A stretch of DNA of 64,000 bases from Spirochaetaceae bacterium (GCA_031278215.1 JAITKV010000034.1:1-64000); one strand, 5' to 3'. Shown: positions 1 through 64,000, numbered from the stretch's first letter. Translations and numbers: made by a program. Notes: generated by a model not told the origin, from the sequence alone.

Positions 1-6
1 CCGTGC

Positions 7-249
7 GCCGCCGGATACCCGGCGGCCTTCGATACGCTTCGCAGCGGCCCCGAATCCTTTCGAACCCGGCGCCGCCTTGGCTTCTTTCTTTCTCTCCCTT
101 CCCTACAGACTGCGGTGTTACCCGCAGCCCGGTTTCCAAAGAACATTCACCGCCGAAAAACCCGCAGGCCTCTACATCCCGCCAAGCTCCCCGCAGGCCC
201 CGCCTGAGCGGGCTTGAAGACACTACTACGCCACAAGAAGTTTTGTCAA
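7..249 (-). ncRNA. Candidate structured RNA or long 5' leader running off the left edge
   Basis: No convincing protein gene is seen here on either strand. On the minus strand a TTGACA box (249-244) is followed after 18 bases by TAGTGT (225-220), a plausible sigma-70 promoter. The predicted transcript is GC-rich and can fold: CTGCGG/CCGCAG near 107-128 and an 8-bp perfect stem GCCGCCGG/CCGGCGGC at 7-26 with a four-base loop. It could be a small RNA or the 5' leader (riboswitch or attenuator) of a gene beyond base 1. GGGAAGG and GAAGCCA stretches faintly recall cobalamin riboswitches, but the conserved B12 box is not met, so I do not assign a class. Confidence 0.3.
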
Positions 250-292
250 GCGCTCTTCTTCAAAATTTAGGTCTTAAAACTCAATTTTCGAA

Positions 293-315
293 TTTTGCAG
301 GCCCAGCCTGCAAAA
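293..315. terminator. Perfect 10-bp hairpin with T-rich ends
   Basis: TTTTGCAGGC (293-302) and GCCTGCAAAA (306-315) are exact reverse complements around a three-base loop. The stem ends in A/T runs on both sides, so it could stop transcription in either direction. It separates the promoter at 433-461 from the one at 220-249. Confidence 0.55.
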
Positions 316-426
316 CCGCGTTTTCCAGAAGAACAGCCTCACGGCTAAGCCCTGAAACTGCCTAAATAGCCCTGACCCCAAGGGGCCCTATATATAATTC
401 CACCGATGCGGAACGTATAGTCTGTA
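293..426 (-). ncRNA. Candidate small RNA with own promoter and terminator hairpin
   Basis: A strong minus-strand promoter (433-461) would start transcription near base 426. About 110 bases downstream lies a perfect 10-bp hairpin (315-306 with 302-293, loop of three bases) whose stem ends in TTTT, like an intrinsic terminator. Between them no open frame with coding character is visible. The only overlapping frame, 345-575 on this strand, starts far upstream of the promoter. A transcript of roughly 130 nucleotides is inferred; its function is unknown. Confidence 0.35.
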
Positions 427-432
427 ACGATA

Positions 433-461
433 ACAATACTTAAAAATGCGATGTATGTCAA
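433..461 (-). promoter_or_regulatory. Sigma-70 promoter
   Basis: TTGACA (461-456), 17-base spacer, TATTGT (438-433), reading leftwards. The -35 box is perfect and the spacing ideal. Two direct repeats lie immediately upstream (466-498). Confidence 0.6.
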
Positions 462-465
462 GGGG

Positions 466-498
466 ATCCGTGAAAATTGTGAATAATCCGTGAAAATT
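466..498. repeat. Two 13-bp direct repeats 20 bp apart upstream of a promoter
   Basis: ATCCGTGAAAATT occurs at 466-478 and exactly again at 486-498. The 20-bp period is about two helical turns. With a predicted start site near 426, the repeats are centred near -46 and -66, the usual place for a tandem-binding activator such as an OmpR/PhoB-type regulator. No regulator is identified. Confidence 0.5.
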
Positions 499-599
499 TT
501 TAAAAAAATTAACCTGATTATGGAAAAACCTTGATTTGCCGCCAAGGTTCCGTATCCAAAAAGAGGCCGGCGCATACGGCGTAAAACCGTTTCCCTATA

Positions 600-651
600 T
601 CGAATTAGGGTCTGTCCATAATGTGTCTACATTATGGACAGACTCGAATTA
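600..651. mobile_element. Minimal palindrome flanked by 8-bp direct repeats (IS/MITE remnant?)
   Basis: A perfect 14-bp inverted repeat, GTCTGTCCATAATG (610-623) and its complement (630-643), surrounds six bases. It is bracketed by the exact 8-bp direct repeat TCGAATTA at 600-607 and 644-651. Terminal inverted repeats inside a target-site duplication are the signature of an insertion sequence, but only about 36 bp lie between the duplicated bases. It could be a tiny internally deleted element or excision scar. The right-hand repeat supplies the stop codon of the DUF1848 gene. It might instead be a terminator for that gene, though it has no T-run. Confidence 0.4.
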
Positions 652-1548
652 ATACGCGGTACCGCAGCCCGGCGGGTCTCCGGAGGCGGCGGAGGGGGAA
701 AACGGGGGGCCGGGGCGCCGGGCGTAACAGTATACGCAGCCTGCGGGACAGGGGCCGTAAGCGCCGATGTCTACACTGGAGGCGCATCTACAGTGGGAAC
801 GCTGGTTTTTGTCCTTTCCGCCGGTTTTAATGCCCCAAAGCTTTTCGATAAGCTCCCCGTCAATACAGGCGCCCCGTACTATACCCGGGGGGATGCGATC
901 CTCCGGTTCGGCGCAGGTTTGGATGGTCATGCCGGCTTCCCGGGCAATCCGGGCCAAGCCGCTTAACAGGTCCCAGGGCCCGGGAAGCAGGCGGCCTTCG
1001 GCGTCCGTCACCGGCAGCCGTTTAAGGCGGCCCTGCCGTTCCAGGGCGGCAAGACGCCGCTCCGGCCCCCGATAGGCGTCGAAGAGGCTGATAATGACCC
1101 TTCGGACAAGCCCCTCCAAGGACCGGGAAAGGGTCCTGAAATTACAAAGATGGAATTCTTCATCGGTGCCGCCGCTAAGAAAAACAGGATCGTAGCGCCA
1201 TATAAGCCTGTCGGGCCCTAGCCGGGCGGCAAGGTTTTCCATGGCCCGCAGCACCGCCTCCTGCCGGGGTCCACGGGGTTCTAGAATTTTGGGATACCCC
1301 GTGAGGGTGGTCATCACATAGTACCGGCAGCCCCGTTTGGCCAGGGTTTCTTCATGAAGCAGGATGGCGCCGGGGTCCCGGGTCCAGAAGACAAAAAGCT
1401 CCGCGTCGCCGGGAAGCAGGGATACCCGCCGAATTTGCGTATGGTTATACGGATTTACCGTTTCAACAAACCCCGCATCCAGGCGGTTTAAAAACCACGG
1501 AAAATGGAACCGGGGAATATCACATCGGCGGGAAGCGGAGATTATCAT
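649..1548 (-). CDS. DUF1848 family protein (Fe-S/radical-SAM-like)
   Basis: A 299-residue protein recognised as DUF1848 by its start (MIISASRRCDIPRF), the internal segment FVFWTRDP and the Cys-rich C-terminus around residues 250-280 (CxC, then DIGxYxxCxxGCxYCYA), which probably binds an iron-sulfur cluster. The family resembles spore photoproduct lyase and radical SAM enzymes at this motif; its substrate is unknown. The Pro/Gly/Ser-rich tail after the CYA motif ends in a stop codon formed by a direct repeat flanking a palindrome, so the last residues may have been altered by an insertion. A TATACT -10 box ends seven bases before the ATG, so the message may be leaderless. Confidence 0.8.
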   Translation of the reverse strand: MIISASRRCDIPRFHFPWFLNRLDAGFVETVNPYNHTQIRRVSLLPGDAELFVFWTRDPGAILLHEETLAKRGCRYYVMTTLTGYPKILEPRGPRQEAVLRAMENLAARLGPDRLIWRYDPVFLSGGTDEEFHLCNFRTLSRSLEGLVRRVIISLFDAYRGPERRLAALERQGRLKRLPVTDAEGRLLPGPWDLLSGLARIAREAGMTIQTCAEPEDRIPPGIVRGACIDGELIEKLWGIKTGGKDKNQRSHCRCASSVDIGAYGPCPAGCVYCYARRPGPPFSPSAASGDPPGCGTAY

Positions 1549-1555
1549 ATTCCCC

Positions 1556-1561
1556 AGTATA
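1556..1561 (-). promoter_or_regulatory. -10 box giving a near-leaderless transcript for the DUF1848 gene
   Basis: TATACT (1561-1556) ends seven bases before the ATG at 1548. I see no good -35 box at 16-18 bases. Start of transcription at or one base before the ATG is inferred. Confidence 0.4.
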
Positions 1562-1648
1562 CGGCGGCCCGCCGTAAAAGCGCCAGGTCTTGCAGTGTAA
1601 ACGCCGCGCCCGCAGCCCCGGCCTATGTCTTCCTGGAAACCGGGTTCG

Positions 1649-2029
1649 CTATGCCTTCTTAGAGGCCAGTTCCTGTTCCCGTTTTTCCAGGGCTTCTTTG
1701 AGGGCGCCTATTTCGCTAAACATGGCCTTGATTTCGGGCTCGTCCACACTGACAGTCGAGACGCCGTTTTCAAAGATTTTGTACAGTTCCACGCCGAACC
1801 GGCCCAAAAGTTTTTTTGTCTGGCCCTCAAGCTGCTTTATTTCCAGCATCAGGACCCCCCTTTCCCCCAGTTCCTGGACCTTGGCGCCGGCTTTGACGGC
1901 AAAGTCCTTAGTCGCCTCCAGGCCCCGGCTGCCCCAATCCTGGGCCTTCCCCCCCGCCCTGGCCGCTATTTCCCGGGAAACCTGTAATCCCTGATCCAGC
2001 AGTTCCTTCAAAGTATCGCTAAATCCCAT
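1649..2029 (-). CDS. Small coiled-coil hypothetical protein
   Basis: A 126-residue protein, rich in Ala, Glu, Lys and Gln, that I do not recognise. It lacks a signal peptide or membrane segment. Residues 1-45 look amphipathic (DTLKELLDQGLQVSREIAAR), the middle carries LEIKQLEGQTKKLLGRF, and the last 25 residues (ALEKREQELASKK) form a likely coiled coil. The start is secure: AAAGGAGG lies seven bases upstream of the ATG. It is a stand-alone gene between the DUF1848 gene and the phosphatase. A structural or stress-related role is possible, but nothing in the sequence proves it. Confidence 0.6.
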   Translation of the reverse strand: MGFSDTLKELLDQGLQVSREIAARAGGKAQDWGSRGLEATKDFAVKAGAKVQELGERGVLMLEIKQLEGQTKKLLGRFGVELYKIFENGVSTVSVDEPEIKAMFSEIGALKEALEKREQELASKKA

Positions 2030-2053
2030 AATCGCCTCCTTTTTTTAGGTCCC

Positions 2054-2093
2054 AGGGAAACGTTGATTAAATGACGCTAATCGGCGTTTCCCT
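2054..2093. repeat. Long inverted repeat in the intergenic region
   Basis: AGGGAAACG (2054-2062) pairs with CGTTTCCCT (2085-2093), and inside it GATTA (2064-2068) pairs with TAATC (2078-2082). In plus-strand RNA the two intervening bases form G-U pairs, giving a continuous 16-bp stem with an eight-base loop. No T-run follows. A second weak repeat (TTATTC/GAATAA, about 2129-2146) lies nearby. It may terminate the phosphatase transcript or be a regulator site. The rest of 2030-2180 shows nothing. Confidence 0.45.
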
Positions 2094-2180
2094 ATGTATT
2101 GGACCTGTTCAATAACCCGGTGCTTATTCTCAATTGAATAAATCAGTGCTTCCTTAGCTTACTTTTACAAAACCGGAGTA

Positions 2181-5100
2181 CTACTTCCGGTTTATCCCTA
2201 AAATCGTCAGATCGTCGTACTGTTCATCTTCCTTTAGATGAGTATAGTACATATACGCGTCATTGCCAGGGTTTTCCCGGGTGTTGTAGCAGTAATTCCG
2301 GTACTGCTGGAAATGTTTCTGCAAAAACGCATCCACCTTTTTATCTACCAGAACCTGGTTTTCTTCGGCGGCCTTGGGGTCCTTGTATATACGGAATATT
2401 TTTTCCACCGAAACCATGGCCATGATCGCCTCTTCTACCTTACCCTCGCAGGTGGTAAAATCAAAGGAAAGGTCCCGGTTTTCTCCTTCGGGGTTGTGGT
2501 ACTTGTGGAGGACGTATACCTCCTTGTTCATCACCGCATTGATGATCCCCTCCACCCGGTCGGGACCCATTTCCTCGTCTCCCTGGCCCACCGTATGGGT
2601 TGCATGGGCGGTATCCTTTTCGCCCTCTGCGCAAAGAATTTCGGCAAAATCCGCATTCCTGAATTTTCGTTTGGCCTCTTCAATACCGTCGGTGAACAGG
2701 AACAGGATATCCTCGTGATCAATGGTCAGGGTTTGGACGGGATACCCGCCCTTGGATTCTACCAGGAAGTTGGGCAGCACCCCGGTGGCGGGGGTTTCCC
2801 GAAGGGTTACGGTTTTTATGCGTCTTTCGGACGCGTCGTACCAGTGGATAATGTTGTCCCCGGCGTTGCAGAACCGGATAAGGCCGGTTTGGGAATCCAG
2901 GAGGCAGAGGGTAAAGGCGGCAAAACGGCCCTTGAAACCCAGGTTTTCCAGGAAATCGTTGATCTGGTAGACCAGATCTTCAATATGGAAGCCTTTCTCG
3001 GTGGGCTTCCAGCGTCTAAAGAAGTTGATAAACATAGTGGCTACCTGGATCATGATCAGGGCCGCGGGAATTCCCTTTCCTGCTACGTCGCATTTAATAA
3101 TCGCATAGTACCGATCGTCCAGATCCTGGTAGTCAAAGTAGTCCCCGGACACGCCCTTGGCGCCCTCGTAGTAGCCGAAGAACCGGACATTTTTGGCGTC
3201 CTTAAAGCCGCTGGAAAGCTTGTTTCCCTCCCGGTCCAATTCCAGGGGAATAAATTTTTTCTGGATCTCCTTACCCAGAGAAAGGTCCGACGCGGCAATG
3301 GCGGCCTTAACCAGGCCATGGGTCATATCGTTGATGGTTCTTCCCAGGATCTCAATTTCATCCTTGGTTTTGATTTCAATGTCCACCCCTTCAAGCTTGG
3401 ATTTATCATCCGTATCCCGGATCCGTTCCACATGGCTTACCAGCTTGGCGATGGGTGTTATGATAAGGGTAGACAGAAGCAGGGCCCCTATGGCGCCTAT
3501 GGCTATGGCCGCCAGGGCGATAATAAGAATGATCCGCAGCAGGGCCCACTGGCCTTCGCGGATCTGGGTTATAATCGAATCGATGGTCACTTCCAGGCGA
3601 ATAAGGCCCCGGTAATACATGTCGTCGCCGCCCGGGTAAAGGACCGGCTTAAAGAAGATATAGGTGTTGCTGGTATTTTCCCGTAAAGAAACGGTGGAAA
3701 AAACCGGCTCGGAACCGATTTCCCGGCTGATTTCCGCCAGCCGCTCGCTTAGCTGGGTCTGGTACGACTGGGTGGTAATGGCTATGGCGTCGATCCTGGC
3801 GTTTTCTTCCGGGCTTAGATTGGGCCGGTCCAGCAGTTCCCCGGCCTCCCTGTTCAGGATGGTAATGCTGGCGGACAATTCGCCCACCGACTGCCGGGCG
3901 CGTTCGTTCAATTCTTCCACCATGCCTTCGATTCGGGGGCTAAGGCTGTCCGTAAGTCTGGATACTCCCAGTTCCAGGCTGGAATCTATTTTGGAAGCTA
4001 TGTCGGGATCGTTGGTGGCCAGTACGTGGTTGTTAAAGACGTCTTCTTTCCCGTAACCGGTAATGGTAACGTAACGGGCTTCGGGGATCGCCGAGGACTG
4101 GAAGGGCAGGTACCCTAATTCCAGCAGGTTATTGCTGGGCATGTAGGCCCGGGCGCTGGTGGCAATTCCTTCCAGAAGTACCGCCGAACGATCCCGAAGC
4201 CCCTGCAGCAGGGTAGATTCCTGGGTTCTTCCCATCATGACGTAGAGGGGGCTGGAGATCATCACAACCACCAGGATCACCAGGACTATGGTGAAGGACG
4301 CCATTTTAAGGCGCAGTCCCCCGCCCTTTCGCTTAATTCTGATCATCCGCTTTTTCTTTTCCGAAGGCATAATATCTCCTGTGATAAGGGCGATGGTTTC
4401 CATCCGTATCGCCGCACTTTCGGCCATTACACTGCCGATCCCCCGCAGCGAAGCAAGGAATCCCAGCACACAGAACGCCATGATCGCCCCCAGGATCAGG
4501 TAGGACGGGTCAACCACGAATGTCCGATCTTTTCGCAGAACCCAGGAGGGCTGCCAGGTTTGGCTGTAATCGCCGAATTTAATGGTCCCGGTCCTGTCCA
4601 CCGTTAGAAGAGGAGGAGACACATACAGGCCCCGGCGGGGATGGTCCATAAGGATCCGGTACAGCCCCGGAGAAATATCGTTTACCAGAAGATCGCTGAT
4701 TTCCCTGTCCGAGGATACCTGGTAATCCCCCCCGTTAAGCCGGTATTCCCGGTCGTAGGGTTCCAGCCCGTCCCGATCCAGGATTATCCGGGTAACAAGG
4801 CCCCCGTCGGCAAAGCCCCGGCCTATGATCCGCATGACAAGCTGCCCTTCTTCATTCTGCCGGGCGTCCGCATAGCCTATATACGTATAGGGTACATACT
4901 TGTTGGTCTTAAAAAAATACCTGCTGGGTATACCGATATTTCCTACCTCGTCCACCGCGGAAACGGTAAAGGCCCACAGGCCGTTGTCTTCGTTGGTAAA
5001 AGAAGCGGTGTTTCCCGGACCAAGGACAGCCCGGGGGGGCTGGGCGGTTCTTTCAAAACGCTGTCCGGCGGCCCGGTTCAAATCTTCGCCGGTTCCCTCC

Positions 5101-6749
5101 AGGATCGAGGCGGGGCCCAGGTATTCCAGGTTCCAGGTATATCCGGTAATATCCGACGCGGGGGGGGTGTTCCAGCGCATGGTAAAGGTATTTGAAACAA
5201 GGAAGCCCTCCGGGTCTGTTTCGGGAAGAATAATCCGGGCCGCCGGGGGAGGGGTGGTATCCCGGATAAACGTAACCCGCACCGGATCCGACCAGGCGCC
5301 GGAATGGTCCTGGGTAATAAGGGAAAAATACCAGGTTCCGTCGGCATCCACGGTCATTTCCAAAGAAGCCGGGGGAATGGCGCTCATGATTTCCCGGGGG
5401 GGCTCTTCGCGGATGTTTTCGCTCCAGGACCAGGCATAGCCCCGGACATTTATAGAAGACCGGGGGGCGCTCCAGCTGATAAGGGCCGTGCTGTTTCTGG
5501 TTCTTCTTCCGGAAACAAAATTCCGGGTAAGGATCTGGGGCTGGCCAATGGAGGTGTCCGGCGACAGGGAGTAGATGCGATCCTGCCCCTGCCGGGAACT
5601 TTGCCAGAATATGGTCAGGGTATCCCCCGCAATCACCGGACGGCCAAAAGACGCGTCCCCCCCCAGGCCGTGGGAAAGGTCCGTTCCCTGGCTCCAGCCG
5701 CTTCCGCTTTCGCCGGCCATCATGATCCGGTTAGAGCCCTGGCTGTTATCAAACCAGACCACCATGGTGTTTCCTTTAAGGGCAAAGGCCATGGGGTTGT
5801 TACAGTACGCGTTATTAACGTTTATTTTATTCGGCGCGCCGGAAATGGAGCCGTCGTTGTTTAGGCGGGTTCCGTAAATTTGGGGGGCCTGGCTTTGATA
5901 CCGCCGTTCCCAGACCACAAATAGATTCTCGTGTTGAACCGAAAGGTGGGGCCGCTGGTTGTCGAATTCGTCGGGGTTTGCTTCCGGGTTAAGAAAATCC
6001 CGAAACCCCGTTACCCTAAGCGACGGGGACCAGGATATTCCATTGTCCCGGGAGGATTTAAGGAAAAGTTGAAAGGTGGGCCCCACGTCGGCTAATCCGG
6101 GAACCTGGGACTGGTAGATTACATAATCCCGGCCGTTTAAACTTACATACGAAGGCAAAAAGTTAAAGTTTCTTCCCTGTTCCGTAACAAAGGGCTGGAA
6201 ATTTGTCCACGTAATTCCGTCGCCGGAACGGGAATAGTACAGGGAAAGGCCGTCCCTGGTTGTACCCCGGGTAACAAACAAAAGGTACCCGCCGTCGGAC
6301 CGGGTAAAGATCCTGGGGGCTACGGAACTTTCCGAACCCAGTTCTAGCTGATGCCTGTCGAAGGTTTCTCCCAGGTCCGAGGAAATAAGAATATCCGTTT
6401 CCGTGCCCGAGGCGGCCACCGCAATGAGGATCCTTTCCCGGGCGTCAACGGCGACGCTTAAAATTGCCGGTTCGGCGCCGGCATAGGTATACGCGGCTGC
6501 CTGGCTTCGAAGGATCCACGGCGCCCTTCCCTGTCTTACCGCCAAACTAATGGTAATCTGCCCCCCGGAATCGGTGCGGGTGGTTTCCTGCCAGGCAACC
6601 ACGGATAGACCTTCCCGGTAGGCGGAAACGGGAAAACTCCCGTTTCGATTTGAAAACAGCCGGGGTTCTTCCCAATAGAGTTCCTGGGCAAAAAGCGGGA
6701 CAAAACCCAGTAAAACCCACAAAAAAACCGGGAAGCGTTTGTTTTTCAT
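2181..6749 (-). CDS. Membrane sensor with beta-propeller ectodomain, HAMP and SpoIIE/PP2C phosphatase
   Basis: A 1522-residue protein. An N-terminal signal peptide is followed by about 700 residues with sialidase/BNR-like and fibronectin-like repeats (SRDNGISWS, SSDLGETF). Membrane segments lie near residues 750-770, 815-835 and 1070-1095, the last leading into a HAMP domain (TPIAKLVSHVERI). Residues about 1190-1500 are a SpoIIE/RsbU-type serine phosphatase with SGDYFDY, KCDVAGKGIPAALIM and LFTDGIEEA, which supply the metal-binding aspartates. The protein probably senses something in the periplasm and dephosphorylates an anti-anti-sigma-type partner. Its ATG overlaps the stop of the TPR gene (ATGA), so the two are translationally coupled. 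From memory T. pallidum has a similar fusion beside a FadL-like gene. Confidence 0.85.
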   Translation of the reverse strand: MKNKRFPVFLWVLLGFVPLFAQELYWEEPRLFSNRNGSFPVSAYREGLSVVAWQETTRTDSGGQITISLAVRQGRAPWILRSQAAAYTYAGAEPAILSVAVDARERILIAVAASGTETDILISSDLGETFDRHQLELGSESSVAPRIFTRSDGGYLLFVTRGTTRDGLSLYYSRSGDGITWTNFQPFVTEQGRNFNFLPSYVSLNGRDYVIYQSQVPGLADVGPTFQLFLKSSRDNGISWSPSLRVTGFRDFLNPEANPDEFDNQRPHLSVQHENLFVVWERRYQSQAPQIYGTRLNNDGSISGAPNKINVNNAYCNNPMAFALKGNTMVVWFDNSQGSNRIMMAGESGSGWSQGTDLSHGLGGDASFGRPVIAGDTLTIFWQSSRQGQDRIYSLSPDTSIGQPQILTRNFVSGRRTRNSTALISWSAPRSSINVRGYAWSWSENIREEPPREIMSAIPPASLEMTVDADGTWYFSLITQDHSGAWSDPVRVTFIRDTTPPPAARIILPETDPEGFLVSNTFTMRWNTPPASDITGYTWNLEYLGPASILEGTGEDLNRAAGQRFERTAQPPRAVLGPGNTASFTNEDNGLWAFTVSAVDEVGNIGIPSRYFFKTNKYVPYTYIGYADARQNEEGQLVMRIIGRGFADGGLVTRIILDRDGLEPYDREYRLNGGDYQVSSDREISDLLVNDISPGLYRILMDHPRRGLYVSPPLLTVDRTGTIKFGDYSQTWQPSWVLRKDRTFVVDPSYLILGAIMAFCVLGFLASLRGIGSVMAESAAIRMETIALITGDIMPSEKKKRMIRIKRKGGGLRLKMASFTIVLVILVVVMISSPLYVMMGRTQESTLLQGLRDRSAVLLEGIATSARAYMPSNNLLELGYLPFQSSAIPEARYVTITGYGKEDVFNNHVLATNDPDIASKIDSSLELGVSRLTDSLSPRIEGMVEELNERARQSVGELSASITILNREAGELLDRPNLSPEENARIDAIAITTQSYQTQLSERLAEISREIGSEPVFSTVSLRENTSNTYIFFKPVLYPGGDDMYYRGLIRLEVTIDSIITQIREGQWALLRIILIIALAAIAIGAIGALLLSTLIITPIAKLVSHVERIRDTDDKSKLEGVDIEIKTKDEIEILGRTINDMTHGLVKAAIAASDLSLGKEIQKKFIPLELDREGNKLSSGFKDAKNVRFFGYYEGAKGVSGDYFDYQDLDDRYYAIIKCDVAGKGIPAALIMIQVATMFINFFRRWKPTEKGFHIEDLVYQINDFLENLGFKGRFAAFTLCLLDSQTGLIRFCNAGDNIIHWYDASERRIKTVTLRETPATGVLPNFLVESKGGYPVQTLTIDHEDILFLFTDGIEEAKRKFRNADFAEILCAEGEKDTAHATHTVGQGDEEMGPDRVEGIINAVMNKEVYVLHKYHNPEGENRDLSFDFTTCEGKVEEAIMAMVSVEKIFRIYKDPKAAEENQVLVDKKVDAFLQKHFQQYRNYCYNTRENPGNDAYMYYTHLKEDEQYDDLTILGINRK

Positions 6750-9700
6750 TGGTCGAGATTGACCCGGGCCCGCCGTTCAAGTTCAAGCACCCGGTTGTTA
6801 CTGCGGTATTGAGGATTCCGGGCGTATATCTGGTTTATCAGCCGCATGGCGCCGACATAATTACTCTGGTTCAGCATCGTACCCGCCTGGACAAACAGCC
6901 TTTCGGCTTCGGCGTCCAAAATGGTTCTGCCGGCAACTTGGATCTGGGCAACCTGGTCAAAAAGCCTCCGGGCCTCCTGATTGCCCGGATTAAGCCGGAT
7001 TGCCCTGGCCAGATCGTTTCTGGCCCCTTCCAGTTCATTCATAATCCGGCCGGCAACAATGGGCCGGGCCTGGGCGGTTAGTTCATCCGAAAGGGCCACG
7101 GCGGCGGGATCCGGCAGCGGGGGGGCAAGCCCCACATCCCGTTCCGCCTGTTCCACAATGGCTGTTATGTTCGGATACCGGGGGTTTATTTTTTGGAGGT
7201 TCCGAAGATCGTTATAGGACTGCATATCCCTTCTTTTAGTTCCCGCCACGGCCTTGTTTATCCTATCGGCAAAATTTCTGTCAAATTCAGCGGGATCCAC
7301 TACCTGTTCAATCCGCAGATCCAGAATTCCCGCCTCTTCGTTCATGGGGTACACAAGTCTAACCTTCTGGATATTCCGGCTCGCCAGGGTAAGCTTCCGC
7401 AGGCCCTCGCCGCGATCCGAGCTGATAATACTCCGCCCCTCGGTATAGTTTTTCTGGGCCTCGCTTAAAAGCTGGCTCATTTCCGCGTACAGGGGGGCGG
7501 TTACCGGTATGGTTCTGCCGGAACGGCGGCCAATCCGGATCATCCCCCGCCAATAGTCAAGATCCGGGCTGTTTTCCGACTGGGTAACTTTCCAGCGGTT
7601 TTCTGCCCGGGTCAACAGTTCTTCGGCCTTGTCAAAGTCCCCCCCCCTGTACGCTTCATCAACCTGAGCCACCAGCCCCCGGACATCCCGCACCACCTCT
7701 TCATTTAAAAGCCGGGCTATTTCCGCGTCCAGATTGGGAACCGCCGTTTCACGTTTGTCCCAGGTGCTTTGATCGTCCTCGTACACCAGGGACTGATAAT
7801 AGGCGTCCCCGGCCTGTTGCAGCCGGTTCCGGGCGCTTTCATAGTCCCCCTGGTTTAGGGCGCCCTGGGCTTCCGCGTACCGGCGGTCCCCCTCTTCGCG
7901 CAGGGCCGCGGCCTGGGCCGACTGGGACCGGGCGGAGGCGGCCGTGGATCGGGCCCGGGACCGGACCGTGTCCAGGCGGTTTGCGATGTCCTGGGCCGAA
8001 TCCCGAAGGGCCCGGACCCGGGAGACGGCGTTAAATTCGGCGGATTCCGCATTGTACTGGTCGATAAGATTCTGCAGGGCCTGCTGGTTTGTCCCGGCCA
8101 GTCCGTCTATGCGGCCTAAAATTTCCGCGGCCGCGGTGGGGTGCTTGGATACGTACTCGGACTGATCCTGACTTTTGGTTCCTTCCAGCAGGGTAAGGCC
8201 TTCCTGGAATTCCTGTTCCCGGGCCAGCACCTGGGCGTCCACAACTCCGTTGGCGATGGTGTAACGCTTAACGGCGGAATCTTCTTCCCGGGCGGCAATT
8301 CTTTCCACCAGGGCGGAGGCCAGGGCGTCTATCCGGTCCATGTACGCCCCTCCCCCCGAATCGGGGTAACGGTCTTCCAGGGCATGGTATTCCGCCCCGT
8401 CCCGGCGAACCGCGGCGACCAGGGTTTGGGCGTCCTGCCGGATCTGCCGAAGGGTGTTAAAATTGGCCTGTTCCAGCCGTATTAATTCCCCGGCGCTCCC
8501 TCCGCTTCGCCATGCCGCCACGGTGTCCCGGTCCTCAACGGCCATGTAGCGGCTTCCCAGCTGGCTCAGGACCCGCAGATGTTCCGACGCGTTCCCCAGG
8601 GAACGAAACCGCAGGAAATTCTCCTCTTCTCCCCTGGGAACGGCCTGGTTAAACAGGGTAACTTTTTGGTCCTCCGTATCGAAGCGGTTCCAGCGGATTT
8701 CCAGATCCGCCGGCAGGGCGGCGTAGCCCGCCAGGACTTCCGCCCGGGCGCCGGTTCTGCTGTAGTTAAAGGATTCTGCATCCTGAACCGCCGCGGCATA
8801 CACAGACCGGGCCTTGGCGTCCATTAAATCCCGGGCCCTGGCAACCGCGTCATCCCAGAGACTGTAAAAAACCCCTATCATGCCGTCCCGGGGATCATTG
8901 GTTCGTCCTTCCATCAGCATAAGCGCAAAGGCCAAAAAATTTCTGTCCCGGTTCTGGGGGTTTAGCCGCCTAATCTGATCCAGATCCCCCCGAAAGGCCG
9001 TATCGGTCCCGGTAAAGAGGTTTTTTAAATCCGTAAGCCGGTCCATTTCCGCCCCCACCCGGTTATAGATGTTCCGGTACACGGTAAGATTCTGGGCTTC
9101 CATACCCTGATCCGCCTGGGCCCGTAGTTCGTTTACCGCGTTCAGAAGGCCGGCGGCGATTGAATTAAAGGTTCCGGTATTACCCTCCAGGGCCGCAATC
9201 CCCTGCCGGGCCCGGTTTTCAACGGCGGCCCCGTATCCGGCGGCAAAGAAATCCGCCTGGTATATATCCAGCCCCCCGGTATATGTCCTTAGGGCCTCGG
9301 TATACGCATCCCGGCCTATAAGCTCCTGGCCCCGGGTTAAAATTTCTTCCAGCCGGCGCTGATTTGACTTAAAGAGGGCCACTTCCCGGGTGCGGTTGAT
9401 AAAATCCTGGGTTTCGGCGATCCGCTGGGGATCCAGGTCCAGAAGTTCGTTGCTTAAGGCCAGGACCCGGGCGTCGTCAACGGGATACTTTTCCAGTTCA
9501 TCCAAAAGAAGCTGGGCGGTGTAGTTGTAGGCGTCCCGGGCCCGCAGGATCCGCTGAATGCGGACCTGGGCCTGTTCAAATTCTACGGCCCCCCGCCTGC
9601 CGTACCCGCTTAGAATCCGCAGGGCTTCGTTATAGCGCTTTTCCGCAATTAGTTCATCCGCCGTGGACAGGATGTCTTCCTGCTGTCCCCTCCCGTAAAG

Positions 9701-9808
9701 GGCCGGAAGGGCGGCAAAAAGAGTAAACACTATAATTGCCGGGCGAAGCCAGTGCCCCGGACTGTGCAGTCCGAAGGGCTTCCGCCTTTTGCGGCGGTCT
9801 TGCAACAT
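6746..9808 (-). CDS. Large periplasmic TPR-like repeat protein
   Basis: A 1020-residue protein with a positively charged start and one hydrophobic segment (RPAIIVFTLFAALPALYG, about residues 25-42), then mostly alpha-helical, degenerate TPR-like repeats, e.g. ADELIAEKRYNEALRILSGY near the start and QSNYVGAMRLINQIYARNP at the end. It is probably anchored or exported to the periplasm. It ends in a four-base overlap with the sensor phosphatase, so the two products are likely made together and may interact. I chose ATG 9808 over the in-frame TTG one codon upstream. No catalytic motif is seen. Confidence 0.75.
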   Translation of the reverse strand: MLQDRRKRRKPFGLHSPGHWLRPAIIVFTLFAALPALYGRGQQEDILSTADELIAEKRYNEALRILSGYGRRGAVEFEQAQVRIQRILRARDAYNYTAQLLLDELEKYPVDDARVLALSNELLDLDPQRIAETQDFINRTREVALFKSNQRRLEEILTRGQELIGRDAYTEALRTYTGGLDIYQADFFAAGYGAAVENRARQGIAALEGNTGTFNSIAAGLLNAVNELRAQADQGMEAQNLTVYRNIYNRVGAEMDRLTDLKNLFTGTDTAFRGDLDQIRRLNPQNRDRNFLAFALMLMEGRTNDPRDGMIGVFYSLWDDAVARARDLMDAKARSVYAAAVQDAESFNYSRTGARAEVLAGYAALPADLEIRWNRFDTEDQKVTLFNQAVPRGEEENFLRFRSLGNASEHLRVLSQLGSRYMAVEDRDTVAAWRSGGSAGELIRLEQANFNTLRQIRQDAQTLVAAVRRDGAEYHALEDRYPDSGGGAYMDRIDALASALVERIAAREEDSAVKRYTIANGVVDAQVLAREQEFQEGLTLLEGTKSQDQSEYVSKHPTAAAEILGRIDGLAGTNQQALQNLIDQYNAESAEFNAVSRVRALRDSAQDIANRLDTVRSRARSTAASARSQSAQAAALREEGDRRYAEAQGALNQGDYESARNRLQQAGDAYYQSLVYEDDQSTWDKRETAVPNLDAEIARLLNEEVVRDVRGLVAQVDEAYRGGDFDKAEELLTRAENRWKVTQSENSPDLDYWRGMIRIGRRSGRTIPVTAPLYAEMSQLLSEAQKNYTEGRSIISSDRGEGLRKLTLASRNIQKVRLVYPMNEEAGILDLRIEQVVDPAEFDRNFADRINKAVAGTKRRDMQSYNDLRNLQKINPRYPNITAIVEQAERDVGLAPPLPDPAAVALSDELTAQARPIVAGRIMNELEGARNDLARAIRLNPGNQEARRLFDQVAQIQVAGRTILDAEAERLFVQAGTMLNQSNYVGAMRLINQIYARNPQYRSNNRVLELERRARVNLDQ

Positions 9809-9946
9809 CAATCGGTATACCTTATTTTACTATCGGTTGACGAATTATACCACTATACTAAATAATAGTACGATAGGAAATAAATATCCTACCGATAAAT
9901 AAAATAATGGGTAAACAGCGCAAATAGGATATATTTGTAATAGGAC

Positions 9947-11233
9947 ATGAAAAAGCGCGTTTTATTGCCGGGAATTTTATTTCTCTTTTTTTGCCTTTCC
10001 GCGGAGGCCTGGGACTTCGATAACGATACCTACGGATCCCTGTCGGATATTTACAAGACCGACGAGAACGCGGGGCTTACCAGTTTTCCGGTCCTGTTGA
10101 TTCCCATGGGGGGCCGTTCAGAAGGCATGGGGACCGCCTTCGCCGCTTTAGCGGACGACCTTACGTTTATCGAATGGAACCCCGCGGGGTCTTCCATGCT
10201 CGGTTTTACCGAATTAGGATTTTTCCACAATAATTGGATCGCGGATACCAAGCTGGAAAGCATAGTTTTTGCCTCCCGGTTTAACGATCTGGGCTACGGG
10301 GCGGGGATAAAATGGCTTTACACCCCGTTTTCCGAATACAATATGTACGGCGACAGGGTCTCGAAGGGCTACTATTCCGAAATGGTGGCTTCGTTAAACG
10401 TGTCCTACAATTTTCTTGCGGGGTATTACTTTTCCGGGGTTTCCGTCGGGGCAACCGTTAAGGGCGCCTTCCGGTTTATGCCGGATTATACGGACGCCGA
10501 CGACATGGGGAATAACGAAGGGGAGCTTATTTCCGGCTCCGGGCTTTCCCAATCCGCGGCCATGGCCATGGTGGATCTGGGGGCCCTAACCCGCTTTAAC
10601 CTGTTTAAATTCTACAATGCCCGGGAAAAAAACACCTCCGCGGCCCTGGTGATCCGGAACCTGGGGCCCCCGGCAAAGAACGAACCCCTGCCCACGTCGC
10701 TTACCGCGGCCCTGGCATATAAGCCCCTGCGGCCCTTAACCCTGTCTTTCGACTTTACCCTGCCCCTGAACATGCAGGACATAGGCCTGTCGGAAAAACC
10801 CTACTGGGCGGCGGGGACCAATGTGCAGATTACCGATTTCCTTTCCATGCGGGCGGGCCTTTTGGGCCGTTACGGCGGCTACCGCTTTACCTTTGGCAGC
10901 GCGATAAACCTGGGGAAGATCAGCCTGGATGTGAATTACTCCCTGGATTTGCTTACCCAGATTACCCCCCTTAACCGGATAAGCCTGGGGGCCCGTTTTA
11001 GTTTCGGGGACCAGGGCCGGCAGGAAAAGTCCGAACAGGTGGACTCCTTGTACCTTTCCGGCCTGGAAGCGTACACCGATGGAAACTACGAGCAGGCCAA
11101 AAGCTACTGGGAAGAGGCCCTGGACATCAATCCCCGTTTCGATCCCGCAAAGGAGGGAATAGCCCTTATTGGGGATTCCCACGCCCTGGACACCCGGGTT
11201 GAACAGATGCAGACCCTGGATCTGTACGAATAA
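9947..11233 (+). CDS. UPF0164/FadL-like outer-membrane beta-barrel protein
   Basis: A 428-residue protein with a clear signal peptide (cut after about residue 21, EAWDF follows). Features of the treponemal UPF0164 group, described as FadL-like barrels, are the N-terminal GGRSEGMGTAFAAL, DDLTFIEWNPAGS and NNWIADTKLES, and alternating strands throughout. The C-terminal 60 residues add a TPR-like pair (SGLEAYTDGNYEQAKSYWEEALDINP). It is divergent from the TPR/phosphatase genes. It may import hydrophobic nutrients such as fatty acids; that role is taken from the family. The 9812-9946 gap is AT-rich with several -10-like boxes (e.g. TATACT 9854-9859) but no clear complete promoter. Confidence 0.85.
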   Translation: MKKRVLLPGILFLFFCLSAEAWDFDNDTYGSLSDIYKTDENAGLTSFPVLLIPMGGRSEGMGTAFAALADDLTFIEWNPAGSSMLGFTELGFFHNNWIADTKLESIVFASRFNDLGYGAGIKWLYTPFSEYNMYGDRVSKGYYSEMVASLNVSYNFLAGYYFSGVSVGATVKGAFRFMPDYTDADDMGNNEGELISGSGLSQSAAMAMVDLGALTRFNLFKFYNAREKNTSAALVIRNLGPPAKNEPLPTSLTAALAYKPLRPLTLSFDFTLPLNMQDIGLSEKPYWAAGTNVQITDFLSMRAGLLGRYGGYRFTFGSAINLGKISLDVNYSLDLLTQITPLNRISLGARFSFGDQGRQEKSEQVDSLYLSGLEAYTDGNYEQAKSYWEEALDINPRFDPAKEGIALIGDSHALDTRVEQMQTLDLYE

Positions 11234-11286
11234 CCTCCCCGCCGCAGAATAAGCCGGTGGGTACAAGAACCCCTGTTTACGGATGG

Positions 11287-12915
11287 CTATTTCTTTTTGC
11301 CAAAAACCCGGTAATTAATATACGGGAAAAGGGCGTGGCGCTTTTCCAGGGCCGCCAGCCATTCGGTGCTGATGTGGTTGCTTCCCAGGGCTTCGTAGAT
11401 TGTCGTAAAATTCCGCAGGGCCCCTTCCAGTTCTTTTTCCGCGTGTTCCCGGGTGGTTTTTTCGTCCCCCTGGGGGTTAAGGGGTTTTGACCAATCGGTG
11501 CTTTGGGCCAGAAGTATTTCCCGGGCCGCTTGATTTAGGGCCCGTTCCTTAAGCCCCGTATCCGCGGGGAATCGTTCGGTCATCTCGATCATCCGTTGGA
11601 TGGAACGGAATATGTGCCGGTATATCCAGTCGTTCGAAGCGTCCAGCAGCATGCCGCCGTAGCCGTCCCGAAGGGAAGAGGAGTATTCCGGCTCGGAAAT
11701 CTGGAAGGGAAGGCCCGGCCTTTGATCAAGGTAATCCTGGGGAGAAAAAATATCCACGGTCCCCCTAAGGGCAATTTCGTGTATCAGGGCTTCTAAAAAA
11801 AACGGACCCTCGTACCAGCGGCGGCCCAGGTCGGCGGCGTCAAAGGTCCAGACGCTTACGGCCTCGTTTTCCAGGCGCCTGCGGGCCTCTTCCAGCCGGG
11901 AAAGCCGCAGGGCCAGAAAATCCCGGGCCTGTTCGCAGGCCAATTCCCGGGCCTCCTGGGGCTTATAGAGGATTTTTTCCTTTTCCGCCTCCTGCCAGTA
12001 CCGGTACCCGGTGGAACAGCGACAGTCCCCCGGACCCAGCAGGGGCTTAAGGGCTTCCAGGGAAAGTTCATAACCGGCGTCCAAAAAATGCATCTGGTAT
12101 ATTCCGGGACGGACTTTAATCAGTTCATTCAGATCCGTCCGGGCCGTAATGTCCCTGGCAAACACCGTAAGACCCGAAGAGGTTTTTACCGGATTAAAAA
12201 TACCCGCCCCGGCCGGAGGCCTGCCCAGAATAAGGGCGTGGGAATCCACCACGGTATAAGAAAAATGATATTCCATAAGGGCCGGCCCCAGGGCGGCGGT
12301 CCAGCCCAGATCGGGAAGCCAGAAGCCCGAAGGGGCCCGGCCCAGGTAGCGGCGATGGTGAACCAGGGCGGTTTCTATCTGGGCATGGACGGCCTCGCTC
12401 ATGGAGGCGTAAAAGGGCAGAAATGCCGCGGTCGCGGCGGTGCCAAGGAATTCTATCCGCCCTTTTTTTTGAAAGCTCCCGAAGGCCCCCAGCAGGTCCA
12501 TGCCGTACCGTTCCGTCAGGGATATGCGCCGTTCTATGTCCTGGGTAAAATAGAATCTGATTAGGGACGACAGTTCAGCATCGGCTCCGCAGCGATCCAG
12601 TTCATGCCGCCCGAAGTCTATGCGTTTATCCAGCCACCCGACGTATTTTTCCATAAGCCGTTTATTCTGGAACATCGCGCATAAGGAGGGGGAAAGCACC
12701 ATGCCCAGCCGGAAGGGGGTCCCGGAGTTTTCCAGCCTGCCGAAGAGTTCCAGCAAGGGGATGTAGGTTTCGGAAACCGCCTCAAAAAAATTCTGTTCCT
12801 CCGGGCTGGAGTCGGCGGCGGCGCCGCCGCCGCCGCCGCTGGCGCCGCCGCCGCCGGAAAAAGAAACAAAGGGCTCGTGGCCGTTGATGATGATGCAAAG
12901 ACAGGGTTTATTCAT
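11287..12915 (-). CDS. GH57 family protein, branching-enzyme-like, altered nucleophile
   Basis: A 542-residue GH57/DUF1957-type protein. The start is placed at ATG 12915, which overlaps the DUF4912 stop (ATGA); a longer frame to 12981 lies inside that gene. It opens with CLCIIINGHEPF, the family beta-strand and His motif. The nucleophile segment reads GFWLPDLGWT: Asp stands where active family members have Glu. The acid/base segment FDAADLGRRWYEGP keeps its Asp. Residues about 19-40 form a Gly/Ala tract encoded by GCC-type repeats. Active relatives are 1,4-alpha-glucan branching enzymes; this copy may be inactive, have a different activity, or bind glycan. Context (DUF4912 next door, malQ nearby) fits glycogen metabolism. 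Confidence 0.8.
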   Translation of the reverse strand: MNKPCLCIIINGHEPFVSFSGGGGASGGGGGAAADSSPEEQNFFEAVSETYIPLLELFGRLENSGTPFRLGMVLSPSLCAMFQNKRLMEKYVGWLDKRIDFGRHELDRCGADAELSSLIRFYFTQDIERRISLTERYGMDLLGAFGSFQKKGRIEFLGTAATAAFLPFYASMSEAVHAQIETALVHHRRYLGRAPSGFWLPDLGWTAALGPALMEYHFSYTVVDSHALILGRPPAGAGIFNPVKTSSGLTVFARDITARTDLNELIKVRPGIYQMHFLDAGYELSLEALKPLLGPGDCRCSTGYRYWQEAEKEKILYKPQEARELACEQARDFLALRLSRLEEARRRLENEAVSVWTFDAADLGRRWYEGPFFLEALIHEIALRGTVDIFSPQDYLDQRPGLPFQISEPEYSSSLRDGYGGMLLDASNDWIYRHIFRSIQRMIEMTERFPADTGLKERALNQAAREILLAQSTDWSKPLNPQGDEKTTREHAEKELEGALRNFTTIYEALGSNHISTEWLAALEKRHALFPYINYRVFGKKK

Positions 12916-13541
12916 GATCGAAAGCGGGAAACTCCATCGGCGTTGCGAAGTATGATAAGGTCCGCCGCCCCGGAAAGCCATAACAGGGGACAGGCCAGGA
13001 TATCCTTATTTTCGGGGCCGTTAAAAAACCGGGGAAGGGTAAAGGGCCGGGAAACCGTTAAAATTCTGTCGAGCCCCCGGGCCCGCAGTTCAAGGCGAAA
13101 GTTTCCGTCCCCCGGCGGGAATCCCAGGTACCAGGAATTATCGTTAAGCCCCACGGGAACCACAAAGGATTCCACCGGCTTGGGATCCGCAAGTTCCATA
13201 ATCCGCAGTTCGTATCCTTCAAAGCGGGAGGATCGTTCACAGGTTTCCCTGTCCAGGGCCTTGATTTCCCAGAATGCATATACCCACTGGGGGTCCCGGG
13301 GCAGAACTTCCAGGTAGGTAATGTGGTATTGCCGGGGAAGGGGGGCGGTGACTAGTTCCGGCGCCTCGGAAAGGGGCTGGGAAACATCCTCTTCAAACTC
13401 CGCGTCCAAGAGTTCCCGGATGATAAAAGGCCGGTCAAGGTCCGGGGGCACATCGATCCCCGACGCGTCCGCCATGGTAAATAGTTCCCTGGTGGTTAAG
13501 CTTTCCAGGTATAGTTTAAATCCTGCTGCATCCCGGCCCAT
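12912..13541 (-). CDS. DUF4912 domain protein
   Basis: A 209-residue protein with the DUF4912 core: YHITYLEVLPRDPQWVYAFWEI near the middle, then YELRIMEL, WYLGFPPGDGNFRLELRARG. The domain resembles carbohydrate-binding or early-set Ig folds and commonly accompanies GH57 genes; a glycan-binding or regulatory partner is inferred. I start it at ATG 13541; an in-frame codon at 13595 would overlap the pseudouridine synthase gene. The N-terminal part (LTTRELFTMADASGIDVPPDLDR) looks like a small helical SAP/Rho-N-like motif. It is coupled by ATGA to the GH57 gene. Confidence 0.75.
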   Translation of the reverse strand: MGRDAAGFKLYLESLTTRELFTMADASGIDVPPDLDRPFIIRELLDAEFEEDVSQPLSEAPELVTAPLPRQYHITYLEVLPRDPQWVYAFWEIKALDRETCERSSRFEGYELRIMELADPKPVESFVVPVGLNDNSWYLGFPPGDGNFRLELRARGLDRILTVSRPFTLPRFFNGPENKDILACPLLWLSGAADLIILRNADGVSRFRS

Positions 13542-13551
13542 ACCCGGTTGA

Positions 13552-14316
13552 TCATGGGGAAAAATGATTCTCCATGTCAAGATGGAATGACGCAATTTCC
13601 GGTCCGGGTTCTTCCAGCCCCGCTTTTTTTAAAAATTCCAAAAAATAATCCGGCGGGGGGGCGGTAATTTCCCTTCCCTGCCCCAGCAGGGCGGGGGGAA
13701 GGTATAAAGAAAGGGCGTGGAGAAGAAGCCGTTTAAGGCCCAGATTTTTCTGTAAAAGCCGGTTAAGCTTAAAGTTTCCGTATTTGCCGTCCCCCAGAAC
13801 CGGATGCCCCATCCCCGCCAGATGCCGCCGGATCTGGTGCATCCGGCCTGTCGCGGGCTCTAAAATTACCAGGGAACACCGGGGATCCGGCGTATCTTCC
13901 GCAATGCCCGGCAAATTCCCCGCGCCCAGAAGCTTGTACCGGGTTTCGGCGGCCTTGTTTTTACCCCGGACCCCAAGGGTTTCGCGGATAAGGCCCCCCG
14001 GAGGGATCAGGCCCCCGCAGAAGGCCAGGTACCGTTTTCGCAGGGCCGATTTTTGGGCAAACAGGGCGGCGCAGGCCGCGGCGGCTTCCCTGGTTTTCGC
14101 CACCACCATGACGCCGGAGGTATCCTTATCCAGCCGGTGAACCAAAAACGGCTTAGGCCGGTACAGACGGCCCAGCAGGGCATCCAGGGAAATTCCCACC
14201 CCCTCCCCTCCCTGGACAGCCAGACCGGCCCGTTTGTTAAGAACCAAAAAGCGGGGGTCTTCAAACAAAATTTCTATGGCCCCCGGCGGGTCCGGAGTTT
14301 TTTGACGGTTTTGCAT
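13552..14316 (-). CDS. RluA family pseudouridine synthase
   Basis: A 254-residue protein that isomerises uridine to pseudouridine in rRNA or tRNA. It has the RluA signature HRLDKDTSGVMVVAKT near residues 60-75 with the catalytic Asp. There is also LNKRAGLAVQGGEG upstream, and LEPATGRMHQIRRHLAGMGHPVLGD, the conserved RNA-binding arginine region. No N-terminal S4 domain is present, as in the short RluA/RluC-like members. Which nucleotide it modifies cannot be read from the sequence. It ends ten bases before the DUF4912 gene and is probably co-transcribed with it. Confidence 0.88.
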   Translation of the reverse strand: MQNRQKTPDPPGAIEILFEDPRFLVLNKRAGLAVQGGEGVGISLDALLGRLYRPKPFLVHRLDKDTSGVMVVAKTREAAAACAALFAQKSALRKRYLAFCGGLIPPGGLIRETLGVRGKNKAAETRYKLLGAGNLPGIAEDTPDPRCSLVILEPATGRMHQIRRHLAGMGHPVLGDGKYGNFKLNRLLQKNLGLKRLLLHALSLYLPPALLGQGREITAPPPDYFLEFLKKAGLEEPGPEIASFHLDMENHFSP

Positions 14317-14370
14317 CCTTTAATCCCGGCCTATATACACCATGACTTGAGTTTGCAGCCGCGGAATTGG

Positions 14371-14490
14371 CTAAGGGGCGCCTTTGGAAACCCTGGCTGG
14401 GCTTCCAAAGGCGCCCTGAAGCTGTTCCAAAACTTCAGTTTTCGGCAATTGGGGCCGTCCGGGAAGTTTGTTGCCTTCCAGACGGCCCCG
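14371..14490. repeat. Three consecutive stem-loops in a divergent intergenic region
   Basis: A perfect 14-bp inverted repeat, GGGCGCCTTTGGAA (14376-14389) with 14403-14416, is followed by CTGAAG/CTTCAG (14416-14421 with 14433-14438, then TTTT), and by GGGGCCGTC (14451-14459) with GACGGCCCC (14481-14489). The genes on both sides point away from it. It could be a terminator block, a structured leader of the plus-strand gene at 14567, or a small RNA. Confidence 0.45.
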
Positions 14491-14566
14491 AATAATTCCA
14501 CAGGCCGGCGGATAAACCGCAGCCCCCGTACTCGCATAAGGGTATTGTATAGTGTATGCTAAAAAT

Positions 14567-15766
14567 ATGAAACGCCATGGGTTGATGATACTTTTCCTGG
14601 TTTTTTTGACGGCCGCCGCAAAGGCTGAGCCGCTGTACTCCCCCACCTGGGGTTTTCGCCTGGATCTGCCCGGAGGATACGAACTTTCGGGGGGGGACGG
14701 GAAAAATCAATTTTCCTTTGTGTCCTCGTTTAATACCCATTTTGATATGGCGGTTTATACCGGCGCAGATTCGGTCCCGGCCCTGGCGGAAGAACTGATG
14801 AAAAAGCTTTCCAGCGGGGGCGCGGTACATTCCTTTACCTTTAACGGAAGGCAGGCGGCGCTGCTGGAACTGCGCTTTACAAATCCCCGCCGCGGAAGCG
14901 GATACCTAAGCGGCTGGGCCCTTTGCATGGAACTGGAGCAGGAAAAGCGCCCCCTGTTGACCGCCGTCGCATACGGTCCGGAAAGGAAAGAACTGAGCGG
15001 CCTTCACCTTTCGATCCTGGATTCCATAGAAGGGGGAGAGGGGGACCATAATCTGCCCGGCCCGGTAACGGAATACTTCTACCCCCGGGGAGAATGGAAG
15101 CTGGAAAAACTGGCCCGGACAACAAGACACGCGTTCTTCCGGGAAAACGACGCCCGGGGGGCCCAGGCTCTGGTGGATCGGGAATTCGAAGTAATGAAGC
15201 TTTACGCAAACTCCCCGCAGTGGCAGGAGGCCTGGAAACGGTTCTACCGGATGATCCACAAGGATTCCTTTAGCCGCCTTACGGACGCGGCCTTTGTACT
15301 GGAACGGCTTTGGAACAATCCGGCCCCGGAACCCGGGGAAAAGGAGATCCGGGCCGAAGAAACGGGGCGGCTGGGGGCCAGACCCGAGGAAGCGGCGGCC
15401 ATCGCGGCCAAAACCCTGGAATGGGTGCAGGGCTTTAACTATGAACGGAATCTTTTCGGGAGCGATTTTGTAAACCTGGTTAGCGCCGCCCAGGAAGGCC
15501 GGGGAGACTGCGACAGCCGGGCCATGCTGTGGGCCATTATCCTGGAGCAGGCAAACATAGCCGCGGGGATCATGGTTTCCCGGGAATACGGCCACGCCAT
15601 GGGCCTGGCGGATATAAGCGGCGAGGGCGCCCGGTTTCCCATGAAGGACGGAAACGGCCGGGAACTAAAGTGGCTGGTCGCCGAAACCACCGCCCCGGTA
15701 CCCCTGGGCCGCATCGGGGAAGGGGTCAGCGAAATCCCAAAATGGCTGGGGATGGTGTTTAACTAG
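14567..15766 (+). CDS. Exported protein with transglutaminase-like catalytic region
   Basis: A 399-residue protein. I start it at ATG 14567, giving MKRHGLMILFLVFLTAAAKA, a clean signal peptide; an in-frame GTG lies 15 bases upstream. The N-terminal domain (residues about 25-160) is beta-rich and of unknown type. Near residue 305 the segment GRGDCDSRAMLWAIIL, then YGHAMGLAD, is the Cys-His part of a transglutaminase-like (papain-fold) active site. The substrate is unknown; periplasmic or surface location follows from the signal peptide. TATGCT ends seven bases before the ATG, a possible leaderless promoter with no good -35 box. Confidence 0.6.
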   Translation: MKRHGLMILFLVFLTAAAKAEPLYSPTWGFRLDLPGGYELSGGDGKNQFSFVSSFNTHFDMAVYTGADSVPALAEELMKKLSSGGAVHSFTFNGRQAALLELRFTNPRRGSGYLSGWALCMELEQEKRPLLTAVAYGPERKELSGLHLSILDSIEGGEGDHNLPGPVTEYFYPRGEWKLEKLARTTRHAFFRENDARGAQALVDREFEVMKLYANSPQWQEAWKRFYRMIHKDSFSRLTDAAFVLERLWNNPAPEPGEKEIRAEETGRLGARPEEAAAIAAKTLEWVQGFNYERNLFGSDFVNLVSAAQEGRGDCDSRAMLWAIILEQANIAAGIMVSREYGHAMGLADISGEGARFPMKDGNGRELKWLVAETTAPVPLGRIGEGVSEIPKWLGMVFN

Positions 15767-15802
15767 TGTAAGGTATCCCGGGCCCCAGATTGACGGGGAC
15801 CC

Positions 15803-16453
15803 TTAAACCCTTACCAATAGGCGGTACGCCTCTTCGGTGGTCTGGGAATCCAGCAGGGAGCGGCGCAGTTCCCTGTTTTTAAGCCGGGCGCTAAAAAACG
15901 ACAGGGTTTGTAGATAATAGGCATGCTGGTTATACGCGGCGGCGATCATGAACAAAAGCCGAACCGGCTCGTCGTCCAGGGATTGAAAGTCAAGGATATC
16001 GGTCCGGCTGATCCCTACCGACACAACCAGATCCGTCACCGACGATAAGCGGACATGGGGGATGGCAATTCCCCGGCCAATGGCGGTGCTCATCAGCTCT
16101 TCCCGGCGGATAATCTCTTCCACCAGTTCCTGACGGTTCTTAACCTGCGGCGCGGCGGCCAGATTCGCGGCCAGGGCCATTAGAGCGTCCCGTTTTGTTT
16201 CGTAATTTAAAAAAAGCACCCGGTCCACGGAGAGTATGGATTCTACCTGGACGGCGTTATAACTGGCCCCTAGATGGTGATTAGAAAGCCTGTGGTTGAC
16301 CCATTTTTCTATTTCCGCCTTCTGGAAACGCCACACGGTGCCAATTTTGCCGGAGGGGATGTCCCCTTTCTGAGCCCAGTCATACACGGTCCGTTCGGAA
16401 ACCCGCAGGTATTTGGCAACTTCTTCTATGGTGAGAATTTCTTCTTCAATCAT
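15803..16453 (-). CDS. ptsN: HTH (excisionase/MerR-like) fused to PTS EIIA(Ntr)-type domain
   Basis: A 216-residue two-domain protein. Residues 1-50 are an excisionase-type helix-turn-helix (LTIEEVAKYLRVSERTVYDW, then IGTVWRFQKAEIEKWV). Residues about 65-216 form a PTS IIA fructose/nitrogen-type domain with the phospho-acceptor His in RGIAIPHVRLSS. It probably couples phosphotransfer state to DNA binding or regulation rather than sugar transport, as with treponemal PtsN proteins. A near-perfect promoter lies directly upstream, so the message should be leaderless. Confidence 0.85.
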   Translation of the reverse strand: MIEEEILTIEEVAKYLRVSERTVYDWAQKGDIPSGKIGTVWRFQKAEIEKWVNHRLSNHHLGASYNAVQVESILSVDRVLFLNYETKRDALMALAANLAAAPQVKNRQELVEEIIRREELMSTAIGRGIAIPHVRLSSVTDLVVSVGISRTDILDFQSLDDEPVRLLFMIAAAYNQHAYYLQTLSFFSARLKNRELRRSLLDSQTTEEAYRLLVRV

Positions 16454-16460
16454 TACAAAT

Positions 16461-16489
16461 ATTTTACATCATACCGCAAGATATGTCAA
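16461..16489 (-). promoter_or_regulatory. Strong sigma-70 promoter of ptsN-like gene, leaderless
   Basis: TTGACA (16489-16484), 17 bases, TAAAAT (16466-16461), then seven bases to the ATG at 16453. The -35 box overlaps the stop codon of the cytidine deaminase gene. Transcription should begin at or one base before the start codon. Confidence 0.7.
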
Positions 16490-16890
16490 GTAGCGCCAGC
16501 CAATTCATGAAGGGAGTCGTGGGGATAAAGTTCCCCGATGGTGGTATCCACCCGCTGCGGACCTGAACCGCCAAAACGAACCGGCGCTTCGGGGGCCATA
16601 AATTCGCTTAACACCTGACGGCATGCCCCGCAGGGGCCCACGGGAACCGGGGAGTCGGGGGCCGCGACGGCCAGGGCCAGAAACGAACGGCAGCCCCTGC
16701 TTACCCCCTGTACCACCGCGCTCCGTTCCGCGCAGATCGTCAGCCCAAAGGAACGGTTTTCCACATTGCAGCCGGAAAAAACCGTCCCGTCCCCGGCCAA
16801 CAGGGCGGCCCCTACCCGAAACCGGGAATAGGGGGCATAGGCGGCCTCTGCCGCCCGCCGGGCTATACAAAAAAGAGTATCCATATCCAT
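16486..16890 (-). CDS. cdd: Cytidine deaminase
   Basis: A 134-residue zinc enzyme deaminating cytidine/deoxycytidine to uridine in pyrimidine salvage. Signature residues are visible: AAEAAYAPYSRFRVGAAL, GCNVENRSFGLTICAERSA (zinc Cys and catalytic Glu) and GPCGACRQVLSEF (the two zinc cysteines). Length is typical of the tetrameric short form. I use ATG 16890 because GGGAG sits seven bases upstream; an extended frame to 16920 has no such site. A TATACT box (16914-16909) would start a short leader and lies back to back with the promoter of the plus-strand gene at 16965. Confidence 0.93.
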   Translation of the reverse strand: MDMDTLFCIARRAAEAAYAPYSRFRVGAALLAGDGTVFSGCNVENRSFGLTICAERSAVVQGVSRGCRSFLALAVAAPDSPVPVGPCGACRQVLSEFMAPEAPVRFGGSGPQRVDTTIGELYPHDSLHELAGAT

Positions 16891-16929
16891 TTGCTTCTCC
16901 CTGTTCCCAGTATACCCCAAGCGGTAACA

Positions 16930-16958
16930 TTGACTATCCCCTTTTTTCCGGGTATAGT
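16930..16958 (+). promoter_or_regulatory. Sigma-70 promoter placing transcription at a GTG start
   Basis: TTGACT (16930-16935), 17 bases, TATAGT (16953-16958). Seven bases after the -10 box is 16965, the first base of the GTG start, and there is no Shine-Dalgarno. A leaderless mRNA is inferred. Confidence 0.65.
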
Positions 16959-16964
16959 GCCCCT

Positions 16965-18044
16965 GTGATTAAGGGTAAAAAAGTATATTTTATTATTTTG
17001 GCGGTTTTTGCGTTTATGGGCTATATGCTCCTGGCCGCCCAGCCCATACCACAGGAGATCATCCTTACCAACAGCTGGCTTAGGCGGCTGGAAACGGAAC
17101 CCGAAGACGAAGCCGCTTCAAAGGCGCCGCTGATCCCCTTTGTTTTAGGAAACCGCTTCGGGTATGCGGATGATAACGGAAACCTTATCCTAAACCGGGT
17201 ACGGGAAAAAACAATTTCCCTGTCCACCGGCTACTGGGCGGAATACGATCCTGTTCCGCAGCACATTACCATCCACGATCCCCGATCGGGGGAGGATATA
17301 AACCTGGAGGATCCCTGGGGATATCCCTTTTTTTTAAAAAGCCGGATCTTTGTTATCAGCAAGGATCAGACCACCCTGGGGGAGCTTAACACCGGCGGAA
17401 CCTTGCTGTGGAAATACGATTACGAGGCCCCCCTTACCTGCATTGACGCCACGGAAGACTATGTCCTTACCGGCACCCTGGACGGCATGATCGACCTTTT
17501 AGACAGCCGCGGCAGGGCCCTTTTTCCTTCCTATGCCCCGGGGGCTTCCGAAATTCCGGTAATCCTGGGCTGCCGCATTTCCTCGGACGGTTCAAAACTG
17601 GCCCTGGTGTCGGGGATTGATAAACAGCGTTTTCTCTTTTTAGAATGGTACGGGGAAAACGAATACCGGGTAACCCACCATGAATTCCTGGCCGGCGAGG
17701 GCTTTAGGCGGGAGGTACGGATGGCTTTTATCGACAACGATTCCCGGGTTGTGTTTGAACAGGAGGAGGGCCTGGGGATCTACGACATCCGTTCCCGGTC
17801 CTCCATTACCCTGCCCCTTTCGGATAAACTGGAGGCCCTGGACGAAGACGGCGGCGAGGGGCTTTTTTTCTTTGTTACCGGAGGTAAAAACGGCGAAAAG
17901 CGGCTTATCGCGTTAAAACTGCCGGATAAGGAAATTCTTAACGTCCCCTTTAAAAGCGAAACTTCTTTTTTAGCCCGCCGGGGTAAAAAGCTTTTTATCG
18001 GAGGCGGCATAACCCTCGCGGCATTTATGTTGGACAAAAAATGA
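16965..18044 (+). CDS. Membrane-anchored beta-propeller-like protein
   Basis: A 359-residue protein starting at GTG 16965 by promoter position; the open frame continues upstream to 16623 but lies opposite cdd there. An N-terminal hydrophobic helix (VYFIILAVFAFMGYMLLAA) anchors or exports it. The rest is beta-rich with WD40/PQQ-like blades, e.g. GTLLWKYDYEAPLTCI, DYVLTGTLDGMIDLLDSRG and SSDGSKLALVSGI. No enzymatic motif is seen. It overlaps the next gene by four bases (ATGA), so a complex with the degenerate LytM protein is likely. Confidence 0.65.
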   Translation: MIKGKKVYFIILAVFAFMGYMLLAAQPIPQEIILTNSWLRRLETEPEDEAASKAPLIPFVLGNRFGYADDNGNLILNRVREKTISLSTGYWAEYDPVPQHITIHDPRSGEDINLEDPWGYPFFLKSRIFVISKDQTTLGELNTGGTLLWKYDYEAPLTCIDATEDYVLTGTLDGMIDLLDSRGRALFPSYAPGASEIPVILGCRISSDGSKLALVSGIDKQRFLFLEWYGENEYRVTHHEFLAGEGFRREVRMAFIDNDSRVVFEQEEGLGIYDIRSRSSITLPLSDKLEALDEDGGEGLFFFVTGGKNGEKRLIALKLPDKEILNVPFKSETSFLARRGKKLFIGGGITLAAFMLDKK

Positions 18045-18967
18045 CGCAAAAAAATCCCTGGACCGGCGAAAAAAAAGAATTTTGGGGCGCCGGGTATCTA
18101 TCCGGCGGAAGCAGGCGGATCTGTACCCTTCTTCTGTTTCTGCTCTTTTCCCTCTTCGCGTTTTCCCTGGAATGGCCGGCAAGCGAAGGAACCCTGCTCT
18201 CTAATTTTGCCAGCCCCGACGGCGGCATACCCGCACTGGGGGATTCCTTTAGCGCTTCCGGCGCCATCTACCCCTCCGATGTGGGAAAACTGATCTTTGT
18301 CCACGAGCCGGACAGTTCCCCGTCCCGGCTTCCCTCTCCCCTGGGTTCCTGGGTGGCCCTGGATCACGGGGATAACCTGGTGGGAATATACGGCCGCTAC
18401 GAAAGCTCCCGGGACGTTCCGGTTCCCGCCATGGTGGAAAAAAATACCGTCCTTGCCACCGCGGGCAGATCCGGCTGGGCCGGCGAAGGGGGCTTTTATT
18501 TTGCTTTTTTTGACCGCAGCGAAAGAAGATGGATTAACCCTTCCATTATCATTTCCAATCTGGAGGACAACTATCCGCCGCTAATACGCCAGGTGGAACT
18601 GCGGAATGTTGCGGGAACTTCCTTTAACCCCGCTTCGATCCGCAGCCTGCCCCAGGGGCTGTATACGGTCTACGTGGATACGGTGGATACCATCGCCGCG
18701 GCGGGGAAGAACCTTGCCCCCAACCGCATTATCTGCTCCATCAACGGCGTTGAAGCCGGCGCCTTAAGCTTTGAAACCTTGATTTCCAAAAACGGAGAGC
18801 GGATGGTGTACCGGAACGGAATTGTTCCAGCGGCCCAGGTCTACGATTCCGGTGGTTTTGGCCTGGGGGAAGTCCGTTTTACCCGGGGGCAGGCAACCCT
18901 TACCATCGAAGCCCGGGATATCGCGGGAAATTCCCGGTCCCTAAGCTATAGGCTTACGGTGGAATGA
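18041..18967 (+). CDS. Degenerate M23/LytM-like exported protein
   Basis: A 308-residue protein with an N-terminal membrane segment (RICTLLLFLLFSLFAFSLEW, about residues 25-45). Residues about 100-170 resemble an M23 peptidase: GSWVALDHGDNLVGIYGRYES matches the GxxVxxDHGxGxxTxYxHL block, but the His of YxHL is Arg. The region that should give GPHLHF reads GGFYFAFFD, so zinc ligands are missing. It is therefore probably a non-catalytic LytM scaffold or activator, as known for EnvC/NlpD-type proteins, working with the coupled propeller protein in the envelope. Confidence 0.6.
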   Translation: MTQKNPWTGEKKEFWGAGYLSGGSRRICTLLLFLLFSLFAFSLEWPASEGTLLSNFASPDGGIPALGDSFSASGAIYPSDVGKLIFVHEPDSSPSRLPSPLGSWVALDHGDNLVGIYGRYESSRDVPVPAMVEKNTVLATAGRSGWAGEGGFYFAFFDRSERRWINPSIIISNLEDNYPPLIRQVELRNVAGTSFNPASIRSLPQGLYTVYVDTVDTIAAAGKNLAPNRIICSINGVEAGALSFETLISKNGERMVYRNGIVPAAQVYDSGGFGLGEVRFTRGQATLTIEARDIAGNSRSLSYRLTVE

Positions 18968-19006
18968 TCCTTTTCCAGAAAACCCCGCGGCGTCCCTAAG
19001 CGCCCC

Positions 19007-19915
19007 ATGGCGGTAAAAACCTGGTCAACCCCGGTTTCCGGCGAACAGGGCCGTCTCGTCCCCTGCACCCTCTGCGGGGGCCTGGAATTTTCCCCCTGCT
19101 TTACCTGTACAGAAGCCGGCCCCTCCGGGAGCGGGGCTTCCTTTTCTTATGTCCGCTGCAAACACTGCGGCCTGGTTCAGATTAACCCCCAGCCCTCCCC
19201 CGGGTCCATTGCGGCCCGGTACGGGGAGCTCTACGGGGCCGATTACTTGGCCTATGAGCAGGCTAACGAAGGGGCCTTTTTACGCCTCCAGGAACTGGCC
19301 CTGCGGGATGCGGGATTTTTTAACCTGGAACGGAAATTGAACCTTCCCGGATCCGGCAGGGTCCTGGACATAGGCTGCGCCACCGGGGCGCTGCTTAGGA
19401 TGCTTAAAAACCGGGGCTGGACCGTAGAAGGGGTGGAGCTTTCCGGACCCCAGGCGGAGTACTGCAAAAGCCGGGGTTTGGACGTGCGTCAGGGCGCCGT
19501 GGAAGAATGCTCGTTTTCCCCTGCTTCCTTTGATGTGGTCTTGGCGTCCCATCTGATCGAACACCTAAACAACCCGGATACTTTTGTACGGGAAGTACGG
19601 CGCATTCTAAAACCCCAAGGCCGCTTCTATGTAACCACCCCGAATATTCATGGTCTTCAGGCCCGGCTGTTTAAAAACCGTTGGAGATCCGCTATTTTTG
19701 ACCACCTCTATCTTTTTTCGACACGGACCCTCCGGCTTTTGCTGGAACAAAGGGGATTTCGCGCGGAACGGATCGTAACCTGGGGCGGCCTGGCGGCAGG
19801 TTTGGCGCCGGGGGGGATAAAAAAAATCCTGGACGCCCTGGCCAAACCCTGCGGGTTCGGGGATGTGATGATATGCCGGGCCGTGCTGCCGGAGGCTTCC
19901 GGAGGGCTTGTATAA
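19007..19915 (+). CDS. Class I SAM-dependent methyltransferase with zinc-ribbon start
   Basis: A 302-residue protein. Residues about 16-55 contain CxxC pairs (CTLCGG and CKHCGLVQINP), typical of the zinc-binding N-terminus in Methyltransf_23-type enzymes. The SAM site is VLDIGCATGALLRML (about residue 118), with VEGVELSG, VVLASHLIEHLNNP and LKPQGRFYVTTPN following in order. Such enzymes often methylate sugars or lipid intermediates; the substrate is not known. It lies 39 bases after the LytM-like gene and ends eight bases from the convergent malQ stop. Confidence 0.78.
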   Translation: MAVKTWSTPVSGEQGRLVPCTLCGGLEFSPCFTCTEAGPSGSGASFSYVRCKHCGLVQINPQPSPGSIAARYGELYGADYLAYEQANEGAFLRLQELALRDAGFFNLERKLNLPGSGRVLDIGCATGALLRMLKNRGWTVEGVELSGPQAEYCKSRGLDVRQGAVEECSFSPASFDVVLASHLIEHLNNPDTFVREVRRILKPQGRFYVTTPNIHGLQARLFKNRWRSAIFDHLYLFSTRTLRLLLEQRGFRAERIVTWGGLAAGLAPGGIKKILDALAKPCGFGDVMICRAVLPEASGGLV

Positions 19916-19922
19916 ACCCGGC

Positions 19923-21542
19923 TCAGCGGCCGTACAGGGACGCCAGGGCGGCAAAACGGGGGGCCAAATCCGCCTTACTATTTCCAAGCCTCCAGGACCA
20001 GTTCCCGCCGCCGCAGGTGGCGGGGGTATTCATCCGGGCTTCGGAACCCAAACCTAAAAGATCCTGCATGGGAAAGATCGCGTACTGCGCGTGGGACGCC
20101 ATAATTGACCGGATCATGGCCCAGGCAACTTCCCCGGCCTCGGGGGAGCAGTTAAAGTAATCCGCCACGGTTTTTTTATCCGGATCCTTCAGGGCTTGGT
20201 ACCAGCCCGCGGTAGTGTCGTTGTCGTGGGTCCCCGAATAGGCCGCCCAGGGATAGCCGTAATTGTGGGGCAGAAAAAGGTGCCGGCTGTCCAGAACGCC
20301 CTCGTTGATGTCTTCGAACCCGAACTGGCAGACCTTCATCCCCGGAAAACCCTGGCTGTCCCGCAGGCGCCGCACCCCTTCCGTCATAAACCCCAGATCC
20401 TCCGCGAGGACCGGAAGTTTTCCCAGTTCCTTTGTCAGGGCCCGAAAAAAATCCTCCCCCGGGCCCTTCTCCCAGACGCCGGCTTCCGCGGTGGCGTTGC
20501 CCGCAGGAACCGCCCAGTACTCGTCAAAGCCCCTGAAGTGATCGATCCGGAACAGGTCAACCTGGTTTAGAAGGCGGCGGATCCGGTCTATCCACCAGCG
20601 GTACCCCGAGGCCTTCATTTTTTCCCAGTCATAGATCGGATTCCCCCAGAGCTGCCCCGTGGGACTAAAGTAATCCGGCGGCACTCCGGACACCACCGAG
20701 TACTTTCCGCCGGGGCCGGTGCGAAGAAGGTCCCGGTGGATCCAGGAATCGGCGCCGTCCGGAGCCACAAAGACCGGCACATCCCCGATGACGCGGATCC
20801 CCAGGGCATGTACATATTCCGTTAAGGCCCGCCACTGCCCTTCAAAAAAATACTGCAGGGCCTTCCATTCCAGAATCTCCGGGGCCCTTTCGGTTTTTAT
20901 CTTTTCCAGGGCCCGGGGATCCCGGGATGCCAGCCCCGGGTCCCAAACCGTATGCCAGCGGGCGTCTCCGTATCCTTCATGGAGAACCTGAAAAAGGGCA
21001 TAGTCGTCAAGCCAAAAGGCCTGATCTTCACAGAAGCGGCTAAACCCATCACCATCCCTTTCCCGGTTACCGGCCCGGCCCGTGTCCGTAACTGTACCCC
21101 GCCCGTGCATGCGGGCTTCAAGAAAACGGCGGGCCGCTTTCTTTAACCGGGGAAGTTTTTCCGCCCGTACCAGCCCGTAATCCACCCTTCGGCGGTCCGC
21201 CGGGACGGCCTTTCCAGGTTCCATGCGCTCCGCCAGTTCCCCCAGTTCCCGGTTTGTTAGAAAACCTTCGGCGGCCAGCAGTTCCGGCGAAAGGAGCAGT
21301 TCGTTTCCCGCAAAGGACGAATGGGCCGCATAGGGTGAATTACCGTACCCCGTGGGCCCCAGGGGAAGGATTTGCCACAGGGAAACCCCCGCGGCGGAAA
21401 GAAAGTCCGCAAAAGCCCGGGCCTCTTTGCCCAGGTCCCCTATTCCGTAGGGACCGGGAAGAGAAGTGATATGAAGAAGCACCCCCGCATATCTGGGCCG
21501 GGTTTCGTACAGGGGTCCGGGAACCGGCTTTAAAAAAGGCAT
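19923..21542 (-). CDS. malQ: 4-alpha-glucanotransferase (amylomaltase)
   Basis: A 539-residue GH77 enzyme that transfers maltodextrin segments between glucans. Motifs: RYAGVLLHITSLPGPYGIGD and LPLGPTGYGNSPY at the N-terminus, FRIDHFRGF (nucleophile Asp), LAEDLGFM (acid/base Glu) and YSGTHDNDTT (transition-state Asp). Length fits bacterial MalQ. Its ATG overlaps the stop of the MalG-like permease gene (TAATG), so it is the last gene of the maltodextrin unit. Confidence 0.95.
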   Translation of the reverse strand: MPFLKPVPGPLYETRPRYAGVLLHITSLPGPYGIGDLGKEARAFADFLSAAGVSLWQILPLGPTGYGNSPYAAHSSFAGNELLLSPELLAAEGFLTNRELGELAERMEPGKAVPADRRRVDYGLVRAEKLPRLKKAARRFLEARMHGRGTVTDTGRAGNRERDGDGFSRFCEDQAFWLDDYALFQVLHEGYGDARWHTVWDPGLASRDPRALEKIKTERAPEILEWKALQYFFEGQWRALTEYVHALGIRVIGDVPVFVAPDGADSWIHRDLLRTGPGGKYSVVSGVPPDYFSPTGQLWGNPIYDWEKMKASGYRWWIDRIRRLLNQVDLFRIDHFRGFDEYWAVPAGNATAEAGVWEKGPGEDFFRALTKELGKLPVLAEDLGFMTEGVRRLRDSQGFPGMKVCQFGFEDINEGVLDSRHLFLPHNYGYPWAAYSGTHDNDTTAGWYQALKDPDKKTVADYFNCSPEAGEVAWAMIRSIMASHAQYAIFPMQDLLGLGSEARMNTPATCGGGNWSWRLGNSKADLAPRFAALASLYGR

Positions 21543-22390
21543 TAGCTCTTTATCGCGCCGTCGCTTATTCCCTTGACGATAAATTTCTGCAGAAAGAGAA
21601 ACACAATTACCATGGGAACGATCGACACAAGCACCGCCGGAAAGATCAGCTGCCAGGGGTTGCCGAACTGACCGGCGGTAATCCGGGCAAAGTACAATTC
21701 CAAAACCAGGGTCTTGGCCGAAGAATTACCGATTACCAGGAACGGCAAAAGATAGTCGTTCCAAATCCACATGGAGTTAAGGACTACCACCGTTACGGTA
21801 ATGGACTTTAACAGGGGCATTACAATAAGAAAAAAAATCTGAAAGACATTGCAGCCGTCTATAAAGGCCGCCTCTTCAATGCCCAGGGGAACGCTCTTTA
21901 CAAAACCGTGGTACAAGAAAACCGACATGGAAAGCCCAAACCCGCCGTACATAACAATAAGGCCCCCGGCGTTTTTTAATCCCAGGGTGTCAAAAAACTG
22001 TATCAGGGGATACATGATGGCCTGAAAGGGTATTAGCATCGCGGCCACAAAGGCCATAAAAAACAAAACGGATATTTTTGTCTTACTCCGCACCATAAGC
22101 CATGCCGCCATGGAAGATACAAGGACGATCAGGCCCACGGACACAAAGGTAATAAGGGCGGTAATTCCCAGGGCTTTAAAGAAGTGGATCTCTTCCATGG
22201 CCCGCTGAATGTACCCAAAATCAAACCGGGCCGGAAGCCCCAGGGGATCGTTAATAATCTCTGTTTGGTTTTTAAATGAATTAACCACCAAAAACCACAG
22301 CGGTGAAAGGACATAGAGCGCAATAAGAAGGAGGCCCCCGTACACCAGGGCCGTTCCAAGCCGTTTTTTTAAAAAATAATGTCCTGCCAT
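21542..22390 (-). CDS. ABC sugar transporter permease, MalG type
   Basis: A 282-residue inner-membrane permease with six predicted helices and the EAA loop EEAAFIDGCNVFQIFFLIVMPL (about residues 185-205), which docks the ATPase. N-terminus LFVNSFK-like region FLVVNSFKNQTEIINDP is typical for MalG/CUT1 permeases. It follows the MalF-like gene by one base. With malQ downstream, an alpha-glucan or maltodextrin substrate is likely. Confidence 0.88.
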   Translation of the reverse strand: MAGHYFLKKRLGTALVYGGLLLIALYVLSPLWFLVVNSFKNQTEIINDPLGLPARFDFGYIQRAMEEIHFFKALGITALITFVSVGLIVLVSSMAAWLMVRSKTKISVLFFMAFVAAMLIPFQAIMYPLIQFFDTLGLKNAGGLIVMYGGFGLSMSVFLYHGFVKSVPLGIEEAAFIDGCNVFQIFFLIVMPLLKSITVTVVVLNSMWIWNDYLLPFLVIGNSSAKTLVLELYFARITAGQFGNPWQLIFPAVLVSIVPMVIVFLFLQKFIVKGISDGAIKS

Positions 22391-22391
22391 G

Positions 22392-23303
22392 TTAAAGCTC
22401 CAGTTCCCGTTTTTTTGTAATCCCCACCTGGGTTAGCGTGATAAGGGCAATCAAAATAAAAAATATCACCGCCTGGGCCTGGGCTTTTCCGTAATCGGGG
22501 GGGGTGGTATCTTTAACGGTTCTAAGGATCTGCATGGCCAGCATCCGGGTGTTAAATTCCCCGTCCGTCAGGGCCACGTTCTGATCCAGAAGTTTAAAGC
22601 TGTTTGCCAGGGTCATAAAAAACACCACGGTAAAAGAAGGCATCAGCATGGGGACGGTGATCTTTCTGAATGTTAGCCACCGGGAAGCTCCGTCTATGCT
22701 GGCCGCTTCGTAGAGGTCCTTTGGTATGTTGTTAAGCCCCGCGATGTAAATAATCATCATATACCCCGCGGTCTGCCAGGTGCTAAGAAACGTCAGGGCA
22801 AAAAGGGCCTTTACCGGATCCTGGGTCATATACCGCAGGAATTCGACGTGGACCAGCCCGCCGGGACCAAAGAGCAGATCGGTAAAAATAATCTGGAATA
22901 TGAACTGCCAGATAAAACCCAGGGCAAGCCCCCCCAGCATATTGGGAAAGAAAAAGGTGGTTCTAAAGAGTCCTGCCCCCCGGGTAACACGGTTAACCAG
23001 AAGGGCCATGCCAAGGGCCCCTATGTTAATCGAGACCACCGCCAGGGCTGTGTACCGTACCGTATACCACAGGGACCGGGCAAAGCGCTCGTCCGTAAAG
23101 GCCGCCTTGTAATTGGCAAAGCCCACAAAAGAATCAAGGATGTTTTGGGCCCTGGACCCGGCGGCGGGATCAAAGTAATACGTTCCCCGCCAGGCCACAA
23201 AGGAATTGAACACCCCCATTACAAAAGGAAACACAATGACAAAGGCAAAAAGCAGCAGGGCGGGGGCTGCAAAAATCCAGAACCACCTCTTGTATATGTT
23301 CAT
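22392..23303 (-). CDS. ABC sugar transporter permease, MalF type
   Basis: A 303-residue permease with about six membrane helices and the EAA loop LYEAASIDGASRWLTFRKITVPML (about residues 205-225). The first helix (FWIFAAPALLLFAFVIVFPFV) is typical of CUT1 MalF-like subunits; the large periplasmic domain of E. coli MalF is absent. It begins nine bases after the binding-protein gene and partners with the MalG-like subunit. Confidence 0.88.
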   Translation of the reverse strand: MNIYKRWFWIFAAPALLLFAFVIVFPFVMGVFNSFVAWRGTYYFDPAAGSRAQNILDSFVGFANYKAAFTDERFARSLWYTVRYTALAVVSINIGALGMALLVNRVTRGAGLFRTTFFFPNMLGGLALGFIWQFIFQIIFTDLLFGPGGLVHVEFLRYMTQDPVKALFALTFLSTWQTAGYMMIIYIAGLNNIPKDLYEAASIDGASRWLTFRKITVPMLMPSFTVVFFMTLANSFKLLDQNVALTDGEFNTRMLAMQILRTVKDTTPPDYGKAQAQAVIFFILIALITLTQVGITKKRELEL

Positions 23304-23312
23304 TCGGCCCCT

Positions 23313-24767
23313 CTATTTAAGTTTTAGCCATTGATCCACCGCATAGTCGGCTATGGCCGCATAATCCGCCTCGTTCCAGGGGGTCTTAATAAGATAATGC
23401 TGCATAATCTCCAGACCCACCACGTCTCCGGACCAGGACGCGGGGGCGCCGTGGTAGGGGGCGCCGATGATGTCTCCGCTTTGCAGGTACCCGATAATCG
23501 AATTTCCCAGCGCATTGGGCACCGTGGTAACGGCGGGGTCCGCGTTATAGGGAATAAACGCAAAGTCCTCTACAAGGAATTTCTGCCCCCGGGGGGAAGT
23601 ATTAAGCCACACAAGAAAATCGCAGGCCAGTTTTTTTTCGGTTTCCGAGGCCAGGACATTAACGGCATAGTAGTTTGGCACAAAAACCGGGATTGACCGG
23701 TTAAGTTTATCCACCGTCATACCGTCGCTGCGGACTATGTCGGACGCGGCAAAGGGCATCTTGACCGGAAGAAATTCAAGCCGCTGCACCAGATCGGCGT
23801 CTATCTTTTTGATATTGTCGTTGATCCAGTTTCCCTGTTTAAAAAATACCGCCTTGCCCTCCGTAAAGATCTGCACCGTCTGGTCGTACCCAAAGTTTGC
23901 GGGGGACACAAAGTCCTGTCCCCGCTGGGCCGGGCCGTTCTTGCCCGCCAGATAACTGGTCTTAAGGTCCAGGGCCCGGGCATAGGCTGTAAAGGCCGGG
24001 CGGGCGGAACGGATCTTGTCATCCGGGGCGGTAAACGCTTCGTTGGGAGAAGAAAAAACCGCATTCAGCGCCACATTGATAAAATGATCCCCGTAGGTCC
24101 ACTTTTCCGCCCCCATCACGGCAAATACGCCGGTAAGATTAAGGGCCGGGCCGGCGTGGGCGGGAACTAAACTATAGGACCGGCCGGAAAGAACCACCCG
24201 GATTGCCTGGGGAGTTCTAATCCACCGGTCGAGGGCCCGGATTAGAGCGGCCCACTCGTCATAACTCGCGCTCTTAATGTCGGAGATCACCGGTTCCACC
24301 GCAGCCGTCCCGAAGATGGCGGCCAGCATCCGGCGGTCCACAATGTACCCGTACCCTTCCACATTGTAGGGGATGCCGTAGCTGGAGGCGTCCCCGGTGG
24401 TAAGCCTAAGAGAAGGGGCGACGCCGGATACCAGGGCGGCAAAGGGAGGATCCTGAACCTGGCTTAGGTCCAGCACAAAACCGCCCTCCTGCCATTCCAC
24501 CAGTTCCTTAAGCCCCTGGATAGAGAATATCGCGGGCTTGTTTTTGGCGTTCATCTCTGCCCTAAGGGTTTCCATGTGATCCTGTCCTGAACCAATGGAA
24601 AAAGCCTTTACCCGCACCCCGGTTTCTTCCGTATAGGCCCGGCACATGGCTTCAAATTGTTGAGCATTTTCCCCCTTGGAATTATAAATATACAAATCAT
24701 AGCCCTTATCCAGGCCTCCGCACCCAAAAAGGGATAATGATAAAAAAACCGCAAAAAACCGTTTCAT
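23313..24767 (-). CDS. Sugar-binding lipoprotein of ABC transporter
   Basis: A 484-residue extracellular solute-binding protein (family 1). The signal peptide ends in the lipobox LFGC (Cys about 16), so it is lipid-anchored. DLYIYNSKGENAQQFEAMCRAYTEETGV and the later QGLKELVEWQEGGFVLDLS and NWINDNIKKID blocks match the family. AGGAG lies seven bases before the ATG. No ATP-binding subunit follows; such transporters often share an MsmK/MalK-type ATPase encoded elsewhere. A TATAAT promoter with an overlapping palindrome precedes it. Confidence 0.88.
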   Translation of the reverse strand: MKRFFAVFLSLSLFGCGGLDKGYDLYIYNSKGENAQQFEAMCRAYTEETGVRVKAFSIGSGQDHMETLRAEMNAKNKPAIFSIQGLKELVEWQEGGFVLDLSQVQDPPFAALVSGVAPSLRLTTGDASSYGIPYNVEGYGYIVDRRMLAAIFGTAAVEPVISDIKSASYDEWAALIRALDRWIRTPQAIRVVLSGRSYSLVPAHAGPALNLTGVFAVMGAEKWTYGDHFINVALNAVFSSPNEAFTAPDDKIRSARPAFTAYARALDLKTSYLAGKNGPAQRGQDFVSPANFGYDQTVQIFTEGKAVFFKQGNWINDNIKKIDADLVQRLEFLPVKMPFAASDIVRSDGMTVDKLNRSIPVFVPNYYAVNVLASETEKKLACDFLVWLNTSPRGQKFLVEDFAFIPYNADPAVTTVPNALGNSIIGYLQSGDIIGAPYHGAPASWSGDVVGLEIMQHYLIKTPWNEADYAAIADYAVDQWLKLK

Positions 24768-24785
24768 AATTTGCTCCTAACTTTT

Positions 24786-24823
24786 ATTATATGGATGACC
24801 CTAAAAGCATGATCCTGAGGATC
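24786..24823 (-). promoter_or_regulatory. Promoter and candidate operator of the sugar-transport operon
   Basis: TATAAT (24791-24786) is a perfect -10 box; the -35 position (24814-24809) is weak. The palindrome GATCCTGAGGATC (24811-24823, 5-bp arms around three bases) overlaps the -35 region, the expected position for a repressor operator. Sugar-responsive control is inferred from the operon content. Confidence 0.5.
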
Positions 24824-24873
24824 GCAGATTTTAAAGCGCCCTGTCTTTTTATTCTAATTGCATCGGCGGCAAT

Positions 24874-24934
24874 TTGCAAGTTTATTTTTTTTAGTGTATA
24901 TTTTGATGAATAGGCAAAAACTGGCGTATACGCC
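24874..24934 (+). promoter_or_regulatory. Promoter and 12-bp palindrome upstream of TrpR-like gene
   Basis: TTGCAA (24874-24879), 17 bases, TATATT (24897-24902). The perfect palindrome GGCGTATACGCC (24923-24934) lies about 15-26 bases into the transcript and is a candidate self-regulatory operator. A hairpin CCCTGG/CCAGGG (24937-24960) follows before the ribosome site. Confidence 0.5.
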
Positions 24935-24975
24935 GCCCCTGGATCCTTGTTATGCCAGGGTAAACGGGAGTTTAT

Positions 24976-25281
24976 ATGACCATGGACGACCCCCGGGTAA
25001 GGGAAAACAGCAGAGAATTGTGCCGGATCCTGGCGGAAGCCACGGATCCAAAACTACTCGAAGCCTTTTTAAACTGCCTTTTAACCCCCGCGGAAACCGC
25101 AGACATTGCCGCCCGCTGGGCTCTGGTTAAGGCCCTTCGGGACGGCATGCCCCAGCGGGAAATCGCAAAAACCCTGGGACTGTCGCTGTGTAAAATTACC
25201 CGGGGCTCCCGGGAATTAAAGAAACCGGGGTCGGCTTTTCAGCAGATACTCCTCATCCTGGACGATCTTAAGCCGGAATAG
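24976..25281 (+). CDS. trpR: TrpR-family transcriptional repressor
   Basis: A 101-residue all-helical DNA-binding protein. The line LLTPAETADIAARWALVKAL, then GMPQREIAKTLGLSLCKITRGS, followed by LKKPGSAFQQIL, aligns well with E. coli TrpR, including the helix-turn-helix and the ITRGSxxLK end of the recognition helix. The corepressor is presumably tryptophan, though YerC/YecD-like relatives differ. GGGAG lies about seven bases upstream of the ATG. No trp biosynthesis gene lies nearby, so it acts on distant targets or regulates itself. Confidence 0.85.
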   Translation: MTMDDPRVRENSRELCRILAEATDPKLLEAFLNCLLTPAETADIAARWALVKALRDGMPQREIAKTLGLSLCKITRGSRELKKPGSAFQQILLILDDLKPE

Positions 25282-25317
25282 GGACCGCTTTCGCGGTGGT
25301 TTTTCGGGCCCTATTCC
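25275..25317. terminator. Bidirectional intrinsic terminator between convergent genes
   Basis: An inner hairpin ACCGC/GCGGT (25284-25297, four-base loop) followed by TTTTT serves the plus-strand trpR. An outer perfect 9-bp stem GGAATAGGG (25275-25283) with CCCTATTCC (25309-25317) encloses it and includes both stop codons. On the minus strand the T-rich side becomes A-rich, so it is best for the plus strand. Confidence 0.75.
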
Positions 25318-27770
25318 TGGCCGGGGAGGAATAGGCGGTTATACCGGCGGTTATAATTGATAAGGGAGCCGGCCAAAAGCAGTTCCCGGTCCAGGGGGCT
25401 AAGATCCGGCAGGGTCAGGGTGCAGGAACCGCAGATCCCGGCGTCCCCAGGGCCGCGGGGCCGTATAATCCGCCCCTCCACCGCGGAAGCCTCCCGGATA
25501 CAGGCCCTGATCCCCGGTATAAAAATATAATCTCCCTTTTGAAAAGGGGGAGGACCCTGGATAACAAAGGGAATAATTCCCCAGTTAATTAAATTGCTCC
25601 GGTAGCGTTTGGTAGCGTAGTCGTTGGCAAAATTCGCCCCGCCCCCCAAGACCCGCTGGCAGCTTGCGGCTTGTTCCCTGGCGCTTCCGTCCCCGGGCCT
25701 GACGGCAAAAATAGACGAAGCGGTTTGTATTGCCCCGGGTCCGGGCCCCCCCGCTCCGGAAATGGCGGCGAACACCCCGTGCAGTTCCGCCAGGGCTTCT
25801 TCCAAACCGGGATCTTTCACGCCCCGGGTTTCACCGCCGGCCCCCTCCCTATGGGCCGCATTCCTATGCGCCGCATAGGGATGCGCCGCATAAGAATGCG
25901 CCGCATAAGAATGCGCCGCATCCCGAAGGGCCTTCGAGCGGCCCACATAGGCGGGGTCTTTGCGGGAAAGGGTAAATTCCGCCAAGGCCTGAGGATTGGA
26001 ACGGTACGAAGAAGCTTCCCCCGAAGGGATAAGCTCGTCGGTGGTGGTAACCGGATCGCTAATAAACGAAACGATTTTAAGAAGCAGGTTTTCTCCCAGC
26101 GCTTCCATGGGGGGCCAGTCGGTAATGTTGGGGCCGTACCGGAGATCCGCCTCCGCTTCCGGCCGGCCTATGCCGTTATACACCCGGGCCCGGTAGGGGC
26201 CGTCGTCATAGTGGTAGGGCAGGGGCCGCTCTTCCCTTCCCAGGGCGGAACAGAGGAACCCCGCGGCGGCGGTGGCGGCGATGCTTCGGGCGTCCATAAG
26301 GGCTACGCAGGCAATCTGCCCCTGGCCGGGTCTGGATCCTTCCCGGCTGGGGAAATTTCTTGTGGTATGCCGTATAGAAAGCCCCTGGTTCGCGGGTACA
26401 TCCCCCGCGCCGAAACAGGGGCCGCAGAAGGCGGTTTTTACCACCGCCCCCGCGGATACAAGTTTGGCCAGTACCCCGTTTCTGGCAATTTCCAGATACA
26501 CCGGCTGGCTTCCCGGGTAGACCGAAAGAGGAAAATCCCGGAATTCGGCGGCTTCGCTGCGGTGCACGCCGGCTTCGAGTATCTCCGCGGCGGCGCAGAT
26601 ATTCTCAAAGGTCCCGCCGGCGCAGCCGGCAATAATTCCCTGATCAACACGGATCCGGCCCCGGCGGTCTATTTTATCCAGCAATCCCAGGGAAACATCC
26701 GCTTTTCCCAGGGTTTCCGCCGCGCCCAGTTCCACCTCACGAAAAATATCCGCGGGATTAGCCAGCAGTTCATCCAACTCGTATACATTGCTGGGATGAA
26801 AGGGCAGGGCCGCCATGGGCTTAAGTTTATCAAGGCGGACCTTGATAAGACCGTCGTAGCAGGCCAGGGGGCCGGGTTTAAGTTCGCGGTAATCGCCGGC
26901 CCGTCCATGGAGGGCAAGATAATCCCTGATAACGCCGTCGGTCTCCCAGACGGAAGACCAGCAGGCGGTTTCGGTGGTCATCACGTCGATTCCGTTGCGG
27001 TAATCCGCGGAAAGCCCCGCAAGCCCCGGACCGGTAAATTCCAGCACGGCGTTTTTTACAAAGCCGGTCTTAAAGACCGTTCCGATAATTGCCAGCGCCG
27101 CGTCCATGGGGCCCACCCCGGGACGGGGCTTCCCCTCCAGGTACAGGGCAATTATCCGGGGATAGGCCATGTCGTAACTTTGACGGAGAAGCTGTTTAAC
27201 CAGCTCGCCCCCCCCCTCCCCCACCGCGAGGGTTCCCAGGGCCCCGTAGCGGGTATGGCTGTCGCTTCCCAGGATCATCTTACCGCAGCCCGCCCAGGCT
27301 TCCCGCATATAGGAATGGATCACCCCTAAATGGGGGGGGACATATACGCCGCCGTATTTCCGGGCCGCCGAAAGCCCAAAGACATGATCATCCTCATTGA
27401 TGGTCCCCCCCACCGCGCAAAGGGAATTATGACAGTTGGTTAAAATATAGGGGAGGGGAAAACTTTTAAGCCCGCTGGGCCTGGCGGTTTGGATAATTCC
27501 CACATAGGTAATATCATGGGAGGCCAGGACGTCAAAGTGAAGATGAAGGGGGTCCCCGGGGCCGGAAATTTCCCCGCCCCGGTGATGGGACGCCAGGATG
27601 CCGTGGGTGATGGTCCCCTGCCGCAGGCCGCCAGCGGCGGCGCCAGCGGCGGCGCCGGCGGCGCCGGAACGGAAAATTTCCTGCCCCCGGGGGCTGCCGC
27701 CGGGAACAATTTCCCGCCCCTGAAGCAAAATCACGGGCCCGTCAAACAATTCAAGCGCTGGATTCAACAT
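25311..27770 (-). CDS. Aconitase-family hydratase
   Basis: An 819-residue protein with the aconitase fold: GGTINEDDHVFGL, LGSDSHTRYGALGTLAVGEGG, MTTETACWSS, IIAGCAGGTFENI (first Fe-S Cys), FCGPCFGAGDVPANQG (the CxxC pair) and RHTTRNFPSREG. All three cluster cysteines are present, so it should be active. It resembles the less-studied YbhJ-like/aconitase X-type branch more than AcnA or AcnB, so the substrate is uncertain. Two low-complexity inserts occur: an Ala/Gly tract near residue 40 and AAHxY repeats near residues 615-640. Convergent with trpR, divergent from the DUF4954 gene. Confidence 0.8.
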   Translation of the reverse strand: MLNPALELFDGPVILLQGREIVPGGSPRGQEIFRSGAAGAAAGAAAGGLRQGTITHGILASHHRGGEISGPGDPLHLHFDVLASHDITYVGIIQTARPSGLKSFPLPYILTNCHNSLCAVGGTINEDDHVFGLSAARKYGGVYVPPHLGVIHSYMREAWAGCGKMILGSDSHTRYGALGTLAVGEGGGELVKQLLRQSYDMAYPRIIALYLEGKPRPGVGPMDAALAIIGTVFKTGFVKNAVLEFTGPGLAGLSADYRNGIDVMTTETACWSSVWETDGVIRDYLALHGRAGDYRELKPGPLACYDGLIKVRLDKLKPMAALPFHPSNVYELDELLANPADIFREVELGAAETLGKADVSLGLLDKIDRRGRIRVDQGIIAGCAGGTFENICAAAEILEAGVHRSEAAEFRDFPLSVYPGSQPVYLEIARNGVLAKLVSAGAVVKTAFCGPCFGAGDVPANQGLSIRHTTRNFPSREGSRPGQGQIACVALMDARSIAATAAAGFLCSALGREERPLPYHYDDGPYRARVYNGIGRPEAEADLRYGPNITDWPPMEALGENLLLKIVSFISDPVTTTDELIPSGEASSYRSNPQALAEFTLSRKDPAYVGRSKALRDAAHSYAAHSYAAHPYAAHRNAAHREGAGGETRGVKDPGLEEALAELHGVFAAISGAGGPGPGAIQTASSIFAVRPGDGSAREQAASCQRVLGGGANFANDYATKRYRSNLINWGIIPFVIQGPPPFQKGDYIFIPGIRACIREASAVEGRIIRPRGPGDAGICGSCTLTLPDLSPLDRELLLAGSLINYNRRYNRLFLPGQE
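25856..25922. repeat. In-frame 15-bp tandem repeats in the hydratase gene
   Basis: About four copies of a 15-bp unit (ATGCGCCGCATAAGA type) encode AAHSY, AAHSY, AAHPY and AAHRN in the hydratase. The last two plus-strand units are identical, pointing to recent slippage. The insert lies between conserved blocks and probably in a surface loop. Confidence 0.75.
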
Positions 27771-27852
27771 AGGCCAGTATATACCGGAAATCTCCGCTTA
27801 TTGAAGTACCGGGCCTTAGTATCCGCCACTTCCGCAAGCCTGTCCCCTCCGG

Positions 27853-27858
27853 TATACT
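27853..27858 (+). promoter_or_regulatory. -10 box of DUF4954 gene (leaderless)
   Basis: TATACT (27853-27858) ends so that the seventh base after it is the A of the ATG at 27865. No Shine-Dalgarno or good -35 box is seen. Confidence 0.45.
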
Positions 27859-27864
27859 TGGGCT

Positions 27865-30273
27865 ATGAAATGGGAAGTGGGGCTCCTATCCCCGGAACGC
27901 TACGGTTACGATTTTATCCCCCCTGAACATCTTCCCCCGGGAAAGGACGAATACTGGATCCGAAACGCCCAAGCCGCGGGGGGGAAAGCCGGCGCCGGAT
28001 CCTGGCGTCCGCTCCGGGCCGCAGAAATCGAGGCCCTGGAAAAAAACGGCAACCGGGCGGCGGCATGGGACCATTTCCTGGTTACCGATCCCTTTGATCC
28101 GGCGCTGATACGCAATTCATCATTTTACGGACTGGTGCGGCTTGGGGCTCTGGAACATAAAATTCTTAACCACCATGATTTTTGCATCCCCGCGGGAATA
28201 CAAAACAGCCGGATCGTCTCCTGTGACATTGGAACCAACGTGGCCATCCAGGATTGTTCCCTTATCTCTCATTACATTATCTTTTCCCGGTGCATCCTTT
28301 CTCGGATCGACGAGTTGGTAACCACCAACCACGCCAAGTTCGGCAACGGGATCATCAAAGACGGAGAAACCGGGGATCTGCGGGTCTGGATTGACGTGAT
28401 GAACGAAGCCGGAGGCCGGTCCATCCTTCCCTTTGCGGGCATGATAAGCGCCGATGCCTTTCTATGGGCCGCCTACCGGGACGACGGGGAATTGCTGGAA
28501 AGGCTTGTGGACATTACCCAGAAAACATGCGGAACCATAGGAGGGGCCTTCCCGGACCCGGAGGAATACGGCCCGGGCCGCCGGGGATATTACGGGGTGG
28601 TGGGGTCCGGAACCGTGATTAAAAGCTGCCGGATTATCAAAGATACGGCGGTGGGGGAAGGGGCGTATATCAAGGGGGCCAATAAACTTAAAAACCTTAC
28701 GGTTCTTTCTTCGCAGGAAGAATCCACCCAAATCGGGGAGGGGGTGGAACTGGTCAATGGAATCATAGGATACGGGAGCCATGTGTTTTACGGCGCCAAG
28801 GCGGTGCGCTTTGTCTTGGGGAACCAGTGTAATTTAAAATACGGGGCCCGGCTTATCCACTCGGTCCTGGGAGACAATTCCACGGTTTCCTGCTGCGAGA
28901 TCCTGAACAACCTGGTTTTTCCCGTTCACGAACAGCACCATAACAATTCTTTTTTAATTGCCAGCCTTCTTGAGGGAATGAGCAATATGGCGGCGGGGGC
29001 CACCGTGGGAAGCAACCACAACAGCCGGTCCAACGACGGGGAAATCCGGGCGGGCCGGGGTTTTTGGCCGGGCCTTTCGGTAACTCTAAAACATTCCAGC
29101 CGCTTTGCGTCTTTTTGCCTGATAGTTAAAGGGGACTACCCCTACGAGCTTAATATTCCCCTGCCCTTCTCGTTGGTAACCAATAATGTCCGTATGGACC
29201 GGCTTGAACTTATGCCGGCCTATTTTTGGATGTACAATCTCTATGCCCTGGAACGAAATTCCTGGAAGACCCGCACCAGGGACCGGAGGAAAAACCGGGT
29301 TCAGCGCATCGAGGCGGAGTACCTGGCGCCGGATACCGCGGAAGAGATCCTGGGGGCCCTGGACCTGATGCGGGGCTGGATGGACGCGGCGGGAGCCGGC
29401 GCCGAACGGGAGGAAACGGCTTTCCAGACCTGCCCGGCGCCGGGGGATCCGGAGGAAGATCCCGAATACGACTACAGTTCCCCGGATGAAGACGTCCTTT
29501 TATCCCGGGGCCTGGAACGGCACAAGCGCCCCCAGGTGATCCTAAAACCGCGCCGGGCCCTATCTGCATACCGGGAAATGCTCTTTTATTACGGCATGAA
29601 ATCCCTGGTTGAATACCTTAGCGGCGGCGCTGCAGGCGGCGCTGCAGACGGCGCTGCCGCCGGCGCTGCAGACGGTGATCCGGAAGGGATACGCTTCTGT
29701 GCGGACCTTGCCGCCGCTCTGGAGGCCGGAGACGGGGAATGGAAGGCCGCGGCAAGGGATGGCCGGGTTAAAGACTGGGTTAACCTGGGGGGACAGATTG
29801 TCCCCGCGTACAGAGTTGACCGGCTGCGGAAGGATATTCGGGAGGGGCGGCTTAATTCCTGGGAAGACATCCACCGGCGCTACGCCGCCATGGCCGCCGC
29901 CTATGGGGAGGACAGGGCCCGCCATGCCTGGTCGGTACTGGCCCTTGTGTGCGGCAAGACCGGAAAGACCCACCCCCTGGCGGAGGAGGGGGCGCTTAAC
30001 GCGGCCCTGGAAAAAACCGTAAAAATCGCGGGATGGGTTCGGGACCAGGTGTTTGCAAGCAGGGCCAAGGACTTCCATGATCCTTTCCGGAAAATCACCT
30101 ACCGGAACCAAAGGGAGATGGAACAGGTGATAGGCAGGGCGGAAGACAACTTCTTTGTCCGGGTGGCGGAAGAAAAGTACAGGGACCTTACGAGCCGGGT
30201 GGAACAGATCCGGCGCCGGTTCTTTCCGGCGGCCTCACCGGCGCCGCAGAACAGGAATAACCGGCCCGGTTAA
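27865..30273 (+). CDS. DUF4954 family protein (left-handed beta-helix)
   Basis: An 802-residue protein typical of spirochaetes and Bacteroidetes. Residues about 95-340 show hexapeptide-like turns (IQNSRIVSCDIGTNVAIQD, IKSCRIIKDTAVGEGAYI, GIIGYGSHVFYGAKAV) expected for a left-handed beta-helix as in nucleotidyltransferase/acyltransferase domains, followed by TVGSNHNSRSNDGEIRAGRG. The C-terminal third is helical and carries an Ala/Gly/Asp tract (residues about 590-605) made of GCGGCGCTGCAG-like repeats. Enzymatic role unknown; sugar-nucleotide chemistry is a guess from the fold. It ends 39 bases inside the 3' end of the convergent lipid kinase gene. Confidence 0.75.
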   Translation: MKWEVGLLSPERYGYDFIPPEHLPPGKDEYWIRNAQAAGGKAGAGSWRPLRAAEIEALEKNGNRAAAWDHFLVTDPFDPALIRNSSFYGLVRLGALEHKILNHHDFCIPAGIQNSRIVSCDIGTNVAIQDCSLISHYIIFSRCILSRIDELVTTNHAKFGNGIIKDGETGDLRVWIDVMNEAGGRSILPFAGMISADAFLWAAYRDDGELLERLVDITQKTCGTIGGAFPDPEEYGPGRRGYYGVVGSGTVIKSCRIIKDTAVGEGAYIKGANKLKNLTVLSSQEESTQIGEGVELVNGIIGYGSHVFYGAKAVRFVLGNQCNLKYGARLIHSVLGDNSTVSCCEILNNLVFPVHEQHHNNSFLIASLLEGMSNMAAGATVGSNHNSRSNDGEIRAGRGFWPGLSVTLKHSSRFASFCLIVKGDYPYELNIPLPFSLVTNNVRMDRLELMPAYFWMYNLYALERNSWKTRTRDRRKNRVQRIEAEYLAPDTAEEILGALDLMRGWMDAAGAGAEREETAFQTCPAPGDPEEDPEYDYSSPDEDVLLSRGLERHKRPQVILKPRRALSAYREMLFYYGMKSLVEYLSGGAAGGAADGAAAGAADGDPEGIRFCADLAAALEAGDGEWKAAARDGRVKDWVNLGGQIVPAYRVDRLRKDIREGRLNSWEDIHRRYAAMAAAYGEDRARHAWSVLALVCGKTGKTHPLAEEGALNAALEKTVKIAGWVRDQVFASRAKDFHDPFRKITYRNQREMEQVIGRAEDNFFVRVAEEKYRDLTSRVEQIRRRFFPAASPAPQNRNNRPG

Positions 30274-31395
30274 TTCAATGACCGCGGGAAAATCACCGGG
30301 TTCCAGCAGCACCGTCTCCCCGTCCATCTGGGCCAGCACGGGATATTCCCCGCGGAATTCAATCCGGTCCGCGCTAAAAAGGATGGACTCCTTTTTGTCC
30401 ACATGGGCGCCGGTGGTAAAAAGGCCCTTTAGGGCGATTTTCCGCAGCAGGGGCATCTGCTTAACGGCGCAGACATTTCTTTCGTCGGGCAGGATCATCT
30501 TGTGGGAGCCGTAGCTCCTGCGGCCGCTGACCCCCATGGCGCAAAGAAGAATTTTTTCCCGGATCCGTATCAATTCCTTTCCCTCTTTAAAACCCCTTAG
30601 CTCTACGGTCTCTACCCGGTACAGCCTGTCGTAGAGGATCGACGCGACGTCCACCCACAGTTTATAGGAATCCCCCGGAAGACTCCCCTTCATCTTATTG
30701 GTCATGTGGGTTACAAACGCGTCCAGCCCCAGGGACAGAATGTTAAAGGCCCGCAAGGCGCTGCCGTCGGGCCACGTTTTCCCCCCCGCGGTTGAAAGCG
30801 TAAGACCCCGGACCATCTCTATTCGGGAAGGAAGCATTAAAAGTTCCAGGGCCGTTTCCAATTCCCACGCGTCGGCCCCGTCGTTGCCGGTCCCCATGGG
30901 AAGTCGAAGGACCGCGCAGCGGGAGCGAAAGCCCTCTGAAACCTGGCATAGAGTCTGCAGTACCTCAAGGCTGGTCCCGTCCCCTCCGGCGGTAATGATC
31001 AGGTAAAAATCTTCGTTTTCTTCCGCTTCCGCCGCAAGGGCCCGGGTAATGGACGCCGCATGGCCGGGGCCGCCGGTGGGGATAAGGCCGGATTGTCCCC
31101 ACCCCGCCGGGTCCCCCCGGTCCTGGGACAAGGCATAGCGGGAAGGCTGCGCGTCCTGTCTAAGCCGGTTCTGCCGGACCCGTTCACCGCACCGCTGGAG
31201 AACCTTCCTGTGTTCATTCCAGCGCCTGTTTATGGTAAATCCTCCTGCGACGGGATTGGCGATAAGGGTCCAGCGCAGGGCCTTGTCAGGAACAAGCAGA
31301 CTCCGGGTAATAAGGGTTCGTAAAAAAAAGGCAAAACTTTGCAGTTTAGATCCGCTCTCTTTATTCAGGGATCTTTCCCGCGGCCGAATGGTCAT
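30235..31395 (-). CDS. Diacylglycerol kinase-like lipid kinase
   Basis: A 386-residue protein of the DAGK catalytic family, which phosphorylates diacylglycerol, sphingosine-like lipids or related lipids with ATP. LIANPVAGGFTINRRW opens the domain, YLIITAGGDGTSLEVLQTL holds the GGDGT ATP-site signature and LRLPMGTGNDGADAW the GTGND motif. The C-terminal half is the beta-sandwich. The first 40 residues (basic, hydrophobic) may be extra; the start is supported by an upstream promoter. Its last 39 coding bases overlap the DUF4954 gene on the other strand. Confidence 0.82.
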   Translation of the reverse strand: MTIRPRERSLNKESGSKLQSFAFFLRTLITRSLLVPDKALRWTLIANPVAGGFTINRRWNEHRKVLQRCGERVRQNRLRQDAQPSRYALSQDRGDPAGWGQSGLIPTGGPGHAASITRALAAEAEENEDFYLIITAGGDGTSLEVLQTLCQVSEGFRSRCAVLRLPMGTGNDGADAWELETALELLMLPSRIEMVRGLTLSTAGGKTWPDGSALRAFNILSLGLDAFVTHMTNKMKGSLPGDSYKLWVDVASILYDRLYRVETVELRGFKEGKELIRIREKILLCAMGVSGRRSYGSHKMILPDERNVCAVKQMPLLRKIALKGLFTTGAHVDKKESILFSADRIEFRGEYPVLAQMDGETVLLEPGDFPAVIELTGPVIPVLRRR

Positions 31396-31401
31396 AATAA
31401 A

Positions 31402-31430
31402 AGTGTAACACTATTTTTATGCGCCGTGAA
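31402..31430 (-). promoter_or_regulatory. Leaderless promoter of the lipid kinase gene
   Basis: TTCACG (31430-31425), 17 bases, TACACT (31407-31402), then six bases to the ATG at 31395. The predicted start site coincides with the start codon. Confidence 0.55.
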
Positions 31431-31455
31431 GCGTATACTTAAGGGCGCGGTTCCG

Positions 31456-32745
31456 CTAAGGGGCCGCCGGGGAATTTAAACCCGCCGAGGAAGCCGGATA
31501 ATAGGTTTCCCGAATACGGATCATGGCCGCGGTTTTTTTGCGGATCGCCGCCCCGTCCGGCGCCCCCTGCGGAGCTTCCAGGGCCAGGGCGCCCAGGACG
31601 GCGTCCCCCCCCAGTTCCGCATCGGGAATTTCCGGCACCTTGAATACCCGCCCGGAAAGATCCGCCTTGTATTGGTTCCAAAGGGAGCTTCTGCTTTGGC
31701 TCCCCGATATGGTAAGTTCCTTTACCGGAACACCCAGTTTTTCCAGTTCTCCCAGGGCTTCCAGAAAGGAACTTCCTATGGCGTTCAGCGCCGCCCTGCC
31801 GGGATGAAAGGGATCCGTAAGAATCTTCGCCACCAGGGGGCCGTAGGATATTTCTTTATACCCTGCGGAGCGGAAATCCTCCAGCAATTTTCCCGATTTT
31901 TTTATTACCACCCCAAGGTTCCAAAGCCCTTCAATGGCGTGGGGAAGTATCCGCAGATCCTCCTGGGCGCCCGGCGATCCCCGCAATTCTTTCGGCAATT
32001 CCGCGGGCTTTTCCGCCACACAAACATTGATCCCTTCGGAGCTGCCGGTCCTGTTACAAACCATTCCCGGTTCCAGGGAACCGGTTCCAATCAGGGCCAT
32101 GATAAAGTCCGAGGCCCCGGCGATGATGGGGATCCCCGGCGGAAGCAGCCTCTGGCCGGGGCTTTCCGCGGCATAAAGTTCCGTTTTATCGCGCCAGCCA
32201 TTCCCCATTGTTCCGATTATCCGGCCCATGGTTACAAAGGGCGGAAAAAGCTTGGAGTCAATTCCCAGGGATTCACATTGGCGCCCGTCCCAGTAAAAAG
32301 GCTCGTAGCCCCGGTGGGGAAGGACCGTAACCATCTGCGCCCCCAGCTGCCAGGAAATCCATGCCTGGGGAGAAAAGAAAAACCGGGTTCGCTCAAATCC
32401 GCGGGGATCGTATTTCTTAAAGGCGCCGATATGGGGAAGAAAAAACGAAGGGCCCTTAAGAGCTTCTACGGGATCGTACCAATAGAGGGGCCTTAGACTT
32501 TCCCCCTCCGCGGTAACCGGCGCCAGGGTAGGGCCGTTCCCCGAAACAATGACCGCCGAAGCCCTGGCGCCGGGGCACTGACAGTCCAGGGCCTGTAACG
32601 CGGCGGCCAGGGCGCTAAGCCACACAAGGGGGGATTCTTCGTTTTCATAGGGGGAACGGCAATAGCCGTGGAGGACCCCGGCGGTGTCAATCAGCGCCGC
32701 TTTAAGGGCGCTGGTTCCCAGGTCCGCACAGAACAGAAGCTGCAT
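31456..32745 (-). CDS. FGGY-family carbohydrate kinase
   Basis: A 429-residue sugar kinase. FCADLGTSALKAALID is the N-terminal phosphate-1 motif, VSGNGPTLAPV the substrate region, GASDFIMALIG and CNRTGSSEGINV mid-domain, and TISGSQSRSSLWNQYKAD with ELGGDAVLGALALEA the C-terminal adenosine site. Close to xylulokinase/gluconokinase-like members, but the sugar cannot be read from the sequence. I start it at ATG 32745, which overlaps the upstream stop (TAATG) with GGAGGA 12 bases before; a TTG at 32757 is the alternative. Confidence 0.85.
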   Translation of the reverse strand: MQLLFCADLGTSALKAALIDTAGVLHGYCRSPYENEESPLVWLSALAAALQALDCQCPGARASAVIVSGNGPTLAPVTAEGESLRPLYWYDPVEALKGPSFFLPHIGAFKKYDPRGFERTRFFFSPQAWISWQLGAQMVTVLPHRGYEPFYWDGRQCESLGIDSKLFPPFVTMGRIIGTMGNGWRDKTELYAAESPGQRLLPPGIPIIAGASDFIMALIGTGSLEPGMVCNRTGSSEGINVCVAEKPAELPKELRGSPGAQEDLRILPHAIEGLWNLGVVIKKSGKLLEDFRSAGYKEISYGPLVAKILTDPFHPGRAALNAIGSSFLEALGELEKLGVPVKELTISGSQSRSSLWNQYKADLSGRVFKVPEIPDAELGGDAVLGALALEAPQGAPDGAAIRKKTAAMIRIRETYYPASSAGLNSPAAP

Positions 32746-34007
32746 TACGTGTAGCAATCCTCCGGCAAAGAAGGCCCCTTGGTTTCTTTTTCTACGGAAA
32801 GAAGCTTTTCTATCAGTTCCCGGTTGTCCAGCAGGGAGCTGACGGACAGTTCCTGATGGAGCCGGGATATGGTCCGGGCAAAGAGTTTGCTGACACTAAC
32901 CGGAATGTACCATTCTTTTTTTAGGAGTTCCTCGTGGTACACCGCGTTGGTCCCGATGATGCGGTAAAAAAGTCCCTGCCGGAAGGCTTCGTCAAAATAA
33001 TCCATCGCGTCCCCGGAAAAGAGGGGCAGGCTTATGGCGGCTATTACATCCAGGGCTCCCTGGTCCTTGAGGAACCCCATGGCCTTAAGCAGGGTTGCCC
33101 CGGAGCCAAGAATATCATCCGCCATGAAGACCGTTTTATCTTTTACGCTGCCCAGCAGCCGTAGTTCCGCGATGTTGCTTTCGCCGGCATCCTTGGTAAC
33201 CCGGGAATAGTCCCGCTCCTTGTACAGCAATGCCAGGGGTTTTTTAAAACTATTGGCATAAAATTTATTCCGATCCACCGCTCCCGTATCGGGAGAAACC
33301 ACCACAAAATTTCCCTCCCGGATCTGGGGCATCTTTGAAAGTTCCCTGATAATTTGATAGCTGGCATGGAGGCTTTCAAAACCCATGGTCCTAAAGGCGT
33401 TGCTTATTTCCCGGGAATGAATATCCAGGGTAAGCAGCCGGTCCACGCCCAAAGATTCCAGAATGATCCCGATACGACTGGCGGTTAAACCCTCCCGGCC
33501 CTTTCGTTTATGCTGCCGTGAATAGGGATAGTTGGGAAGCACCAGGGTTATCCGCTTTGCCCCCGCCTGTTTTACCGCATCCACTGTAACCAGAACCGAC
33601 ATGATATGATCATTTACCGAAAAGGACTTACTAACGCCGCCGTGAAAAACAAGGGGATAGCGGTTTTCCACATCCTCCACAATATAAACGCATTTGCCCC
33701 TGACCGATTCAAGAATTTCCGCCTTAATTTCTCCGTTGGCAAAAAGGGTAAACCGGACATCCACCTTAAATCGGGGAGAAAGAAATTTTCCCGTCCCCGC
33801 GGTACTTAGATTTGCCGCGTCGTGGACAAATGTAAGCTGCCGAAGCACCTCGTCCCTGGTCATGCCGTGGTGGGCGGCCAGATTCGTCACGGCGTTTTCA
33901 AACTTTTGACGGTAACAATGTTTAAGGTGGACAATTACCTCATTGGCAAAGGCTTCGCCCCCCGGGCAGGCCAATACGGCAAGTTTTGACGGATCCGCGT
34001 AACTCAT
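32745..34007 (-). CDS. prs: Ribose-phosphate pyrophosphokinase-like protein
   Basis: A 420-residue protein making PRPP from ribose 5-phosphate and ATP, or a close homologue. LACPGGEAFANEVIVHL is the start, IMSVLVTVDAVKQAGAKRITLVLPNYPYSRQ the conserved active-site block and VFMADDILGSGATLLKAM the PRPP-binding loop. It is about 100 residues longer than E. coli Prs, as in the long treponemal form. ATG 34007 is chosen because a promoter sits just upstream; a longer frame to 34046 starts inside that -35 box. Coupled to the FGGY kinase gene. Confidence 0.87.
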   Translation of the reverse strand: MSYADPSKLAVLACPGGEAFANEVIVHLKHCYRQKFENAVTNLAAHHGMTRDEVLRQLTFVHDAANLSTAGTGKFLSPRFKVDVRFTLFANGEIKAEILESVRGKCVYIVEDVENRYPLVFHGGVSKSFSVNDHIMSVLVTVDAVKQAGAKRITLVLPNYPYSRQHKRKGREGLTASRIGIILESLGVDRLLTLDIHSREISNAFRTMGFESLHASYQIIRELSKMPQIREGNFVVVSPDTGAVDRNKFYANSFKKPLALLYKERDYSRVTKDAGESNIAELRLLGSVKDKTVFMADDILGSGATLLKAMGFLKDQGALDVIAAISLPLFSGDAMDYFDEAFRQGLFYRIIGTNAVYHEELLKKEWYIPVSVSKLFARTISRLHQELSVSSLLDNRELIEKLLSVEKETKGPSLPEDCYT

Positions 34008-34596
34008 GGATGGTATCAGGATACCATGTCCCTTCGATCCGGTCAAGAGCTTCCCGTCCTAAAGGCAGCTTATTCCCTGACAATTTGAAATAGAAGAACG
34101 GGGATGTCCAGGAAGTTTGCTGCTTCCCGAACACCCCTCGCGTTTGTTCCCGTTTCCTAGAGCCGTGGTTTGAGTTTACATAGGCAAACCGCTTGGTTCC
34201 GTCCCGCACCGCCTCCTCAGAACGGTAGTATGCGAATATTTTTTCTCTATCAAATTTATATTTTCTATCTATTTCTAGTGTCCCAAAGAATAAACCTTTC
34301 TCAGTAAATACCCATATTTCATTGTTTTTTATATGTGCCTGATATGCGTTCCTAACTTTGTCTATATATTCCCTTGAATATTCCGCAAGAAAATGTCCAT
34401 CCAGATCAGACAGTCGAATCCCTATTATATGACTATGTTCCTCATGCCCCATGGCGGCAGGCGCATAACTTATACCTTCAGGAAAGATCACCGTGTGGTT
34501 AAGCCGTTCTTCAAGGAACAAGTTTCCACTTGGATCACATGAGGTCATCAGAACAATATAAAGACTTACAACCAGCAAACCCGATTCCGTTTTCAT
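33940..34596 (-). CDS. Lipoprotein of Rhs module 1, with an Rhs scar near its 3' end
   Basis: A 218-residue frame starting with a lipoprotein signal (SLYIVLMTSC, Cys about 20) and a beta-rich AT-biased body (RLSDLDGHFLAEYSREY, EIWVFTEKGLFFGTLEI). It follows the frameshifted module-1 Rhs gene by 24 bases and is its candidate immunity protein. Around 34175-34215 the frame suddenly encodes VRDGTKRFAYVN, a copy of the Rhs core segment VRDGTNWFAYVN. The last 60 residues are then unrelated and run 68 bases into prs, so the natural C-terminus has probably been lost by recombination. Confidence 0.55.
   Translation of the reverse strand: MKTESGLLVVSLYIVLMTSCDPSGNLFLEERLNHTVIFPEGISYAPAAMGHEEHSHIIGIRLSDLDGHFLAEYSREYIDKVRNAYQAHIKNNEIWVFTEKGLFFGTLEIDRKYKFDREKIFAYYRSEEAVRDGTKRFAYVNSNHGSRKREQTRGVFGKQQTSWTSPFFYFKLSGNKLPLGREALDRIEGTWYPDTIHELRGSVKTCRIGLPGGRSLCQ
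34018..34046 (-). promoter_or_regulatory. prs promoter, almost leaderless
   Basis: TTGACC (34046-34041), 17 bases, TATCCT (34023-34018). The predicted start near 34011 leaves a four-base leader before the ATG. The promoter lies inside the 3' part of the upstream lipoprotein frame. Confidence 0.6.
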
Positions 34597-34620
34597 TTGA
34601 ATACTCCTTCCGTACCGGTC

Positions 34621-35395
34621 TTACGGAACCGGCGAAGTCCCAAATTGCGCATAATTGTCCGCCGCCGTTTTATATTTTGACTTACCCATAAAATCATGAA
34701 AGCCTTTTTCGTTTAATCCTCCATTCTTGATTGCCGAACCGAATATAATGGGTATCGTGAATATTCCATACGCCTGATATTGATAGGTATGCGCCTCTTC
34801 GTGTTTCCCTAAATTAACCTGTGCAGTTCCGTCGTATCTATCTGTATCTGATGCAGAATCCTTCAGTACTTCCTCTGTTCTGCCTCCAGCATGGATTATT
34901 ACATTACCAAGTGTAATAGAACCGCCCAGATTAAACCCCGTTGTAAAAGTTATCGCATTATTTTCAATACTGATTCTACCCTCCTTCCCTGCAAGAAGGC
35001 TTGTTCCGGTTAAAATCGATCCGCCGATAATGCCAATCGCCGTCGTAGGGCTTCCCCGTGTAGCCCCGGTTCATGCCGCTTTCAAGGCTGCCTTTGTGGG
35101 GCCTTCCGAACGCGTCGTATTCGTACCGGTCTTCCAGGACCCCCAACTCGTTGGTGCTTGAGCGCACGCTCCCCAGGATGTCCGTCCCCAGGTACACGGT
35201 TCCACCGACGGCTCCACCGACGGTTCTACCGACGGCGCCGCCGCGGGTCCCGGCGCTGGCGCTCCGGCTTAGCCCCACCGCTTCCCCGTTCTCGTACAGG
35301 GTTACGCTTATTCGCAGTGGGGTTTGATACCCAAGAACCCGCCTTTCGGCGGGGGGCCTCTGGGTCGATTCAGAAATGTTACGTTTAGATTGCAT
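34621..35395 (-). pseudogene. Rhs module 1: core fragment with frameshifted HEXXH C-terminal domain
   Basis: The intact frame from ATG 35395 encodes MQSKRNIS..., then an Rhs core (YLGTDILGSVRSS, DRYEYDAFGRP, RGYTGKPYD), and stops at 34976. Directly after GKPYD the shared YNYGYRDY...DPWGL segment is missing. In another frame, open from about 35049 to TAA 34621, I read a Gly-rich hydrophobic stretch (AIGIIGGSILTG) and then LGKHEEAHTYQYQAYGIF, an HEXXH zinc-peptidase-like motif at 34789-34803. The junction deletion put core and domain out of frame, so the effector is broken unless frameshifting occurs. Confidence 0.6.
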
Positions 35396-35456
35396 GGTAG
35401 CAAACCCCACAGTTAAATAATTTCCTTACAGAACGAACCTCGTAAATGATGCAACG
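35140..35456 (-). repeat. Rhs 5' cassette, copy 1 (second copy at 36770-37085)
   Basis: This stretch and 36770-37085 are nearly identical, differing by single bases and small indels. It carries a short 5' non-coding part, the start MQSKRNIS-QR-PAER and the first Rhs strands. The unusual N-terminus replaces the normal core sequence that precedes the VTLY strand in the other modules, so it is a shared promoter/start cassette spread by duplication or gene conversion. Confidence 0.7.
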
Positions 35457-35467
35457 CCTACAGGATA

Positions 35468-35488
35468 CCCCGCCGCTCTACGGCGGGG
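35468..35488. terminator. GC-rich hairpin between modules 1 and 2
   Basis: CCCCGCCG (35468-35475) and CGGCGGGG (35481-35488) pair around five bases. Downstream to about 35575 are degraded Rhs core bases (a GQTARYEGI-coding piece, 35490-35520). Confidence 0.4.
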
Positions 35489-35574
35489 AGGTTCATTCCC
35501 TCATACCGGGCGGTCTGTCCCCCGGTTAGGGTTCCGGCGCTCCGGGTCCGGTTTCCCTCCCCTTCTTCTGGCTT

Positions 35575-36102
35575 TTATATTCCACTTGCAACTGACCACC
35601 ACGATCTATTACGTCTTTTTGTTATTATTGTTTCATGTAAATATTCGCGATATTCATCGTTGAAATAAAATCTAATTTCTACTTTAACTTTTATCTTTCT
35701 TGGGAAAAATAGCGAATATTTATAGTATTTATATATATTTCCACTTTTAATATCAATATGTTCTTCAACAGGATCGATGAGCATACCATTTGATGTATAA
35801 ATATCATAGGTAACACTTATAGCCTGGAATTTTTCACTATTAGACGGCGTTGCGCCAAAAAGCAATGCGGTTTGAAAGTTACTCCATGGCAATAGATTTT
35901 CCTGCTCTAAATATGTCAAATAAATATGAACATCATCATTTTCCGTGAGTTTATCACGAAACAGGAAACTTTCTTCACCATCTTTTTTTTCATAAAACAA
36001 GATCGTATTACAACTATAAAAAAGAAGGACAAGCAGACAAACACCTCCAAGACATACTTTTGATAAAATCGGAATAAGTGACTTCGTTGTTCTCATCTTC
36101 AA
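35575..36102 (-). CDS. Lipoprotein, candidate immunity protein of Rhs module 2
   Basis: A 175-residue protein with a long signal ending in LLFYSC (Cys about 31), so lipid-anchored. The body is AT-rich in DNA and beta-strand-like (AISVTYDIYTSNGML, KIKVKVEIRFYFND). No known domain recognised. It begins five bases after the module-2 Rhs stop. Pairing and envelope location suggest protection against the adjacent C-terminal domain; a toxin accessory role is the alternative. Confidence 0.6.
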   Translation of the reverse strand: MKMRTTKSLIPILSKVCLGGVCLLVLLFYSCNTILFYEKKDGEESFLFRDKLTENDDVHIYLTYLEQENLLPWSNFQTALLFGATPSNSEKFQAISVTYDIYTSNGMLIDPVEEHIDIKSGNIYKYYKYSLFFPRKIKVKVEIRFYFNDEYREYLHETIITKRRNRSWWSVASGI

Positions 36103-36107
36103 CCCCT

Positions 36108-37019
36108 CTAATGTGATGAGCAGCTAGTTCTTGGAATAGGACCATTATAAGTGCCTAGAACTCTTTCCCAAAATTTAGTCGGGTCATCAGGTGAGTTCCC
36201 CCATTTATAGTACGGAACCATATCATTTTCAAAATGTCCCATCCAATCTGTATTCGGATCGCTAAAATTATATGTCCCTTGATTAACAGGATCGGTTACC
36301 AATTTTCCGTTCTGGTCATAAACTCCCTCTTGATGTCCATCACCAGTCATGTACTTATTGTTCTTCTCAGGTTCCACACCATTATACGGCTTTCCTTGTT
36401 CATGATAATCATCTTTATCCTCAGGCACAAGATACCATTGTGTACCATTATGATCTCTAAACGTAGGAAATGGATCATTAACATCATAACCAGGTATCGA
36501 CTCTGGCGGATGATTATTGTCATTTCTTCTATAATGTTCTTGCTTTGTTGGATCCAACCCCCAGGGATCCACCCAATTTACCGGGTCCTTGTTTACGTAC
36601 GCAAACCAGTTATTGCCGTCCCGCACCGGGTCTGTTGTCGTAAACCGCGCCGTGGCGGGCTCGTAATCCCGGTAGCCGTAGTTGTATAAGCCCGTCCGGC
36701 TGTCGTAGGGCTTCCCCGTGTAGCCCCGGTTCATGCCGCTTTCAAGGCTGCCTTTGTGGGGCCTTCCGAACGCGTCGTACTCGTACCGGTCTTCCAGGGC
36801 CCCCAACTCGTTGGCGCTTGAGCGCACGCTCCCCAGGATGTCCGTTCCCAGGTACACGGCGCCGCCGACGGTTCTACCGCTCGCGCTCCGGCTTATCGCT
36901 GCCGCTTCCCCGTTCCCGTACAGGGTTACGCTTATTCGCAGTGGGGTTTGATACCCAAGAACCTGCCTTTCGGCGGGGAGCCTCTGGGTCAATTCAGAAA
37001 TGTTACGTTTAGATTGCAT
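36108..37019 (-). CDS. Rhs module 2: truncated core with C-terminal domain
   Basis: A 303-residue protein, far shorter than a full Rhs protein (over 1000 residues). It starts at the MQSKRNIS cassette, continues through core segments (LGTDILGSVRSSANE, YTGKPYDSRTGLYNYGYRDY, FAYVNKDPVNWVDPWGL) and changes at WGL to a polar, AT-rich domain (KYMTGDGHQEGVYDQNGKLV, YNFSDPNTDWMGHFENDM). The DPWGL junction matches the PxxxxDPxGL self-cleavage motif of Rhs proteins. The domain is of a type I have seen at Rhs C-termini, but I cannot name its activity. Confidence 0.7.
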   Translation of the reverse strand: MQSKRNISELTQRLPAERQVLGYQTPLRISVTLYGNGEAAAISRSASGRTVGGAVYLGTDILGSVRSSANELGALEDRYEYDAFGRPHKGSLESGMNRGYTGKPYDSRTGLYNYGYRDYEPATARFTTTDPVRDGNNWFAYVNKDPVNWVDPWGLDPTKQEHYRRNDNNHPPESIPGYDVNDPFPTFRDHNGTQWYLVPEDKDDYHEQGKPYNGVEPEKNNKYMTGDGHQEGVYDQNGKLVTDPVNQGTYNFSDPNTDWMGHFENDMVPYYKWGNSPDDPTKFWERVLGTYNGPIPRTSCSSH

Positions 37020-37094
37020 GGTAGCAAGCCCCCACAGTTAAATAATTTCCTTACAGAACGAACCTCGTAAATGATGCAACGCCTACAAGATACG

Positions 37095-37215
37095 TTCATT
37101 GGCTGGTACGCTGCCTCCCAGTGCGCCCCGCTCCCTTCGTCCGAAAAGGCCCAGAAAACGCCATTGTTAGGATTCATGCTGAACGGCCACGCCTGCGAAG
37201 CCTGCGGCCTTTCCG
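37095..37215 (-). pseudogene. Small orphan coding remnant
   Basis: Between modules 2 and 3 the minus strand reads QAWPFSMNPNNGVFWAFSDE..., with protein-like composition. It then runs straight into the 5' non-coding part of the Rhs cassette. It looks like the broken end of an exported repeat or FISUMP/DUF1566-like protein, though the assignment is weak. The rest of 37020-37254 shows only the cassette leader and a T-rich stretch. Confidence 0.3.
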
Positions 37216-37254
37216 CTAGTTTTTAAATAAGCCGACACTTCGCATTGCAGTTTT

Positions 37255-37785
37255 TTATTCTTCAACCGATTTCTCAGTTCGTTGACACTTTGCTGATATT
37301 AAGATATATTGATACAACTTATCTCCAATATCAATGGTTTCTCTCAATTTTTCTCCTGTCTTTTCATACCAATATTCAATTAGTTGATTGTAGCTTTGTG
37401 CATACCTAATCATATTAAGTAATTCCAAAGGTTCAAGTACATCGGTTTCATCATAAAAGGAATTATTTTCTATATCCCACACGCTCTGAATGCTATCTGT
37501 TTCGATTACTTTTAATCTATTATTTTCTAAAATTGGTACTTTTTTTGTAAGAGTAAATCGATAATAACGGTTGTTAATATTATATTCGCAAGCTTCAATT
37601 GCTTTCTCCAGAAAGTCAAGTATATAGTTATACTCTTGTTCCAAATCATTCGATGTTACATTTTCTTTTGAAGTTATATAATCAGAAACAAGCGGGCTGT
37701 CTATAATCTGGGGCCAGTTTTCATCAGGAGCAATATCTAATATAAGAAAAATGAAAAATACTATAAAAAAAATATTCTTTGACAT
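37255..37785 (-). CDS. Secreted candidate immunity protein of Rhs module 3 (paralogue of 43019-43609)
   Basis: A 176-residue protein with an N-terminal signal (MSKNIFFIVFFIFLILDIA). The body is helical: LEQEYNYILDFLEKAIEA, SYNQLIEYWYEKTGEKLRE. The same pattern occurs in the 43019-43609 protein (LQAEYDYVLTFLEKALAA, TYNQLVDFWYAKTGLLIRE), so they form one family, probably immunity to the same toxin type. It starts 12 bases after the module-3 Rhs stop. No named domain recognised. Confidence 0.65.
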   Translation of the reverse strand: MSKNIFFIVFFIFLILDIAPDENWPQIIDSPLVSDYITSKENVTSNDLEQEYNYILDFLEKAIEACEYNINNRYYRFTLTKKVPILENNRLKVIETDSIQSVWDIENNSFYDETDVLEPLELLNMIRYAQSYNQLIEYWYEKTGEKLRETIDIGDKLYQYILISAKCQRTEKSVEE

Positions 37786-37797
37786 TTCATTCCTCCG

Positions 37798-39249
37798 TTA
37801 TTGTCCTTGTGGTTTGAAGCCGGATGCACTAGCAGTGTTATTTACACGAATAACCCGTCCGTTCTGAGGCATAGGCCTATTTGTTGGTAATTCCGATTTA
37901 TAGATTTGTCCATATGTTATGGTAACGTCAATACGCCGGTATTTATTCTGTGTAGAATCGAGAAACTCTCTTTCGTTTTTGGGATTTTGTATTATTACAG
38001 GATTGTTTTTTAGGGGATCCATCTTATCGTCTCTGTGTTGTGTGATTGCCATTTTGTCATCTGAGTAGTATGTATAATGGAAGTCTTGGTTATATGTGTA
38101 GGATTGTCTATTTAGTCCATAGACAGTAATTTCACTTTTTACTGTTTCCTCATAATAATACACAGGATTTAGATTATACTGAACAGTTTGAGCAATATAT
38201 TGAACTTCATCTTGTCCGCCATTGCTGCCTCTATCACTCCCACTCAGCCCCCAGGGATCCACCCAGTTGACCGGGTCCTTGTTGACATACGCAAACCAGT
38301 TGGTTCCGTCCCGCACCGGGTCTGTTGTGGTAAACCGCGTCGTGGCGGGCTCGTAATCCCGGTAGCCGTAGTTGTATAGCCCTGTCGCGCTGTCGTACGG
38401 CTTCCCCGTATAGCCCCGGTTCATGCCGCTTTCCAAGTCGCCTTTGTACGGTGTCCCGAACGCGTCGTATTCGTACCGGTCTTCCAGGACCCCCAACTCG
38501 TTGGTGCTTGAGCGCACGCTCCCCAGGATGTCCGTCCCCAGGTACACGGCTCCGACGACGGTTCTACCGACGGCGCCGCCGCGGGTCCCGGCGCTGGCGC
38601 TCCGGCTTAACCCCACCGCTTTCCCGTTCCCGTACAGGGTTACGCTTATTCCCTCATACCGGGCGGTCTGTCCCGTTGTCGTCCGGCTTGCCGTACTCCT
38701 TGTCCGGCCTTCCTGTCCCTCGCTCAGCCACCGGTACCGCTCCCCCGTGGGCGTGTTGGACGGGGCCGCGCCGTTGTTCACAACGCCGTTGCCCGCCGTG
38801 CCGCCGTTTTGCCCGCTGGCCTGTACCGGCCCGCTCGCGCTCCGGGTGGTTAGCTGCCCGTCCCTGTAGCTGGGGCCTTCCCGGATCACTTCAAAACTTC
38901 TCCCATCGTACAATGTCCGTAACACCTCGCTTCCTTCCTCCTGCGCCAGCGTCCGCCGCCCCAGCGCATCGTATCCATACCGGATTACCGTCCGGTTCCC
39001 GCTCGCCGTGTCCCGGACCTCCGCCTCCTCAAGCCGGTTCCGTCCGTTATGCCGGCCCCGGGCTATTTTATGGTAAGCCGTTTCTTGCGGGTTGTCAATA
39101 GAAATACTTTCCGGGTAAAATTTTGCCGTGGCGCAGACTGCTTTGTTCTGCCCGTTTTCCGTATCAACATACAGTAAAGGCTGCCTTTGCATAAAAATCC
39201 GGCGTATTCTCCGTCTAATCGTCCTGTAATAAATCGTCGATATACGCAA
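37798..39249 (-). CDS. Rhs module 3: longest core fragment with unknown C-terminal domain
   Basis: A 483-residue frame. The first 25 residues overlap the TPR gene on the same strand and are probably not translated. From TENGQNKAVC (the 93-bp repeat) it enters Rhs core: RTVIRYGYDALGRRTLAQEE, LRTLYDGRSFEVIREGP, TGERYRWLSEGQEGR, then the shared LGTDILGS...DPVNWVDPWGL. The C-terminal 140 residues (TVYGLNRQSYTYNQDFHYTYY, YRRIDVTITYGQIYKSELP) are unique and AT-rich. True start unclear: a promoter in the 93-bp repeat would begin transcription near 39063. Confidence 0.6.
   Translation of the reverse strand: MRISTIYYRTIRRRIRRIFMQRQPLLYVDTENGQNKAVCATAKFYPESISIDNPQETAYHKIARGRHNGRNRLEEAEVRDTASGNRTVIRYGYDALGRRTLAQEEGSEVLRTLYDGRSFEVIREGPSYRDGQLTTRSASGPVQASGQNGGTAGNGVVNNGAAPSNTPTGERYRWLSEGQEGRTRSTASRTTTGQTARYEGISVTLYGNGKAVGLSRSASAGTRGGAVGRTVVGAVYLGTDILGSVRSSTNELGVLEDRYEYDAFGTPYKGDLESGMNRGYTGKPYDSATGLYNYGYRDYEPATTRFTTTDPVRDGTNWFAYVNKDPVNWVDPWGLSGSDRGSNGGQDEVQYIAQTVQYNLNPVYYYEETVKSEITVYGLNRQSYTYNQDFHYTYYSDDKMAITQHRDDKMDPLKNNPVIIQNPKNEREFLDSTQNKYRRIDVTITYGQIYKSELPTNRPMPQNGRVIRVNNTASASGFKPQGQ
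39070..39098 (-). promoter_or_regulatory. Promoter inside the 93-bp repeat, copy A
   Basis: TTGACA (39098-39093), 17 bases, TACCAT (39075-39070), reading into module 3. Confidence 0.45.
39074..39166. repeat. 93-bp Rhs junction repeat, copy A
   Basis: The 93 bases from TAAGCCGTTTC to TTTCCGTATCA are identical to 43738-43830; the first 81 recur at 48475-48555. In copies A and C the Rhs core lies on the left and unrelated DNA on the right; in B it is the reverse. Each copy sits where similarity to the Rhs core stops. Confidence 0.75.
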
Positions 39250-41416
39250 GCCTATCTCTGTACTCTTTATTTTCCGGATCCATTTCTATAAGTACCCTTA
39301 AATCCAATCGGGCCTCCGGAAATCGTCTGGTAGTATAATACGCAAGGAACCGGTCGTAATATGCCGATTGATTACCGGGATCTAACGCCATAGCATGGGA
39401 AAAATCATCGATCGCTTCCTCCGTCATATTTAATGCCGTATAGATCGCACCCCGCGTGTTGTAATCATCGCCGTCTACCGGCCCTATCGCAAATGCCCTG
39501 GCATAATCCTCTAAGGCTTTATCGTAACTTCCCAGTTTATAATATATTTTTGCCCTATTGGTAACGGCGAGCTTAAAAGACGGATCAAGCTCTATGGCCC
39601 GGGAAAAATCATCAAGAGCCTCCTGGGTCATATTTAATTTATCGTAGATCGTGCCCCGTATGGTGTAATCATCGCAGTCCGCCTGCCATGTCTCAAATAC
39701 CCGGTTATAATCCACTAAGGCTTTATCGTAATTTCCCAGGTTATAATATAATTTTGCCCTAGTGGTAACAGCGGTCTTAGAGGACGGATCAAGCTCCACT
39801 GCCCGGCATAAATCATCAAGAGCCTCCTGCGCCATATCCATTCCCGCGTAGATTACTCCCCGCATGATGTAATCATCGCCGTCTACCGGCCCCATTTCAA
39901 ATGCCCTGGCACAATCCTCTAAGGCTTTATTGTAATTTCCCAGTTTATAATATATTTTTGCCCTATTGGTAACGGCGAGCTTAAAAGACGGATCAAGCTC
40001 CACCGCCCGGCATAAATCATCAAGAGCTTCCTGGTCCATATTTAATTTATCGTAGATCGCGCCCCGCATGTTGTAATCATCGCAGTCCGCCTGCCCTATC
40101 GCAAATGCCCGGTTGTAATCCGCCAGGGCTTTATCATAATTTCCCAGTTTGTAATACAATTGCGCCCTATTGGTAACAGCGAGCTTAGAAGACGGATCAA
40201 GCTCTATGGCCCGGGAGTAATCATCAAGGGCCTCTTGCACCATACCAAATTCTTCGTGGATCACACCCCGGGTGTTGTAATCATCGCAGTCCACCTGCCC
40301 CATTTCAAATGCCCGGTTATAATCCTCCAAGGCTTTATTGTAATTTCCCAGTCGGTAATATGTTTTTGCCCTCTTGGCAATAGCTAACTTAGAAGACGGA
40401 TCAAGCTCCACAGCCCGGGAGAAATCATCAAGGGCTTCCTGGGCCATATTTAATTTCGCATATATCATACCACGCGTAAAATAATCATCGTAGTCCGCCT
40501 GCCCCATTTCAAATGCCCTGGCACAATCCTCTAAGGCTTTATCGTAATTATCCAGATTATAATATAATATTGCCCTATTGGTAATAGCGCGCTTAGAAGA
40601 TGGATCAAGTTCTATCGCCCGGCATAAATCATCAAGGGCTTCCTGAGCCATACTCAATTCCGCGTAGATCGCGCCCCGCGAAATGTAATCATCAATATCG
40701 GCCTGCCCTGTTTCAAATATCCGGTTGTAATCCGCCAGGGCTTTATCATAATTTCCCAGATTATAGTATACGTTTGCCCTCTTGGTAACAGCGCGCTTAG
40801 AGGACGGATCAAGCTCCACGGCCCGGGAGAAATCATCAAGGGCTTTCTGTGCCATACCCAATTCCTCGTAGATCATACCCCGCATGAGGTAATCATCGTA
40901 GTCCGCCTGCCCTATCGCAAATGCCCGGATGCAATCCGCCAGCGCATTAACATAATTACCCAGTTTTTAATACAATTTAGCCCTATTGGTAATAGCGCGC
41001 TTAGAAGACGGATCAAGCTCCACGGCCCGGGAGAAATCATCAAGGGCTTCTTCCAAAGACCCTAACGCCGCATACAGTATGCCACGGTTATTAAATGCGT
41101 TAGAAAGATCAGGCCGCAGCTCAATGGCCCTAGTGTAATCTTCTAAAGCTTCTTGATATTTTCCTAAGCTATAATATGCAACCCCTCGATTATTATAAAC
41201 AAGCGCATAATTGGGATCTAAACCGATGGAGCGGGTAAAAAAATCTATGGCTCGCTCATAATTTTCCTGCTTTAAATAAATAAGACCAAAATTGTTATTA
41301 GCCTGGGCCTGATTTACCACTGCCGTATTTTGTTTTTCTTGATGCGTTTCAACATCATCTGCCGAAACATATGAAAAAAGAAACACCACATACGCAAAAA
41401 TAATATATTTTTTCAT
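39215..41416 (-). pseudogene. Exported tandem-TPR protein split by one stop codon
   Basis: Reading from ATG 41416 (SD GGAGG seven to ten bases upstream): signal peptide (IIFAYVVFLFSYVSA), then TPR units. At 40967-40969 a TAA stands where every other repeat has TAT (NRAKLY-stop-KLGNY instead of NRAKLYYKLGNY). The frame then continues unchanged to 39215; the downstream frame could restart at ATG 40885 (556 residues). About eight copies of a 68-residue unit (two TPRs; ALDDFSRAVELDPSSK, LGNYDKALADYNRAF) follow. TPR solenoids bind proteins. The gene sits inside the Rhs array. Confidence 0.75.
39430..41060. repeat. About eight tandem 204-bp repeats
   Basis: Each 204-bp unit encodes two 34-residue TPRs. 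Units are highly similar, so copy number should vary by recombination. Variation is concentrated at a few positions, such as DFS/DLC/DYS after ALD and SSK/SFK after LDP. Confidence 0.8.
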
Positions 41417-41494
41417 CTGCCTCCTCCGCCGAAATTCATAAATACATATTTATGCCGATTAGTATGTGGCATAAAACCACCATATAAAAATTAT

Positions 41495-42118
41495 CTATTC
41501 CCAGGGAAAGGGATGTTCCTTTCTATATTCTTTTTCAAATTCTTCTGATTTACTTTCAGCATAGCTAAAGATTGCTATACCGGCAAATGCGGCGGCAAAA
41601 GTAAGATCCAAACTTATACCTATCCGCAATTCATTCTGAGTAGAATACTCCACATAAAGTGATGAATAAAAATTGTAGTTAAGCCCTGACTCAAAAAGAA
41701 AAAAAAGACGCGTTCCAAAGACACCGCAGAATTTATTATCCCGGGGGGTGAATTCTCCGGTAAGAAACGGATGAGCGGTTTGCGTAAACACCCATTCGCC
41801 CCGGCCAAACAAGGACCAATAGAATATATTATGCTTCCAGGGTATAAACCCAATCTCCACAGGTAAAAATGAATGGCTTACAATATCATCTGTTCTATAC
41901 TGTTTAATTGACATTGCGCCGGTAATCAAATTCAATCTATCAAAAAAGACAGCTTCGATTTTTAAAAAATTATAATCAATCGACGAAGAAACATTTAAGA
42001 AATCATAAGATAGTCCAATATCAAAAAGCGTCCATCCCCATCGAAAACTCCTCTCCTGTGTATGGCCCTGAAGGTGAAAAAGTAAAAATAAAACTCCACA
42101 TAACCACCAGTGCTTCAT
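41495..42118 (-). CDS. Exported beta-rich protein, candidate immunity of Rhs module 4
   Basis: A 207-residue protein with a signal peptide (WWLCGVLFLLFHLQGHTQ) and many aromatic, alternating strands (FDIGLSYDFLNVSSSIDYNF, SSLYVEYSTQNELRIGISLD), like a small outer-membrane barrel. Its ATG overlaps the module-4 Rhs stop (ATGA), the tightest pairing in the array. Not recognised as a known family. It could protect the envelope or be a surface partner of the effector. Confidence 0.6.
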   Translation of the reverse strand: MKHWWLCGVLFLLFHLQGHTQERSFRWGWTLFDIGLSYDFLNVSSSIDYNFLKIEAVFFDRLNLITGAMSIKQYRTDDIVSHSFLPVEIGFIPWKHNIFYWSLFGRGEWVFTQTAHPFLTGEFTPRDNKFCGVFGTRLFFLFESGLNYNFYSSLYVEYSTQNELRIGISLDLTFAAAFAGIAIFSYAESKSEEFEKEYRKEHPFPWE

Positions 42119-43035
42119 CTTTGATTTCCGTTGAAATGTATAATTATATTAACAAACGGAAGTTTAACCGTCAGAGATGTATTTCCGCCAATTATTTTAC
42201 ACTCCATTCCGATAGGACCATGAAATCTTCCCATAGTTACGGAGTCAAGAATTTCACTTCCCTTAAAATGTATACCTAAACCAGTATTACCCAAAAGTTT
42301 ATCACCGCTAAATGAATCAACAATAAAACCAACCGTCCATCCAATTTTATCAGAGAAAGTAATTCCCGTCTTTTCCCCAACTTTTTCCAATGTTTCATTT
42401 ACTTTGTCGGCAACTTTTTCTCCGGGCGTTTTAGGAGGAATTTCGTTTTTTGGCTTATTTTGCCCATCACTCCCACTCAACCCCCAGGGATCCACCCAAT
42501 TTACCGGGTCGTTGTTTACGTACGCAAACCAGTTGTTGCCGTCCCGTACCGGGTCTGTTGTCGTAAACCGCGCCGTAGCAGGGGCATAGTCCCGGTAGCC
42601 GTAGTTGTATAAGCCCGTCCGGGTGTCGTAGGGTTTCCCCGTGTAGCCCCGGTTCATGCCGCTTTCCAAGTCGCCTTTGTGGGGCCTTCCGAACGCGTCG
42701 TACTCGTACCGGTCTTCCAGAACCCCCAACTCGTTGGTGCTTGAGCGCACGCTCCCCAGGATGTCCGTCCCCAGGTACACGGTTCCACCGACGGCTCCAC
42801 CGATGGTTCTACCGACGGCGCCGCCGCGGGTCCCGGCGCTGGCGCTCCGGCTTGTCGCTGCCGCCTCCCCGTTCCCGTACAGGGTTATGCGTATCCCTTC
42901 ATACCGGGCGGTCTGTCCTGCCGTGGAATTCCCCGTACTCCTTGTCCGGCTTGCCGTACTCCTTGTCCGGCCTTCCTGTCCCTCGCTCAGCCACCGGTAC
43001 CGCTCCCCCGTGGATAACCTATTCCGCATATTCAT
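42115..43035 (-). CDS. Rhs module 4: core fragment with C-terminal domain
   Basis: A 306-residue frame. Rhs similarity starts abruptly at STGERYRWLSEGQEGR, right where the preceding gene ends (43019), so the core was spliced into that gene's tail. Core segments follow (TARYEGIRITLYGNG, LGTDILGSVRSST, FAYVNNDPVNWVDPWGL). The C-terminal domain begins SGSDGQNKPKNEIPPK, then EKVGEKTGITFSDKIGW and GSEILDSVTMGRFHGPIGME. Its activity is unknown. Four-base overlap with its partner gene. Confidence 0.65.
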   Translation of the reverse strand: MNMRNRLSTGERYRWLSEGQEGRTRSTASRTRSTGNSTAGQTARYEGIRITLYGNGEAAATSRSASAGTRGGAVGRTIGGAVGGTVYLGTDILGSVRSSTNELGVLEDRYEYDAFGRPHKGDLESGMNRGYTGKPYDTRTGLYNYGYRDYAPATARFTTTDPVRDGNNWFAYVNNDPVNWVDPWGLSGSDGQNKPKNEIPPKTPGEKVADKVNETLEKVGEKTGITFSDKIGWTVGFIVDSFSGDKLLGNTGLGIHFKGSEILDSVTMGRFHGPIGMECKIIGGNTSLTVKLPFVNIIIHFNGNQR

Positions 43036-43609
43036 TAAGCCCTGATTCTCTTCTCACGGCTTCCACTCGATCGGATTCTTCCGGAGTCAGTTCCCTTACT
43101 TCAATACTTGTATCGTTTGATATTATAAATGCCCATAACTCTTCTTTTGCCGCAAGAGCAAGTTTCTCTCGTATCAGTAAACCGGTTTTCGCATACCAGA
43201 AATCAACCAGTTGATTATAAGTTGAAAGACACATGGAAAAAAAAGAATATTCTAGTAAAACAAGAATATTTACTTTTTCACGCATACCCCGGCTGGTACC
43301 AACAAATAATGTGTCAGCAACTTCATTTATTACAAACACCCCGTTTTCAAATGCGGGTTGACGTTTTATTAAACTGTTTTCAGTATAATAGTTGACAATA
43401 TTTGCTTTATACGCCGCCAGGGCCTTTTCGAGAAAAGTTAAAACATAATCATATTCTGCCTGTAAATCATCCGCATTCAAGCCTTGTTTTTGCTGGATAT
43501 ATTTTTTAGCTAAATAATAAGAAATATCTGGCGGCCAGAAATCATTTGCCACGCAATTGCTTGTGGTGATAACAGCTAATACCATACAAAGTGATACTCG
43601 GATAAGCAT
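43019..43609 (-). CDS. Secreted candidate immunity protein of module 5 (paralogue of 37255-37785)
   Basis: A 196-residue protein with a signal segment (VSLCMVLAVITTSNCVAN; the Cys could be a lipidation site). Conserved with the module-3 partner across LQAEYDYVLTFLEKALA, NSLIKRQPAFEN and TYNQLVDFWYAKTG. Its own Rhs gene (43620-44103) is reduced to a core piece and a short tail, so it may be an orphan immunity gene kept for protection. Its last 17 bases overlap the start of module 4. Confidence 0.65.
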   Translation of the reverse strand: MLIRVSLCMVLAVITTSNCVANDFWPPDISYYLAKKYIQQKQGLNADDLQAEYDYVLTFLEKALAAYKANIVNYYTENSLIKRQPAFENGVFVINEVADTLFVGTSRGMREKVNILVLLEYSFFSMCLSTYNQLVDFWYAKTGLLIREKLALAAKEELWAFIISNDTSIEVRELTPEESDRVEAVRRESGLNEYAE

Positions 43610-43619
43610 ATTACCTTCC

Positions 43620-44103
43620 TTAATTATTCAGGGAAACCCATTTTGGGCTGCTGTACCGGGATTTCCTGATACTTGGCCTTTCTTTGGCGGACTCAATGAT
43701 TGCGGCAAAGAAGGGGCTTGTAGTATTGTGCCAAGTGTAAGCCGTTTCTTGCGGGTTGTCAATAGAAATACTTTCCGGGTAAAATTTTGCCGTGGCGCAG
43801 ACTGCTTTGTTCTGCCCGTTTTCCGTATCAGCCGGTTCTCCCCATCGTACTCGTACTCTATCGTCCCCCACGGCGTCTTCTTGCTCGCACGGTTCCCGTT
43901 CCCGTCGTAGGTATAACTTTCGCGCCATACCATCCCCCACGCCCTTACCGCATTCCCCCGCCCCGGTCCCGCCTGGTTTAGCACGGTCCGTAACGCCGCC
44001 ACTTCCTCGCCACTATAACTGTACCGCTCCCCGGTCCCCTTGTCCACCGTAAAGTATATGCCCGCCTCTTCCGCTTCCGCCTGCCCCTCCGTCCACGGGT
44101 ACT
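43620..44103 (-). pseudogene. Rhs module 5: central core fragment, C-terminal domain mostly lost
   Basis: From 44103 (TEGQAEAEEAGIYFTVDKGTG) a core region not present in the other modules is readable: SYSGEEVAALRTVLNQAG, RESYTYDGNGNRASKKTPWG, IEYEYDGENRL. It meets the 93-bp repeat (43738-43830) and changes frame there. In the repeat's frame a 39-residue tail (SPFFAAIIESAKERPSIRKS) runs to a stop at 43620. No start codon with a ribosome site is evident. Confidence 0.6.
43734..43830. repeat. 93-bp junction repeat, copy B, with promoter
   Basis: The repeat is 43738-43830. TTGACA (43762-43757), 17 bases and TACACT (43739-43734) form the best of the three promoter versions; its -10 box extends into the unique left flank. 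Confidence 0.65.
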
Positions 44104-44184
44104 AGGTCGAGCCAAGTATCAAAGGTATCGTTTAGTCATAAATCAAATTACGATTAATGAAATTTAACTTATTGTCATTACAAA

Positions 44185-44667
44185 TTATCGAAAAAATAAG
44201 GATGTCCGCCTTATTCTAAAAGTTATTTTTTGATAATATTGGGCAAAAGTATCGTCAAATGATATATCCTTAATCGTTATTTGTAAGTTCCCTTTTCTAC
44301 TCCAAAAAAAATCTCCTGGAACACTAAAAAGCGGCCGCCCCCTCCCTAAAGCAACGCCTTCCAGAACAAATGAAAAACTTTTACTTTTTATTTTCCCCTT
44401 TTGATTCATTTCAACAATACAGGAAAAATAAATCGGTTCATCGTTTCTTCTTAGCCTTTCTATATCATAAGGTTCAAACCAGACTTCTATATGATGAAAC
44501 CCTGTGGCTAATTTATCAATGGTAATAGTTATGTCGTTATTTGCTTCCAGGTTATATTCTTTTTCACCCAATAATTCGGAACTTCCAAAACTATTTTGCC
44601 CAAATAATTTCAAAATTCCAAAGAGACAAAATGGAATTAAAAAAATTATTTTTTTTCGTATTTTCAT
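44185..44667 (-). CDS. Exported candidate immunity protein of Rhs module 6
   Basis: A 160-residue protein. Start at ATG 44667 gives a signal peptide (IIFLIPFCLFGILKLFGQ) and has GGAG upstream; a longer frame to 44715 lies inside the Rhs gene. The body is a beta-sandwich-like sequence (YNLEANNDITITIDKLATG, HHIEVWFEPYDIE). It begins four bases after the module-6 stop. Not recognised. 44104-44184 is AT-rich and empty. Confidence 0.6.
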   Translation of the reverse strand: MKIRKKIIFLIPFCLFGILKLFGQNSFGSSELLGEKEYNLEANNDITITIDKLATGFHHIEVWFEPYDIERLRRNDEPIYFSCIVEMNQKGKIKSKSFSFVLEGVALGRGRPLFSVPGDFFWSRKGNLQITIKDISFDDTFAQYYQKITFRIRRTSLFFR

Positions 44668-44671
44668 TTTC

Positions 44672-45303
44672 TTATTCTCCGCTCCAATTAGGCAGGTTTC
44701 TATCATCGTAATCATTCCCTGGATTCACCAGAACTTCGCCAAAAAAATGTTTCAGCGTCTCTCCGGGCCCTTTAATTGGATCATAGTAATCTTGATGGAC
44801 ATAAATCCCGTCTGCTTCCTGTGTTACATGATAACCGTCATCTACTCGTTGGTTCTTCCCATGAAATCCCAGATCATCAACAAAATTACCCCAAGGCTTG
44901 CCGGGTTCATAATTCCTTACAGATTCAGGTAAATCATTCCAGCTTTCTGCTATTTTTTCATGTATAAATAGATCTTTCGGACCATCGCGTTCCACTCTCT
45001 GTTGTCGTATAAAATCCATAAACTCATCAAATTCTTTCTTATCGCTGGCCGTCAACCCCCACAAATCCACCCAATTTACCGGGTCGTTGTTTACGTACGC
45101 AAACCAGTTATTGCCGTCCCGCACCGGGTCTGTTGTGGTAAACCGCGCCGTGGCAGGGGCATAGTCCCGATACCCGTAGTTGTATAGCCCTGTCGCGCTG
45201 GTGGTTGAACGCACGCTCCCCAGAATATCTTTTCCCAAGTATGCCATCCCCGTACTCCGGCTTAAGGCCACCGCTACCCCGTTCCAGTACAGCGGTACCG
45301 TTC
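44672..45303 (-). CDS. Rhs module 6: very short core with C-terminal domain
   Basis: Core similarity begins near 45303 (VTLY-type strand) without a clear start; the first usable codon is GTG 45271, giving 199 residues. An in-frame deletion joins LGSVRSTTSAT directly to GLYNYGYRDYAP, dropping the DAFGRP...GKPYD part. The cleavage motif reads DLWGL instead of DPWGL. The domain (FDEFMDFIRQQRVERDG, DDGYHVTQEADGIYVHQDY) is polar; function unknown. Confidence 0.6.
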
Positions 45304-45313
45304 TTTATTTTCG

Positions 45314-45904
45314 TTATTCAATGCTAATTCCAAATATTTTAAGCATTTCCTTTTGACTTGCAGTTTTAACATACTCAATGTATGACTTGTGCTCATCAGG
45401 TAGATTTAATTGCTGTAACTGAGCGAAATATAGTTCTTCGCCGTTGGTATCACCGATAAGTCGACTCAATAAATACATATTTTCAAAAATTGGAAGCTTA
45501 TCAGCTTTATCATCTAATTGTTTCTGATAAAAATCTATTGCGTTTTGATAGTAATCTTGTGCCATTTTGCGGTCGTTTTGTTGCAAACTTAATGCACATC
45601 CGGCAGCGTACATTTCCACATAATCAGGATACCTTTGAAGCACTTCATTTATCGTGGGCATAGCCATATTAAATTGCTCACTGCTAAGCAATAGTTGCAT
45701 TTTTATTGCATAATCAGTTTTCTTATGATGTTTTATGATACGCTGGTCCAATATATCGAAAGCTGCTTGTGTTTTTCGCGAATTGGTCGGGTCCATAAAA
45801 GCTGCTTGTATTACTTGTTGTTCTTCGTTTGTTATTATCTCTTTGCCTTCAGAACAAGAATTTAATAGTGTTAATGCAATAATAAGAAAAATGAAATTCC
45901 TCAT
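45314..45904 (-). CDS. TPR-like lipoprotein, candidate immunity of Rhs module 7
   Basis: A 196-residue lipoprotein (ALTLLNSC, Cys about 17). The helical body has TPR-like pairs (TINEVLQRYPDYVEMYAAG, RKMAQDYYQNAIDFYQKQL). Its ATG overlaps the module-7 stop (TAATG). The helical repeat type differs from the beta-rich partners of modules 2, 4 and 6. No named immunity family recognised. Confidence 0.62.
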   Translation of the reverse strand: MRNFIFLIIALTLLNSCSEGKEIITNEEQQVIQAAFMDPTNSRKTQAAFDILDQRIIKHHKKTDYAIKMQLLLSSEQFNMAMPTINEVLQRYPDYVEMYAAGCALSLQQNDRKMAQDYYQNAIDFYQKQLDDKADKLPIFENMYLLSRLIGDTNGEELYFAQLQQLNLPDEHKSYIEYVKTASQKEMLKIFGISIE

Positions 45905-47151
45905 TATTCTCTCCCTTTTGAAATGTTAATCGTTGTTGTATTTAAAGACGAAACTACAACCCAGCCTTCCGGGTTATTATAGCTATAACCAGTTCCCGAT
46001 ACTACAACTTTAACTTCTCCGGTTTTTGGAAGATTAAACGAAGCCTCGCCTATCATTCTGGATGTTGTGTTAATTAAATAGTCTTGTTTGGGTTCTTGCA
46101 ATGTTTTTGTTACGACTGATTTATTATCCACAACAAGCGTAGCTTGTCCAAAATATTGAATATCATCATGTTTAAGTTGTGGTCCAGAAATACTTATAAC
46201 TGTGACAGTAGCAGTAAAGTCATCTTGCCCTTGTTTTATCTCAGCATGTGTTAAAGTAGTATATCCCCCTGCAAAACCTTCTCCCTCAGCTAGGACATAT
46301 ACAATATGGTTTGTGGTAACAGATGTTAGACCCTTAGTATAATTATTTTCTACTTGTTGTCCAATTTGGAAGGAATTTCCCGATTGTTTTTCGCTGGCCG
46401 TCAACCCCCACAAATCCACCCAATTTACCGGGTCGTTGTTTACGTACGCAAACCAGTTATTGCCGTCCCGCACCGGGTCTACCGTGGTAAACCGCGCCGT
46501 TGCCGGCTGGTAGTCACGGTAGCCGTAGTTGTACATCCCCGTTGTCGCGTCATACGGCTTTCCCGTGTAGCCGAGGTTCATCCCGTTTTCAAGGCTGCCC
46601 CTGTGGGGCCTTCCGAACGCGTCGTATTCATACTTTTCTTCCAGCGCCCCTGTCGCTCTGGTGGTTGAACGCACGCTCCCCAGAATATCTTTTCCCAAGT
46701 ACGCCGTCCCCGTGCTCCGGCTTACGGCCACCGCTTCCCCTTTTCCGTACAGCGTTACGCTTATCCCTTCATACCGGGCGGTCTGTCCTGCCGTGGAATT
46801 CCCCGTACTCCGAGTCCGGCCTTCCTGCCCCTGCCTGCGGCTCTCCGCCATCCTCTCTTCTTGTCTTTGCTTAGTATAGCATACACCTGTTACCAGTGCA
46901 ATGGTTTTTATCCCGGCTAACGGGAACCGCTGGTTTTCGGCTTGCATAATTACCACTACCGGGAAGCGGCTGTCTTTTTTTCCCGGTTCTCCGCCGGGGC
47001 CGCTTTGTGCATCCATGAGTTCTATTCCAGATACGTGTTTTTTGGTGATTTTTAAATTAGTTGGCACTACGTTATAACTTAATTTTTCTTCCGTTTCCAT
47101 ATATTTTGTACCTATTACCATCCATATCATCAATAATAAAATGGTCTTCAT
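45904..47151 (-). CDS. Rhs module 7: core fragment with beta-rich C-terminal domain
   Basis: A 415-residue frame. The first 25 codons overlap the module-8 partner gene in another frame. Rhs similarity starts near 46835 (GQEGRTRSTGN). Core continues TARYEGISVTLYGKG, LGKDILGSVRSTTRATG, YEYDAFGRPHRG and DPVNWVDLWGL (Leu in the cleavage motif). The C-terminal 170 residues are Thr/Val-rich strands (TATVTVISISGPQLK, GEVKVVVSGTGYSYNN), resembling an Ig-like or adhesin domain more than an enzyme. Confidence 0.62.
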   Translation of the reverse strand: MKTILLLMIWMVIGTKYMETEEKLSYNVVPTNLKITKKHVSGIELMDAQSGPGGEPGKKDSRFPVVVIMQAENQRFPLAGIKTIALVTGVCYTKQRQEERMAESRRQGQEGRTRSTGNSTAGQTARYEGISVTLYGKGEAVAVSRSTGTAYLGKDILGSVRSTTRATGALEEKYEYDAFGRPHRGSLENGMNLGYTGKPYDATTGMYNYGYRDYQPATARFTTVDPVRDGNNWFAYVNNDPVNWVDLWGLTASEKQSGNSFQIGQQVENNYTKGLTSVTTNHIVYVLAEGEGFAGGYTTLTHAEIKQGQDDFTATVTVISISGPQLKHDDIQYFGQATLVVDNKSVVTKTLQEPKQDYLINTTSRMIGEASFNLPKTGEVKVVVSGTGYSYNNPEGWVVVSSLNTTTINISKGRE

Positions 47152-47641
47152 TGATAATTATTCTTCGACCATCTTTTTGTTTATAAGTTTGCATCCACAA
47201 CAATTCCCCATTTGAATCATCAAACGCATAAGCTTTTTCGGCAAAGACCAAAATAAAATAATTTTTTATCGAAAAAAAGTCCCTAAATCTAAAAAATCCA
47301 TCTTTTTCATAAGGGACATCTTGTTTGGTTTTGATATTGATAATAAGTGTATAACTAGCATATGCACCATCATTCATTTCTTCCATAATATTTATACCAC
47401 ATAAATTATTTTTCCTATTTACTGTAAGCAGTGATTCATATATAGGATATTCCATACCCCGTTTTTTGTATACAAAGAATTTTTTACAAAACTCAATAAT
47501 TCCATTTTCCCTAATTATTAATTTTTCATTCTCATTTAGTATTATCTCATATGGCAATTGAACTATTTTTGTTTCAGAAGCTTGTGTAAATGCGTTTGAG
47601 ATACAAGCTGTTATCATTAAGAAAAACATCGGTTGTTTCAT
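47072..47641 (-). CDS. Exported candidate immunity protein of Rhs module 8
   Basis: A 189-residue protein with a signal peptide (FFLMITACISNAFTQ). The body is AT-rich in DNA and beta-propeller-like (DGFFRFRDFFSIKNYFILVF, AFDDSNGELLWMQTYKQKDG). It begins 13 bases after the stop of the M23-peptidase Rhs module. As a periplasmic protein it could block a cell-wall peptidase. No known family recognised. Confidence 0.6.
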   Translation of the reverse strand: MKQPMFFLMITACISNAFTQASETKIVQLPYEIILNENEKLIIRENGIIEFCKKFFVYKKRGMEYPIYESLLTVNRKNNLCGINIMEEMNDGAYASYTLIINIKTKQDVPYEKDGFFRFRDFFSIKNYFILVFAEKAYAFDDSNGELLWMQTYKQKDGRRIIINEDHFIIDDMDGNRYKIYGNGRKIKL

Positions 47642-47654
47642 AAAACCTCCATTG

Positions 47655-48323
47655 TTAGTAATTGAAAATTTCAGTCGGATTAATTGTATTCTGACCCTCT
47701 CCTGCCCAAGAAGGAGTGTTTACACCATCAATTCTTACCATTAAATCCACATGAGGACCAGTTGAAGCGCCAGCTCCTGTAGTCCCGGGGGTACCTCCAC
47801 TTAAACCTATGACTTGTCCCGCTTCAACTCTGTCACCATTTTGAACATCTACCTGACTCATATGACTTGTAATAACTCTATAATTTCCATCAGGATTAAG
47901 ATTTGTTGACTCAGGATGAAGAGCGACAAACTGACCAAAAGTTGGCGTTTCTCCAATTACTACGGTTCCCGAAGCAGCCGCAATGACCGGTGTCCCTTGA
48001 GCAACACTAATATCTATTGATGTGTGGAATTGCGGTTCACCCGTGAACGGGTTATTTCTCATTCCGTAACCGCTTGAGATAGGTCCATTAACAGGGTTGA
48101 TCCATTCAGCAGGCGGTGTATTAGTACTTTGTCCTGTATCACTTGCCGTCAACTCCCAGGGATCAATCCAGTTCACCGGGTTGTTGTTTACGTACGCAAA
48201 CCAGTTATTGCCGTCCCGCACCGGGTCTGCCGTGGTAAACCGCGCCGTGGCGGGGGCATAGTCCCGGCAGCTGGGCCCTTCCCGTATCGTTTCAAAGCTT
48301 CTTCCGTCGTACAGCGTCCGCAT
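47655..48323 (-). CDS. Rhs module 8: short core fused to M23/LytM peptidase domain
   Basis: A 222-residue frame from ATG 48323; Rhs core similarity continues upstream to about 48555 without a clear start. A microhomology deletion joins the REGPS region directly to CRDYAPATARF. After WIDPWEL the C-terminal domain (residues about 75-222) is an M23 metallopeptidase: SGYGMRNNPFTGEPQFHTSIDI (HxxxD zinc pair), GTPVIAAASGTVV, VITSHMSQ, ENGQ-like GDRVEAGQVIGLSGGTPG, ASTGPHVDLMV. The usual HxH is H-V-D. Such enzymes cut peptidoglycan cross-bridges, so this is a likely cell-wall-degrading effector. Confidence 0.75.
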   Translation of the reverse strand: MRTLYDGRSFETIREGPSCRDYAPATARFTTADPVRDGNNWFAYVNNNPVNWIDPWELTASDTGQSTNTPPAEWINPVNGPISSGYGMRNNPFTGEPQFHTSIDISVAQGTPVIAAASGTVVIGETPTFGQFVALHPESTNLNPDGNYRVITSHMSQVDVQNGDRVEAGQVIGLSGGTPGTTGAGASTGPHVDLMVRIDGVNTPSWAGEGQNTINPTEIFNY

Positions 48324-48560
48324 CGTCTGCCCGCCTTCCTCCTGCGCCAGGGTCCGCCGCCCCAGCCCGTCGTATTCATGCCGGATTACCGTCCGATACC
48401 CGCTCGCCGTGTCCCGGACCTCCGCCTCCTCAAGCCGGTTCCGTCCGTTGTACCGGCCCCGGGCTATTTTATGGTAAGCCGTTTCTTGCGGGTTGTCAAT
48501 AGAAATACTTTCCGGGTAAAATTTTGCCGTGGCGCAGACTGCTTTGTTCTGCCCGCTTCT
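48324..48560 (-). pseudogene. 5' Rhs remnant of module 8 with junction repeat copy C
   Basis: The minus strand reads ARGRYNGRNRLEEAEV, YRTVIRHEYDGLGRRTLAQE in the same frame as the gene that follows. The 81-bp repeat (48475-48555) carries TTGACA (48499-48494), 17 bases, TACCAT (48476-48471). Right of 48556 similarity stops; 48556-48649 holds only a short hairpin CGCAAG/CTTGCG (48611-48629) before the fliJ stop. Confidence 0.6.
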
Positions 48561-48649
48561 CTATATTTTGACTTCAGAGTTCATGTTCGCGATCCGGTCC
48601 TAGGGATCCTCGCAAGGCGGATTCTTGCGTATGAATCTTTTCGCCCGCT

Positions 48650-49099
48650 CTAAACTCCCAGGGTAAGGGCTTTTCGTGCCGCGGCGCCGCTTGAAATATC
48701 GTCGATCATCTTAATTTCTTCCCGCAGGGCTGTTTTCCGGTATTCCTTTTGACGGCGTTCCTTAAGTTTATCAATTATCTTCCGGTCCCGGGAAGCTTCC
48801 AGGTATACTTTCCGCGCCTCTTCCACCGTCAGTTCCGCTTTGGCGGCGGCCTCTAAAAGGGCGTTCCGGGTTTGATCCAGCCTAAGTATGTACAGGTCGT
48901 AACTGCGTATTTCTGCCGCCCCGTGATCCTTCGCAAAACGGTTTCCCGCGGCCCTGGTTTTTTCTTCCGCCGCCGTTTTTATCCGCAGTTCCAGGGCCGA
49001 AAGGGCCCCCACCGCCCTGCCCAGTTCAACTTCTGTTTCCTGTTCCCGGTTTAAGCGAAGCTTTAGGATCTTTTCCAGTTCAAAGTTAAAACGTTTCAC
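48650..49099 (-). CDS. fliJ: Flagellar export chaperone-like protein FliJ
   Basis: A 149-residue coiled-coil protein beginning MKRFNFELEKILKLRLNREQE, typical for FliJ, which forms the central stalk on the FliI ATPase ring and escorts substrates in type III flagellar export. It is the last gene of the flagellar operon here, three bases after fliI. The Rhs array starts directly beyond it. Confidence 0.88.
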   Translation of the reverse strand: MKRFNFELEKILKLRLNREQETEVELGRAVGALSALELRIKTAAEEKTRAAGNRFAKDHGAAEIRSYDLYILRLDQTRNALLEAAAKAELTVEEARKVYLEASRDRKIIDKLKERRQKEYRKTALREEIKMIDDISSGAAARKALTLGV

Positions 49100-49102
49100 T
49101 GT

Positions 49103-50590
49103 TTATAGTTCAGGCTCCGGCCTTTGCTCCGTCTGTTTTTCGGCGTCCTCCGGATCCCCGGAAGCTTCCGGCGTTTCTTCGCCGTCTTCGTCCTGCGCAT
49201 CCTCGTAGGAATCATCGGTCAGTAAGGCCATGGATCTTTTCTGCCAAGTCTGCATTTCTTCCATGGGAATTTCAATCCCGGCAATCTCCCCCATCACCTG
49301 AAGGGTTTCCACAATCGAAGATTTTTCTTCCACCCCCTGAATCAAAAACGAATCGATGGCTGCTTTTTTTGCTATAGCTTCGTCGATCGCGGGGTTCGTT
49401 CCCTGGTGATAGGCCCCCACATTAATAAGATCTTCGGCCTCGTTGTACACCGCCATAAGCCGCCGGATATAACCCGCGGCTTTTTGCGTGGCCGGTCCTG
49501 TAACCGCCGGGGCCAGCCGGGATATGCTTCCCAGTACGTCCACCGCCGGATAATGAAAGGCCTCCGCAAGCCGGCGGGAAAGGACTACATGGCCGTCCAG
49601 GATGCCGCGGACGGTATCCGAAACAGGTTCGTCCAGATCATCTCCGTCCACCAGGATCGTATAAAATCCCGTGATGGTTCCCTTATCAGAGGCCCCGCAG
49701 CGTTCTAAAAGTTTCGGCATGGAATCAAATACGCTGGGGGTATATCCTCTGGTAGCGGGAGGCTCCCCGGCGGCAAGGCCGATTTCCCGCTGGGCCCTGG
49801 CAAAGCGGGTTATGGAATCAAAAAGGAGCATCACGTCCAGGCCCTGATCCCGAAAGTATTCCGCCACCGCCGTGGCGGTGTAGGCGCCCCTAAGCCGGGC
49901 CAGGGGGGGCGAATTGGAAGGAGAAACCACCAGTACCGTCTTGGCCAGCCCCGCGGGCCCCAACTCGTGGGCGATAAAATCGTTTACTTCCCGGCCCCGT
50001 TCACCAATCAACGCGACCACATTTACATCGGCGTTGGTGTTCCGGGCCACCATACCCAGCAGGGTGGATTTTCCCACCCCGGAGCCGGCAAAAATACCAA
50101 GCCGCTGGCCCCGGCCTACAGAAAGAAGTCCGTCTATGGCCCTAACGCCGGTAACAATGCGCTGGGTTACCCGTCTGCGTTTAAGGGGATCCGGCGGCAG
50201 GGCCGTGGCGGGATAATGGATCCGGGAGGCAATTTCCCCCTTCTCGTCCAGGGGACGGCCCATGCAGTCCAGCACCCGGCCCAGCAGTTTTTTCGATACC
50301 GGAATCTCCAGCCGCCTGCCGGAAGCTATAACCCGGCTGCCGATTTCAATGCCTTCGATATCCCCGTAGGCCATAAGCTGGATTATATCTTCCCGCAGGC
50401 CCACCACTTCGGCCTGAATTATTCCGCTGCCCTTGGGCACTTCGATACGGCACTGTTCCCCGATAATAGCCTGGGGGCCCCGGCTTTCAATTAAAAGCCC
50501 CTGGACCTTAACCACGTGGCCTACGCATTTTATCGGATCCACCTGCTCCGCGGTTTCCAGGTATTTATCGAAAATTAAGGTTGAAATCAC
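49103..50590 (-). CDS. fliI: Flagellum-specific ATPase FliI
   Basis: A 495-residue export ATPase. The Walker A loop is FAGSGVGKSTLLGM, Walker B follows in LDVMLLFDSITRFARAQ, and ALIGERGREVNDFI and ATRGYTPSVFDSMPKLLERCG are signatures of the F1/T3SS ATPase family. The C-terminus carries a Glu/Asp-rich tail of about 40 residues (YEDAQDEDGEETPEASGD) beyond usual FliI. One base separates it from fliH, whose product regulates it. Confidence 0.95.
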   Translation of the reverse strand: MISTLIFDKYLETAEQVDPIKCVGHVVKVQGLLIESRGPQAIIGEQCRIEVPKGSGIIQAEVVGLREDIIQLMAYGDIEGIEIGSRVIASGRRLEIPVSKKLLGRVLDCMGRPLDEKGEIASRIHYPATALPPDPLKRRRVTQRIVTGVRAIDGLLSVGRGQRLGIFAGSGVGKSTLLGMVARNTNADVNVVALIGERGREVNDFIAHELGPAGLAKTVLVVSPSNSPPLARLRGAYTATAVAEYFRDQGLDVMLLFDSITRFARAQREIGLAAGEPPATRGYTPSVFDSMPKLLERCGASDKGTITGFYTILVDGDDLDEPVSDTVRGILDGHVVLSRRLAEAFHYPAVDVLGSISRLAPAVTGPATQKAAGYIRRLMAVYNEAEDLINVGAYHQGTNPAIDEAIAKKAAIDSFLIQGVEEKSSIVETLQVMGEIAGIEIPMEEMQTWQKRSMALLTDDSYEDAQDEDGEETPEASGDPEDAEKQTEQRPEPEL

Positions 50591-50591
50591 C

Positions 50592-51548
50592 CTATGCCCC
50601 TTCTATGGAGCCGGTTTTTGCCCGGCTCTTAATGGGAGCGATCTCCAGGATCTTCTGTTCCAGTTCAGAAAGCTGGCTGGAAATGCGGGCGTCAATTTCT
50701 CCAAAGTCTGTCTCGATTAGACATCCCCCCGGATCCACCGTGGTGTCTTCGATAATCTGTACCGACTTTGCCCCCTCTACCAGATTAATAAAATTCTTTT
50801 TATGCTCCGTGGCAAGTTTTAAGTCCATCATGTTTACCCGGATAATGATATTACCCCGGCCCTTTACCTTCCGCAGGGCTTCTATGACATTGGAAACAAC
50901 CACGTTGCGCTGGTTTTCGGAGATTACCTTAATTACCTTGCGGGAAATAAGCAGTACCAGATCGATGATCTGCCGCTCTGTTTCCGCAAGAATCTCCACC
51001 CGTTTTTCCTGAGCCCGTTCAAGGATCGTCTGGGTCCGCTCGACCAGCCGGGCCACCTCGTCCTTTCCTTCGGCAAAGCCCGTCTCCCGGCCCGCCTGGC
51101 GGCCTTCTTCTTCCGCGGTCCGGCGTTCCGTTTCAAAGGCCGCCAGGGAGTCTGCTTCGATCTGCGCGGCCCGGGCCTTGGCGTCGGCGATGATTTTTTC
51201 CGCTTCATCTTCCGCTTCCCGTTTTAAGGACTGGGCCTGATCGGTCTTGCGTTTTACTTCGCTAAAGGCTGTCTGCTCCGCTTCTTTAATAATTCCGTCT
51301 GCTTCTATTTTGGCGGAACGGACAAGGGCTTCTTTTTCCTGTTCCCACTGGATTTTAAATGTTTCCGCCTCCCGCCGCAGATCATCCGCGGTGGGGCCCG
51401 AGTATTCTTCTGCGGCGTCTTCAATCTCTTCTACCGCATCTTCCACCGGCGCCAGGTGTTCCATTCCGGGAAAGGCGCTGGGAGGATCAAGAAATATCTT
51501 GCTGTCCACCACGGTAATTTCGCCGGGCCTAAAAACTGCTTTTGCCAT
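50592..51548 (-). CDS. fliH: Flagellar assembly protein FliH
   Basis: A 318-residue regulator of FliI. It starts MAKAVFRPGEITVVDSKIFLD, has an acidic region (EDAVEEIEDAAEEYSG), a long Ala/Glu/Lys coiled coil (AEDEAEKIIADAKARAAQIE) and the FliH/V-ATPase subunit E-like C-terminus (VDPGGCLIETDFGEIDARI). Order between fliG and fliI is as in other treponemes. Confidence 0.9.
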   Translation of the reverse strand: MAKAVFRPGEITVVDSKIFLDPPSAFPGMEHLAPVEDAVEEIEDAAEEYSGPTADDLRREAETFKIQWEQEKEALVRSAKIEADGIIKEAEQTAFSEVKRKTDQAQSLKREAEDEAEKIIADAKARAAQIEADSLAAFETERRTAEEEGRQAGRETGFAEGKDEVARLVERTQTILERAQEKRVEILAETERQIIDLVLLISRKVIKVISENQRNVVVSNVIEALRKVKGRGNIIIRVNMMDLKLATEHKKNFINLVEGAKSVQIIEDTTVDPGGCLIETDFGEIDARISSQLSELEQKILEIAPIKSRAKTGSIEGA

Positions 51549-51601
51549 ACAACCAACCCCTTAATTCCCGCGGGCAAAGATTACCGCATAACCCGGCGCC
51601 C

Positions 51602-52657
51602 TTATACCACCAGTTCATCTTCTCCGGACCGGGCCACGACTATTTCGCCGGTATCTTCCAGGTGGCGGATTATAGAAACGATCTTCTGCTGCGCTTCTTC
51701 CACGTCCTTTAACCGTATGGGCCCCATGTATTCCATGTCTTCTTTCAGCATCCCCGCGGCCCGCTTACTCATGTTCCGGAATATCTTATCCTGCACTTCC
51801 GTGTCCACCGATTTAAGGGCCTTGGCCAATTCCTGGGAATCCACTTCCCGCATAACTTTTTGAATGGCCCTGTCGTCAAGCATCACAATATCCTCGAAGA
51901 CAAACATCCGCTTTTTAATCTCTTCCGCCAGTTCCGGATCCTCGTCTTCCAGGGCCTCGATGATCTGTTTTTCCGACGACCGGTCAACCAGGTTAAGGAT
52001 CTCCACAATGCTTTCCACGCCCCCGGCGGCGGTATAGTCTTCGCTGGACAGGGTAGAAAGTTTCTTTTCAAGAACCCGCTCCACCTCCCGAAGCACCTCG
52101 GGCGAAGTACGGTCCATGGTCGCGATGCGCCGGGCCACGTCGCTTTGTACCTCATGGGGAAGGTTCTGGAGTATTATCGAAGCTTTGTTGGGTTCCAGGT
52201 ACGCCAGAATAAGCGCGATGGTTTGGGGATGTTCCTGCTGAATAAAGTTTAAGAGGTGGGCCGGGTCGGTCCGGCGGATAAAGTCAAAGGGCCGCACCTG
52301 CAGACTCGATGTAAGGCGGTTAATAATGTCAATGGCCTTTTGGCTTCCCAGGGATTTTTCCAAAAGCTCCCGGGCATAGTCAATTCCCCCGGTGGTAATA
52401 AACTGGTTCGCCATCATTAGTTCCTGAAATTCCATAAGGATGGCGTCTTTTTGTTCCGGTTCTATGGTCTCAAGCCGGGCAATTTCAAAGGTCAAGGTTT
52501 CTATTTCATCTTCCCTAAGGTACTTAAAAATTTCCGCGGAAATTTCCGAACCTATGCTGACCAGAAATATGGCGGCTTTCTGCCGGCCGGTAAATTCCTT
52601 GTTTCCCTTTTTTTTAGAACCGGAGGAACCGGAGCTGGTACTCGTAGACTGGGCCAT
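51602..52657 (-). CDS. fliG: Flagellar motor switch protein FliG
   Basis: A 351-residue rotor protein. GRQKAAIFLVSIGSEISAEIFKYL (N domain), EHPQTIALILAYLEP (EHPQ motif of the middle domain) and the C-terminal charged helix MFVFEDIVMLDDRAIQKVMREV, which interacts with the stator, are all present. It carries a Ser/Gly/Lys-rich start (STSTSSGSSGSKKKG). Located four bases after fliF. Confidence 0.95.
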   Translation of the reverse strand: MAQSTSTSSGSSGSKKKGNKEFTGRQKAAIFLVSIGSEISAEIFKYLREDEIETLTFEIARLETIEPEQKDAILMEFQELMMANQFITTGGIDYARELLEKSLGSQKAIDIINRLTSSLQVRPFDFIRRTDPAHLLNFIQQEHPQTIALILAYLEPNKASIILQNLPHEVQSDVARRIATMDRTSPEVLREVERVLEKKLSTLSSEDYTAAGGVESIVEILNLVDRSSEKQIIEALEDEDPELAEEIKKRMFVFEDIVMLDDRAIQKVMREVDSQELAKALKSVDTEVQDKIFRNMSKRAAGMLKEDMEYMGPIRLKDVEEAQQKIVSIIRHLEDTGEIVVARSGEDELVV

Positions 52658-52660
52658 ATA

Positions 52661-54364
52661 TTAGTCCTCCAAAAGCCAGGTCCTGATAAGCTGGGCCGCG
52701 TCTTCCGGATGATCCTTGGCCATGCTGATGACATTTTCCTGCAGTTCCATCCGTTTTCGTTCTTCCACCGACAGGGATACTTCCACCCCTTCCTGTTCCG
52801 CTTCCAGCAGGGCTCTTTCCCGGGCCGCCTGCCGTTCCCGGGCCAGGGCTTCTTCATCCGCCAGCCGTTTCCGCTCAATAGCCTTGGTAACTAATCTAAA
52901 GGCCACAAAGGCAATAAGAAGGGCCGCCAGACCCAAGAGGAAAACGAATATGGTTTTCTGAATATTCTGCTGCCTAAAATAGGCGGCGTCTTCTTCTGCA
53001 AACTGTTTGGTCCGGTCAAAGGGAATGTTCCGCACCGTTACCGAGTCTCCCCGGACCGCGGTATAGCCGATGGCGTCCTGCACCAAAAGCTGGGCGTCTT
53101 TTAGTATCGCCGGATCCACCGGGGTATATTCCCGTTCAATAGAATTGTTGGGAAGGATTACCGGTTTTCCCTTTTCATCGTACTTGGGCTTCCAGATGCC
53201 GTCGATATTTACCGATACCGTAACCCTGTCTATTTCGGGCTTCCGTTCTTCTTCGGTAACTTCGTTGCTTACCAGGTTGTTTACCTGTTCCACATCCTGG
53301 GTTACCTTTCCTTGAATATTGGACATATCCTGCATGCTGGGCATTACATTGGGCTCCACCCCCGCGGGGCCCTCGGGATTAAAGCCCGTCCCTTCAAAGG
53401 TGGTTTTATACTTCGATTCGGAAAGTTTAATTGAGTCCACAATCAAGGAATCGTCATAGGCAAGTCCCGGAGTTTTTGATTTAAGGGTGGTGGGCAGATA
53501 CTCGGTTCTGTTTATAGACTTCTTTGACATGTCCATATCAAATTTAATATTGACATCCCGGACCCGGTCCAGGGAAAAGGTGCTTTGAAGGCTGGAAAGG
53601 ATAAGGGCCCGGTACTTTGTTTCCATGGTGAGGATGTACTTTTGCTGCCGTTCTATCAAAGACTGCTCGTCCCAGTCCGCCATGCCGGGGAAATCGTTCA
53701 GCACCATACCGGTCTGATCGGTAATAACAATGTTTTCATCCTTAAGCCCCTCTACGGCGTATTTAAGAAGCTTCTGGATCCCTTCGATTTTTTTCCGGTT
53801 TTGTACAATGTCGCTCCCCGGAGTGGGGGTAACAATAACGCTGGCGGTGGCGGGATTTTGTTCCGCCAGGAACAGGGTGTCCTTGGGTATAACGATGGAT
53901 ACGTTGGCGTCGTCCACCCCATCCAGGGCCTTAATATGTTCCCGGACCATCTGGGTTTGGGAGCGGAGGAAATTCACATTCCGGTCAAAATCCGTCAGGG
54001 TCCACCGTTCCCGGTCAAATATGGCCCAGGGATCGATCCCCGTGGGAATAAGGTCTTCCCGAATCAGAATGCCCCGGATCTTCCGGGCCGCGGACGCGTC
54101 GCTTACCATGATGGTCCCGTTGGCCCCCAGGGTAACCTTGTACCCTTCTTGGTTAATCCGGGTAATGATCCGGTCCCGGGCGTCTTCGTCGGCAATGGGC
54201 GCGTCGATCACCGGTACCAGGCTGGGGGATGAAGAGACCGATACCAGAGCAACGATTCCAATTATAAGAACCAGAGCGATACCGGCAAGCACTAATTTTT
54301 GAATCAGGCTCCACTTTCCCCAAAGATTTTTAACCTGTTCAAGAAGTTTTCGTAAGAATTCCAT
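52661..54364 (-). CDS. fliF: Flagellar MS-ring protein FliF
   Basis: A 567-residue inner-membrane protein forming the MS ring. Two membrane helices, near residues 20-42 (LVLAGIALVLIIGIVALVSV) and 450-472 (TIFVFLLGLAALLIAFVAFRLV), bracket the periplasmic ring-building domains (VRDVNIKFDMDMSKKS region; HIKALDGVDDANVSIVIP). The C-terminal tail (AQLIRTWLLED) contacts FliG. Confidence 0.95.
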   Translation of the reverse strand: MEFLRKLLEQVKNLWGKWSLIQKLVLAGIALVLIIGIVALVSVSSSPSLVPVIDAPIADEDARDRIITRINQEGYKVTLGANGTIMVSDASAARKIRGILIREDLIPTGIDPWAIFDRERWTLTDFDRNVNFLRSQTQMVREHIKALDGVDDANVSIVIPKDTLFLAEQNPATASVIVTPTPGSDIVQNRKKIEGIQKLLKYAVEGLKDENIVITDQTGMVLNDFPGMADWDEQSLIERQQKYILTMETKYRALILSSLQSTFSLDRVRDVNIKFDMDMSKKSINRTEYLPTTLKSKTPGLAYDDSLIVDSIKLSESKYKTTFEGTGFNPEGPAGVEPNVMPSMQDMSNIQGKVTQDVEQVNNLVSNEVTEEERKPEIDRVTVSVNIDGIWKPKYDEKGKPVILPNNSIEREYTPVDPAILKDAQLLVQDAIGYTAVRGDSVTVRNIPFDRTKQFAEEDAAYFRQQNIQKTIFVFLLGLAALLIAFVAFRLVTKAIERKRLADEEALARERQAARERALLEAEQEGVEVSLSVEERKRMELQENVISMAKDHPEDAAQLIRTWLLED

Positions 54365-54386
54365 TGTCCCCCCCCTAGTGTATCAG

Positions 54387-54770
54387 TTACCGTGTGTTAA
54401 TAACATCCTTCCAGGCCTGAACAATACGGTTCAGGATCGTCCTGGTAATATTCAGCGACATAGCAGCCCGGGCTTCGGCGTCGGCGATCTCGTGGACATC
54501 CACCGATTCGGGATCAATAATGGCCTGCTGCTCGATATACTCGGCCTGGATCTGGTAACCGCTTACCGCATCCAGGGCCTTAAGCATGGTTTCAGAAAAA
54601 AGACCGTCCCGCAGTACATTTTCCGCCCCTATTTTTTCTCCCAGCCCGGCAATCCCCGCGCCGGAGGCATTGTAAAATTCCTCGTTAAAAACCTTGGGCC
54701 TAAAATCGGGAAGCGACGCGGGCACCCGCGGCATGGGTACGGGGCTGTAGTATTGGGGTTTAATAGTCAT
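54387..54770 (-). CDS. fliE: Flagellar hook-basal body protein FliE
   Basis: A 127-residue adaptor between MS ring and rod. GDGLFSETMLKALDAVSGYQ-type centre and the conserved end EARAAMSLNITRTILNRIVQAWKD are characteristic. N-terminus is proline-rich (SPVPMPRVPASLPDF). Three bases after flgC. Confidence 0.9.
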   Translation of the reverse strand: MTIKPQYYSPVPMPRVPASLPDFRPKVFNEEFYNASGAGIAGLGEKIGAENVLRDGLFSETMLKALDAVSGYQIQAEYIEQQAIIDPESVDVHEIADAEARAAMSLNITRTILNRIVQAWKDVINTR

Positions 54771-54773
54771 GTA

Positions 54774-55235
54774 TTATCTTCCTCCTATTTCAAGGGCCCG
54801 CTGGAACATGGATTTATACCCTTCCACAACCTGGGCGTTGGCCTCGTAGGCCCGGTTGGCTTCTATAAGATCCACCATTTCTGTTACAATATCGATGTTA
54901 GGAAAAAGCACATATCCCGTATCGGGACCCTCCAGAATTGCATCCCGGTGGGTGGGATCGTATACTTTGCGCAGTTCCGTCGTGTAGTCCTTTTCAAGCC
55001 CCACCAGCCGAACTCCCTGTCCCGGCCCGTTGTCCAGCATCTGGGGTAAAAACGGAGAGCGCCAATAGGGCTGCTGCACCCGGGGCCGCAGGACGGTTCT
55101 GGTTCTTCTAAAGACCCCGCCCTCGTTGGTCCTGGTGGTATTGATATTTGAAATGTTATCGGCAATAACATCTCCCCGGGCCCGCTGGGCGCTCATGCCG
55201 GTGGAAGCAATATTAATTGAAGTAAAAAGTCCCAT
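54774..55235 (-). CDS. flgC: Flagellar basal-body rod protein FlgC
   Basis: A 153-residue rod protein. Start MGLFTSINIASTGMSAQRARGDVIADNISNIN and end MVDLIEANRAYEANAQVVEG match the paired helical termini of rod proteins. Two bases after flgB. Confidence 0.95.
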   Translation of the reverse strand: MGLFTSINIASTGMSAQRARGDVIADNISNINTTRTNEGGVFRRTRTVLRPRVQQPYWRSPFLPQMLDNGPGQGVRLVGLEKDYTTELRKVYDPTHRDAILEGPDTGYVLFPNIDIVTEMVDLIEANRAYEANAQVVEGYKSMFQRALEIGGR

Positions 55236-55237
55236 AA

Positions 55238-55651
55238 TTACGCCCTCAATACCAGGCTTACCTGGCCGTATTCAAACGCCGCCGCATGGGCGTACAGGGT
55301 ATACTGCATCTGGTTTTTTAGGATCCTGTTGAATTCCACTTCCGGATCCACATTATTCCCGTTATTGTTGTAGGTGCTTAGATAATCCAGCACCCGCCGG
55401 GGCTGCACATCCTGGTAATCCAACCGGGTCCAGTTGCTGACATGCCGGGAATCGGTTCGGGCCATTTGAAAATCCGGTTTGTAATTTTCCGAAAGAACGG
55501 CCTTTTTTAACTGCGATTCAAAGTTAACTTCGGTCCGCTTCCAGTTGGGGCTCCCCGCATTGGTCAGGTTGTCGGCATACACCGAATGCCGCAGCACCCC
55601 CACATCCATGCCACGGTTAAGTAAATCCAGGGTTCGTGAAAAATTACTCAT
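55238..55651 (-). CDS. flgB: Flagellar basal-body rod protein FlgB
   Basis: A 137-residue proximal rod protein, first gene of the flagellar block. LLNRGMDVGVLRHSVYADNLTNAGSPNWKR is the FlgB signature. AGAGGTGGT precedes the ATG. A sigma-28-like sequence lies just upstream, overlapping the hslU stop. Confidence 0.95.
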   Translation of the reverse strand: MSNFSRTLDLLNRGMDVGVLRHSVYADNLTNAGSPNWKRTEVNFESQLKKAVLSENYKPDFQMARTDSRHVSNWTRLDYQDVQPRRVLDYLSTYNNNGNNVDPEVEFNRILKNQMQYTLYAHAAAFEYGQVSLVLRA

Positions 55652-55670
55652 CCCTATACCACCTCTCTTT

Positions 55671-55701
55671 TTATCATCGGCCTTTTTCGTCCCGTCCTTT
55701 A
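55671..55701 (-). promoter_or_regulatory. Sigma-28-like promoter upstream of flgB
   Basis: TAAA (55701-55698), 16 bases, GCCGATGA (55681-55674), close to the FliA consensus TAAA-N15-GCCGATAA. Predicted start near 55667 leaves a 15-base leader that includes the flgB ribosome site. The TAAA includes the hslU stop codon. Confidence 0.5.
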
Positions 55702-57243
55702 TAAAATATACCGGCCCAGATCCTGATCCATGGCCAGATTCGAAAGCTTTTCGTTTACATACTCTTCGGTAATTACTACCTTCGCGGGGGCAATATCCGG
55801 GGCCTCGAAGGATAGTTCTTCCAAAAGGGTTTCCATAATCGTGTGGAGCCGCCGGGCCCCGATATTTTCCAGCCTGGCGTTGACTTCCGCGGCCAGGGTG
55901 GCCAGGCGCTGGATTGCCTCTTCGGTGAATTCAATATCCACCTTTTCCGTGGAAAGCAGGTCCCGGTACTGCCTGGTTAGGGCGTTTTTGGGCTCCCGGA
56001 GGATCCGCAGAAATTCTTCTTTACCCAGCGAATCCAGTTCCACCCGCAGGGGAAAACGGCCCTGGAGTTCCGGAATCAGGTCCGAGGGCTTGCTTACATT
56101 AAAGGCCCCGGCGGCAATAAAAAGAATGTGGCTTGTATCCACGGCCCCCCATTTGGTATTAACCGTGGCCCCCTCCACAATGGGAAGTATATCCCGCTGC
56201 ACCCCTTCCCGGGAAACATCGGGGCCGCCGCCCCGGTCTCCCCGGACGGCGATTTTGTCTATCTCGTCAATAAAAACTATCCCCGTTTCTTCCACCCGCT
56301 TTCGGGCTTCGTCGCTTACCCGGTCCCGGTCTATAAGTTTTTCCGACTCTTCGGCAATAAGGATCTCCCGGGCCCGCTTGACGGTGACAAGCTTTTTCTT
56401 TTTATTACCCCCAAAAAAACCGGCAATTCCCGAAAGGCTCGATTCCAGATCTTCAAAACTGCCGCCCATCATTTCTATAGAAGGAAACTGGGGATTCTGA
56501 TTAACGGTAATTTCTACGGTTCCCTCTTCCAGCTTTCCCTCCCGCAGCCAGGTTCTGAATTTTTCCCTGGTATGATCCGGAATCTCCTGGGGGGGGGCCT
56601 TTTCGTCCCCCGGTTCGTCTTCCGGCGTCCCGGGGGCTATGTTTAGTTCCGCCTTTTCAAGCTCCCCTTCCCCGGACTGGCGTATCAGGGGAATTCCCAC
56701 CTGTATGGCGGTACCCATTATTCCCGGGCCGTTGTCGTTATTAAACGCAAAGGAACCCACAGGCCGGATTACCGGGCCCCCCTCTTTCTTTTTTTCCTTG
56801 TCCTTTTTGCCCGGCCGGGGCACCAAAAGATCCAACAGGGCTTCTTCGGCCCGCTTTTCCGCGTCCGCGTTCACCGACTGCTGCATCTCCTGCTTAACCA
56901 TCTGGACCCCCGCGGCCATAAGATCCCGGATCATGGATTCCACATCCCGGCCCACATATCCCACTTCGGTGTACTTGGTGGCCTCTACTTTTATAAAGGG
57001 AGAGTTGGCAAGCCGGGCCAGGCGGCGGGCAATTTCCGTCTTGCCCACCCCCGTGGGTCCTATCATCAGGATATTCTTGGGGGCAATATCTTCCCTAATC
57101 TCCGGATCCAGTTTTATCCGCCGGATCCGGTTACGCAGGGCCACCGCCACCGCCCGTTTTGCCTTTTTCTGGCCCACAATGTATTTATCAAGTTCCGCCA
57201 CGATTTCCTTGGGGGTTAGGCGGTCAAGGTTCTTTTCTTTCAT
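55699..57243 (-). CDS. hslU: HslU, ATPase subunit of HslUV protease
   Basis: A 514-residue AAA+ unfoldase. LTPKEIVAELDKYIVGQKKAK, Walker A GPTGVGKTEIARRLA, IKVEATKYTEVGYVGRDV (pore loop) and Walker B GIVFIDEIDKIA, then the C-terminus ending GRYIL that docks HslV. The I domain is enlarged (charged segment KDKEKKKEGG). It overlaps hslV by one base. Confidence 0.96.
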   Translation of the reverse strand: MKEKNLDRLTPKEIVAELDKYIVGQKKAKRAVAVALRNRIRRIKLDPEIREDIAPKNILMIGPTGVGKTEIARRLARLANSPFIKVEATKYTEVGYVGRDVESMIRDLMAAGVQMVKQEMQQSVNADAEKRAEEALLDLLVPRPGKKDKEKKKEGGPVIRPVGSFAFNNDNGPGIMGTAIQVGIPLIRQSGEGELEKAELNIAPGTPEDEPGDEKAPPQEIPDHTREKFRTWLREGKLEEGTVEITVNQNPQFPSIEMMGGSFEDLESSLSGIAGFFGGNKKKKLVTVKRAREILIAEESEKLIDRDRVSDEARKRVEETGIVFIDEIDKIAVRGDRGGGPDVSREGVQRDILPIVEGATVNTKWGAVDTSHILFIAAGAFNVSKPSDLIPELQGRFPLRVELDSLGKEEFLRILREPKNALTRQYRDLLSTEKVDIEFTEEAIQRLATLAAEVNARLENIGARRLHTIMETLLEELSFEAPDIAPAKVVITEEYVNEKLSNLAMDQDLGRYIL

Positions 57244-57791
57244 TATTCTTTTAGTTCCTCCAGTGTAATCTGGCTGTTGGTATAGATACAGATAGTTCCT
57301 GCAATTTCAAGACTGCGCTTTGCGATTTCCGAGGCCGAAAGACTGCTTCCGTCCAGGTACGCCAGGGCCGCGGCATAGGCATAGTTGCCCCCGGATCCTA
57401 TAGCCAGGATGTCTTCGGCGGGTTCTATTACATCCCCGGTGCCGGAGATAAGCAGGGTTTTTTTAGTATCCGCCACCAGCAGCATCGCTTCCAGGCGCCG
57501 CAGGGCCCTGTCGGTGCGCCAGTCCTTAGCCAGTTCCACCGCGGACCGGGCCAGATCCCCTGAATATTCTTTAAGCTTGCTTTCAAAGCGGTCAAAGAGG
57601 GTAAAGGCGTCGGCGGTGGCCCCCGCAAAGCCGCAGAGGACCTTGTTGTCCCACAGCCGCCTGACTTTGCGGGCATTGTTTTTTACCACCGTTTCTCCCA
57701 GGGTTACCTGTCCGTCCCCGGCCATGGCTACCTCTCCGTTTCTTCTAACCGCCACTACGGTGGTGGATCTGAACCGTACTTTATCTTCCAT
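57243..57791 (-). CDS. hslV: HslV, peptidase subunit of HslUV protease
   Basis: A 182-residue N-terminal threonine hydrolase. The catalytic Thr begins the [21 protein letters not shown] block at about residue 10, so a nine-residue leader (MEDKVRFRS) must be removed or tolerated. [16 protein letters not shown] is the second signature. Stop/start overlap with hslU. Confidence 0.95.
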
Positions 57792-57794
57792 AGC

Positions 57795-58730
57795 TTATTC
57801 TCCTTTTAGCCGCTGCGCATGGGGATGGGCCTTCACATACACCTGCCTAAGCCGTTCCATATCCACATGGGCGTACCGGGCGGTGGTGGAAATACTGGCA
57901 TGGCCCAGGAGTTCCTGCACCAGCCGGACGTCGCAGCCGGAGTTTACCAGGTGGGTGGCAAAACTATGGCGCAGCGCATGGGGATGAATATGCTTCCCCA
58001 GTCCCGAACGGTCCCCGTAGCGGCCTATAATCCACCGGACCCCGGGAACAGAAATGCCGTCCCCCCGGCGGTTAATAAAAACCTTATCGGTGGGCTTTTC
58101 TGCCTTAATCCGGGCGGCCCGCAGGGGCAGGTACTCTTTCAGCGCCCGGGCGGCTTCTTCAGAAAAAAACACGTACCGTTCCTTGTCTCCTTTTCCCGTT
58201 ACCCTGGCGCCGCCGCCGCCGGGATCCAGCTTTTCCATCGAAAGGGATACCAGTTCCGATATCCGCAGCCCCGCGGAATACATGACCAGGATAAGGGCCC
58301 TGTCCCGGACCGGCCATAATATGCCTTCCCGGGCGGGAAGCCCCGCAAAGGAGGCCATTTCCCCCTCCCACAAAAAAACCGGCAAAGTTTTAGGGGCCCG
58401 CAAATTCCGGATCCCCGCGGCGGGATTGTCCCGGCGTTTTCCCCTGCGGATAAGCCAACGGTAAAAGCCCCGGATGGAAGACAGGGCCCTGTTAACGCTT
58501 ACCGGCGCACTTCCTTCCGCCGAAAGGTCCGCGATAAAACCCTGCACTTCCCCGGGCGCGGCGGTTTCTGCCTGAATATCATGGTTGCCGCAGTATGCGG
58601 CAAAGTGGTCCAGATCCTTTCCGTAGGCCGCCAGGGTCCGTTCCGACATTCCCCGAACCGCCTTAAGATAGCGCAGGTACTCTTCCATCGCGCCGTGTAC
58701 CGGATCCGGCGCATGCGCCGCGGCCTTCAT
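57795..58730 (-). CDS. xerC: Tyrosine recombinase, XerC-like
   Basis: A 311-residue recombinase. SAM-like N domain (MEEYLRYLKAVRGMSERTLAAY), catalytic Arg in SAGLRISELVSL, Lys loop, HALRHSFATHL (His-x-x-Arg), LGHASISTTARYAHV (His and nucleophile Tyr). It resolves chromosome dimers with a XerD partner (second recombinase at 62452). Four-base overlap with topA. Confidence 0.88.
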   Translation of the reverse strand: MKAAAHAPDPVHGAMEEYLRYLKAVRGMSERTLAAYGKDLDHFAAYCGNHDIQAETAAPGEVQGFIADLSAEGSAPVSVNRALSSIRGFYRWLIRRGKRRDNPAAGIRNLRAPKTLPVFLWEGEMASFAGLPAREGILWPVRDRALILVMYSAGLRISELVSLSMEKLDPGGGGARVTGKGDKERYVFFSEEAARALKEYLPLRAARIKAEKPTDKVFINRRGDGISVPGVRWIIGRYGDRSGLGKHIHPHALRHSFATHLVNSGCDVRLVQELLGHASISTTARYAHVDMERLRQVYVKAHPHAQRLKGE

Positions 58731-60910
58731 GCTTCATGCCCCCCTTCGTCATCACTGTGCAGATAATCACACTGGGGATTAATGCAGCCCTTATGGACGC
58801 CGTTTTTTTTGTCGTACTTTTCCACCAAAAACCAGCCGCACTTGGGGCAGTTTTGCTTGGGCAGGGGTTTAAAGTGGCTTATAAAATCACAGTCCGGATA
58901 ATTGGCGCAGCCGTAGAATTCCTTACCCCGGCCCTTGGTCTTCCTGGCCACAATGTCCCCGCCGCATTTGGGGCAAACCGCCAGGGGTATGGACCGGGTG
59001 TTCTTACAATCCGGAAAGCCCGAACAGGCTAAAAAGAACCCAAAGCGGCCCAGTTTTTTAACCATGGGCTTGCCGCATTTTTCGCAGATCAAATCGGTCT
59101 TTTCGTCCAGGGTCCCCTTGTAGGATTCCAGGGTTTTTCCCACCTCGTCCACCAGGTCTTTAAAGGGATCGTAAAATTCTTTTATCATATCGGGCCAGCG
59201 TATGCGGTTCTCTTCTACCGCATCAAGTTTAGTTTCCATGGAAGCGGTAAAGGTAACATCCACCACATGGGGAAAATACTCACAGAGCATGTCGCTGATC
59301 ATCTTTCCCAGCAGGGTGGGCACCAGTTGTTTGTTGGATCTGGTAACGTAATAGCGGTCCAGCAGCACCGATATAATGGGGGCATAGGTAGAAGGACGGC
59401 CTATGCCCTTTTCTTCCAGGGTCTTTACGATTGAAGCGTCCGTATACCGGGGGGGGCCCTGGGTAAAGTGCTGTTCGGGGTAGAATTTTTCCACCGTCAG
59501 CGCGTCCCCCTTTTTAACCGGGGGAACGGGGCTGCCCTTTTCCTCTTTTGTGGTTAGCAGCTTCATTACCTGATAGAAGCCCCGCTCGATTATCTTGGTT
59601 CCGGCAATCCTAAAAATTCCCTCTCCCCCTCCGTCCGCTTCGGGGATCGCCGCAGAAATATCTATACTTATCGTTTTGGTCCTGGCGTTCTTCATCTGGC
59701 AGGCGGTAAAACGTTCCCAGACCAGCGTATACAGCCGCAGTTGATCCCGGCTAAGGGTTTCCTTTAGCGAATCCGGGGTGTACTGCACATAGGTGGGCCT
59801 AATGGCCTCGTGGGCATCCTGGGCGTTTTTTCGCACCGAGTATTCCACCGGGGCCCCGGGCAGATCCCCGGGATAGTTCCGGGCTATCCAGTCCCGGACT
59901 TCCGTTACGGCCAGGTTGGAAATACGGACCGAATCGGTGCGCATATAGGTAATAAGCCCCACCCTGCCCTGGCCGATATCCACCCCCTCGTAAAGCTGCT
60001 GGGCAATCTGCATGGTTTTTTTGCTGGTAAACCCAAGTCTGTTGGCCGCCGTCTGCTGAAGCTGGGAGGTGGTAAAGGGGGGTTTGGGTTTAACGGTTTT
60101 TTCTGTTTCCCGTATATCCGCCACCATGCAGGGGGAATTTTTAAGCATCCCGATAAGCCGCTGGACTTCTTCTTCGTTCCGCAGCTCCGGTTTTTTACCC
60201 TGCCAAAGAACCAGTTGGGCGCTAAACTGGCGGCCCTCGCCCTTGCCCGTCTTAAAATCCGCCTCCACGGTCCAGTATTCTTCGGGGGTAAAGGATTCCA
60301 CTTCCTTTTCCCGGTCGCAGATAAGCCGCAGGGCCACGGACTGCACCCTGCCGGCGGAAAGGCCGTTTTTTACTTTTTTCCAGAGCAGGGGTGAAAGATT
60401 ATAGCCCACCAGTCTGTCCAGAACCCGCCGGGCCTTTTGGGCGTTTACCTTTGATTCGTCTATTCCCGAAGGATTCCCCACCGCTTCTCTAATCGCCTGG
60501 GGGGTAATCTCGTTAAAACTAATCCGTTTAATGGGAACCTGTTCCGCCTTGGCGGTAATGGCCCGGCGCAGATGCCAGGCTATGGCCTCTCCTTCCCGGT
60601 CATTATCGCTTGCCAGAAGAACCTCCCCGGCCCGCTTCGCGTCCCCCTGCAGTTCCTTAAGCAGCCGGGCCCTTCCCCGGACGGTGATGTACTCAGGCTC
60701 AAATTCATGATCCACGTCGATGGCGAGCCGGGATTTGGGAAGATCGATTAAATGCCCCATGGACGCCTTAACGCTGTACTGGGACCCCAGGTATTTTTCG
60801 ATGGTCTTTGCCTTGGCCGGAGATTCGACAATTACCAGGATCTTTTTGTCCAGGCTTGCCTTTTTCGTTTTCCCGGTTCTGATTTTAACCCCGCTTTTCT
60901 TTGTGCTCAT
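58727..60910 (-). CDS. topA: DNA topoisomerase I
   Basis: A 727-residue type IA topoisomerase. Toprim ILVIVESPAKAKTIEKYLG, LASDNDREGEAIAWHLRRA, catalytic Tyr in GLITYMRTDSVRISN, and three C-terminal zinc ribbons (CEKCG, CPKCGG, CPKCGW at about residues 600-715). Removes negative supercoils. The N-terminus has a short Lys-rich extension (STKKSGVKIRTGKTKK). Confidence 0.96.
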   Translation of the reverse strand: MSTKKSGVKIRTGKTKKASLDKKILVIVESPAKAKTIEKYLGSQYSVKASMGHLIDLPKSRLAIDVDHEFEPEYITVRGRARLLKELQGDAKRAGEVLLASDNDREGEAIAWHLRRAITAKAEQVPIKRISFNEITPQAIREAVGNPSGIDESKVNAQKARRVLDRLVGYNLSPLLWKKVKNGLSAGRVQSVALRLICDREKEVESFTPEEYWTVEADFKTGKGEGRQFSAQLVLWQGKKPELRNEEEVQRLIGMLKNSPCMVADIRETEKTVKPKPPFTTSQLQQTAANRLGFTSKKTMQIAQQLYEGVDIGQGRVGLITYMRTDSVRISNLAVTEVRDWIARNYPGDLPGAPVEYSVRKNAQDAHEAIRPTYVQYTPDSLKETLSRDQLRLYTLVWERFTACQMKNARTKTISIDISAAIPEADGGGEGIFRIAGTKIIERGFYQVMKLLTTKEEKGSPVPPVKKGDALTVEKFYPEQHFTQGPPRYTDASIVKTLEEKGIGRPSTYAPIISVLLDRYYVTRSNKQLVPTLLGKMISDMLCEYFPHVVDVTFTASMETKLDAVEENRIRWPDMIKEFYDPFKDLVDEVGKTLESYKGTLDEKTDLICEKCGKPMVKKLGRFGFFLACSGFPDCKNTRSIPLAVCPKCGGDIVARKTKGRGKEFYGCANYPDCDFISHFKPLPKQNCPKCGWFLVEKYDKKNGVHKGCINPQCDYLHSDDEGGHEA

Positions 60911-60919
60911 ACATTCCTT

Positions 60920-61741
60920 TTATACGTCAAGTTCCCGCCGTAAAGATTCCGCCAGAATACCGCCGTAGGAGGCATTTTTTAATTCCCCGCCGGCCTGTAC
61001 CCTGCTGCCGCCGTTCCGTTCAAGGGCCGCGGCCTCAAAACCCCATTCCTCCAGCACCTCGGCGGCCCGGGAAATAACCCGGCACCCCTCGCGGGCAAGT
61101 CTTCTGGTTCCTTCTCCCAGGGAAGAATCGAGCCCCGCAGAGGCCACGAACAGATCCCGTCCCTGTTCCAGCGCAAAGCGGGCGGTATGCAGGGCCCCCG
61201 AAGAAGCGGGGGCTTCTACAATAACCGTCCCCCGGGCAATTCCCGAGATGATCCGGTTCCGCTGGGGAAAATGCCATTTTCGCGGTCCGGTTCCGCAAGG
61301 ATATTCGCTTACCAGGGATCCGCCCGCCGCCAGGATCCGCCGGGCAAGCCCCCGGTTTGAAGCCGGGTATACCTCGTCCACCGAAGAGCCCAGCACCGCC
61401 ACGGTAGATCCCCCGGATTCCAGACATCCCCGGTGGGCCAGGGCGTCTATGCCCAGGGCAAGGCCCGAGATAACCGGTATGCCGTAGCGGGCAAATTCCC
61501 GGCCCAATTCCAGGGCCTGGAGCGAAGCGGCGGCGCTGGGCTTCCGGGTTCCCACCAGGGCAATGGCGGGAACCGTGGGATCCGGAAGTTTTCCCCGGTA
61601 GTACAGCCGCGCCGGGGGATCGTAAATTTCCCCCAGCAAGGGCGGATACCCGGCGGAATCCCGCTCTACCCGGGCTATACCCAGGATCTCTTCCGGGACC
61701 CCTTTTCCGGGAGGGTAAAAGCCCCTACCTGTACCACGCAT
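60920..61741 (-). CDS. dprA: DNA processing protein DprA
   Basis: A 273-residue Rossmann-like protein that loads RecA on incoming single-stranded DNA in transformation. LVGTRKPS, ISGLALGIDALAHRG, VAVLGSSVDEVYPASNRGLA, FPQRNRIISGIARGTVIVEA are the conserved blocks. A short start and a C-terminal winged-helix-sized tail remain. It overlaps the TPR gene by 17 bases. Usual order next to topA. Confidence 0.92.
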   Translation of the reverse strand: MRGTGRGFYPPGKGVPEEILGIARVERDSAGYPPLLGEIYDPPARLYYRGKLPDPTVPAIALVGTRKPSAAASLQALELGREFARYGIPVISGLALGIDALAHRGCLESGGSTVAVLGSSVDEVYPASNRGLARRILAAGGSLVSEYPCGTGPRKWHFPQRNRIISGIARGTVIVEAPASSGALHTARFALEQGRDLFVASAGLDSSLGEGTRRLAREGCRVISRAAEVLEEWGFEAAALERNGGSRVQAGGELKNASYGGILAESLRRELDV

Positions 61742-62459
61742 TCATCACCTGCTGTTTATTGTTTTCTACCTGGGCCCGCAGTTCCGCATTTTTGGTAATA
61801 CCCAGGATCCTGTCGTACAAATCTACCGCCCCTTGATAATCTTCTGTCATGTACCGGGCCGCGGCAAGGACAAACATCGCGTCCGTATCCTTGGCGTTAA
61901 TGTCCAAAAACCGTTCCAGATACGGAACCGCTTCCGCGGGCCGGTTAAATTCAAATACATACAGCACCGAAAGCCCATATAAAGCTTTTCCATAGCGTTC
62001 GTCTATGTCAATGGCCCGCAGATAGGCCTGTTCCGCGATGCGAAAATGATTTTCCTGTTCCGCCGGGGCAAAATACTCCGATTTAGCCAGGGTTCCCGCG
62101 GATATCCCGATAAGGTACTGGACCGTTTCGTCCTCGGGATAGTACTGGGCCGCCCGTTCCAGGGCCTCCAGGGCTTCCCCATAGAGTTTTTTGTCCACCA
62201 GCCGGGACCCCAGGATCTTCCAGTATATCCCGGTTTGCCCCGAATCTTTAAGATGTTCCTCTATTTTAGTTTCGTACAAGGCAATGGCCTTTCGCAAATC
62301 TTCAATAGTTTGGGGCGGCGCCCCCCGGGGGCTTAACGCGGCAATTTGGGCGGCCAAAGAATGGCGGGCGGCGATTTTTTTGTAGGCAAAGACTCCGGCA
62401 AATCCGGCAACCAGAATAATAAGAATCACGACCGATTTGGCCGTTCCTTTTTTAGCCAT
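61725..62459 (-). CDS. Membrane-anchored TPR protein
   Basis: A 244-residue protein. I start it at ATG 62459 (MAKKGTAK), eight bases inside the xerD-like gene; a longer frame to 62522 has no support. One N-terminal helix (SVVILIILVAGFAGVFAY) then TPR units (KKLYGEALEALERAAQYYPED, YLRAIDIDERYGKALYGLSVL). Located between xerD-like gene and dprA as in T. pallidum; function unknown. Confidence 0.8.
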   Translation of the reverse strand: MAKKGTAKSVVILIILVAGFAGVFAYKKIAARHSLAAQIAALSPRGAPPQTIEDLRKAIALYETKIEEHLKDSGQTGIYWKILGSRLVDKKLYGEALEALERAAQYYPEDETVQYLIGISAGTLAKSEYFAPAEQENHFRIAEQAYLRAIDIDERYGKALYGLSVLYVFEFNRPAEAVPYLERFLDINAKDTDAMFVLAAARYMTEDYQGAVDLYDRILGITKNAELRAQVENNKQQVMNAWYR

Positions 62460-63360
62460 GGTATACCCCCAGGTTTGGTAAATATTTCCGGTGGCTTTCC
62501 CTAAGCAGAGAAACATCCACATGGGTATAGATCTGGGTAGTCACGGGACTGGCATGGCCTAACAGTTCCTGTACCTGCCGCAGGTCCGCCCCCCCCGCTA
62601 AAAGTTCGGTGGCAAAACTATGCCTTAGGGCGTGGAGCTTGGAACTGGTTCCGGCTACCAGGGACAAAAGGGCGTAGCTCTTCCATATACCCTTTCGGGA
62701 AAGCCGCCTGCCCCGGCGGTTTAAAAAAAACGCCCCCGTCTGCCGCGGCCCCGCCAGCGAGGGGCGGACCGTGTCCAGATACCGCCTTAGCCACAGCGCC
62801 GCCTCGTCCCCAAAGATCGCCATCCGTTCCTTGTTTCCTTTGCCCTTTAGGCGCAGTATTCTTTCGCTAAAAAAAACATCCTTCACGTTCAAATGAACCG
62901 CTTCGGAGACCCGCAATCCCGCGGAATAGATCAATTCAAAGATCGCCCGGTTCCGTACACCCAAGGGCTTTGCGGCGTCCGCCGCTTCCAACAGGGCCTC
63001 GATTTTTTGCCGGGAAAGAACCGCCGGCAGCCTAAAGGAGCGCCGGGGCATTTCCAACACCGCCGCGGGATTGTCCTTCCGTAAATCCATGCCGCCAAGG
63101 TAGCGGAAAAAAGACCGCAGGGCCGAAACCGTCTTGGCGGCGGACCGGGAACTGATGCGCTCCCGCCGGTCCTCCAGGTATTCGGTAAGCAGGGCGGCAT
63201 CCACGGCCTTAAGGGCTTCTTCCAAAGAAGGGTCCGCGGAAGCGCGGTTAAGCCATGCAAGAAAACAGCGTATTTCCCCCTCGTAGGTTTCCACCGTCAG
63301 GACTGACCGGCGTTCCAACACAAGCAGCCAGGTCCGGAAGCCGGAAAGAAAATCCTTCAT
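62452..63360 (-). CDS. xerD: Tyrosine recombinase, XerD-like
   Basis: A 302-residue recombinase with catalytic Arg in SAGLRVSEAVHLNVKD, KGKGNKERMAIF (Lys loop), LHALRHSFATELLAGGADLRQ and LGHASPVTTQIYTHV. It would pair with the XerC-like protein encoded at 57795-58730 at dif. Assignment of C versus D is by context. Overlaps ftsZ by four bases. Confidence 0.87.
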   Translation of the reverse strand: MKDFLSGFRTWLLVLERRSVLTVETYEGEIRCFLAWLNRASADPSLEEALKAVDAALLTEYLEDRRERISSRSAAKTVSALRSFFRYLGGMDLRKDNPAAVLEMPRRSFRLPAVLSRQKIEALLEAADAAKPLGVRNRAIFELIYSAGLRVSEAVHLNVKDVFFSERILRLKGKGNKERMAIFGDEAALWLRRYLDTVRPSLAGPRQTGAFFLNRRGRRLSRKGIWKSYALLSLVAGTSSKLHALRHSFATELLAGGADLRQVQELLGHASPVTTQIYTHVDVSLLRESHRKYLPNLGVYHG

Positions 63361-64000
63361 AAGCCGGCGCTTTGTCCCTGTTCGAGGGTTTTTTCCGTTT
63401 TCTCCGCCTCCATGGGAAAGCGCATCACCGTGGGAACATCCAGATCTTCCTGCCGGTAGTTTCTAAGGGCAAGATATTCCATGCGGTTCCGGGAGGAACG
63501 GTTTGTAAAGGAATTCCATTCCTCAAACCCCACCACGTCTTTTTCCCGGCTATGGCCGGAAGCCGCCCCGCCCCCGTCCATGGTTAAGGCGGGGCTTTGA
63601 AACCCCGTGGCAATAACCGTTACCTGCAGCCGGTCTTCTAATTCCTGGTTCAGCACGGCGCCGGCAATAATTTGAACATCCGGATCCGCCTTTTCGGTGA
63701 TAATCTCCACCACATCTTCCAGTTCCGTTAGGGCGAAACTTTCGCCCCCGGAAACATTTACCAGAAGCCGGCGGGCCCCCACGATGGTTGTATCTTCCAA
63801 CAGGGGATTTTCCATGGCCCGGATCGCCGCTTCCTGGGCCCGGTTTTCTCCCGAGGCCGTTCCAATTCCCATTAGGGCGTCGCCCTGGCCGTACATGGTG
63901 CTCTTTACATCCGCAAAGTCTATATTAATAAGACCGGTCTCTAAAATCAAATCCGAAATACCCTGTACTCCCTGGCGCAGTATTTCATCCGCCTTGTGGA
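63357..64000 (-). CDS. ftsZ: Cell division protein FtsZ, C-terminal part
   Basis: The frame is open to the right edge; the 5' part lies outside. Readable from the edge: HKADEILRQGVQGISDLILE, then GLINIDFADVKSTMYGQGDALMGIGTASGENRA, the T7-loop region and start of the C-terminal domain of FtsZ, the tubulin-like division GTPase. The C-terminal linker and tail (YRQEDLDVPTVMRFPMEAEK) resemble the D-x-P-x-hydrophobic-x-R peptide (DVPTVMR) that binds FtsA. Confidence 0.95.
   Translation of the reverse strand, partial: HKADEILRQGVQGISDLILETGLINIDFADVKSTMYGQGDALMGIGTASGENRAQEAAIRAMENPLLEDTTIVGARRLLVNVSGGESFALTELEDVVEIITEKADPDVQIIAGAVLNQELEDRLQVTVIATGFQSPALTMDGGGAASGHSREKDVVGFEEWNSFTNRSSRNRMEYLALRNYRQEDLDVPTVMRFPMEAEKTEKTLEQGQSAGL

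Follow-up and report, generated by a model that had tools for sequence, protein, structure and literature searches.

Truncated Rhs modules with export-type partner genes in a Spirochaetaceae genome: a probable store of toxin tips and bank of immunity genes

Arrays of orphan rhs-CT/rhsI modules have been known since 2011 and, like orphan cdiA-CT/cdiI modules, consist of truncated cores with unrelated tips, in arrays of up to eleven pairs (PMC3150448, PMC3967940). Poole et al. found start signals to be absent from most orphan tips, whereas the immunity genes of orphan modules can be expressed (PMC3150448), and reloading of an orphan module onto a full-length rhs gene by recombination has been reported for Salmonella (PMC3967940). 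Also relevant are the Sec-dependent RHS polymorphic toxins surveyed by Zhang et al. 2012 (PMC3482391), a survey in which all but a few immunity proteins are cytoplasmic, with Imm65 the only lipoprotein among them and some immunity proteins of L,D-peptidase toxins being secreted. A third group comprises polyimmunity loci and acquired interbacterial defence systems (PMC3482391, PMC10470768), in which immunity genes of many families run in one direction; polyimmunity loci by definition have no toxin cassettes between these genes (PMC3482391).

We analyzed a 64,000-nt stretch of DNA from a Spirochaetaceae bacterium (hereafter the window), in which eight truncated Rhs modules (R8 to R1, with tips T8 to T1) and eight small partner genes (I8 to I1) lie on the minus strand between fliJ, which ends at 48650, and prs, to which similarity begins near 34047 (Table 1). 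ORF and repeat analysis of the window gave the same module order, strand, coordinates and core repeats as an earlier note on this DNA, together with the same gaps between R fragment and partner (-4 to +24 bases) and the same contrast in composition, measured here as approximately 55-67% GC in the cores versus mostly 27-45% in the tips and partners. Like the orphan modules of Poole 2011 and Koskiniemi 2014, the array has cores of variable length, a small gene directly behind each tip (8/8 modules) and tips that mostly lack start signals. Unlike them (PMC3150448, PMC3967940), it is accompanied by no full-length gene, either upstream or in the rest of the assembly, all of its partners look exported, its host is a spirochaete, and a TPR-repeat gene lies within it.

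Table 1. Features of the array, with positions counted from the first nucleotide of the window.
Feature	Position	Strand	Description
R8	47655..48560	-	core fragment and M23 peptidase tip (47655-48149); TIGR03696 E=1.4e-10
I8	47072..47641	-	partner, export-signal-like N-terminus; Shine-Dalgarno -10.0
R7	45904..46851	-	core fragment, tip 45904-46401; TIGR03696 E=1.2e-19
R7 start	likely ATG 46851; open frame extends to 47151	-	
I7	45314..45904	-	partner, lipobox LNSC; weak TPR-like matches
R6	44672..45304	-	internally deleted core, tip 44672-45052; TIGR03696 E=5.8e-15
I6	44185..44667	-	partner, export-signal-like N-terminus; homologue in G149
R5	43620..44101	-	upstream core piece, 94-nt segment 43737-43830, 39-residue tail; no tip
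I5	43019..43609	-	partner, lipoprotein-like N-terminus, I3 homologue; Shine-Dalgarno -7.5
R4	42115..43035	-	core, tip 42115-42477; TIGR03696 E=3.9e-20
I4	41495..42118	-	partner, export-signal-like N-terminus, beta-barrel-like model; homologues in L077, L160, L161
TPR-repeat gene	39215..41416	-	signal-peptide-like N-terminus; in-frame TAA 40967-40969; Shine-Dalgarno -11.7
R3	37798..39249	-	longest core fragment, tip 37798-38244; TIGR03696 E=1.3e-18
I3	37255..37785	-	partner, export-signal-like N-terminus; homologue behind T3-like tip in L159
R2	36108..37019	-	core, tip 36108-36554, head inside dispersed repeat; TIGR03696 E=9.4e-20
I2	35575..36096	-	partner, lipoprotein-like N-terminus
R1	34621..35410	-	core ORF 34976-35410 and tip 34621-35070 in different frames; in-frame homologue L080
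I1	33940..34596	-	lipoprotein-like partner; 3' end is core scrap 34167-34211 (repeat D8), enters prs start region
94-nt segment	39073..39166 (R3); 43737-43830 (R5); 48474-48558 (R8)	-	
Dispersed repeat	36941..37093; 35317-35468	-	at R2 head; second copy at R1

Mapping the R fragments onto a full-length relative, L041 (1,905 aa), bore out the claim that each begins at a different point of one Rhs core, the fragments corresponding to residues 1331-1729 with differing starts. The cores are mostly 70-94% alike on alignment, as had been expected of them, and share a common descent. R8, R7, R6, R4, R3 and R2 score above the cut-off for the NCBIfam RHS-associated core, TIGR03696; R1 retains only the middle of that core (residues 1588-1665 of L041) and R5 the most upstream piece (residues 1331-1441). 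Unrelated tips start after the DPxGL of the shared core, with R5 and R1 as degenerate exceptions. The description of seven of the eight modules as carrying different C-terminal domains stands for six intact tips and needs correction for R1, which carries a deletion and a frame change and is broken because its tip lies in another frame than its core. R5 has indeed lost its tip and kept a 39-residue tail, which sits directly after a 94-nt segment common to R3, R5 and R8. R3 and R5 have exactly the same 94 nt and R8 departs from them at one position, whereas the adjoining R3 and R8 core differs by 13% (p=8e-4). The reading frame of the segment varies between modules, and within the segment lies TTGACA-17-TACCAT (TACACT in R5); we rejected it as a mobile element, there being only three copies, all inside the array.

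The frames of the intact tips and partners are open beyond chance, as approximately 9-19 stops would be expected in each from shuffled sequence and none was observed in 14/14. Partners survive better than tips, with all eight partners open and six of the eight tips intact; both this and the exported look of the partners were missed in the earlier note. Damage elsewhere in the locus includes an Rhs core scrap fused to the 3' end of I1, apparently the trace of one more module, and one in-frame TAA in the TPR gene, which is made up of eight 204-bp repeats and is possibly another partner minus its tip, or the TAA is possibly a sequencing error. Together with the broken R1 and R5 and further core scraps on contig C23, these features would suit an array of neutral relics left by earlier tip exchanges and functionless now. 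We regard this as improbable, given the 14 stop-free frames and the ribosome-binding sites that the partners have kept.

All eight array partners have an N-terminus that is charged and then hydrophobic, resembling an export signal, and I1, I2, I5 and I7 were judged by eye to be lipoprotein-like. Export signals on every partner point to toxins that hit the cell envelope and not the cytoplasm. With one simple hydrophobicity test, the same for partners and for other ORFs, 47 of 56 partners of Treponema-type Rhs tips were positive versus 59 of the 166 other ORFs (36%) in the same loci, with p=2e-10, a value that overstates the excess of partner export because a crude rule was applied to related loci. 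Some Treponema partners were negative by this rule. Among Spirochaetota outside the family, seven of nine usable loci have an export-type partner, a count from few loci, some of them doubtful, and in other phyla an export-type N-terminus was found in one of six annotated partners, a small sample. All 18 full-length relatives examined begin with what looks by eye like a signal peptide. A signal peptide on full-length relatives, RHS repeats and exchangeable C-terminal tips with adjacent cassettes are features in common with the Sec-dependent RHS polymorphic toxins; unlike in that survey (Zhang et al. 2012, PMC3482391), where immunity is nearly all cytoplasmic, export-signal-like partners are the rule here. 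The exported location of the partners is the element that is new relative to the known orphan arrays.

Searches of the array against Pfam, NCBIfam and the PDB gave clear matches only for T8, the RHS core and the TPR gene. T8 matches Peptidase_M23 (E=2.3e-17). M23 peptidases are the class that cuts the cell wall. T8 retains the HxxxD motif but shows HVD in place of the customary HxH, which leaves its activity in doubt; it may be inactive. M23 tips also occur in relatives (L057 and L068), and a sub-threshold YkuD match was found among T. bryantii tips; as judged from these matches, the tips with recognizable domains would agree with an envelope site of action. T1 contains an HEEAH (HExxH) motif. 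Domains like T2 also occur in two proteins encoded apart from any Rhs gene (in L156 and L157), both of which stand alone and have an export-signal-like N-terminus. The AF2 model of I4 (pLDDT 69) has fold matches mostly to outer-membrane barrels, none below E=0.02, a hint that this partner may resemble a membrane barrel; a single-sequence model of T2 was discarded at pLDDT 35.

The ribosome-binding sites separate partners from R fragments. Shine-Dalgarno pairing reaches -6.6 kcal/mol or lower in seven of the eight partners, the exception being I4, which overlaps R4, and only 15% of the ATGs of the region reach -6. No start was found at the head of the R fragments, except perhaps in R7 and R2, where an ATG close to the head comes with a Shine-Dalgarno, and none of the fragments has a convincing signal peptide. 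This pattern agrees with the description of orphan tips by Poole et al. (PMC3150448), and most R fragments, having neither a start at the head nor an export signal, are unlikely to be expressed as short proteins, one of two fates offered in the earlier note. A dispersed repeat of approximately 150 bp gives R1 and R2 their first codons (MQSKRNI...GYQTPLR); copies on G000 C31:33092, C6:14270 and other contigs abut gene starts there. A promoter scan (45 sites versus 30 expected) was set aside as evidence.

The starts of R7 and R2 are also what one would look for if the R fragments were translated as short toxins that act in the same cell and are neutralized by their partners, and one study describes Salmonella RHS elements as acting as toxin-antitoxin modules (PMC7043789). 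However, the fragments mostly have no head start and have no convincing signal peptide, and the export signals of the partners mean that these would not meet a cytoplasmic toxin. We therefore consider such a toxin-antitoxin arrangement very improbable.

Pairs of tip and partner are also found adjacent to each other in other genera, once strongly and twice more weakly, indicating that they are real units. G032 (L040/L080) has a T1 homologue (54% identity, E=9e-39) that stands in frame after the core, and behind this tip comes an I1 homologue (45%, E=9e-41); in L080 the core preceding the T1 homologue is longer and leaves the contig end, so that a complete gene is not visible. The weaker cases are in G015 (L077), where a T4-like stretch (E=0.045) precedes an I4 homologue (36%), and in G125 (L159), where a T3-like start (E=0.003), a weak tip match, precedes an I3 homologue (35%). 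In G213 (L162), a T6-type tip is attached to an Rhs core of a different kind, and I3 and I5 are homologous to each other (E=8e-22), showing that two modules had related partners. On complete genes, an M23-class tip sits on the full-length Rhs of L057, and no close match of the array tips was found.

The edges of the array are sharp, as DNA similarity to two same-genus genomes (86-92%) stops at 34047/34048 on the prs side and at 48651/48657 on the fliJ side, beyond which the remaining approximately 0.1-1.9 kb of the same-genus contigs have no similarity to the array. Since fliJ and prs are on separate contigs in both genomes, neither shows an intact empty site. As the earlier note stated, the window has no full-length rhs gene. 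That note also proposed a distant master gene; we searched the whole assembly, a MAG of 62 contigs that is 80% complete, with the core, RHS_repeat and L041 as queries and found no full-length rhs of the array's core, the only matches being the array and the scraps on C23, and the N-terminal 1,330 residues of a full-length relative had no match either. At this completeness the gene could simply be missing from the assembly, or the system may be dead here. In two near-complete genomes of the same order, G385 and G040, more than 20 Rhs-core matches each lie on contig C1, around 2.58-2.65 Mb and 2.00-2.03 Mb, where short ORFs adjoin ORFs of >3,200 aa, possibly arrays beside their master genes. The related records are Treponema or Spirochaetaceae MAGs, the closest of which presumably come from termite guts, and we found no literature on Rhs of termite Treponema.

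The C23 scraps form a second, decayed Rhs site (G000 C23:88857-89853, L083), in which a core scrap with a T2-like tip is followed by another core scrap, with no partner between this tip and the second scrap. The tip is 67% identical to T2, and the difference between the two amounts to 75% at synonymous sites and 21% at nonsynonymous sites, which implies past constraint on this type of tip. The reverse arrangement is seen in L160 (G121 C91, 4204-6040), where I4-type and I3-type genes lie adjacent and tip-less amid scraps of Rhs core; the ORF of the I3 type there runs on into an apparent thioredoxin-like domain. Like polyimmunity loci and acquired interbacterial defence systems (PMC3482391, PMC10470768), the array has immunity genes of many families in one direction, but six intact tips lie among its partners, and L160 is closer to the polyimmunity kind. 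The array might be an immunity island only, in which partners are kept against the Rhs toxins of neighbors and the tips are debris being lost, with no recombination into a master gene. The better survival of partners (8/8 open versus 6/8 tips intact), their strong ribosome-binding sites, the lack of a master gene in the assembly and the tip-less G121 locus all favor this explanation, whereas the six tips still intact and the past constraint seen between T2 and its C23 copy, the latter from small numbers, disfavor it. On balance we think it unlikely.

What is seen directly is the anatomy, the intact frames, the export-signal-like N-termini, the recurrence of pairs and an assembly without a full-length gene; toxicity, protection, expression and reloading of the array modules we infer. 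The array is probably an orphan rhs-CT/rhsI store combined with an immunity bank, belonging to a Sec-exported, envelope-acting Rhs system. Each module would be the 3' terminal part of an rhs gene (core stretch, tip and immunity gene) that recombination in the shared core either displaced or brought in. The tips would mostly go untranslated in place. The partners would use their own ribosome-binding sites for expression and, once exported to periplasm or membranes, would protect there against envelope-acting tips of the same type on the full-length Rhs proteins of relatives. Core recombination could also return a stored tip and its protector to a full-length rhs gene. The tip reservoir of the earlier note thus fits the anatomy and the orphan rhs-CT/rhsI literature, but its master gene was not located in the 80% complete assembly. 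Counting against this reading are the broken R1 and R5, the partnerless C23 tip, the HVD of T8 and the Treponema partners that are not exported.

More broadly, there is about an even chance that Treponema-type spirochaetes have a separate Rhs branch with Sec-exported, envelope-acting tips and exported immunity proteins, in which arrays serve as an envelope-immunity bank. Judging by N-termini and the I4 model, the immunity proteins of this branch would be periplasmic proteins, lipoproteins and, perhaps, an outer-membrane barrel (I4). The array adds several unclassified families of spirochaete tips and partners, and the literature searched describes none of this kind in spirochaetes. Descriptions of polymorphic-toxin immunity proteins nearly always place them in the cytoplasm. 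Exported protectors as the rule of a lineage would point to a different site of toxin action, and they would account for the survival of the producing cell while a Sec-exported toxin passes out of it.
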